DNA from: a bacterium
GTDB taxonomy: Bacteria > Elusimicrobiota > Elusimicrobia > Elusimicrobiales > UBA9959
NCBI GenBank assembly: GCA_021811405.1
Contig: JAJZOZ010000007.1
Span: forward strand, 1 to 36,245
DNA length: 36,245 bases
Direction: 5' to 3'
Shown here: piece after piece, positions 1-36,245 of the stretch
Numbering within the stretch: the stretch's first letter is position 1
Layout of the letters: the number at the start of each line of letters is the position of its first letter
The notes under the pieces: generated by a model
The model's input: the letters and a program-made list of their open reading frames with translations, nothing else
Told to the model about the DNA's origin: nothing
Databases searched by the model: none
Position numbers and translations under genes: made by a program

Positions 1-2
1 AC

Positions 3-1139
3 AAGAACTGGATCCAGAGCTACCGCGACCTGCCGCTGCTGATCAACCAGTGGGCCAACGTCGTGCGCTGGGAGATGCGCACGCGGCTGTTCCTGCGCAC
101 CGCCGAGTTCCTCTGGCAGGAGGGCCATACCGCCCACGCCACCGAAGGTGAGGCGCTCGAGGAGGTCTGGCGCATGCTCGACGTCTACGCCGATTTCGCC
201 GAGAACGTGATGGCCGTGCCGGTCATCAAGGGCCGTAAGACCGAGGGCGAGCGCTTCGCCGGCGCCATCGAGACCCTCTCGATAGAAGGCATGATGCAGG
301 ACGGCAAGGCCCTGCAGATGGGCACCAGCCACTACCTCGGCCAGAACTTCTCCAAGGGCGCCGACGTGAAGTTCCAGAACAAGGACGGCCAGCTGGAGTA
401 CGTCTATGCCACCAGCTGGGGCGTCAGTACGCGCCTGATAGGCGCCTTGATCATGACCCATTCCGACGACGCCGGCCTGGTGCTGCCTCCTAAGCTCGCC
501 CCGGTGCAGGTGGTAGTGATCCCGATCTACAAGAGCGACGAGGAACGCGCCCGGACCGCCGAGGAGGCGGGTAAGGTCGCCGCCGAGCTCAAGGCCAAAG
601 GAGTCGCCGTACGGGTGGACGACCGCGACGGGATCATGCCCGGCGCGAAATACTACGAGTGGGAGGGCAAGGGCGTGCCGCTGCGCATAGAGATAGGCCC
701 GAAGGACCTCGAGAAGGGCTCTCTGTGCATAGCGCGCAGGTTCGTGGCAGAGCTCCCCGGCGAGACGCCTGAGGCCCAGCGCAAGCGCCGCAAGGCCTTC
801 CTGCCGCGCGCCGAGGCCATCGCCTCGATAATCCCCACCCTCGAGACGATGCAGAAGGAGCTGTTCGAGCGTGCCAAGGCGCTGCGCGCCGCGCGCACCC
901 GCGTGATCGACGACATGGCCGCCTACGAGAAGTTCTTCAAGGACGAGGGCGGCGGTTTCGCCTGGGTCCACTGGGCCGGCACTCCCGAGCAGGAGGACGA
1001 GATGGCCAAACGTTTCGAGACCAGCATACGCAACATCCCGTTCGAGGACCAGATACCTCCGGAGGCGAAGGGCGAGGGCAAGTGCATCCTGACAGGCAAG
1101 CCTTCAAAGCAGCGCGTCCTGATGTCCAAGTCCTATTGA
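3..1139 (+). CDS. proS: Proline-tRNA ligase (type 3 / archaeal-eukaryotic-like), C-terminal part; 5' end outside window
   Basis: Frame open from base 3 (KNWIQSYRDLPLLINQWANVVRWEMRTRLFLRTAEFLWQEGHTAHAT) through GTSHYLGQNF and TSWGVSTRLIGALIMTHSDDAGLVLPPKLAPVQVVVIP; class II ProRS motifs and anticodon-binding domain; C-terminus ending in Tyr. Confidence 0.96.
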   Translation, partial: KNWIQSYRDLPLLINQWANVVRWEMRTRLFLRTAEFLWQEGHTAHATEGEALEEVWRMLDVYADFAENVMAVPVIKGRKTEGERFAGAIETLSIEGMMQDGKALQMGTSHYLGQNFSKGADVKFQNKDGQLEYVYATSWGVSTRLIGALIMTHSDDAGLVLPPKLAPVQVVVIPIYKSDEERARTAEEAGKVAAELKAKGVAVRVDDRDGIMPGAKYYEWEGKGVPLRIEIGPKDLEKGSLCIARRFVAELPGETPEAQRKRRKAFLPRAEAIASIIPTLETMQKELFERAKALRAARTRVIDDMAAYEKFFKDEGGGFAWVHWAGTPEQEDEMAKRFETSIRNIPFEDQIPPEAKGEGKCILTGKPSKQRVLMSKSY

Positions 1140-1157
1140 GCCGCCGCGCGCGCCTCT

Positions 1158-1192
1158 GAAGCCCCCGGGAAAGCCGCCCGGGGGCTTCTCAT
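1158..1192 (+). terminator. Rho-independent terminator after proS
   Basis: Perfect 12-bp stem gaagcccccggg / cccgggggcttc, 7-nt loop aaagccg, followed by a T-rich stretch (tctcatttcaacttt). Confidence 0.85.
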
Positions 1193-1218
1193 TTCAACTT
1201 TATTTGCCCCCCCGCATT

Positions 1219-1227
1219 TGTTAGAAT
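1219..1227 (+). promoter_or_regulatory. Putative extended -10 promoter (TGtTAGAAT) for the cyclase/Mo-hydroxylase locus
   Basis: TG-N-TAGAAT just downstream of the proS terminator; weak -35 (TTTATT at 1199-1204, 17-bp spacer). Predicted start of transcription ~1234, giving a ~100-nt leader. Confidence 0.45.
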
Positions 1228-1267
1228 TCTAAGTGAGGGAAAGCACCTATCAGCTCCTATAAAGCGC

Positions 1268-1304
1268 GCCGGGAAGCCCCGGCGGCCGGCGGGCGCTTCC
1301 CGGC
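1268..1304 (+). other. GC-rich hairpin in the 5' leader of the cyclase-family gene
   Basis: Perfect 10-bp inverted repeat gccgggaagc (1268-1277) / gcttcccggc (1295-1304), 28 nt upstream of the ATG at 1333; no T-tract follows. Confidence 0.6.
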
Positions 1305-1332
1305 AAGTCACAGCTCAGCTACAGGAGACGAG

Positions 1333-2145
1333 ATGAAACCCGACGACTTCATAAAATTCCTGGACAAGGCGAAGATGTACGACCTCACGCAGCCGCTCAG
1401 CGTGCACACGCCCCCGTGGCCCAGCTACATGCCGCTGCAGGTGCAGTACTTCAAGCGCATAGCCGGCGCGCATATGGGCCAGGGAGCCAACGGCCAGATC
1501 ATAAAGACCTCCAACCACGTCGGCACCCATATGGACGGCGAGATCCACTTCTTCGGCTCCGGCCGCACTATAGGCCAGGTGCCTATGCGCGAGTGGACCG
1601 GTCCCGCCGTGGTGGTCGATATCTCCAAGGACGTCGGGGACTACGACCTGTACGAGCCCGAGACGCTGATGAAGCGCGCGGATATCCGCAAGGGCGACAT
1701 CCTGATCATCAATACCGGCTACCACAGGTACGCCTGGTACGAGAAGAACTCCGACGAGGTGCGTTACTTCGTGAAGCACCCGGGCCCCGGCCCGCGCTTC
1801 CACAAGTGGGCGCTGCAGATGAAGTTCAAGTGGATAGGCGTGGACTGCGGCTCCGCCGACCACCCGATGAACACCATCATCCGGAACTGGCACCCGAAGC
1901 TCTTCATCGAGGCCGAGAACAAGCTGGTCGCCAAGTACGGCCAGAAGTGGGACGACATGTTCCCGATAGACGAATACTACCAGGTCATGCACCTGAAGCT
2001 GTTCCCCAGGCGCCTCGTCCACGCGGAGAACCTCGGCGGCGAGATAGAGAAGCTTTCGAACAAGCGCTGCTGGCTCGGTTTCTTCCCGCTGAAGGGAATG
2101 GAGCTGGAGTCTTCGATGGGCCGCGTCGTGGCCTGGACCGCCTGA
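1333..2145 (+). CDS. Cyclase-family metal-dependent hydrolase (kynurenine formamidase / isatin hydrolase-like)
   Basis: Motif SNHVGTHMDGEIHFF (HxGTHxDxxxHF metal-binding signature of the cyclase family, PF04199); SD-like aggaga upstream of ATG. Confidence 0.88.
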   Translation: MKPDDFIKFLDKAKMYDLTQPLSVHTPPWPSYMPLQVQYFKRIAGAHMGQGANGQIIKTSNHVGTHMDGEIHFFGSGRTIGQVPMREWTGPAVVVDISKDVGDYDLYEPETLMKRADIRKGDILIINTGYHRYAWYEKNSDEVRYFVKHPGPGPRFHKWALQMKFKWIGVDCGSADHPMNTIIRNWHPKLFIEAENKLVAKYGQKWDDMFPIDEYYQVMHLKLFPRRLVHAENLGGEIEKLSNKRCWLGFFPLKGMELESSMGRVVAWTA

Positions 2146-2200
2146 AGCACGCCAGGGCCCGGCCGCGCCGCGGCCGGCCCGCGGCGGAGCCGGAGGAGAT

Positions 2201-3094
2201 ATGCCGATAACAGCGGAATTCGAGTACGTCAGACCCAAGGACATGGAGGAGGCCCTCCATGTCTTTTCGCTTTACAAGGAGAAGGCCAGGGCCCTGGCCG
2301 GAGGCACGGACCTCGTCGTCCACCTCAAGGAAGGGCTGGCCAGGCCGGAGGTGGTGGTGGACGTGAAGTCCCTGCCGGAGCTCGCCGGCATCTCGCTGGA
2401 AGGCGGCAGGCTGCGCATAGGCGCGCTGGCCACGTTCACGGACCTGATAGAGTCGGCCGACGTGAAGGCTAAGTTCCCCGTGCTCTGGGAGGCGGCTCTC
2501 ACCGTGGCCTCCACCGGGGTGCGCAACAGGGCTACCTTGGCCGGCAATATCTGCTCCGCGGTCCCGTCAGCCGATTCGGCGCCGGCCCTCGCCCTGTACG
2601 AGGCCGAGGTGGTGACGCGCGGCCTAGGCGGCGGGCGCCGTATCCCCGTCGCGGACTGGTTCACCGGGCCGAAAGCGACGGCCAGGCTGCCGGAGGAGCT
2701 GGTGACCGCCGTGGAGCTGAAGCTGCCGGAGAAGAAGCACGGCGGCTGCTACATGAAGCTCTCGCGCTACGACGGCGAGGACCTGGCCCAGGGCGGCATA
2801 GCGGTGCTCGTCTTCTCCGACAATACCTACCGGGTCGCGGCCTGCGCGCTGGGTCCGGTGCCGGGGCGCTGCCGGGCGGCCGAGGCCGTACTGAACGGCG
2901 GCAAGCTGGGGCCGAAGCTGCTGGAGAAGGCGAAAGCGGCCCTGCTGGGCGAAATCTCCCCGATCAGCGACATCCGCTCCTCGAAGGAATACCGCTCGCA
3001 TATGGCCCAGGTCATGCTGGAGCGGGCCCTGCAGGCGGCGGTCTCCCGCCTTTTCGGCAAGGGCCCCGAGTACGGCGAAGGCAGCGTCTGCTGA
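2201..3094 (+). CDS. Molybdenum hydroxylase FAD-binding subunit (CoxM/XdhB-like)
   Basis: ALAGGTDLVVHLKEG and ATLAGNICSAVPSADSAPALALYEAEV, typical of the FAD-binding subunit of Mo-hydroxylases. Confidence 0.93.
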   Translation: MPITAEFEYVRPKDMEEALHVFSLYKEKARALAGGTDLVVHLKEGLARPEVVVDVKSLPELAGISLEGGRLRIGALATFTDLIESADVKAKFPVLWEAALTVASTGVRNRATLAGNICSAVPSADSAPALALYEAEVVTRGLGGGRRIPVADWFTGPKATARLPEELVTAVELKLPEKKHGGCYMKLSRYDGEDLAQGGIAVLVFSDNTYRVAACALGPVPGRCRAAEAVLNGGKLGPKLLEKAKAALLGEISPISDIRSSKEYRSHMAQVMLERALQAAVSRLFGKGPEYGEGSVC

Positions 3095-3106
3095 ACGGAG
3101 CTCAAG

Positions 3107-3574
3107 ATGAAAAGCCACCAAATAAAGTTCAACCTTAACGGCGAGGCGGTCTCCCTCTCCGTGGAACCCAGCGACGTGCTGCTGGACGTCCTGCGCGGCC
3201 GGCTGGGCATAAAGAGCCCCAAGGCGGGCTGCGACCGCGGCGACTGCGGCACCTGCACCGTGCTGATGAACGGCCGCACCGTGCGCTCCTGCCTCGCGCT
3301 GGCCGTGGAGGCCGACGGCGCGGAGATAGTGACGCTCGAGGGCGCCAATACGCGCAAGTGGACGCAGAAGCTGCAGAAGAAGTTCCACGAGAAGAACGCT
3401 TTCCAGTGCGGCTTCTGCGCTCCCGGCGTTATTCTTTCCGCCACGGAGCTGCTGGAGAAGAACCCGAAGGCCACGCAGCGCGACATCAAAGAGGCCATCG
3501 CCGGCAACCTCTGCCGCTGCACCGGCTACGAGCCGATAGTCGGCGCTATAGCCGAAACGGCCAGGGAGCGCTGA
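3107..3574 (+). CDS. Molybdenum hydroxylase 2Fe-2S subunit (CoxS/XdhC-like)
   Basis: CDRGDCGTCTVLMNGRTVRSC plant-type 2Fe-2S motif and FQCGFCAPGVILSA...GNLCRCTGYEPIVGAI second cluster motif. Confidence 0.96.
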   Translation: MKSHQIKFNLNGEAVSLSVEPSDVLLDVLRGRLGIKSPKAGCDRGDCGTCTVLMNGRTVRSCLALAVEADGAEIVTLEGANTRKWTQKLQKKFHEKNAFQCGFCAPGVILSATELLEKNPKATQRDIKEAIAGNLCRCTGYEPIVGAIAETARER

Positions 3575-3575
3575 C

Positions 3576-4016
3576 ATGAGAACGGTACCGCTCATCCCCT
3601 TCCTTCTGTGCTGCTGCGCCTGCGCCATCCCGCAGCCCGGCATGTACGGCGCCTCGCCGTACGCGAAAAAGCCGGTCTCCTCCTTCTTCGGCCAGCAGCA
3701 GGAGGCCGCCCCGTACGTGGACGAGACCGTCGACGTCGTTTCTTACCCCCCGGGCGCCCGCATCCAGGTCAACGACGCCTTCGCCGGCTACGCGCCGGTG
3801 CGCTACAGCGTGCGCAGGCTCTGGCGCGGCCAGCCCGGCATGATGACCCTCGACACCGTCAAGATCGAGGCCCTGCCGGTGGCCGCCGGCCAGTGCGTGC
3901 AGGGAGGATTTTACGGCCAGGGCAACCAGAAGGTCCCCTCGCCGGTCAGCTTCACCATGACCAGCTGCGCCCCGGCGCAGCAGTCCCCGGAAGGATACCG
4001 GAACTCTTCCAAGTAG
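3576..4016 (+). CDS. Putative exported/lipoprotein with PEGA-like segment
   Basis: N-terminal MRTVPLIPFLLCCCACAIPQ hydrophobic Cys-rich signal; VDVVSYPPGARIQVNDAFAGYAPVRYSV resembles a PEGA repeat. ATG lies 1 nt after the preceding stop codon. Confidence 0.7.
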   Translation: MRTVPLIPFLLCCCACAIPQPGMYGASPYAKKPVSSFFGQQQEAAPYVDETVDVVSYPPGARIQVNDAFAGYAPVRYSVRRLWRGQPGMMTLDTVKIEALPVAAGQCVQGGFYGQGNQKVPSPVSFTMTSCAPAQQSPEGYRNSSK

Positions 4017-4038
4017 CGCTCAGGGAGCGGAGGCAGAC

Positions 4039-6438
4039 ATGCATCTTCAGAAAGTAAAGACCAAGCCGCAGAAAAAGTCCGCCCGGGCCGGGGAGGAGGG
4101 CGGGCTGGAGGTGGTCGGCAAGCCGGTGCAACGCGTGGACGGCTGGGAGAAGATCCGCGGAGCGGCCAAATACACCGACGACCTGGAGTTCGGCCCCGGC
4201 CTGCTTTACGCCGCCCTGGTGGAGAGTCCTTACGCCCACGCCAGGATAAAGTCCATCGACACTTCGGCCGCCGAGAAGCTGGACGGGGTGGTCAAGGTGG
4301 TCACCGGTCGTAATTTCATACACAAGTTCGGCCTGTACATGAACGACCGCTACATCTTCGCCAGCGACGTCGTGCGTTTCGTCGGCGAGCAGGTCGCGGC
4401 CGTGGTGGCCACGGACCCGAAGGTCGCCCTGCGCGCAGCGGCGCTGGTCAAGGTAAGCTACCAGGAGCTGCCGGCGGTGATGGACCCCGTGAAGGCGCTG
4501 GAAAAGGACTCCCCGCTGGTGCACCCGGACCTCAAGGATTACCGGCACGTGCCCTGGTTCTTCCCCAAGCCGGGCACCAACATCGCCCACTGGCGCAAGA
4601 TCCGCAAGGGCGACCTTGAGAAGGGCTTTAAAGAGGCGGACCTGGTCCTCGAGGACACCTACACGGTCCCGCGCTACGCCCACTGCGCGATAGAGCCGCA
4701 TTCGGCCGTCGGCCTGTACGACGCCTCGGGCCGGCTGACGATGTGGACCTCGTCGCAATCCCCCTTCACGCAGCGCCACGTCTTCGCCGAAACGCTGAAA
4801 GCCTTCGGGATAGGCCACAAGGACGTGCGCGTTATCAGTACCTACATCGGCGGCGGCTTCGGCGGCAAGGCCGGGGTCACGATGGAGATCATCGCCGCGG
4901 CCCTGGCGATAGCCGTGCCCGGCCGCCCGGTCAAGCTGCTGTGGAGCCGCGCGCAGGAGTTCTACAACACCTACCAGCGCCTCGGCGTCACCGCGAAGAT
5001 AAAGATGGGCGCCACGAAGGCAGGCAGGATAACCGCGCTGGACTTCAAGCTGCACTGGGACGCGGGCGCCTACGTGGAGTACGGGGCCAACGTCGTCAAC
5101 GCCGCCGGCCTGTCGGCGAGCGGCCCCTACAGGGTGGACAACCTGAGCGTCGACTCGATGTGCACCTATACCAACCTGCCGCCCTGCGGCGCCTACCGCG
5201 GCTTCGGCTATTCCGAGTTCCTCTTCGGCCTGGAGTCCCACATCACCCGCATGGCCGAGAAGCTCGGCGTGGACCCCGTGGAGTTCCGCAAGAACAACGC
5301 CATCAGGGAGGGCGATACCCTGCCCTACGGCGCGCATATGAACCCCACCGGCATCCGCGAGGCCATAGAGAAGGTGGAGAAGGAGATTAACTGGGGAAAG
5401 AAGGAGAAGTCCCGCGACCCGAAGAAGGCCGTCGGCAAGTCGCTGGTCTGCTTCTGGAAGTCCCCCGCCATGCCGCCCAACGCGAGTTCCAGCGCCTTCC
5501 TGAAGTTCAACGAGGACGGCAGCATCAACATCCTGGTCTCCGGCATGGAGATAGGCCAGGGCCTGCTGACCGTGATGGCGCAGATCGCCGGAGAGGTGCT
5601 GTCCGTGCCGGTCTCGAAGATCCGGGTGGAGACGCCCGATACCGACCGCAACCCTTACGAGTGGCAGACGGTGGGCTCGCACGTCACCTGGGGCTGCGGC
5701 AACGCGGTCAAGCGGGCCGCGCTCGAGGCGCGGGAGCGCATCTTCGACCTGGTGCAGCGCGTGCACTGCCTGGACAAGAGCACGCTTTACCTCGAGGACG
5801 AAAAGGTGAAATGCCGCACCAAGCCCGGCTTCGCCCTGCCGTTCAGGGATTTCGTGATAAACGGCATACAGGCCGAGGATTTCACGTTCAAGGGCGGGCC
5901 GATCATGGGCTCCGGCGTGTTCATGCCCGAGTTCGCCTCCGCCATCAGCGACCCGGAGACCGGGCAGGGCGGCCATCCCAACGTGCACTATACCACCGGC
6001 GCGGCCGGGATAATCCTGGAAGTGGACCGCGAGACGGGAAAGATGAGGATAAAGAAGGTGGCGCTAGCCGTGGACTGCGGCAAGGCCATCAACCCGGACC
6101 TGGTCAGGGGCCAGGTGGTGGGCGGCCTGCTGCAGGGCTTCGCCACCGTCCTCTACGAGGATATGCGCTACGACGCGAAGGGCAGGCTGCTGAACCCGAA
6201 CTTCTCGGATTACAAGATCCCCACCGCGATGGATATGCCGGACGAAGTGGTGCCGATAATCATAGAGGTGGCCCAGCCCGACGGGCCCTTCGGGGCTCGC
6301 GGCGTGGGCGAACACACGATGATCCCCTGCGCGCCGCTTATCGCCAACGCCGTGGCTGACGCCCTCGGCGTACGGGTGAGGTCCATGCCGGTCACGAAGG
6401 AGAAGGTGGCGCTGGCCGCCGGGGCAGGGAAGAAATAG
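4039..6438 (+). CDS. Molybdenum hydroxylase molybdopterin-binding catalytic subunit (xanthine dehydrogenase / CoxL superfamily)
   Basis: GGGFGGKAG, PPCGAYRGFGYSEFLFGLE, MEIGQGLLTVMAQIAGE, and C-terminal ARGVGEHTMIPCAPLIANAVADALGVR with the GVGE catalytic Glu. Confidence 0.95.
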   Translation: MHLQKVKTKPQKKSARAGEEGGLEVVGKPVQRVDGWEKIRGAAKYTDDLEFGPGLLYAALVESPYAHARIKSIDTSAAEKLDGVVKVVTGRNFIHKFGLYMNDRYIFASDVVRFVGEQVAAVVATDPKVALRAAALVKVSYQELPAVMDPVKALEKDSPLVHPDLKDYRHVPWFFPKPGTNIAHWRKIRKGDLEKGFKEADLVLEDTYTVPRYAHCAIEPHSAVGLYDASGRLTMWTSSQSPFTQRHVFAETLKAFGIGHKDVRVISTYIGGGFGGKAGVTMEIIAAALAIAVPGRPVKLLWSRAQEFYNTYQRLGVTAKIKMGATKAGRITALDFKLHWDAGAYVEYGANVVNAAGLSASGPYRVDNLSVDSMCTYTNLPPCGAYRGFGYSEFLFGLESHITRMAEKLGVDPVEFRKNNAIREGDTLPYGAHMNPTGIREAIEKVEKEINWGKKEKSRDPKKAVGKSLVCFWKSPAMPPNASSSAFLKFNEDGSINILVSGMEIGQGLLTVMAQIAGEVLSVPVSKIRVETPDTDRNPYEWQTVGSHVTWGCGNAVKRAALEARERIFDLVQRVHCLDKSTLYLEDEKVKCRTKPGFALPFRDFVINGIQAEDFTFKGGPIMGSGVFMPEFASAISDPETGQGGHPNVHYTTGAAGIILEVDRETGKMRIKKVALAVDCGKAINPDLVRGQVVGGLLQGFATVLYEDMRYDAKGRLLNPNFSDYKIPTAMDMPDEVVPIIIEVAQPDGPFGARGVGEHTMIPCAPLIANAVADALGVRVRSMPVTKEKVALAAGAGKK

Positions 6439-6479
6439 GGAACTTTAAGGTCCGGGAGAAGTCCGGCAAGGGAGACAAC

Positions 6480-7241
6480 ATGAAAGCAGCGCTTTGCCAG
6501 TACGACATCAAGTGGGAGGACAAGGAAGCCAACAAGAGCAGGATAGAGGATTTGCTGACCGACTTCAAGCGGCGCTCGGAGATCGACTGGCTGGTCTTCT
6601 CCGAGATGACCCTCTCCGGCTTCACGATGAACACGGCCGCCTCCGAGCTTACTGACGAGGACCACGCTTTCTTCTCGGGGCTGGCGGCCGAGAACCGCAT
6701 CAATATCTCCTACGGCGGGGTCGAGAAGGGCTACAACAACCTGATAACCCTCGACCGCAAGGGCAACAGGATCAACACCTACTCCAAGATCCACCTGTAC
6801 GCCTTCGGCGGCGAGGACAAACACTACAAGTCCGGTTCGAAGCAGGAGGTCTTCGAGCTGGAAGGGCTGCGGGTCATGCCGGCCGTCTGTTTCGACCTGC
6901 GCTTTCCCTACCTTTTCTGGAACAAGGCCAAGGACGTGGACGTCTATGTCGTGATAGCCGCCTGGCCGATGCGCAGGGCCGAACACTGGATGACGCTGCT
7001 GCGCGCCCGCGCGGTGGAGAACCAGGCCTACTGCATAGGCGTGGACCGGGTGGGCATGGAAGGCAAGATCGAGTACTCCGGCAATTCGATGTGCTTCGAC
7101 CCGCTCGGCAAGGTGGTGGCGGACGCGGGCACGAAAGAGGGCATTTATCTCGCCGAGACCCCTCTGGACAAGACGCTGGTGGCCAAGACGCGGGAGCGCT
7201 TCCCGTTCATCGGGGAGAGGAAGAGCTTCCCCTGGCAGTAG
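6480..7241 (+). CDS. Carbon-nitrogen hydrolase (nitrilase superfamily, omega-amidase/YafV-like)
   Basis: Catalytic triad context: FSEMTLSGF (Glu), YSKIHLYAF (Lys), MPAVCFDLRFPYLF (Cys). Confidence 0.92.
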   Translation: MKAALCQYDIKWEDKEANKSRIEDLLTDFKRRSEIDWLVFSEMTLSGFTMNTAASELTDEDHAFFSGLAAENRINISYGGVEKGYNNLITLDRKGNRINTYSKIHLYAFGGEDKHYKSGSKQEVFELEGLRVMPAVCFDLRFPYLFWNKAKDVDVYVVIAAWPMRRAEHWMTLLRARAVENQAYCIGVDRVGMEGKIEYSGNSMCFDPLGKVVADAGTKEGIYLAETPLDKTLVAKTRERFPFIGERKSFPWQ

Positions 7242-7248
7242 GGTCGTC

Positions 7249-7356
7249 GTGAACCGGAACGCAAAACGCGCTCGCGCACACCGTGCGCTCGCTCATCACT
7301 CAGCCCTCGCGCTATGCAAGCTCGGGCTTCGCGAAGGTTTTGCTAACCCGGTTCAC
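7249..7356. repeat. Palindromic intergenic element (~108 bp) with nested hairpins
   Basis: Outer arms gtgaaccgg (7249-7257) / ccggttcac (7348-7356) and next inner arms gcaaaac (7261-7267) / gttttgc (7337-7343), both perfect complements; interior contains gcgcac-acc-gtgcgc and aagc-tcgg-gctt hairpins. Confidence 0.75.
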
Positions 7357-7416
7357 TCCTCCTTCATCGCCTCAGGACTTTGTTTTCTTTGGTCTATGCA
7401 TCTGAATGGATAAATT

Positions 7417-8967
7417 ATGATCAAGACTGTTATCAAGAAGGGCGCGTATTACGATTCGGTGATGCTGATGCAGGCCGCCAGCGCGCTGCGCTCGATGCCC
7501 GGCGTGGAAGAGTCTGCGGTGGTGATGGCTACGCCGGAGAACAAGGGGATCATCAAGAGCTCCGGCCTGCTCACCGCGGAGATACAGAGCGCCGGGGAGA
7601 ACGACCTGGCCATCGCCGTCAGCGCGAGGACCGGCGAGGCCGCCGACGCGGCGCTTAAGGCGGCGGATGCCCTGCTCAATAAGAAGGCGGAGCCGGCCGC
7701 GGGCGCGGACCGGAAGGCCTCCGGCCTGGAGGAGGCCGCCGGCATGCTGGGCGGCGCCAACCTGGCCGTGGTCTCCGTGGCGGGGCGCTTCGCCGGCGCG
7801 CTGGCTTCCGACTGCCTCGAGCGCGGGATGAACGTGATGCTTTTCTCGGACAACGTGCCGGTGGCGACCGAGGTAGCGCTGAAGAAGGCGGCCGTGAAGA
7901 AAGGGCTGCTGGTCATGGGCCCGGACTGCGGCACCGCCATCATTAACGGGGCTCCCATAGCTTTCGCCAACTCCGTGCGCCGCGGCAATATAGGCGTGGT
8001 GGCCGCTTCCGGCACCGGAGCGCAGGAGGTCACCGCGCTGATCTCCAACGACGGCGCCGGCATCTCCCAGTGCATAGGCACCGGCGGCCGCGACGTCAAA
8101 CTGGAGGTGGGCGCGCTCACTTTCCTGCAGGCCTTGAGGATGCTCGCCTCCGACCCGGGCACCGCCGTGATCCTGCTGGTGGCCAAGCCCCCGCACCCGG
8201 CGGTACTGAAGAAGATACTTTCCGAAGTGAAGCGCATAAAGAAACCGGTGGTGGCGGTGCTGCTGGGCGGAGAGATAAAGGAAAAGGTCAGGGACGGTTT
8301 CTACCCCGCCAGGACGCTGGAAGAGGCCGCGCTGAAGGCCTCGGCGCTGGGCAAGGGGCAGGAAGCGGGCAAGGCCAGGGAAGCGATCTACGACACGAAT
8401 CTCAAGGCCGCCGCTCTCGCGAAAAAGGCCGCCTCGGGCAAAAAGAGGGCCGGGTTCCTGCGCGGCCTGTTCTCCGGAGGCACGTTCGTCAGCGAGGCGC
8501 AGGTGATACTCCCCGAGCTTATAGGCGAGGTCCGCTCCAACGCCCCGCTGGACAAGGAACTGAAGCTCGCTGACTCCATGAAGCTTACCGGCCACGCCGT
8601 GATAGACCTCGGCGAGGACGAGTTCACCGTAGGGCGCCCGCACCCGATGATAGACTTCTCGCTGCGCAACAGGATGATAGTCTCCGAGGCGGCGAAGCCC
8701 GAGGTCTCGGTGATACTGCTGGACCTCGTGCTCGGCTACGGTTCCAACCTGAAGCCGCTCGAAGACATACTCCCCCCGCTGCGCGAGGCCTTCAAGTCGA
8801 ACCGGGCCCTTTCCATAGTGACCTCGGTCACCGGCACGGAGGCCGACCCGCAGGTGCGCTCGCGGGTGGTTAAGGCGCTGGAGGACGAGGGAGTCCTGGT
8901 CATGCCTTCGAACGCCTCCGCCTGCCGCCTGGCGGGCGAGATAATCCGGCTTTCCTCCAAGAGGTGA
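7417..8967 (+). CDS. fdrA: FdrA family protein (acyl-CoA synthetase-like fold; oxamate-carbamoyltransferase-type subunit)
   Basis: SVAGRFAGALASDCLERGMNVMLFSDNVPVATEVALKKAAVKKGLLVMGPDCGTAIINGAPIAFANSVRRGNIGVVAASGTGAQEVTALISNDGAGISQCIGTGGRD is characteristic of FdrA. Confidence 0.93.
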   Translation: MIKTVIKKGAYYDSVMLMQAASALRSMPGVEESAVVMATPENKGIIKSSGLLTAEIQSAGENDLAIAVSARTGEAADAALKAADALLNKKAEPAAGADRKASGLEEAAGMLGGANLAVVSVAGRFAGALASDCLERGMNVMLFSDNVPVATEVALKKAAVKKGLLVMGPDCGTAIINGAPIAFANSVRRGNIGVVAASGTGAQEVTALISNDGAGISQCIGTGGRDVKLEVGALTFLQALRMLASDPGTAVILLVAKPPHPAVLKKILSEVKRIKKPVVAVLLGGEIKEKVRDGFYPARTLEEAALKASALGKGQEAGKAREAIYDTNLKAAALAKKAASGKKRAGFLRGLFSGGTFVSEAQVILPELIGEVRSNAPLDKELKLADSMKLTGHAVIDLGEDEFTVGRPHPMIDFSLRNRMIVSEAAKPEVSVILLDLVLGYGSNLKPLEDILPPLREAFKSNRALSIVTSVTGTEADPQVRSRVVKALEDEGVLVMPSNASACRLAGEIIRLSSKR

Positions 8968-10364
8968 ATATGGGACTTTTCGAAACCGAGCTCAAAGTGG
9001 TGAATATAGGCCTGGAAGCGTTCATGCAGGGCCTGCGCGATTCCGGAGTGAAAGCGGTGCAGGCTAAGTTCAAGCCCCCGCTGGTCTCCGACGCTTCGCT
9101 GTTCGCGAAAGCCGCCAAGGCCTCCGCGCGCGTCGAGAAGGCCAACCGCAAGGCGATGGAGAGGATACTCGCCGCCAAGCCCGCCCTGACGGGCATGGGG
9201 ATCGCCCTGGACGTTATACCGGGCATGCGCAAGGACCTGATATTGCACGCCGGGCCCCCGGTCTCCTGGGGCAGGATGTGCGGCCCGATGCGCGGCGGCA
9301 TCATGGCCGCGCTGATGTACGAGGGGCTTGCCAAGACTCCGGAAGAGGCCGGGAAGCTGGCGGCCTCCGGCAAGATCAAGTACGAGCCCTGCCACGAGCA
9401 CGGCGCAGTCGGGCCGATGGCCGGCATAATCTCCGCGTCGATGCCGGTCTTCATCGTGAAGAACGAGGCGCACGGCAACACGGCCTACGCCACGCAGAAC
9501 GAGGGCCTCGGCAAGGTGCTGCGCTACGGCGCCTATTCCCCGGAGGTGATAGAGCGCCTGAAATGGATGGAGAAGGTCCTTTACCCGGCGCTCAGGGACG
9601 CCATAGAGTTCCTCGGCAGGGTGGACCTGAAGGCTATGGTGGCGCAGGCGCTGCACATGGGTGACGAGGTCCACAACCGCAACCGCGCCGGGACCTCGCT
9701 GTTCTACCGCGCCATCGCTCCGGCCGTCATCAGGACCTGCAAGGACCCGGAGACCGCCGCCAAGGTGCTGGATTTCGTGAACGGCAACGACCATTTCTTC
9801 CTTAACCTCTCGATGGCGCTGTCGAAGGCCTCGCTGGACGCGGGGCGGGACGTGAAGGATTCCAGCGTGGTGGTGGTGATGGCCCGCAACGGCACCGAGT
9901 TCGGCGTGCAGCTCTCCGGTACCGGCGGGAAATGGTTCACGGGACCGGCGCCAGTGCCGGACGCGCTGTATTTCCCGGGTTACACCAAGGCGGACGCGAA
10001 CCCGGACATCGGCGACTCGGCCATCACGGAGACGAACGGGCTGGGCGGCTTCGCGATAGCGGCGGCGCCGGCGATCGTGCAGTTCGTCGGAGGCAGCGCC
10101 TCCGACGCCGTGAGCTACACGATGGCCATGTACGGGATAACGGCGGCGGAGAGCAATATCTACAAGATCCCCGCGCTGGATTTCCGTGGCACCCCCACGG
10201 GCATAGACGTCGTCAAGGTGGCTAAGACCGGCATCCTGCCGTTCATCGACACCGGCGTGGCGCATAAGGACCCCGGAGTGGGCCAGGTGGGGGCCGGCGT
10301 GCTCAGCGCCCCGCCCGAGCCCTTCGCCCGCGCCTTCGAGCATTTCGCCAGGACCCTGAAGTAG
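8964..10364 (+). CDS. DUF1116 (YlbE-like) protein, partner of FdrA
   Basis: Overlaps the fdrA stop (GTG at 8964 or ATG at 8970). Conserved DUF1116 segments: AGPPVSWGRMCGPMRGGIMAALMYEG, EPCHEHGAVGPMAGIISASMPVFIVKNEAHGNTAYATQNEGLGKVLRYG. Confidence 0.92.
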   Translation: MNMGLFETELKVVNIGLEAFMQGLRDSGVKAVQAKFKPPLVSDASLFAKAAKASARVEKANRKAMERILAAKPALTGMGIALDVIPGMRKDLILHAGPPVSWGRMCGPMRGGIMAALMYEGLAKTPEEAGKLAASGKIKYEPCHEHGAVGPMAGIISASMPVFIVKNEAHGNTAYATQNEGLGKVLRYGAYSPEVIERLKWMEKVLYPALRDAIEFLGRVDLKAMVAQALHMGDEVHNRNRAGTSLFYRAIAPAVIRTCKDPETAAKVLDFVNGNDHFFLNLSMALSKASLDAGRDVKDSSVVVVMARNGTEFGVQLSGTGGKWFTGPAPVPDALYFPGYTKADANPDIGDSAITETNGLGGFAIAAAPAIVQFVGGSASDAVSYTMAMYGITAAESNIYKIPALDFRGTPTGIDVVKVAKTGILPFIDTGVAHKDPGVGQVGAGVLSAPPEPFARAFEHFARTLK

Positions 10365-10386
10365 CGGAAGCCCGGAACCGATAAAA

Positions 10387-10416
10387 AAGAAGCCCTTTTC
10401 CAGGGCTTCTTCTTTA
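10387..10416. terminator. Rho-independent terminator after the DUF1116 gene
   Basis: aagaagccc (10387-10395) / gggcttctt (10403-10411), loop ttttcca; A-tract before and T-rich stretch after. Confidence 0.85.
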
Positions 10417-10461
10417 AATGTCGCCGCCCCTGCCATTTAGGGGAGAGACGGGGATTCCGGG

Positions 10462-10490
10462 TTGTAATGCATCCGGGGATTTGCTATTAT
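10462..10490 (+). promoter_or_regulatory. Putative sigma70-type promoter for the rimP-nusA-infB operon
   Basis: TTGTAA (10462-10467), 17-bp spacer, TATTAT (10485-10490), directly downstream of the terminator at 10387-10416. Confidence 0.6.
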
Positions 10491-10548
10491 TATATATGGA
10501 AGGTGGCTGTTGTTCAGGCCGCTTTTTTTACTAAATAGGCAGGCTATC

Positions 10549-11013
10549 ATGGACAAGACCAAGATCGAGACCGAAGTGGCGAATACTCTGGACCTGAGCG
10601 GGTTCGAGCTGGTGGACATCAAGTACGGCAGCCATAACGGCAAGCCGCTGCTGCAGGTCTTCGTGGACCGCGAGCAGGGCGGCGTCACGCTGGACGACTG
10701 CGAGGCGCTGAGCGAGAAGGTCGGCGCCTGCCTGGACATGAACAATTTCTACGAGAACGGGTACTTCCTGGAGGTCTCCTCCCCCGGCATGGACCGCGTC
10801 CTCAAGAAGGAAAAGGATTTCAAGCGCTTCGCCGGCAGGCACGCGAAGGTCCGCCTTAAGCTCCCGCTTAACGGCTCGCGCGTGTTCTACGGCGACATCT
10901 CCGGCTTTGAGAACGGGCAGGTGCTGCTGACCGGGGACCTGAAATTCAAACTGGAGGATATCGACGAGGCCAGGCTGCATCCTACCGACGACGAGATCCT
11001 TAAAAGGAAATAA
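10549..11013 (+). CDS. rimP: Ribosome maturation factor RimP (start at internal Met, MDKTKIETEV)
   Basis: FELVDIKYGSHNGKPLLQVFVDREQGGVTLDDCEALSEKVGACLD...YFLEVSSPGMDRVLKKEKDF; adjacent to nusA. Confidence 0.93.
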   Translation: MDKTKIETEVANTLDLSGFELVDIKYGSHNGKPLLQVFVDREQGGVTLDDCEALSEKVGACLDMNNFYENGYFLEVSSPGMDRVLKKEKDFKRFAGRHAKVRLKLPLNGSRVFYGDISGFENGQVLLTGDLKFKLEDIDEARLHPTDDEILKRK

Positions 11014-11028
11014 AGGGGTAAGACTAAA

Positions 11029-12381
11029 ATGAGCAAGGAACAGAAGACCAAATCGGAACTTTTACTCGCGCTGGAGCAGCTCGAGCGCGAAAAGAACATC
11101 AAGCGCGAGGACGTGTTCAAGACCATCACGGACTCCCTCGTCAGCGCGCTGCGCAAATACTTCGGCAAGACCGCGCAGATCATGGCCGGCATAGACCCGG
11201 AGACCGGCGAGATGGCAGGCTTCCTGGTCAAGAAGGTCGCGGACCCGGTAGTCACTTCCGAGCTGGAGATCTCCGCCGAGGAGGCGCAGAAGTACCAGCC
11301 CGGCGCCAAGCTCGGCGACGACGTGCATATCCCGGTGCCGATACAGGACTTCTCCCGCATAGCGGCCCAGACCGCCAAGCAGGTGCTGATCCAGAAGATC
11401 CGCGAGATCGAGAAGGTCCGCATTTACGACGAGTACAAGCCGCGCGAGGGCGAGGTCGTCACCGGCCTGGTGCACCACGTGGCCGGCCGCGACATCTTCG
11501 TGGACCTCGGCAAGGCCGAGGCCATCCTGCCCTTCTCCGAGCAGATCCGCCGCGAGCACTACAGCGTCAACCAGCGCGTGCGCGCCATCATCCACCGCGT
11601 CGATAAGGAGAACAAGGGCCTGCAGATAGTCCTTTCCCGCGCTTCCGGCGCCTTCCTGAAGGCGCTGTTCGAGGCCGAGGTGCCCGAGATAGCCGAGAAG
11701 GTCATCGAGATAGTCGACGTCGTCCGCGACCCCGGCTTCCGCGCCAAGGTGCTAGTGCGCAGCAACTCCCCCAAGGTGGACCCCGTCGGCGCCTGCGTCG
11801 GCATCCGCGGCTCGCGCATCCGCGTCATCATGAGCGAGCTCGCCAACGAGAAGATCGACCTTATCCCCTATATCGAGGATACGTTGACGATGATAGCCAA
11901 ATCCTTCTCCCCCGCCACCGTCAGTTCCGTGAGGGTGCTGGACAAGGAGGCCAAGAGGGCCCAGGTGATAGTCCCCGACGACCAGCTCGCGATGGCCATC
12001 GGCCGCGAGGGCCAGAACATCCGCCTCGCCAGCAGGCTGACCGGCTGGGAGATAGAGGTGAAGTCCGAAGGCCAGCGCCAGGAGGAGCAGCGCAAGACCA
12101 CGGACCAGGCCATGCACGACCTGCTCAAGATCGAGGGCGTGGGCGCCAAGGTGGCCGAGACCATGATAACGATGGGCGTTCTCGACATCCGCACGCTGGC
12201 GGGCATAACCGAGGAGGAGCTCTGCTCCCTCGAAGGCATAGGCGAGAAGACCGCGCAGAAGATCCTCGCCGGCGCCAAGAAGTTCCTCGAAGAGAACCCG
12301 AATTACGGCCAGGAGCCCGCCCCGGAAGTGGCCCCCGAGACTGAAGAGGTGAAAAATGACAGCGAAGAAGAAGGAAAATGA
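11029..12381 (+). CDS. nusA: Transcription termination/antitermination factor NusA
   Basis: NusA N-domain, S1 (GEVVTGLVHHVAGRDIFVDLGKAEAILP), KH domains (GACVGIRGSRIRVIMSELANEKIDLIPY; AIGREGQNIRLASRLTGWEI) and a C-terminal HhH region. Confidence 0.98.
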   Translation: MSKEQKTKSELLLALEQLEREKNIKREDVFKTITDSLVSALRKYFGKTAQIMAGIDPETGEMAGFLVKKVADPVVTSELEISAEEAQKYQPGAKLGDDVHIPVPIQDFSRIAAQTAKQVLIQKIREIEKVRIYDEYKPREGEVVTGLVHHVAGRDIFVDLGKAEAILPFSEQIRREHYSVNQRVRAIIHRVDKENKGLQIVLSRASGAFLKALFEAEVPEIAEKVIEIVDVVRDPGFRAKVLVRSNSPKVDPVGACVGIRGSRIRVIMSELANEKIDLIPYIEDTLTMIAKSFSPATVSSVRVLDKEAKRAQVIVPDDQLAMAIGREGQNIRLASRLTGWEIEVKSEGQRQEEQRKTTDQAMHDLLKIEGVGAKVAETMITMGVLDIRTLAGITEEELCSLEGIGEKTAQKILAGAKKFLEENPNYGQEPAPEVAPETEEVKNDSEEEGK

Positions 12382-14908
12382 GGATTTAGAGAAAAAGGAC
12401 TCGGCGGCGAAACCTGAGGGCGAGGCCAAGCCCAAGAAGAAGGCCGCGCCGAAAAAGAAGGCCGAAGGCGAGATCGACGCGGACAAGAAAGCCCCGGCTA
12501 AGAAGCCCGCGCCCAAGAAGAAGGCCGAAGGCGAGGCGGCGGCCTCCGGCGAATCCAGGCAAACCGGAGAGGCGAAGCCGGCCAAGGCCGCTTCCAAGTC
12601 CCGCAAGACCAAGACCGAGGAGCCCGCGGCCGAGCCGCCCGAGCTCCCGAAGATCCCGGACTTCAAGCGCTTCATGTTCTCCCATTCCACCGCGGAGGGC
12701 ACGATAGCTTCCGGCCCCTCCGGCGCAAAGGAAGAGCCGAAGCCGGCCGAGCCTCCGAAGCCGGAGCCGCCCGCCGCGCCCGCGCCGGCCAAGCCCGCGG
12801 TCCCTCCGCAGGCCCTTCCGCCGGTCCCCAAACCGGCCGCGCCCGCCGCGAGGCCTCCGGTCTCCCCCGTGGTCAGGCCGGCGGGCACTCCGCCGCCTCC
12901 GCCCAGGCCGGCCCCGCGGCTGATCATCCCGCCGTTGATAAAGCCCTCGGCCCCTGCCATGCGCCCCGGCCCGGCCGTAGTAAAACCGTCCCCGCAGCCG
13001 CAGCGTCCCCCCTCCGGGCCCGGTCACCATCAGCCGAAGCAGCACGGACGTCCGGCTCCCAAGCCGGCCCCGAAGCCGGCGCCTAAGCCGGAGCCGGCCC
13101 CGGCGCCGCAGGAGCAGCCGGCCGAGAAGGGCGCGCTGCCCAAGCTGAAGGTCCCGACCAACATCATCGTCCGCGAACTGGCGGAGAAGATGGGCGTGAA
13201 GACCACCGACCTCATCAAGAAGCTGATGGGCATGGGCGTGTTCGCCACCATCAACCAGCGCCTCGACGCCGACGCGGCCCAGCTGATAGCCGCGGACTTC
13301 GGTTTCGACCTGGAACTGATCCCGATGTACGGAGAGGACGAGCTCGCCGAGGAGATAGAGAAGGAGAAGCCGGAGGACCTCAAGCCCCGCTCCCCGATCA
13401 TCACCATCATGGGCCACGTCGACCACGGTAAAACTACGCTGCTGGACGCGCTGCGCGAGTCCAACGTAGTGGATACCGAGGCCGGCCAGATCACGCAGCA
13501 CATCGGCGCCTACATGGTGAAGACCTCGCGAGGCAACATCACCGTGCTGGACACCCCGGGCCACGAGGCTTTCACCGCCATGCGCGCGCACGGCGTGAAG
13601 ATCACCGACATCGTCGTGCTGGTGGTCTCTGCCGTGGACGGGGTGATGCCCCAGACGCTGGAGGCCATCAACCACGCCAAGGCCGCCGACGCGCCCATCA
13701 TCGTGGCTATCAACAAGATAGACCTCCCTACCGCGAACACCCAGCAGATCAAACAGCAGCTGGCCAACCACGGCCTGCTGCCCGAGGACTGGGGCGGCAA
13801 GACCCCGATGGTGGAGGTGTCGGCCAAGAAGCGCCTCAACCTGGACAAGCTGCTGGAGATCGTCAGCATCCAGGCGGAGTTGATGGAACTGAAGGCAAAC
13901 CCGGACAAGCCGGGCCAGGGTATCGTGATCGAGTCGCGCCTCGACCCGAAGAAAGGCATCGTGGCCACGATCATCAACGTGACCGGCACGATCAAGGTCG
14001 GCGACCCGTTCACCGTCGGCGCCGCGCACGGCAAGGTGCGCGCGCTCGTGGACGACCGCGGCAACCGGCTCGACGAGCTGAAGCCCAGCATGCCGGCCGA
14101 GGTGCTCGGCGTCAGCGGCGAGGTCCCGACCGCCGGCGACGTGCTGAAGGTGGCCGAGAACGAGAAGGAAGCCCGCCACGTGGCCGACAAGCGCAAGCTG
14201 AACCGCCGCGAGGAGGCCCTCAGCCACCAGAAGCACGTGACGCTGCTGTCGCTCAAGTCCCAGGTGGACCAGCACCAGCTCAAGAACCTCAACGTCGTCC
14301 TCAAGACCGACGTGTTCGGCTCGCAGCAGGCGATCAAGGACTCGCTGGAGCGTATGAGCACCAACGAGGTGGCGATACAGATGCTCCACACCGGCATCGG
14401 CAACATAACCGAGTCGGACGTGCTGCTGGCGAAGGCCTCCTCCGCCGTAATTCTCGGCTTCCACGTGGACGCCGACACCAAGGTGCGAGAGGCCGCCAAG
14501 GCCGCGGACGTCGAGATCCGCGAGTACAGCATCATCTACGACCTGCTCGAGGACGTGCGCGCCGCGATGAGCGGCCTGCTGGCCCCCGAGATCGTAGAGA
14601 CCGTGACCGGCAGGGCGAAGATCCTCCAGATCTTCGACCTGAGCTCGGGCAAGATCGCCGGCTCCCGCCTGCTGGAGGGCAAGCTGGTCCGCAACCAGCC
14701 CGTCCGCGTCATGCGCGGCGGAGAGAAGGTCGGAGAGGGCAAGATCTCCGGCCTGAAGCACTTCAAGGAGGACGTCAGGGAGGTCGTGCAGAAGGACATG
14801 GAGTGCGGCGTCCTGATAGACGGCTTCAAGGAGTACCAGCCCGAGGACCTCATAGAGGCCATAACCAAGGAGGAGCGTATCCGGCGCCTCGCGGCGCCGG
14901 GCGCCTGA
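12356..14908 (+). CDS. infB: Translation initiation factor IF-2
   Basis: IF-2 N-domain plus G domain: [42 protein letters not shown]. Long Lys/Ala/Pro-rich N-terminal extension. Start overlaps the nusA 3' end by 26 bp. Confidence 0.98.
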
Positions 14909-14913
14909 TCCCG

Positions 14914-15288
14914 GTGGCCGGAAAACGCAACGAGAGGCTCCGGGAGCTTTTCCTCCACGAGATCAGCGCGGCGCTGCGCGGCGTCAACGGGCTTAACGCC
15001 CACGGCCTGTTGACGCTGACCGGCACCGAGCTGACCCGCGACGGGAAGATCCTGTACGTCTTCTATTCGGTGCTCGGCACGCCGGAGGACAGGCGCCGCA
15101 AGGAGCTGCTCCTGAACGCGAACCTGCGCGATATCCGCACGCTGCTGTTCCGGCGCCTCCGGCTGAAGGTGATCCCCGAGATAGTCTTCAAGTTCGACGA
15201 GACCCCGGAGAAGGCCTCGCACCTTGAGGACATTTTCAAGCGCATACGCTCCGAACATGAAAAAAGCGATGAAGACCCCCGACCTTGA
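14914..15288 (+). CDS. rbfA: Ribosome-binding factor A (GTG start proposed)
   Basis: VAGKRNERLRELFLHEISAALRG...LTGTELTRDGKILYVFYSVLG...IRTLLFRRLRLKVIPEIVFKFDET; the ORF-track start at 14803 lies inside infB. Confidence 0.9.
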   Translation: MAGKRNERLRELFLHEISAALRGVNGLNAHGLLTLTGTELTRDGKILYVFYSVLGTPEDRRRKELLLNANLRDIRTLLFRRLRLKVIPEIVFKFDETPEKASHLEDIFKRIRSEHEKSDEDPRP

Positions 15289-16243
15289 GGCGGAGTTCAA
15301 GCGCCTGGAGGAGCTGATCGCCAGGTCAGAGACCTTCTTCCTGGCCGGCCACCTCAACCCGGACGCCGACACTATCGGTTCCATGCTGGCCATAGCCTCG
15401 GTGCTCAAGCGGCTCGGCAAGAAGGTCCGCCTGTTCTCGCAGGACCCCGTCCCGGAGAACCTGCGCTTCCTGCCGCACGTCCGCGGCATCCGCTCCCGGC
15501 TGCCGGCGGGCAGGTTCGACGCGGCCATCCTGCTGGAGTGCTCGGTCCCCTCCCGCGGCGGGAACCTCGAGCCGGTGCTCAAACGCTCCGGCACCGTGGT
15601 CAACATCGACCATCACAAGACGTCGGAGTTCTACGGCGACATCAACATAGTGGAGACGCATTCCTCCTCCACGGCTGAGATCGTCTACCGCCTGTTCTAC
15701 AACATGAACGTCATCGTCAGCAGGCGGGAGGCCGCCTGCCTCTACACCGGTATCGTCACCGACACCGGCCGCTTCCATTTCCCGGCGACCAGCCCGCGCA
15801 CCCTCGAGGTGGCCTCCAGGCTTCTGGAGACCGGCTTCAAGTTCTCCCGTATCAACGACCTGCTCTACGCCACCAAGGCCTGCGAATCCCTGAAGATACT
15901 GGGGCGCGCGCTGGAGAGCCTGGAGCTGAAGCTCGGCGGCAAGCTGGCGGTGCTGACGCTGAAGCACTCCGACTTCAAGGCCTTCTCCGCGCGCTCGGAG
16001 CACAGCGAGAACGTCATCAACTACGGCATGATGCCCCCCGGGGTCAAGGCCGCGGTGATGTTCCGCGAGGAAGCGGACCGCGTCAGCGTCACCTTCCGCT
16101 CCCGCGGGCACCTGGACGTCAGCCTGGTGGCCAAGGCGTTCGGCGGCGGAGGCCACCGCAACGCCTCCGGCTGCCGCGTGCGCGGCACGCTGGCCGCGGC
16201 CAGGGAAAAGGTCCTCTCCGTCCTGACGCGGCTGCTGGCCTGA
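15257..16243 (+). CDS. nrnA: DHH/DHHA1 bifunctional oligoribonuclease/PAP phosphatase (NrnA family)
   Basis: FFLAGHLNPDADTIGSMLAIASVLKRLGK, VNIDHHKTSEFYGDINIV, GIVTDTGRFHFPATSPRTLEVA, FGGGGHRNASGCRV. Confidence 0.93.
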   Translation: MKKAMKTPDLEAEFKRLEELIARSETFFLAGHLNPDADTIGSMLAIASVLKRLGKKVRLFSQDPVPENLRFLPHVRGIRSRLPAGRFDAAILLECSVPSRGGNLEPVLKRSGTVVNIDHHKTSEFYGDINIVETHSSSTAEIVYRLFYNMNVIVSRREAACLYTGIVTDTGRFHFPATSPRTLEVASRLLETGFKFSRINDLLYATKACESLKILGRALESLELKLGGKLAVLTLKHSDFKAFSARSEHSENVINYGMMPPGVKAAVMFREEADRVSVTFRSRGHLDVSLVAKAFGGGGHRNASGCRVRGTLAAAREKVLSVLTRLLA

Positions 16244-16947
16244 TGAACGCCTCCCCCTCGGGAATGTTCCTGTTCGACAAGCCGCGCGGCATCACGTCGC
16301 ACGACGCCGTCTACCTGCTGCGCCGCAAGCTCGGCGTCAAGCGCATAGGGCATACCGGCACCCTGGACCCCATGGCCACCGGCCTGCTGATCCTGCTGGT
16401 GGGCTCCGCCACCTCCGCGCAGGCCTCCCTGCAGGGATCTCACAAGACTTACTCCGGCACTATCTCCTTCGGCGCTGAAACTGATACCTGGGACGCGGAA
16501 GGCAAGACGGTGGCCGAGGCCCCTCCGCCGGCGCTTGACCCCGCCTCGCTGGAGAAGGCCGTCCAGGCATTCAGCGGCCGGATCGTACAGCAGGTCCCCC
16601 CTTTCTCCGCCGTCCGCATGAACGGGCAGCCTATGTACAAGCTCGCCCGCCGCAACCAGGCCATGCCGGAGGTGCGCAGGGAGGCCGAACTGCGCTGGCT
16701 CTCCTGGACCCCCCGTCCGCCGCAGCTGGATTTCGAGATCGAGTGCACCGGCGGGACGTACATCCGCTCAGTCGCCTGCGAGCTCGGGCGCTTCCTGGGC
16801 TCCCGGGCCCACCTGTCCGCCCTCAGGCGCACGGCCATAGGCGGCATCGGCGTCGGCGGCGCCGTCACGGCGGAGGCCCTGGCGGCGATGACCGCGGAGC
16901 AGGCGCTGGCCCGCCTGCTGCCGGTCGGGGAGCCGGCGGATGCCTGA
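16243..16947 (+). CDS. truB: tRNA pseudouridine(55) synthase TruB
   Basis: MFLFDKPRGITSHDAVYLLRRKLGVKRIGHTGTLDPMATGLLILLVG; start overlaps the nrnA stop. Confidence 0.97.
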   Translation: MNASPSGMFLFDKPRGITSHDAVYLLRRKLGVKRIGHTGTLDPMATGLLILLVGSATSAQASLQGSHKTYSGTISFGAETDTWDAEGKTVAEAPPPALDPASLEKAVQAFSGRIVQQVPPFSAVRMNGQPMYKLARRNQAMPEVRREAELRWLSWTPRPPQLDFEIECTGGTYIRSVACELGRFLGSRAHLSALRRTAIGGIGVGGAVTAEALAAMTAEQALARLLPVGEPADA

Positions 16948-17830
16948 TTTCGTCGCGATCGGCAGCTTCGACGGCGTGCACCGCGGCCACCGCAGGATGA
17001 TACGCGCCGCCATGCGCGAGGCGCTGCGCGCCGGCATGCGCAGCCGCGTGGTCTACTTCCCGGTCCCCCCCAAGTTCTTCTTCTCCGGGGAGAGAGAGAA
17101 CTGCCTGATAACCCTACCGGAGGAACGCGAGCGGCTCATCGCCTCCCTGCGCCCGGACGTCGTGGAGCCTCTGCCTTTCACGCGAGAAGTCTCGCTGATG
17201 CCGGCGCGGGAGTTCTTCTCCGAGATGATCCTGGGCCGCTACCGGGCCGGCGGGCTGTGCGTGGGACCTGATTTCGCCGTAGGGCGAGGACGCGAGGGGC
17301 ACCTGAACTTCCTGAGGGAGGCCTGCGGGCGCGAAGGGGTAGCGCTGAGGAAGGTCCCGTTCTCCATGCGCGGCGGTCACCGCATTTCCTCCAGCCTGAT
17401 CCGGGCGCATCTGCGCGCCGGGGCCGTTGAGGAGGCCAACGTCTGCCTGGGCTGGGATTACAGCGTCTCCGGGCCGGTGATACGCGGGGCCGGGCTGGGG
17501 CGCAAACTGGGTTTCCCTACCGCCAACGTCGGCGCCGATCCGGCCAAGATCCTCCCGCCCGGCATCTTCGCCGCCACGGTCAAGGCGGCAGGCGGCGTTC
17601 ACCGGGCGGTGGTCAACGTCGGGCGCCGTCCCACCGTGGACACCCTCGGGTCCCGGGTGATACTGGAGGCCCACATACTGGATTTCTCGCGCTCGATATA
17701 CGGGCGCGCGATAGAGGTGACCTTCCTGAAGCACCTCCGCCCCGAGCGCCGCTTCGCCTCGAAAGAGTCGCTGATACGCCACATCAGGAGCGACATCGCC
17801 GCCGCCCGGCGGTTCTTTTCGCGCCGCTGA
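16940..17830 (+). CDS. ribF: Bifunctional riboflavin kinase / FMN adenylyltransferase
   Basis: VAIGSFDGVHRGHRRMI, ISSSLIRAHLRAGAVEEAN, GLGRKLGFPTANV. Confidence 0.95.
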   Translation: MPDFVAIGSFDGVHRGHRRMIRAAMREALRAGMRSRVVYFPVPPKFFFSGERENCLITLPEERERLIASLRPDVVEPLPFTREVSLMPAREFFSEMILGRYRAGGLCVGPDFAVGRGREGHLNFLREACGREGVALRKVPFSMRGGHRISSSLIRAHLRAGAVEEANVCLGWDYSVSGPVIRGAGLGRKLGFPTANVGADPAKILPPGIFAATVKAAGGVHRAVVNVGRRPTVDTLGSRVILEAHILDFSRSIYGRAIEVTFLKHLRPERRFASKESLIRHIRSDIAAARRFFSRR

Positions 17831-17841
17831 AGCGGCTTGCG

Positions 17842-19233
17842 TCAGATGAATTGCGGGTTTTCGCGGCGCAGGAAGCGCCCGCGGAAGGACTTCGGTTCGG
17901 CGAGTTCGCCGGCCTCGGCCGCTACCCTGCCCCGCAGCACGGTGTACTTAGGGAAGCCGTACAGCGGGCGGCCCTGCCAGGGAGAATAGTCCGTCCTGTG
18001 CTGCAGCCTTCTCCAGTCCGCCTTGACGGCGCAGCCCGGGTCTATCAGCGCCAGGTCGGCGTCGTAGCCGCGGCGGATGAAACCCTTGCCCTTCAGGCCC
18101 ATTATCCTGGCCGGGTTCTCGCAGAGCGCCCCGACCAGTCCCTGCAGCGAAAGCCTTCCAGCCTTGACCCCGTAGGTGTAGGCGGCCGCCAGCAGCGTCT
18201 GCGCGCCCGGCAGCCCCATCGGGAGCCTCCGTACGTCCCCGCCCCAGGCGTCCTTCTGCGCGCGGGAGAAGGTGCAGTTGTCGGTAGCGATCACCTGCAG
18301 GCTTCGCTTTTTCAGCGCCAGCCAGAGAGCCGCGTTGTCCGCGCGGGTCCGCACCGGCGGGCAGCAGGAATAAAGGTGCCCGTCGGGACGCGAGAAGACG
18401 CTCTCGTCGAGGGCGAGGTACTGGGGGCAGGTCTCGCCCATCACCCGCGCCCCGGCGGCGCGGGCGCCCGCCACTACGGCCGCCGAGCCCGCGGCGGAGA
18501 GATGGACGAAGTAGACCGGCGCGGCGGCGGCGGCGGCCAGGGCCGACACGCGGCTCACGGCTTGCGTCTCGGTGAAGTCGGGGCGGGTGAGCGGCAGGGC
18601 CTTGATGCCGGAGCCGGGCGGAACGAGGCGGGACAGGGCGTCTATCACGGGCCCGCTCTCGGCGTGCACGCAGACCAGGGCGCCCCGGGCGGAACTTTCG
18701 GCCAGCGCCTCCCCCAGGTCCGAGTCGTCGGACATCAGGCCCCGGGCGCCGTAGGCGGTGAACATCTTGAAAGTGGGCGCGCCGGCCGCTACGCAGGCGG
18801 AGATCTGCCTGCCCGGGGAGCCCAGCTTCCTCCAGCCGGTCAGCAGGCAGTGAAAGGAGTAGTCCGCATGGCAGCGGCCGGCCGCCTCCTTCATCCTGGC
18901 CCGCAGGCCGGCCAGCGGGCTTTCGCCGGGGGCCTGCCCGGTGTAATCGATAAAAGTGGTGACTCCGCCGCAGACGGCGGCGGCCGAGCCTGACGAGAAG
19001 TCGTCGGAGGTGTACCGCCGGGGCCCGAGCTTGAGCCTGAAATGCGCGTGCGCGTCGATTATGCCAGGCAGCACCAGGAGCCCCCGGGCGTCTATTATCC
19101 TGGCGGCGGGCGCGGCGGCGCGCGACGGGCTCCTGAGGTCCGCGATCCTGCCGTCCCGGATAAAAACGTCGCGGAGGGAAACTTTCCCTCCGCTTATCAC
19201 CCTGCCGCCGCGTATGACCAGGTCGAATTTCAT
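17842..19233 (-). CDS. Dihydropyrimidinase/hydantoinase-like amidohydrolase
   Basis: MKFDLVIRGGRVISGG, PGIIDAHAHFRL, APTFKMFTAYGARGLMSDD (candidate carboxylated Lys), MGETCPQYLALDE, SPWQGRPLYGFPKYTVLRGRVAAE. Confidence 0.85.
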   Translation of the reverse strand: MKFDLVIRGGRVISGGKVSLRDVFIRDGRIADLRSPSRAAAPAARIIDARGLLVLPGIIDAHAHFRLKLGPRRYTSDDFSSGSAAAVCGGVTTFIDYTGQAPGESPLAGLRARMKEAAGRCHADYSFHCLLTGWRKLGSPGRQISACVAAGAPTFKMFTAYGARGLMSDDSDLGEALAESSARGALVCVHAESGPVIDALSRLVPPGSGIKALPLTRPDFTETQAVSRVSALAAAAAAPVYFVHLSAAGSAAVVAGARAAGARVMGETCPQYLALDESVFSRPDGHLYSCCPPVRTRADNAALWLALKKRSLQVIATDNCTFSRAQKDAWGGDVRRLPMGLPGAQTLLAAAYTYGVKAGRLSLQGLVGALCENPARIMGLKGKGFIRRGYDADLALIDPGCAVKADWRRLQHRTDYSPWQGRPLYGFPKYTVLRGRVAAEAGELAEPKSFRGRFLRRENPQFI

Positions 19234-19237
19234 GGCG

Positions 19238-19462
19238 TCAGCCGCCGTGCGGCCGCTCCGGCCCGCGGCCGTAGTGCCCGCCGAAGATGAGCGTATAGGC
19301 GAGGAAGGTCGCGGAGATGAAAGAAAGTCCGCACATTACCATCCAGCCCCACAGCCTGGCGGGGTTGGGCTCGGTCTGGACAACGATGTAGGCCAGCAGG
19401 GCCAGGAAGCCGGCGGAGACGAGCCAGAAGAGCGCGAAAACGGCCCTGATGATGTTTGCCAT
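19238..19462 (-). CDS. Small (74 aa) predicted membrane protein
   Basis: MANIIRAVFALFWLVSAGFLALLAYIVVQTEPNPARLWGWMVMCGLSFISATFLAYTLIFGGHYGRGPERPHGG: two or three hydrophobic segments; 4 bp upstream of the amidohydrolase gene, preceded by a strong promoter match. Confidence 0.7.
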   Translation of the reverse strand: MANIIRAVFALFWLVSAGFLALLAYIVVQTEPNPARLWGWMVMCGLSFISATFLAYTLIFGGHYGRGPERPHGG

Positions 19463-19469
19463 AAGTTGA

Positions 19470-19498
19470 ATTCTAAGATTTAAACCTTGCCAAGTCAA
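19470..19498 (-). promoter_or_regulatory. Putative sigma70-type promoter, TTGACT-N17-TAGAAT
   Basis: Minus strand: -35 TTGACT (19493-19498), 17-bp spacer, -10 TAGAAT (19470-19475); only 7 nt between the -10 and the ATG at 19462. Confidence 0.65.
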
Positions 19499-20466
19499 CC
19501 TCGTCCGCCAGGGAAGAAAAGACGGTGCAGGGCCCGCACCGAGCCCTCCGCGGAAGCCGCCGGCACCGAAACGGTGATCTCCGCGCCGGAAGCCGAGCAT
19601 GCCCTCGCGGCGGGGCCCGCGGCCTCGAGGGCCGCGGCGGCGTGGGACCGGCCGAGCCCGGCGCCGACCAGGCCTATCCTGGCGCGGCGGCCGTCCTTGA
19701 CGAGCGAAAGGCACGAGACGCCCGGCCCGCCGCCCCTGGCCGTCACGAGCGTGCCAGGCTCGTCGTGAAAGGCAGAACGCAGATGGAGCGGTATAGAATG
19801 GCGGGCCGCGTAGGCAACGGCGCGCAGCTGGCGCACTTCGGTGCCGAGCCGGGCAAGGGACAGGACCTCGCCGTAGGAGATGCGGGCTATGCGGCGGGCC
19901 TCCGGAACTATGGCCGGGTGGGCCGTGTAGATCCCCTTCACGTCGGTGCGGAATTCGCAGACCGCGGCGCTCAGCGCCCTGGCCAGCACCACGGCGGTGA
20001 GGTCGGAACCGCCGCGCCCGAGCGTGGTGATGTCGCCGCGCTTATCGGAGCCCTGGAAGCCGGCTACCACGGGTATATTCCCGGCCCGTATCTCCCGGCG
20101 CAATCTGGCCGTATCCACGGAGAGCACGGCGGCGGAGGAAAAGCCGGAGTCGGTACGTATGCCTGCCTGCCGGCCGGTGAGGGAGACGGCCCTGCCTCCC
20201 AGGTCGGCCGCGGCCGCGGCCAGCAGCGCGGCGCTTATCTGCTCTCCCGCGGCCATCAGAGCGTCGGCTTCCCGCAGCGGGGTGCTGTCCCCCCCGCACA
20301 GCCTGGCCAGCGACAGCAGGTCGTCGGTGGAGTCGGCGGGGGCGGAGACTACGGCGACCGGGAAGCGGGAGGGGCTCCTGGCCGCCAGCACGGCGGCCGC
20401 GGCGCGCCGGATCTTATCGGGGTCGGCCAGGGAACTGCCGCCGAACTTGATCACTATCGTCTTCAT
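19495..20466 (-). CDS. Aspartate kinase with shortened regulatory region
   Basis: MKTIVIKFGGSSLADPDKI, GFQGSDKRGDITTLGRGGSDLTAVVLARAL, EFRTDVKGIYTAHPAIVPEAR; C-terminal RARIGLVGAGL...SVRALHRLFF resembles a second ACT domain. Confidence 0.9.
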   Translation of the reverse strand: MKTIVIKFGGSSLADPDKIRRAAAAVLAARSPSRFPVAVVSAPADSTDDLLSLARLCGGDSTPLREADALMAAGEQISAALLAAAAADLGGRAVSLTGRQAGIRTDSGFSSAAVLSVDTARLRREIRAGNIPVVAGFQGSDKRGDITTLGRGGSDLTAVVLARALSAAVCEFRTDVKGIYTAHPAIVPEARRIARISYGEVLSLARLGTEVRQLRAVAYAARHSIPLHLRSAFHDEPGTLVTARGGGPGVSCLSLVKDGRRARIGLVGAGLGRSHAAAALEAAGPAARACSASGAEITVSVPAASAEGSVRALHRLFFPGGRG

Positions 20467-20511
20467 CGGTATGGCTGGTGGGCCTGGGGCCCCGGCCTGA
20501 CGCCGGAGGCT

Positions 20512-21855
20512 TCAGACCATGGTGGCGGTGACGCGGATGATCTCCGAGAGCGTCGTGACGCCGGAGCGGGCCTTCAGTATGCCGTCCATCAGCAGCGTGC
20601 GCATCTTGCCGGACTTGATGGCCGCGCGCTTGATGGTGTCGGTGGGGGCGTGGTCGAGGATGTGCTTGCGGATCTCCTCGTTCATCAGCATCAGTTCGAA
20701 GATGCCGGTGCGGCCCATGTAGCCGGTGTTGCGGCACTCGGGGCAGCCCTTCTCCACCTTGTAGCTGGCGCCCGGCTTGAGGATGAGCTCCTTCACTATC
20801 CGGCCCTCCTCGGGGTCCATGTTCTTGATGAACTCGTTGACCACCGGCTCCGAGGGAGGGGCCGCGTTCTGCGAGCACTTGGAGCAGACCTTGCGCACCA
20901 GGCGCTGGCTCATGGCCCCGAGCATCGACGAGCCTATCAGGAACGGCGGGACGCCCATCTCGAAGAGCCGCTCGATGATGCTGGGAGAGCTGATGGTGTG
21001 GATGGTGGTGAACAGCAGGTGCCCGGTCAGGGCGGCGCGCAGGCTGATCTCCGCGGTGTCGAAATCGCGGATCTCGCCCACCATGATGACGTCGGGGTCC
21101 TGGCGCAGGATCGTGCGCAGGCCTTCGGTCCACGTGAAGCCGGTCTTGGCGCTTATCTGGGCCTGGTTTATCCCCTCGAGGCGGTACTCCACCGGGTCCT
21201 CGAGCGTGATGATGTTGATCATCGGCGTGTTGATGTTCTTCAGCATCGCGTAGAGCGAGGTGGTCTTGCCGCTGCCGGTGGAGCCGGTGATGAAGAAGAT
21301 GCCGTAGGGGTTGCGGATGAGCTTCTTTATCAGCGTCAGCGCGTCCTGGTCCAGGCCTATCTGGTCCAGGTCGAGGCCCAGCTGCTGGCGGTCCAGCACG
21401 CGCAGCACCAGCTTCTCGCCGTTGACGGTCGGGAACGAGGAGACGCGTACCTGGATGGCCCGGCCGGAGAGCATCTTCTGGAAGCGGCCCTCCTCGTTGC
21501 GGAAAGAAGTGGGCGGTTCCGGGTCGAAGCCGGCCAGGACCCGGATGCGCTGCGTGAGAGGGATGTCCGCGTTCTTGGGCGAGCTGAGCATGTCCTGGAG
21601 TATCCCGTCCACGCGGAAGCGTACCCTCAGGTTGGGGCCCTGCGACTCTATATGGACGTCGCTGGCGCGCTCCTTTACGGCGTGCTCCAGTATCAGGTCG
21701 CTCAGTTTGATGGCTAGGTCAATGGCCGGGGCGCGTCCCTTGGCCTTCACCAGTTCGTTGTAGCCGTCCTCCAGCGTGCCGGAGACGTCTATCTGCGGCT
21801 GCTGCTGCCCGGGCTGAGGCGCTTCGCCGTCCTGCTTGTTTCCCCAGAATGCCAT
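20512..21855 (-). CDS. GspE/PulE/PilB-family secretion/pilus ATPase
   Basis: Walker A GSTGSGKTTSLYAML, EDPVEYRLEGINQAQI, VGEIRDFDTAEISLRAALTGHLLFTTIHT, zinc motif CSKCSQ...CPECRNTGYMGRTGIFE. Confidence 0.94.
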   Translation of the reverse strand: MAFWGNKQDGEAPQPGQQQPQIDVSGTLEDGYNELVKAKGRAPAIDLAIKLSDLILEHAVKERASDVHIESQGPNLRVRFRVDGILQDMLSSPKNADIPLTQRIRVLAGFDPEPPTSFRNEEGRFQKMLSGRAIQVRVSSFPTVNGEKLVLRVLDRQQLGLDLDQIGLDQDALTLIKKLIRNPYGIFFITGSTGSGKTTSLYAMLKNINTPMINIITLEDPVEYRLEGINQAQISAKTGFTWTEGLRTILRQDPDVIMVGEIRDFDTAEISLRAALTGHLLFTTIHTISSPSIIERLFEMGVPPFLIGSSMLGAMSQRLVRKVCSKCSQNAAPPSEPVVNEFIKNMDPEEGRIVKELILKPGASYKVEKGCPECRNTGYMGRTGIFELMLMNEEIRKHILDHAPTDTIKRAAIKSGKMRTLLMDGILKARSGVTTLSEIIRVTATMV

Positions 21856-21910
21856 AGGAATCTCCTGCCGAGACCGCGCCGAAAGGCTTTACCTGATTAT
21901 AAAACAATAG

Positions 21911-22381
21911 CTAGCGGTATTCAACATTGAGTATGGTCAGCGTCTTCGCCCCGCTGGGAAGCCTGACCGTCACGGTCTTGCCGGCCGCCGAGCCGAGCAG
22001 CCCCTGGGCCAGCGGGGAGCTGACGGAAATGCGGCCTTCGGAGGGATCGGCTTCGTCGGCGCTGGAAAGGGTGTAGACCAGGGTGGCCTTGGTGTTCTCG
22101 TCGCGCATGGTCACGGTGGCGCCCAGGCGGATCTCGTCCTTGTTGATGGCGAGGTTGTCTACGATCTTGGCGCTGCGCAGGCGCAGCTCCATCTCGGCTA
22201 TGCGGGTCAGCAGCTGGTTCTGCTTTTCCTTCCCGTAAATATAGCCGGCGTTCTCCTTCAGGTCGCCCTGCTCGCGGGCCTCGTTGACCTCTATGGTGAC
22301 CTCGTTCTTCTGGCGTTTGAGGTCCGCCAGCTCGGCCTGGAGCTTCTCGAAGCCTTCTTTGGTAAGGTAAACTTCAGACAT
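21911..22381 (-). CDS. greA: Transcription elongation factor GreA
   Basis: MSEVYLTKEGFEKLQAELADLKRQKNEVTIEVNEAREQGDLKENAGYIYGKEKQ...GRISVSSPLAQGLLGSAAGKTVTVRLP; true start proposed at 22381 rather than the ORF-track start. Confidence 0.93.
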   Translation of the reverse strand: MSEVYLTKEGFEKLQAELADLKRQKNEVTIEVNEAREQGDLKENAGYIYGKEKQNQLLTRIAEMELRLRSAKIVDNLAINKDEIRLGATVTMRDENTKATLVYTLSSADEADPSEGRISVSSPLAQGLLGSAAGKTVTVRLPSGAKTLTILNVEYR

Positions 22382-22585
22382 AATGATGTTCCTCCCCCCG
22401 GGCACGCTCACGGCTTGCAGTCTAAAACGCGGACCGGCGCGGCGGAACTTACCGGCCCGCGCCCGGTTCATCTGAAAGGCGTCCGGAGCTTGGAAAGCCC
22501 TCGCAGCCCCCTGATTCCTTGCCCCCGCGCCGCCGCCGGGGCACCCCCGGGGGCCTGCGGCCTTCGGGTTGTGGAAAAAAGTATA

Positions 22586-22620
22586 TCAAAAACCCCCCCG
22601 AAAGACAAATCCGGGGGGCG
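22586..22620 (-). terminator. Putative minus-strand Rho-independent terminator in the greA/ClC divergent intergenic region
   Basis: Minus strand: ccccccgg-atttgtcttt-cggggggg followed by tttttgatatacttttttcc. Confidence 0.55.
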
Positions 22621-22705
22621 GCCAGTTCCGGACGGTCCCTCCGCCGGGTCCGCTGGCCTTTTGCATCGGCGGCGCTAATTTGATAACTTATATAGGAAGT
22701 CGCAG

Positions 22706-24064
22706 ATGAAAACACACATAACCGAGTCGACCCTCCTCTTCATCAGCATAGTGAAGTGGGTCTTCCTTGCCACCCTGGCAGGCACCATCGTCGGGTTCCC
22801 CACCGCGCTGTTCCTGAAGTATCTGCGCATCACCTCGGACTGGACCGCCGGCTGGGAACATTATTATCTGCTGCTGCCGGTCGCCATGTTCGCCAGCGCA
22901 GTGCTGGTGAAGTACCTGGCCCCCGAGGCCAAGGGCCACGGCACGGAGAAGGTGATAGAGTCCATCCACCGCCGCGCCGGCCGCATACCGCTGGCGGTGG
23001 TGCCGGTGAAGCTGGTGGCCACGCTGATAACCCTGGCCCTCGGCGGCTCGGCCGGCAAGGAAGGGCCCTGCGCCCAGATCGGCGCCGGCATTACCTCCGC
23101 CTTCAGCCAGCTGTTCCGGTTCAACGACCACGACAGGCAGAAGCTGGTCATCTGCGGCATCAGCGCCGGCTTCGCGGCGGTCTTCGGCACCCCTATAGCC
23201 GGGGCCATCTTCGGCGTGGAGGTGCTCTTCGTCGGCTCCATCCTCTACGAGGTGCTGCTGCCCTCCTTCATCGCAGGGATAACCGCCTACCAGATCTCCG
23301 CGGCCATGGGAGTATCCTATTTCTACCGCCCCCTCAAGTTCATCCCGGTCTTTTCGGAGACCTTCATGCTGAAGGTGATGTTCGCCGGCGTCTTCTGCGG
23401 GCTTGCCGCGATGATACTTATCGAGACCGTGAAGTATTTCGAGAAGAAGGCCCATAACATGAAGATCTGGGAGCCTTACCGGGGCCTTATCGGCGGGGCC
23501 GTACTGGTGGCGTTCACGCTGCTGGTGACCAAGCGCTACCTCGGCCTGGGCCTGGACGTGATCGAGGATTCGCTGATGGGCGCCCCCGCCCACTGGTACG
23601 ACTTCATAATGAAGTCGGTCTTTACGGCGATTACGCTCAGTTTCGGCGGGAGCGGCGGCATCATCACGCCGGTCTTCTTCGTGGGGACCACCGCCGGCAG
23701 CCTGTACGCCGGCCTGCTGCACCTGGACCACGCCACCTTTGCCGCGATCGGCATGACGGCGGTGCTGGCCGGCGCGGCCAATACCCCCATAGCCGCCAGC
23801 ATCATGGCCGTAGAGCTATTCGGCCCGGCGGTGGCGCCGTACGCTACCGTGGCCTGCGTGATAAGCTTCCTGATGACGGGCAACCGCAGCGTCTATCCTT
23901 CCCAGGTCCTCTCGGTGATGAAATCCGAGTCGGTGAAGGGAGAACTCGGCAAGGAGCTCCAGGAGATGCGCTCCACCTATTCCCCCAGGCCGGGAGGCCT
24001 CGCCGCCCTGGCCATACGCTTCATCCAGAAGGTCGACGACGCCGTCAACAGTCTGAGGCGCTGA
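22706..24064 (+). CDS. ClC-family chloride channel/transporter
   Basis: GGSAGKEGPCAQIGAGI (GxEGP), GTPIAGAIFGVEVLF, GGSGGIITPVFFVGTTAG, GNRSVYPSQ; SD aggaag upstream of ATG. Confidence 0.93.
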   Translation: MKTHITESTLLFISIVKWVFLATLAGTIVGFPTALFLKYLRITSDWTAGWEHYYLLLPVAMFASAVLVKYLAPEAKGHGTEKVIESIHRRAGRIPLAVVPVKLVATLITLALGGSAGKEGPCAQIGAGITSAFSQLFRFNDHDRQKLVICGISAGFAAVFGTPIAGAIFGVEVLFVGSILYEVLLPSFIAGITAYQISAAMGVSYFYRPLKFIPVFSETFMLKVMFAGVFCGLAAMILIETVKYFEKKAHNMKIWEPYRGLIGGAVLVAFTLLVTKRYLGLGLDVIEDSLMGAPAHWYDFIMKSVFTAITLSFGGSGGIITPVFFVGTTAGSLYAGLLHLDHATFAAIGMTAVLAGAANTPIAASIMAVELFGPAVAPYATVACVISFLMTGNRSVYPSQVLSVMKSESVKGELGKELQEMRSTYSPRPGGLAALAIRFIQKVDDAVNSLRR

Positions 24065-24080
24065 CGCTCAGGCCCGGACG

Positions 24081-24120
24081 CGAAGAGGCCGGCCCCTTAC
24101 AGGAGCCGGCCTCTTCGTTT
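24081..24120. terminator. Bidirectional terminator between the convergent ClC and treS genes
   Basis: Perfect 13-bp stem cgaagaggccggc (24081-24093) / gccggcctcttcg (24105-24117), followed by ttt. Confidence 0.8.
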
Positions 24121-24136
24121 CTATTCCGGCGCGTCG

Positions 24137-27438
<3,302 letters not shown>

Positions 27439-27442
<4 letters not shown>

Positions 27443-29004
27443 GCGGCCTCCCGGACCCAGCCGGCGAGCCTGCGCAGCCTGTCGCCGTGCTTCTCCTGGA
27501 ACTGTTCGAGAGGCGCGTCCGGGCGGAAGGACCAGTTGTGCGGCCCCACGGTGTTAGGGGTGTTTATCCTGTCCTTCAGACCGAACAGGTCCTGGTAAGG
27601 CAGTATGACCAGGCGCGAGCCGGCCTTTATCATCTTTACGAGTATGGGGTCCAGCGCTTCCCTGAAGGCCGGCGGCTTCTCGTCGCGGCCGGAGACCATC
27701 TTCCAGAAGAGGCGGCGTTCGGCAGGACCCGCGGAGCGCCACCAGCCGGCCAGCTGCTCGGTGTCGTGCGTGGAGGTGGTCGCCAGCGAGACCGGCGGGA
27801 AATCCGCGGGATCGGCGTACACCTTTCCGCTCTTCTCCCAGCGCAGCACCTTGTAGCCAGGCACGCCTGCCTCCGCGAGAACTTTCCCCACGTAAGGTGG
27901 TATCAGGCCCAGGTCCTCGCCGACGGCGAGCATGCCCGAGGCGGAGGTGAGCGCCTTCAGGAAGCGCCTGCCCCTGTCCTCCTGGGCCTCGTCCCCCTCT
28001 ATGTCGAAATGGGGCTTCAGCCGCTTGTCCTCCGGGACTATCCAGGTCCGGAAGAAGCCCACCATGTGGTCTATCCGGTAGATGTCGTAGAGGGCTTCGG
28101 CGCGGCGCAGCTTTAGCTTCCACCACTCGAACCCCGCAGCCTCGGCCACGTCCCACTTGTAGGCCGGCAGGCCCCACTTCTGGCCTTCCGGGGTCCAGGT
28201 ATCCGGAGGGGCGCCTATCGAAAGGCCGATGTCGAACTCCTCCTGGCGGGCCCAGATGTCGGCGGACTCCTGGTTGACCATGAACGGCAGGTCGCCGAAG
28301 AGGCTGATGTCCAGTTCGGCGGCCCTGGAGCGCACCTGGTCCCACTGCCGCTGGACGGCCCACTGCATGTACTTGAAGAAGCCGAGCTGCAGGGCGTGTT
28401 CGCGCGCGGCGGCGGCCAGCGCCTCCGGCTTCCTCGACGAAAGCTCTTCCGGCCAGTGCGTCCACGAGATCCAGCGGTGCAGGTCCTTGAGGCGCCGGAA
28501 CAGCGCGTAGTCGTCCAGCCAGTAGGCGTTCCCGGCGCAGAAGGCGCCGAAGGCGCGCCCCTCGGGCGTGCCGGCCTCGACGTGGTTCCGGTGGAAGGCT
28601 AGATAGATCTTCCAGAGCGTCTCGTGCTTCAGGGCCCGGAGGTCGTCGTAGAGCACGGTCCTGGCGGCGTGCAGGCGGGCCAGGCGGGACTTGAACTCCC
28701 TCGAGGCCATGAAGGCGGCGGCCTCCGGGGCTTCCGCCAGTTCCGGCAGGGCCGCGGGGTCAAGGTAGACCGGATCGATGGCGAAGGCCGAGAGGGCCGT
28801 GTACGGGCAGTTGACGCCCGGTGGCATCTCGTTCATCGGCAGTACCTGCAGTATCCCGAGGCCGCAGGAATGCAGCACGTCCAGCCAGCCGCGCATGGAG
28901 GTGAAGTCGCCGGCGCCCCAGTCCCGCACCGAACGCATCGAGAACAGCGGGAGCAGCAGTCCGACCTTCTTTTTTCTCAGCAGCGGGTGGATATTTCTCA
29001 TCAC
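27439..29004 (-). CDS. malQ: 4-alpha-glucanotransferase (amylomaltase)
   Basis: [114 protein letters not shown]; overlaps treS by 4 bp. Confidence 0.96.
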
Positions 29005-29063
29005 GAGCCCTTAATGCGGCGAAAACCCTATTATATAATATGCCCCTTCCCGCTGAAGCGCGG

Positions 29064-30176
29064 TCAGCGCGTCAGCACGCGCGCGCGCCTGGTGGCGCCG
29101 GACCCGTCAGGCACTATCTCCAGGCCGATGCGGCCCAGCTCTCTTCCGTCCGAGGTCACGATCTCGACGCGCCAAGGCCCGGGCGAATACCTGGCTTTCA
29201 CGGTATAGCCCCGCCAGCCGCCGTCCCTGCCGCCCTCTATGCCGAGCGGGATCTCATCGGCCTTCTCTCCCGCTCCGGCGGCCAGGGAGATCCAGCGCAC
29301 GGCCAGGCGCTCGGTGAAATCCGCCGGGGCGAAAACCGCGACCCAGCAGTAGACAGCGTCCCCGGGCCTCGCCAGGAAAACCTGGTCTCCGCGCTGCCAG
29401 AACTTCCAGCGCGGGCGGGTGGAGGTCAGCAGGAAGCTGGCGCCGCGGCGCTCCACCTTGTGGTAGATGCCTATCTCCGAGAGCGACAGAGGCACCGGCG
29501 GGATCAGGCGGAAGAAATAAAGCAGCGAAAAAAGGGAGGCTACGGCCCCGAACGGATAGACCAGGTTGCGCCGGACCGCGGCGGCGTGCTCCGGCAGCCG
29601 CCGGTTGAGCCGCCAGACGAGGGCTGCCGCGCAGGCCGAAGCGGCCGCTATGGAGCCGGCGAACGGCAGCGCTCCTATGCGCCCGGCCAACAGCGGGACC
29701 AGGTAGGTGAAATATGACACCAGGCAGAGGCTGAAGAGCGTCATTCTCAGCGTCGTGCCGTGCTCCTTGAACGGTTTAAGTTCGTTGACCAGCAGGAGCA
29801 GCGCCAGGAAGGCCAGGAAGAAGAAGGAGACGCTCAGCGAGGCGCTCTTGAAGTAGAACATCGTATAGATGTTGAGCAGGGTGCCGAGCATGAAATGCGT
29901 GGCGCCCTTGTGATAGCGCCACGCGGCCGCGAACCTCTTCGGCGGAGAGAAGTTCCCGAAGCGCTCGCGCAGCTCCAGGCCGGTGAAAAAGCCGGACAGC
30001 GTCAGGTAGAGGCCCTGGTGCAGGATGTTGTGCAGGCGGTCTATCCGGCCCACCGCCGTCACGTCGAAGAGGAACCCCGCCGCGAAGAAGCCGGCCGTGC
30101 AGGCCGGCTCATGGGCCTCGTAGAACGCCTTGAGCCGTTCCAGGGCCGGGGAAATGCGCTGTTTCAGGGCGTACAT
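29064..30176 (-). CDS. Multi-pass membrane protein with C-terminal DUF2914-like domain
   Basis: N-terminal ~220 aa with multiple hydrophobic helices; C-terminal CWVAVFAPADFTERLAVRWISL...DEIPLGIEGGRDGGWRGYTVKARYSPGPWRVEIVTSDGRELGRIGLEIV resembles DUF2914. Confidence 0.8.
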   Translation of the reverse strand: MYALKQRISPALERLKAFYEAHEPACTAGFFAAGFLFDVTAVGRIDRLHNILHQGLYLTLSGFFTGLELRERFGNFSPPKRFAAAWRYHKGATHFMLGTLLNIYTMFYFKSASLSVSFFFLAFLALLLLVNELKPFKEHGTTLRMTLFSLCLVSYFTYLVPLLAGRIGALPFAGSIAAASACAAALVWRLNRRLPEHAAAVRRNLVYPFGAVASLFSLLYFFRLIPPVPLSLSEIGIYHKVERRGASFLLTSTRPRWKFWQRGDQVFLARPGDAVYCWVAVFAPADFTERLAVRWISLAAGAGEKADEIPLGIEGGRDGGWRGYTVKARYSPGPWRVEIVTSDGRELGRIGLEIVPDGSGATRRARVLTR

Positions 30177-30256
30177 GCGGAGTCAGTCTTTCCCGGCGCG
30201 CGGCTCTGCGGGGCGTGAACGCCGGGGCCGGTGCTGAAAGCCCGGGAAGCCCGCCG

Positions 30257-32068
30257 TCATGGCCGCCCCGTCCATACGCAGAAGCTCTCCCCCGCCAGCC
30301 TCGCGGTCTTCCCGGGCTTTCCGCGCGCGGCGGCGCCTTCGGAAGAGAAGAGCGTCCTCCACCTGCCGCGGGGAAGCGCGACGCCGGCGGCCCTTCCGCC
30401 GAAGTTGAAGACGGTGAGGCTCCTGGAGCCGCCGCGTTCCCGGAGGAGGGAAAGAACGCGTCCTGAGGGGTCGCCGGAGACGGCGAGCGAGCGGCGCGGC
30501 ACCACCCCGAGCGACGGTTCCGAGCGGCGCAGGGCTATCAGGTCCCTGTAGAGCGAAAGGACCCGCGCGTGCATTCCGGCCCCGGGCTTGTTCCAGTCGA
30601 GACGGCTGCCGGAGAACGTCTGCTCCTCCTGCGGGTCCGGGGGATCGGCGTTCCAGCCGAAGGCGGCGAAGTCGCGCTTGCGGCCCTCCCTGACGGCGGC
30701 GGCCAGGCCGGGGTCCCCATGGCTGACGAAATAATGGAACGGTCGGGTCTCGGCGAATTCCTCCCCCATGAACAGCAGCGGGACGTACGGGGAGAGGAGC
30801 ACGGCGCCCGCCGCGAGCCTGAGCTTCCTCTCTCCTACCAGGGAGGCCAGGCGCTCCCCGCCCAGGCGGTTGCCCACCTGGTCGTGGTTCTGTGAGAACA
30901 CCACGAACCTGCCCGGGGAAAGCCGGGCGGCCGGGGCGCCGTGCATCCGCCGCCTGTGCGCGGAGTACCGCCAGTCGTAGACGAAAGCCTTGGAGAAAGC
31001 CTCGCGCAGGGACGGGAAGCCGTCGAAGTCCTCGTAGTAGCCCTGCCGCTCCCCCGTGAGCAGGGTGTGGAGGGCATGGTGGAAATCGTCGGACCACTGG
31101 GCGGAGAGCCCGTAGCCCCCGGAGGCCGGCGGAGAAACGACGCGCGGGTCGTTCAGGTCGCTCTCCGCGATGAGGTGCAGCCTCCTGCCTGTAGCCCGGG
31201 AAAGCTCTTCAACGCGCTCCTGCATCTCGGCCAGTATGTGCCTGGCGCCGAAATCGAAGATGGTATGCACCGCGTCCAGGCGCAGGGCGTCGACGTGGAA
31301 ATCCCGGAGCCAGCGGAGCGCGCTGCCGATGAAGTATTCCCGCACCGGAAAGCTGTCGGGCCCGTCGTAATTCACCGCGGAGCCCCACGGGGTATGGTAG
31401 CGGCCGGTAAAATAAGGCCCGTAGCAGCCCAGGTAATTCCCCTCCGGGCCGAGATGGTTGTAGACTACGTCGAGTATTACCGCCAGGCCGGCCTTATGGC
31501 AGGCGTTCACCAGGCGCTTCAGGCCGTTCACTCCGCCGTAAGCGGCGTGCGGGGCGTATGGACATGCCCCGTCGTAGCCCCAGTTGCGGGTCCCCGGGAA
31601 CTGCGCCACCGGCATCAGTTCCACGGCGTTAATCCCCAGGCCCTTCAGGTACGGTATCTTCCCCTCTATCCCGGCGAAGTCCCCCTCTTCGGTAAAGGCG
31701 CCGGTATGCAGCTCGTAGATGACGAGCTCTTCCATCCTCAGGCCTTTCCAGCCGGAGTCGGACCATCGGAACGAATCGTCGATGAGCTCCGACGGGCCGT
31801 GTGGGCCTTCCGGCTGGGAGAAAGAGACCGGGTCCGGGCGCTCTTCGCCGTCCACCGCGAACTTGTACAGCGTTCCGGGCCCGAGGCCGGCGACATCGGC
31901 GCGCCAGACGCCGCCGGGACCTTTCTTCATCGGCAGCTCTGCCGCGGGGCGTCCGCCGGGCAGTTTCAGACGGACGCTCCCCGCCCGGGGCGCCCAGACG
32001 GAGAAGGAGGCTCCCCGGCCTTTTAAGACGGAGCCGGAGGCGGCCGCGGGACGACCTTGCGTTCTCAT
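30257..32068 (-). CDS. treZ: Malto-oligosyltrehalose trehalohydrolase
   Basis: Early-set domain FSVWAPRAGSVRLKLPGG; ELHTGAFTEEGDFAGIEGKIPYLKGLGINAVELMPVAQFPGTRNWGYDGACPYAPHAAYGG; GPYFTGRYHTPWGSAVNYDG; DALRLDAVHTIFDFG. Confidence 0.92.
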   Translation of the reverse strand: MRTQGRPAAASGSVLKGRGASFSVWAPRAGSVRLKLPGGRPAAELPMKKGPGGVWRADVAGLGPGTLYKFAVDGEERPDPVSFSQPEGPHGPSELIDDSFRWSDSGWKGLRMEELVIYELHTGAFTEEGDFAGIEGKIPYLKGLGINAVELMPVAQFPGTRNWGYDGACPYAPHAAYGGVNGLKRLVNACHKAGLAVILDVVYNHLGPEGNYLGCYGPYFTGRYHTPWGSAVNYDGPDSFPVREYFIGSALRWLRDFHVDALRLDAVHTIFDFGARHILAEMQERVEELSRATGRRLHLIAESDLNDPRVVSPPASGGYGLSAQWSDDFHHALHTLLTGERQGYYEDFDGFPSLREAFSKAFVYDWRYSAHRRRMHGAPAARLSPGRFVVFSQNHDQVGNRLGGERLASLVGERKLRLAAGAVLLSPYVPLLFMGEEFAETRPFHYFVSHGDPGLAAAVREGRKRDFAAFGWNADPPDPQEEQTFSGSRLDWNKPGAGMHARVLSLYRDLIALRRSEPSLGVVPRRSLAVSGDPSGRVLSLLRERGGSRSLTVFNFGGRAAGVALPRGRWRTLFSSEGAAARGKPGKTARLAGESFCVWTGRP

Positions 32069-32844
32069 CGTATTCCCCCTTTGCGCACGCGGACGAGGAA
32101 GCGCAGCAGGCGCAGCACTTCGGCCTGGCGCTCCAGGTAATACCCGGCGTGGGAGCCGCGCTTTCTCCCCACCCTCACCGTGATCCCGCGGCCCTTCAGG
32201 GCCAGGAACATGTCCTCGTCGGTGAGGTCGTCCCCGACGGCGACGGTCAGCGGGCGGCCGAGGCGCGCGCGCAGCCGGAGAGCGGCGCCCCCCTTGTCCG
32301 AAGAGCGGGGCGGAAGCGCTTCGAAGACTTTGTGCCCTCGGCGCCAGCGGAGGCCCCGCCCGGAGGACATGACCTCCTTCATGTGCCGGAAGAAGGCCGC
32401 GCTGAGGTCCTTCCTGAGGTTGCGGTAGTGCACGCTGACGGAGTGCAGTTTGTCCTCTATCAGCGCTCCCGTGTCCGGAGGGAAACGCGCCAGCAGGCCG
32501 GCGGCCAGGGCCGCGAGGACATCGCGCGCCTTTCCGGAGCGCGGGTCCTTGTACTCGAAGCCGGGCCCCGCCGCCTCTATCCCGTGGTTGCCGCCGTAAT
32601 ACAGCTTCTTCAACCCTACGAGGGCCCTGACGTCGCGCATCGCGCGGCCGCTCAATATGAAAACCGAGACGCCCGGCTGCCCGGCCAGCGAGCGCAGCGC
32701 GGACCGGAACTCGGGTTTCAGGCGCGCCGCGGCCGGCGTGCGGGCCAGGGGCGCTAGCGTGCCGTCGAAGTCGAGAGTTACCAGCAGCCGCTTCGCCGCG
32801 AGCCTGCCCGCCAGCGCCTCCCGGGCGTCCCAGAAGCGCTTCAT
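32065..32844 (-). CDS. otsB: Trehalose-6-phosphate phosphatase (HAD)
   Basis: [101 protein letters not shown] overlaps with otsA and treZ. Confidence 0.94.
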   Translation of the reverse strand: MKRFWDAREALAGRLAAKRLLVTLDFDGTLAPLARTPAAARLKPEFRSALRSLAGQPGVSVFILSGRAMRDVRALVGLKKLYYGGNHGIEAAGPGFEYKDPRSGKARDVLAALAAGLLARFPPDTGALIEDKLHSVSVHYRNLRKDLSAAFFRHMKEVMSSGRGLRWRRGHKVFEALPPRSSDKGGAALRLRARLGRPLTVAVGDDLTDEDMFLALKGRGITVRVGRKRGSHAGYYLERQAEVLRLLRFLVRVRKGGIR

Positions 32845-35093
32845 GACACCCCGCTGAAGGTGTCCAGCCTCAGCTTCATCAGGTCGCCGGTGAGGTCCGC
32901 GGCCCACTTGTAGATGTTGTTCTCGTAGATCTGGCGGCGCATCCTGGTCATGCGCTCCGCGACCTCGGCGGCGGGCATCGTCAGGGAATAATAGATCGCG
33001 TCGGCCATCTGCTCCACGTCGTACGGGTTGACTATCAGCGCGTCCTTCAGGTCCCGCGACGCGCCCGCGAAGCGGCTCAGGACCAGCACGCCGCCCAGGT
33101 CCTCCCTGGCGGCCACGAACTCCTTAGCCACCAGGTTCATCCCGTCGTGCAGCGAGGTCACGAGGCAGGCGTCGGCGATCTTGTAGTATTTCGTTATCTC
33201 CTTGTGGTCGTGGTGCTTCTCGAAGAAGACTATCGCCTTCCAGTTCTTGGCCCGGAAGCGCCAGTTGATGCGGTCCACCTCCGCGTGGAGCTCTGCTATG
33301 AAGCGGTGATATTGCGGGATATGGGTGCGGCTGGGGGCCCCGAGCTGGATGAACGTGAACTTCCCGACGTGATCCGGGTATTTCTCCAGGAAACGCTCCA
33401 CGGCCTTCACCCGTTCGAGTATTCCCTTGGTGTAGTCTATGCGGTCCACGCCTACGGCCACTTTCTCGGCCCGCAGTCCCAGGTCCTTCAGGACGGCGGC
33501 CGGCTCGGGCTTCGCCGGCAGCTGCTTCTCCTCCCGCTCCGGCTGCGTGAAGTCGACGCTTATCGGGAAAGGCTTCACGGCCGTGACGTGGCCTTCCTTC
33601 TGGACGGTGAAGTGCTCCCAGTCCAGCCTGGATTCTATGGTCCTGTCCACGGTATCCAGGAAGTTGTTGCAGTAGAACTGGGTCTGGAAGCCTATCAGGT
33701 CGGCGCCCAGCAGGCCGAGGACCAGGTCCTTCTGCCAGGGGCAGATGCCGAACGTCTCCGGGTTGGGCCAGGGTATATGCCAGAAGACGGCCACGCGGGC
33801 GTCCGGCCTGGCCTCCTTTATCATGCCGGGCAGCAGCGTGAAGTGATAGTCCTGGATCAGCACGCACGGGTCCTTGACGCTCTCTATCTCCTCGAGCACG
33901 GTCCGCGCGAACTTTTTGTTCACGGCGTAGTACTGGGCCCAGTCCTCCTTGCGGAAGACCGGGCGTATATGGGCTATATGACAGAGCGGCCAGATCCCCT
34001 CGTTGGAGAAGCCGTAGTAGTAGCCGTCCTCCTCCTCCTTCGAGAGCGGCACCCGGCGCAGCGTATAAGCCGGTTCCTCGGGCGGCACCTTTATGCGGCT
34101 CTTCTCGTCGGTAACCTCGAAATCCGCCTCGCCGCTGCCGTGGGCTATCCAGGTGCCGCCGGCGGCCTTGAGGATGGGGTCCAGCGCCGTCACCAGGCCA
34201 CCGGCGGGGATTATGGCCCGGATATCCTTGCCCTCCTTTATGTGCATGTAGGGTTCACGGTTGGAGACCACGAAGAGCGGGCGGCCGTCCATCTTCATCT
34301 TTATCAGTTCTTTGAGGCGCTCCGGGGTCCACAGGGATTCCCCCTCCTGCCGCAGGCGGGCCTCCTTCTGCGCCGCGTTCCTCGCCGCCTGCAGGTTCTT
34401 CGCCAGCGTGGTGGCCTCTTTGGCGAGAGGCGCGAAGATGTCGCCCCTGAGCTGCGGCATATTGCCGTGCGCCTCGCCGATGCGCAGCTTCTTCATCCAA
34501 TCGGCCAGTTGCGCCAGCGGGTCCACTATGCTCCAGCGTATGACCAGCAGCGTAACCAGCACTATCAGCACCGTCTGCGCCAGCACGCGCAACAGCGTAC
34601 GCTTCCAGATGCCGTAGAGGTCGTAGGCCACGTAGGAGACGTCCGTGAAAAGCACCACCCTGGCCGGCCCGCCCTCGGCGGCTTTGGCCGCGGCCGCGTA
34701 GACCAGCATCTCCCTCTTGTCGTCCTTGTAGAGCTCCGAAGAACTGCCCGGAGACTGCAGCTGCCGCTGCAGGCCGTCGGCGTTCAGCGCGAGGAAAGGG
34801 CGGATGGCCGAGGACCCCGCCAGCAGCGAACCGTCCGGGGCGTAGATGGCCACGCCCTCGATCTGCTTCTGGTACTGGAACTTGTCGGCCAGCCTCTGGA
34901 GGGCCTCGTTGTCGGCGGCCTTCAGATGGCGGACCACGGTCTCTTTGAAGGTTTCGGCGAGCAGGGCGGAGCCGTCCCTGGCGCCGGCGTAGAGCTTCTC
35001 GCGCTCCTGGCGCACGTTGAACCAGGCGGAAACGAGGGCGACGCCCACCACCGCCAGGATCAGGGAGAATATCAGCCTCAGCGTAATGCGCAT
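32841..35093 (-). CDS. otsA: GT20 trehalose-6-phosphate synthase with N-terminal transmembrane sensor and HAMP-like region
   Basis: aa ~1-275: [25 protein letters not shown] (TM1), ~140-aa extracytoplasmic segment, [41 protein letters not shown] (TM2 + HAMP). Then GT20: [106 protein letters not shown] ggagg upstream. Confidence 0.92.
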
Positions 35094-35253
35094 GCGGCCT
35101 CCGTCAAGAATAATTTACGGCAATCCCGGCTAAGGGCGCGAGCCGCCGCGGCATTACCCGGAATGGCGGCCCGGCCGTTCCCAACCTCCGGCGCAAGCTC
35201 CGGCCCCGGGATTACTTTAGCATTTTTACTCCGGGCAGAGAATCCCGTTTTTG

Positions 35254-35259
35254 TATAAT
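35254..35259 (+). promoter_or_regulatory. Putative -10 element TATAAT immediately upstream of the antiporter ATG
   Basis: Perfect TATAAT with only 8 nt to ATG (35268); no convincing -35. Confidence 0.5.
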
Positions 35260-35267
35260 TAACGCCC

Positions 35268-36245
35268 ATGAGCCCCGAGATCGCCCTGCTGGCCATAAGC
35301 GCCCTGATACTGCTCTCCTACCTCTTCGACATGTTCTCCGGGCGGACCCGGCTTACTCCCGTGGTCCTGCTCATCCTTTCGGGGCTGGCGCTGCGCCTGG
35401 CCTCCGACTGGACGGGCTATGCGATCCCCTACCTGGACCACCTGCTCGCCCCGCTCGGCACCGTGGGCCTGGTGCTGATAGTGCTGGAGGCCGGCCTGGA
35501 CCTGGAACTCAACCTGGAGAAGACGCGCCTCATCCGCGGCAGTTTTCTCTCGGCGGCGGCGGGGATGCTGCTCTGCCTGTCCGGCGTAGCGGCGGTCTAC
35601 AAGCTGCTCTTCGACGCTTCCTGGCGCGTCTGCCTGATGAACGCCGTGCCTTTCTCCGTGGTCAGCAGCGCCATCGCCATACAGGGCTCGCGCCTCCTCG
35701 CGGAGTCCAGGCGGGAGTTCATCACTTACGAGAGCTCCTTCTCAGACATACTCGGGATCCTGGTGTTCAACTTCATCGCCCTGCACGACTCGTTCGGCCC
35801 GGGCCCGCTGGTCTCGTTCTTCCTCGAACTGGCCGCCACCACGCTGCTCTCCCTGCTGCTCTCCCTCGGCCTGACGGCGCTGGTGGAGCGCGTGCGGCAC
35901 CCCGTCAAGCATCTCCCGATCTTCGCGATACTCCTGCTGGTCTACTCCGCCGCCAAGATGCTGCACTATTCGCCGCTGATACTGGTGCTGGTTTTCGGCC
36001 TCTTCCTGAACAACACCGCGCTGTTCATCCGCGGGAACATGCGCAAGTACTTCAAGCTCGAGAAGATACGGGATGAGGTCGTCCAGTTCAAGAGCGTGAT
36101 CTCGGAGAGTACGTTCGTCATAAAGACCTTCTTCTTCGTGCTGCTGGGCTATTCCGCCGATATCCCGAAGCTGCTGGACCGCAGCGCGATGGCGATAGTG
36201 CTGCCGCTGATGCTGATAGTCTACGCTTCGCGCGCTCTTCCGCTG
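35268..36245 (+). CDS. Cation:proton antiporter (CPA family), N-terminal part; 3' end outside window
   Basis: Own translation from ATG 35268, open to the window end: MSPEIALLAISALILLSYLFDMFSGRTRLTPVVLLILSGLALRL...GTVGLVLIVLEAGLDLELNLEKTRLIRGSFLSAAAGMLL...; multi-pass, GLxL-type antiporter pattern. Absent from the ORF track because it has no stop in the window. Confidence 0.8.
   Translation, partial: MSPEIALLAISALILLSYLFDMFSGRTRLTPVVLLILSGLALRLASDWTGYAIPYLDHLLAPLGTVGLVLIVLEAGLDLELNLEKTRLIRGSFLSAAAGMLLCLSGVAAVYKLLFDASWRVCLMNAVPFSVVSSAIAIQGSRLLAESRREFITYESSFSDILGILVFNFIALHDSFGPGPLVSFFLELAATTLLSLLLSLGLTALVERVRHPVKHLPIFAILLLVYSAAKMLHYSPLILVLVFGLFLNNTALFIRGNMRKYFKLEKIRDEVVQFKSVISESTFVIKTFFFVLLGYSADIPKLLDRSAMAIVLPLMLIVYASRALPL

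Follow-up and report, generated by a model that had tools for sequence, protein, structure and literature searches.

A conserved cyclase, Mo-hydroxylase and AllFG-type transcarbamylase gene cluster in Elusimicrobiota as a candidate operon for oxidative pyrimidine catabolism

Organization of the locus

The window analyzed here is a stretch of 36,245 nucleotides from a bacterium of the Elusimicrobiales (contig JAJZOZ010000007.1) and contains seven catabolic genes arranged head-to-tail with a hairpin on each side (Table 1). In order, they encode a PF04199 cyclase, the CoxM, CoxS and CoxL subunits of a Mo-hydroxylase, a CN-hydrolase, AllF (FdrA) and AllG (DUF1116). All seven ORFs are open and in profile searches matched the families after which they are named, which bears out the co-directional gene set described in an earlier note on this DNA. 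The flanking genes have housekeeping functions (proS upstream, rimP-nusA-infB downstream). Both hairpins, which the earlier note had taken for bounding terminators, do fold, but since a simple terminator scan listed neither of them, this role is plausible at most. Overlooked at that time were a small lipoprotein-like ORF, which has counterparts of 41-59% identity in many but not all congeners, the absence of AllH and a palindromic repeat.

Table 1. Features of the catabolic gene cluster and its borders
Feature	Position	Strand	Evidence
Terminator-like hairpin, proS/operon gap	1158-1188	+	RNA fold -27.5 kcal/mol, z -3.4
PF04199 metal-dependent hydrolase, predicted barbiturate ring opener	1333-2145	+	Pfam 113 bits, cut-off 23
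CoxM-type FAD subunit, Mo-hydroxylase	2201-3094	+	PF00941, PF03450
CoxS-type 2Fe-2S subunit	3107-3574	+	PF01799, PF00111
Small lipoprotein-like ORF	3576-4016	+	No match in Pfam and NCBIfam
CoxL-type Mo subunit, predicted uracil/thymine hydroxylase	4039-6438	+	PF02738, PF20256, PF01315
CN-hydrolase (nitrilase superfamily, YafV/omega-amidase side), predicted malonamate amidase	6480-7241	+	PF00795 137 bits
Dispersed palindromic repeat at relatives' allH site	7242-7362		43 matches in own genome
AllF (FdrA), transcarbamylase subunit	7417-8967	+	PRK06091 482 bits, over cut-off 433
AllG (DUF1116; Pfam now 'AllG'), transcarbamylase subunit	ORF 8964-10364, probable start 8970	+	PF06545 326 bits
Terminator-like hairpin 3' of allG	about 10387-10411	+	RNA fold -17.5 kcal/mol, z -4.2

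Conservation of the gene cluster

About 20 genomes of the same genus show the cluster in synteny, and it is nearly intact in bacteria of about a dozen phyla. An alternative order (AllH-AllF-AllG-cyclase-CoxM-CoxS-CoxL) was observed in other Elusimicrobiota as well as in Cloacimonadota, Ignavibacteria, Bacteroidota, Verrucomicrobia, Acidobacteria and others. AllG and the cyclase were found together in 63 of 341 genomes (positives: 69 and 68), with a Fisher p of about 3e-55 overall and 2e-28 once the window's own family is left out, both uncorrected for kinship, and a carbamate-kinase-like protein co-occurs with the two. Synteny within the genus, across the phylum in two orders and across phyla, together with this co-occurrence, rules out chance adjacency, for which the earlier note had proposed a gene-neighborhood search. 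Because the cyclases are 72-91% and the CoxL proteins 66-83% identical between phyla, the system likely acts on one conserved substrate throughout.

The ring-modifying enzymes and the amidase

Closer examination of the cyclase revealed the metal motif H62-x3-H66-x-D68-x3-H72, which is invariant in 44 sequences from many phyla and, like the fold, is that of isatin hydrolase and kynurenine formamidase; the AF2 model matched both folds (Foldseek E 1e-10). The score against the kynurenine formamidase equivalog TIGR03035 was 47.6 bits with a cut-off of 223. This predicted ring-opening fold was counted toward a barbiturate role.

CoxL carries a GARGVGE motif and falls into one tight clade with the same-operon CoxL proteins of other phyla, in a tree whose characterized references are E. 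coli XdhA, XdhD and PaoC and whose deep branches are weak. A carbon monoxide dehydrogenase was ruled out by 316 bits against a cut-off of 991 (TIGR02416) and 357 against 950 (NF040766), and CoxL also scored far under the aldehyde oxidoreductase cut-offs. Both the scores and the cross-phylum clade support a Mo-hydroxylase outside the curated CO and aldehyde enzymes.

The xanthine dehydrogenase (NF043082, 511 versus 780) and 4-hydroxybenzoyl-CoA reductase (TIGR03194, 537 versus 995) models were closer, with neither cut-off reached, and the nearest solved structure is likewise 4-hydroxybenzoyl-CoA reductase. This proximity would fit a purine or another N-heterocycle (e.g. xanthine-derived) as the substrate and the operon as a new branch of purine catabolism, as would haloarchaeal cyclases of about 47% identity that adjoin xanthine-type permeases. 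However, the cluster is devoid of other purine-ring genes, and the haloarchaeal CoxL shares only 26% identity and belongs to a different clade, so we regard a purine substrate as quite unlikely.

The CN-hydrolase scored 160 bits against PRK10438, which is under the cut-off, and its Glu-Lys-Cys triad motifs fall at residues 40-43, 103 and 137.

AllF, AllG and the missing AllH

AllF and AllG of the window are 39% and 45% identical to their E. coli counterparts and represent two subunits of the AllFGH oxamic transcarbamylase. The characterized E. coli enzyme requires a third subunit, AllH, and oxalurate is its proven substrate (PMC11326118). The link to oxamate carbamoyltransferase drawn previously for FdrA/YlbE-type proteins is retained in this corrected form, but the requirement for AllH and its absence had gone unnoticed. 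The probable start of AllG is the ATG at 8970, since the relatives' proteins have 464 aa and the ribosome-binding site is better there.

No allH was found in the window or on the contig, and the sole AllH match of the assembly belongs to a second cluster copy, a diverged one, on contig C49. In almost all relatives AllH is located between the CN-hydrolase and FdrA. A search of positions 7242-7416 for a remnant yielded nothing credible; the dispersed repeat lies at this site, and copies of it occupy the same gap in congeners. The loss of allH could have inactivated AllFG and left a decaying operon in this species, which would agree with the only AllH match lying in that second copy and with a congener (G013) likewise devoid of allH. 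On the other hand, all other genes are intact and strongly conserved, and because the element exactly at the junction is repeated more than 40 times, the gap may stem from the joining of sequences during assembly. We regard a broken pathway as doubtful, though a real possibility for this species.

Partner genes in relatives and elsewhere in the genome

Several genes absent from the window join the operon in relatives, each in a minority of loci. These encode an NCS2 permease whose closest match is uracil permease (256 bits versus 70 for the uric acid-xanthine permease), an amidase with malonamidase E2 as best PDB match (Cloacimonadota and some other phyla) and a CoA-transferase slightly closer to CoA:oxalate CoA-transferase (374 bits, under cut-off) than to other CoA-transferases. 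The presence of NCS2 permeases across the phylum was not specific and was dropped as a test. A carbamate-kinase-like protein, the expected partner of AllFGH, is encoded outside the operon on contig C154 of the same genome, with carbamate kinases as best PDB matches, while the amino-acid kinase at 19495-20466 was ruled out for this function as an aspartate-kinase relative. A hydantoinase gene is part of the operon in one relative (L206), and a hydantoinase-like gene is present inside the window, 7.5 kb from the operon. Barbiturases of the AtzD/TrzD family (PF09663) were detected in none of 61 related genomes; as the control genomes gave no match either, their absence from related genomes is only suggested.

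Proposed pathway and alternative substrate

From the gene set, its conservation, the family assignments and the catalytic motifs, all of which are observed, we infer the substrates and the order of the steps. On balance, the operon probably serves an oxidative, energy-conserving catabolism of pyrimidines, a reading we hold with modest confidence. CoxMSL would hydroxylate uracil (or thymine) to barbiturate, which the PF04199 hydrolase would open to ureidomalonate. This N-acylurea, one carbon longer than the oxalurate used by E. coli AllFGH, would be phosphorolyzed by AllFGH to malonamate and carbamoyl phosphate. The CN-hydrolase, or the malonamidase-like amidase in Cloacimonadota and some other phyla, would then release malonate and NH3, while carbamate kinase would convert carbamoyl phosphate to ATP, NH3 and CO2. 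Malonate is probably processed as the CoA ester in other phyla, either by a type-III CoA-transferase or by a thiolase plus a GNAT-fold protein. We counted in favor of this pyrimidine route the synteny, the co-occurrence in 341 genomes, the identity of AllF and AllG, the carbamate-kinase-like protein, the cyclase fold, the relatives' permease, amidase and CoA-transferase, and the Aminobacter plasmid cluster described below. Counted against it were the missing AllH, the restriction of permease, amidase and CoA-transferase to a minority of loci in relatives, the oxalate leaning of the CoA-transferase, the xanthine-type permeases beside haloarchaeal cyclases and the L206 hydantoinase.

The main rival is a hydantoin-type ring that would be oxidized to a parabanate-like dione, opened by the PF04199 enzyme to oxalurate, split by AllFGH into oxamate and carbamoyl phosphate and, through the amidase, yield oxalate for activation by the CoA-transferase. 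The proven substrate of E. coli AllFGH (PMC11326118), the best match of the CoA-transferase and the hydantoinase-like genes in and near these operons are in line with this route. So is the fact that isatin hydrolase, closest in structure among the relatives whose ring substrate is known, opens an alpha-keto-lactam. Nevertheless, the relatives' operons include genes for a UraA-type permease and an amidase resembling malonamidase, for which reason uracil, barbiturate and malonate are favored over hydantoin or allantoin. Moreover, hydantoin would require two hydroxylations, and we consider this route unlikely. Of the two substrate types suggested in the earlier note, the oxidized pyrimidine is thus preferred over the ureide, and its outline of an undescribed co-operating set that opens a ring, removes an amide and conserves carbamoyl phosphate is kept, with FdrA and DUF1116 now identified as AllF and AllG without AllH.

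Comparison with known systems

With the anaerobic allantoin pathway of E. coli (AllFGH-AllK, PMC11326118) the locus shares AllF and AllG homologues (in relatives also AllH), a carbamate kinase in the genome and, as expected chemistry, acylurea phosphorolysis to carbamoyl phosphate. In contrast to that pathway, the window has no allantoin enzymes and no AllH, its carbamate kinase gene lies outside the operon, and it contains a Mo-hydroxylase, a PF04199 ring opener and a nitrilase-type amidase.

The oxidative pyrimidine pathway that a few bacteria use (Soong et al., cited in PMC3758960) leads from uracil to barbiturate and via barbiturase and ureidomalonase to malonate and urea. The proposed intermediates through ureidomalonate and the end product malonate are the same; however, the known barbiturase is of the AtzD/TrzD family rather than PF04199, and ureidomalonate would here be phosphorolyzed with conservation of energy instead of being hydrolyzed to urea.

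The reductive uric acid pathway of E. coli and C. difficile (PMC12507026) likewise employs a Mo-hydroxylase and a cyclic amidohydrolase, in E. coli also a carbamoyltransferase and a carbamate kinase, but acts on a different ring, uses the transcarbamylase YgeW and includes neither a PF04199 enzyme nor AllFGH. On plasmid pSR8 of Aminobacter sp. SR38, a ring opener is coupled to AllFGH and carbamate kinase (ArcC) as well. This ring opener is of the AtzD/TrzD (cyanuric-acid-hydrolase) type, and the 31-kb stretch encodes an ABC transporter and no Mo-hydroxylase.

Implications

A search of mainly open literature returned no paper on this operon and no description of nucleobase breakdown of this kind. 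We see an even chance that bacteria of about a dozen phyla, most of them uncultured, degrade uracil to malonate via a PF04199 barbiturase and an AllFGH-type ureidomalonate transcarbamylase, gaining ATP from ring breakage and rendering pyrimidines fermentable. If so, these would be genes for an oxidative pyrimidine pathway independent of the known barbiturase family, and AllFGH transcarbamylases would reach beyond oxalurate. A pathway termed rare in PMC3758960 would be common among uncultured bacteria of sediments, groundwater and digesters. The finding would also explain how such bacteria might gain ATP from the free nucleobases of dead cells. The conserved operon also permits joint annotation of proteins now listed as 'cyclase family', 'xanthine dehydrogenase family' and 'DUF1116'.

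Organization and conservation of the operon

The window, contig C53, belongs to a metagenome-assembled genome (2.83 Mb, 88% complete, 6.5% contaminated). Genes for a PF04199 cyclase, CoxM, CoxS, a small lipoprotein-like ORF, CoxL, a CN-hydrolase, AllF/FdrA and AllG/DUF1116 follow one another head to tail in the window, and the two hairpins claimed in the earlier note both fold well by RNA folding. The lipoprotein-like ORF, located within the Mo-hydroxylase genes and without a family match, is kept in many, not all, congeners. A D-hydantoinase-like amidohydrolase gene with apparently complete metal-site residues is also encoded in the window; it adjoins an aspartate-kinase-like gene at one further locus (L082), follows ribF at another (L078), and may or may not feed the pathway.

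Features of the window and of related loci
Feature	Sequence	Position	Strand	Context
proS	window	63-1139		upstream flank of operon
Operon	window	1333-10364		cyclase to AllG
Lipoprotein-like ORF	window	3576-4016		
Dispersed repeat	window	7242-7362		
rimP-nusA-infB	window			downstream flank of operon
D-hydantoinase-like gene	window	17842-19233	-	
Second cluster copy	contig C49 (L063)	1-6957		
GNAT-fold protein and paired thiolase	L207	2299-4222		adjoins operon

Approximately 20 congeneric genomes exhibited the order proS-cyclase-CoxM-CoxS-(lipoprotein)-CoxL-CN-hydrolase-AllH-AllF-AllG-rimP, interrupted by contig ends in some, and a second order, AllH-AllF-AllG-cyclase-CoxM-CoxS-CoxL, was observed in further families and classes within the phylum. 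That the partners were kept together despite rearrangement is as expected from functional coupling. Across the phylum (341 genomes), 69 genomes had AllG, 68 had the cyclase and 63 had both (Fisher p ~3e-55, shared ancestry ignored); beyond the window's own family these numbers were 24, 24 and 22, respectively (p ~2e-28, shared ancestry again ignored). The gene set observed in the earlier note is thus borne out by synteny and co-occurrence as a real, widespread operon, and no published description of this enzyme combination was found in the open-access literature.

A single scan with the cyclase alignment across 84,980 species genomes yielded 271 relatives. The best 80 of these (72-91% identity) were assigned by record name, with misassigned bins possible, to Elusimicrobia, Cloacimonadota, Zixiibacteriota, Eisenbacteria, KSB1, Ignavibacteria, Bacteroidetes, Planctomycetota, Verrucomicrobia, Bryobacterales (Acidobacteria), Spirochaetes, Bdellovibrionales, Eremiobacterota and Fermentibacteria. 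Thirteen loci outside Elusimicrobiota had wide flanks; CoxM, CoxS and CoxL were present in 11 of them and AllG in 10. The window CoxL was 66-83% identical to CoxL of the same operon in other phyla, 44% to that of a divergent Elusimicrobiota locus (L121) and 31% to E. coli XdhA. This high conservation of CoxL and the cyclase argues for one substrate for the operon in all these phyla.

Predicted ring opening and carbamoyl transfer

Both the fold and the metal motif of PF04199 are present in the cyclase, whose nearest structures are kynurenine formamidase and isatin hydrolase (model pLDDT 78, weak over residues 25-61). Barbiturase as known is an enzyme of the AtzD/TrzD family, which is unrelated to PF04199 (PMC3758960); none of this family was found among 61 related genomes, in a search without a positive control. 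Even though the operon would work like the oxidative pyrimidine pathway, the barbiturase family differs, and it is not a member by its enzymes. Plasmid pSR8 of Aminobacter sp. SR38 (L144) carries a cyanuric-acid-hydrolase (AtzD/TrzD)-type ring opener, FdrA, DUF1116, DUF2877 and carbamate kinase, and is an independent precedent for joining a ring opener to AllFGH and carbamate kinase. Its cluster perhaps phosphorolyses a triazine or barbiturate after ring opening. A cytosine-deaminase-like gene is also present there.

E. coli AllF-AllG-AllH (formerly FdrA-YlbE-YlbF) is the oxamic transcarbamylase, which converts oxalurate and Pi to oxamate and carbamoyl phosphate, followed by carbamate kinase AllK (PMC11326118). 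Sequence identity to the E. coli counterparts is 39% for AllF and 45% for AllG of the window; an AllH gene was not found in the window. The mode of working would be alike, but without AllH the window is not a member of AllFGH as defined. Contig C49 holds the sole AllH match of the assembly, beside a second cyclase-CoxMSL-CN-hydrolase copy that is 75-94% identical to the window's, stops inside allH and probably derives from a contaminating second congeneric species in the bin. Where allH would be expected, the window holds a dispersed repeat of roughly 100 bases with complementary ends, common between genes throughout the genus (43 occurrences in this assembly); either a genuine deletion or a join made during assembly at the repeat could thus account for the gap. 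Contig C154 encodes a carbamate-kinase-like protein that matched nothing but carbamate kinases in the PDB, and such a protein accompanied AllG in 63 of the 69 AllG genomes (p ~9e-45, shared ancestry ignored). Another AllFGH context, with allantoin genes absent, was observed on E. coli plasmid NZ_CP019909.1 (L146) and a Peptoclostridium megaplasmid (L143), where AllH-AllF-AllG occur with an isochorismatase-type hydrolase, carbamate kinase and nucleobase permeases.

Candidate substrate

As AllFGH cleaves an acylurea, the opened ring must hold an N-CO-N unit adjoining a carbonyl. The permease, amidase and CoA-transferase that point to the substrate were all found in relatives, none in the window. 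An NCS2 permease adjoins the operon at six loci in three phyla (Cloacimonadota, Bryobacterales/Acidobacteria and Spirochaetes); the one searched was closest to the UraA uracil permease (256 bits vs 70 for the uric acid-xanthine permease), and in all six the NAT motif is of the glutamate form, which marks uracil transporters. An amidase-signature protein was present at seven loci, and the nearest solved structure of the one searched was malonamidase E2, a match anticipated beforehand because the model proposes a malonamate step. Eight loci encode a type-III CoA-transferase, whose place is occupied elsewhere by a thiolase and a GNAT-fold protein (249 residues, 10 loci) without a Pfam match.

Against a uracil route, the CoA-transferase of relatives is somewhat nearer CoA:oxalate CoA-transferase, and one Bdellovibrionales operon contains a hydantoinase; a hydantoin/oxalurate route is the main rival, at a lower probability. 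On plasmids of cultured haloarchaea, cyclase homologues (L233, 47%; L237, 45%) adjoin CoxMSL, NCS2 permease and hydantoinase-like genes, with a CoA-transferase also at L233 and no AllFGH nearby at either. Their different CoxL, xanthine-type permeases and hydantoinase-like protein would suit hydantoin or a purine, the latter being an even less probable substrate. The earlier note's interpretation of N-heterocycle catabolism was right in outline, and of its options that from uracil to barbiturate is favored by the permease and amidase of relatives. A route in which uracil would be converted via barbiturate, ureidomalonate and malonamate to malonate is preferred because it fits the permease and amidase and would account for the CoA-transferase or thiolase.
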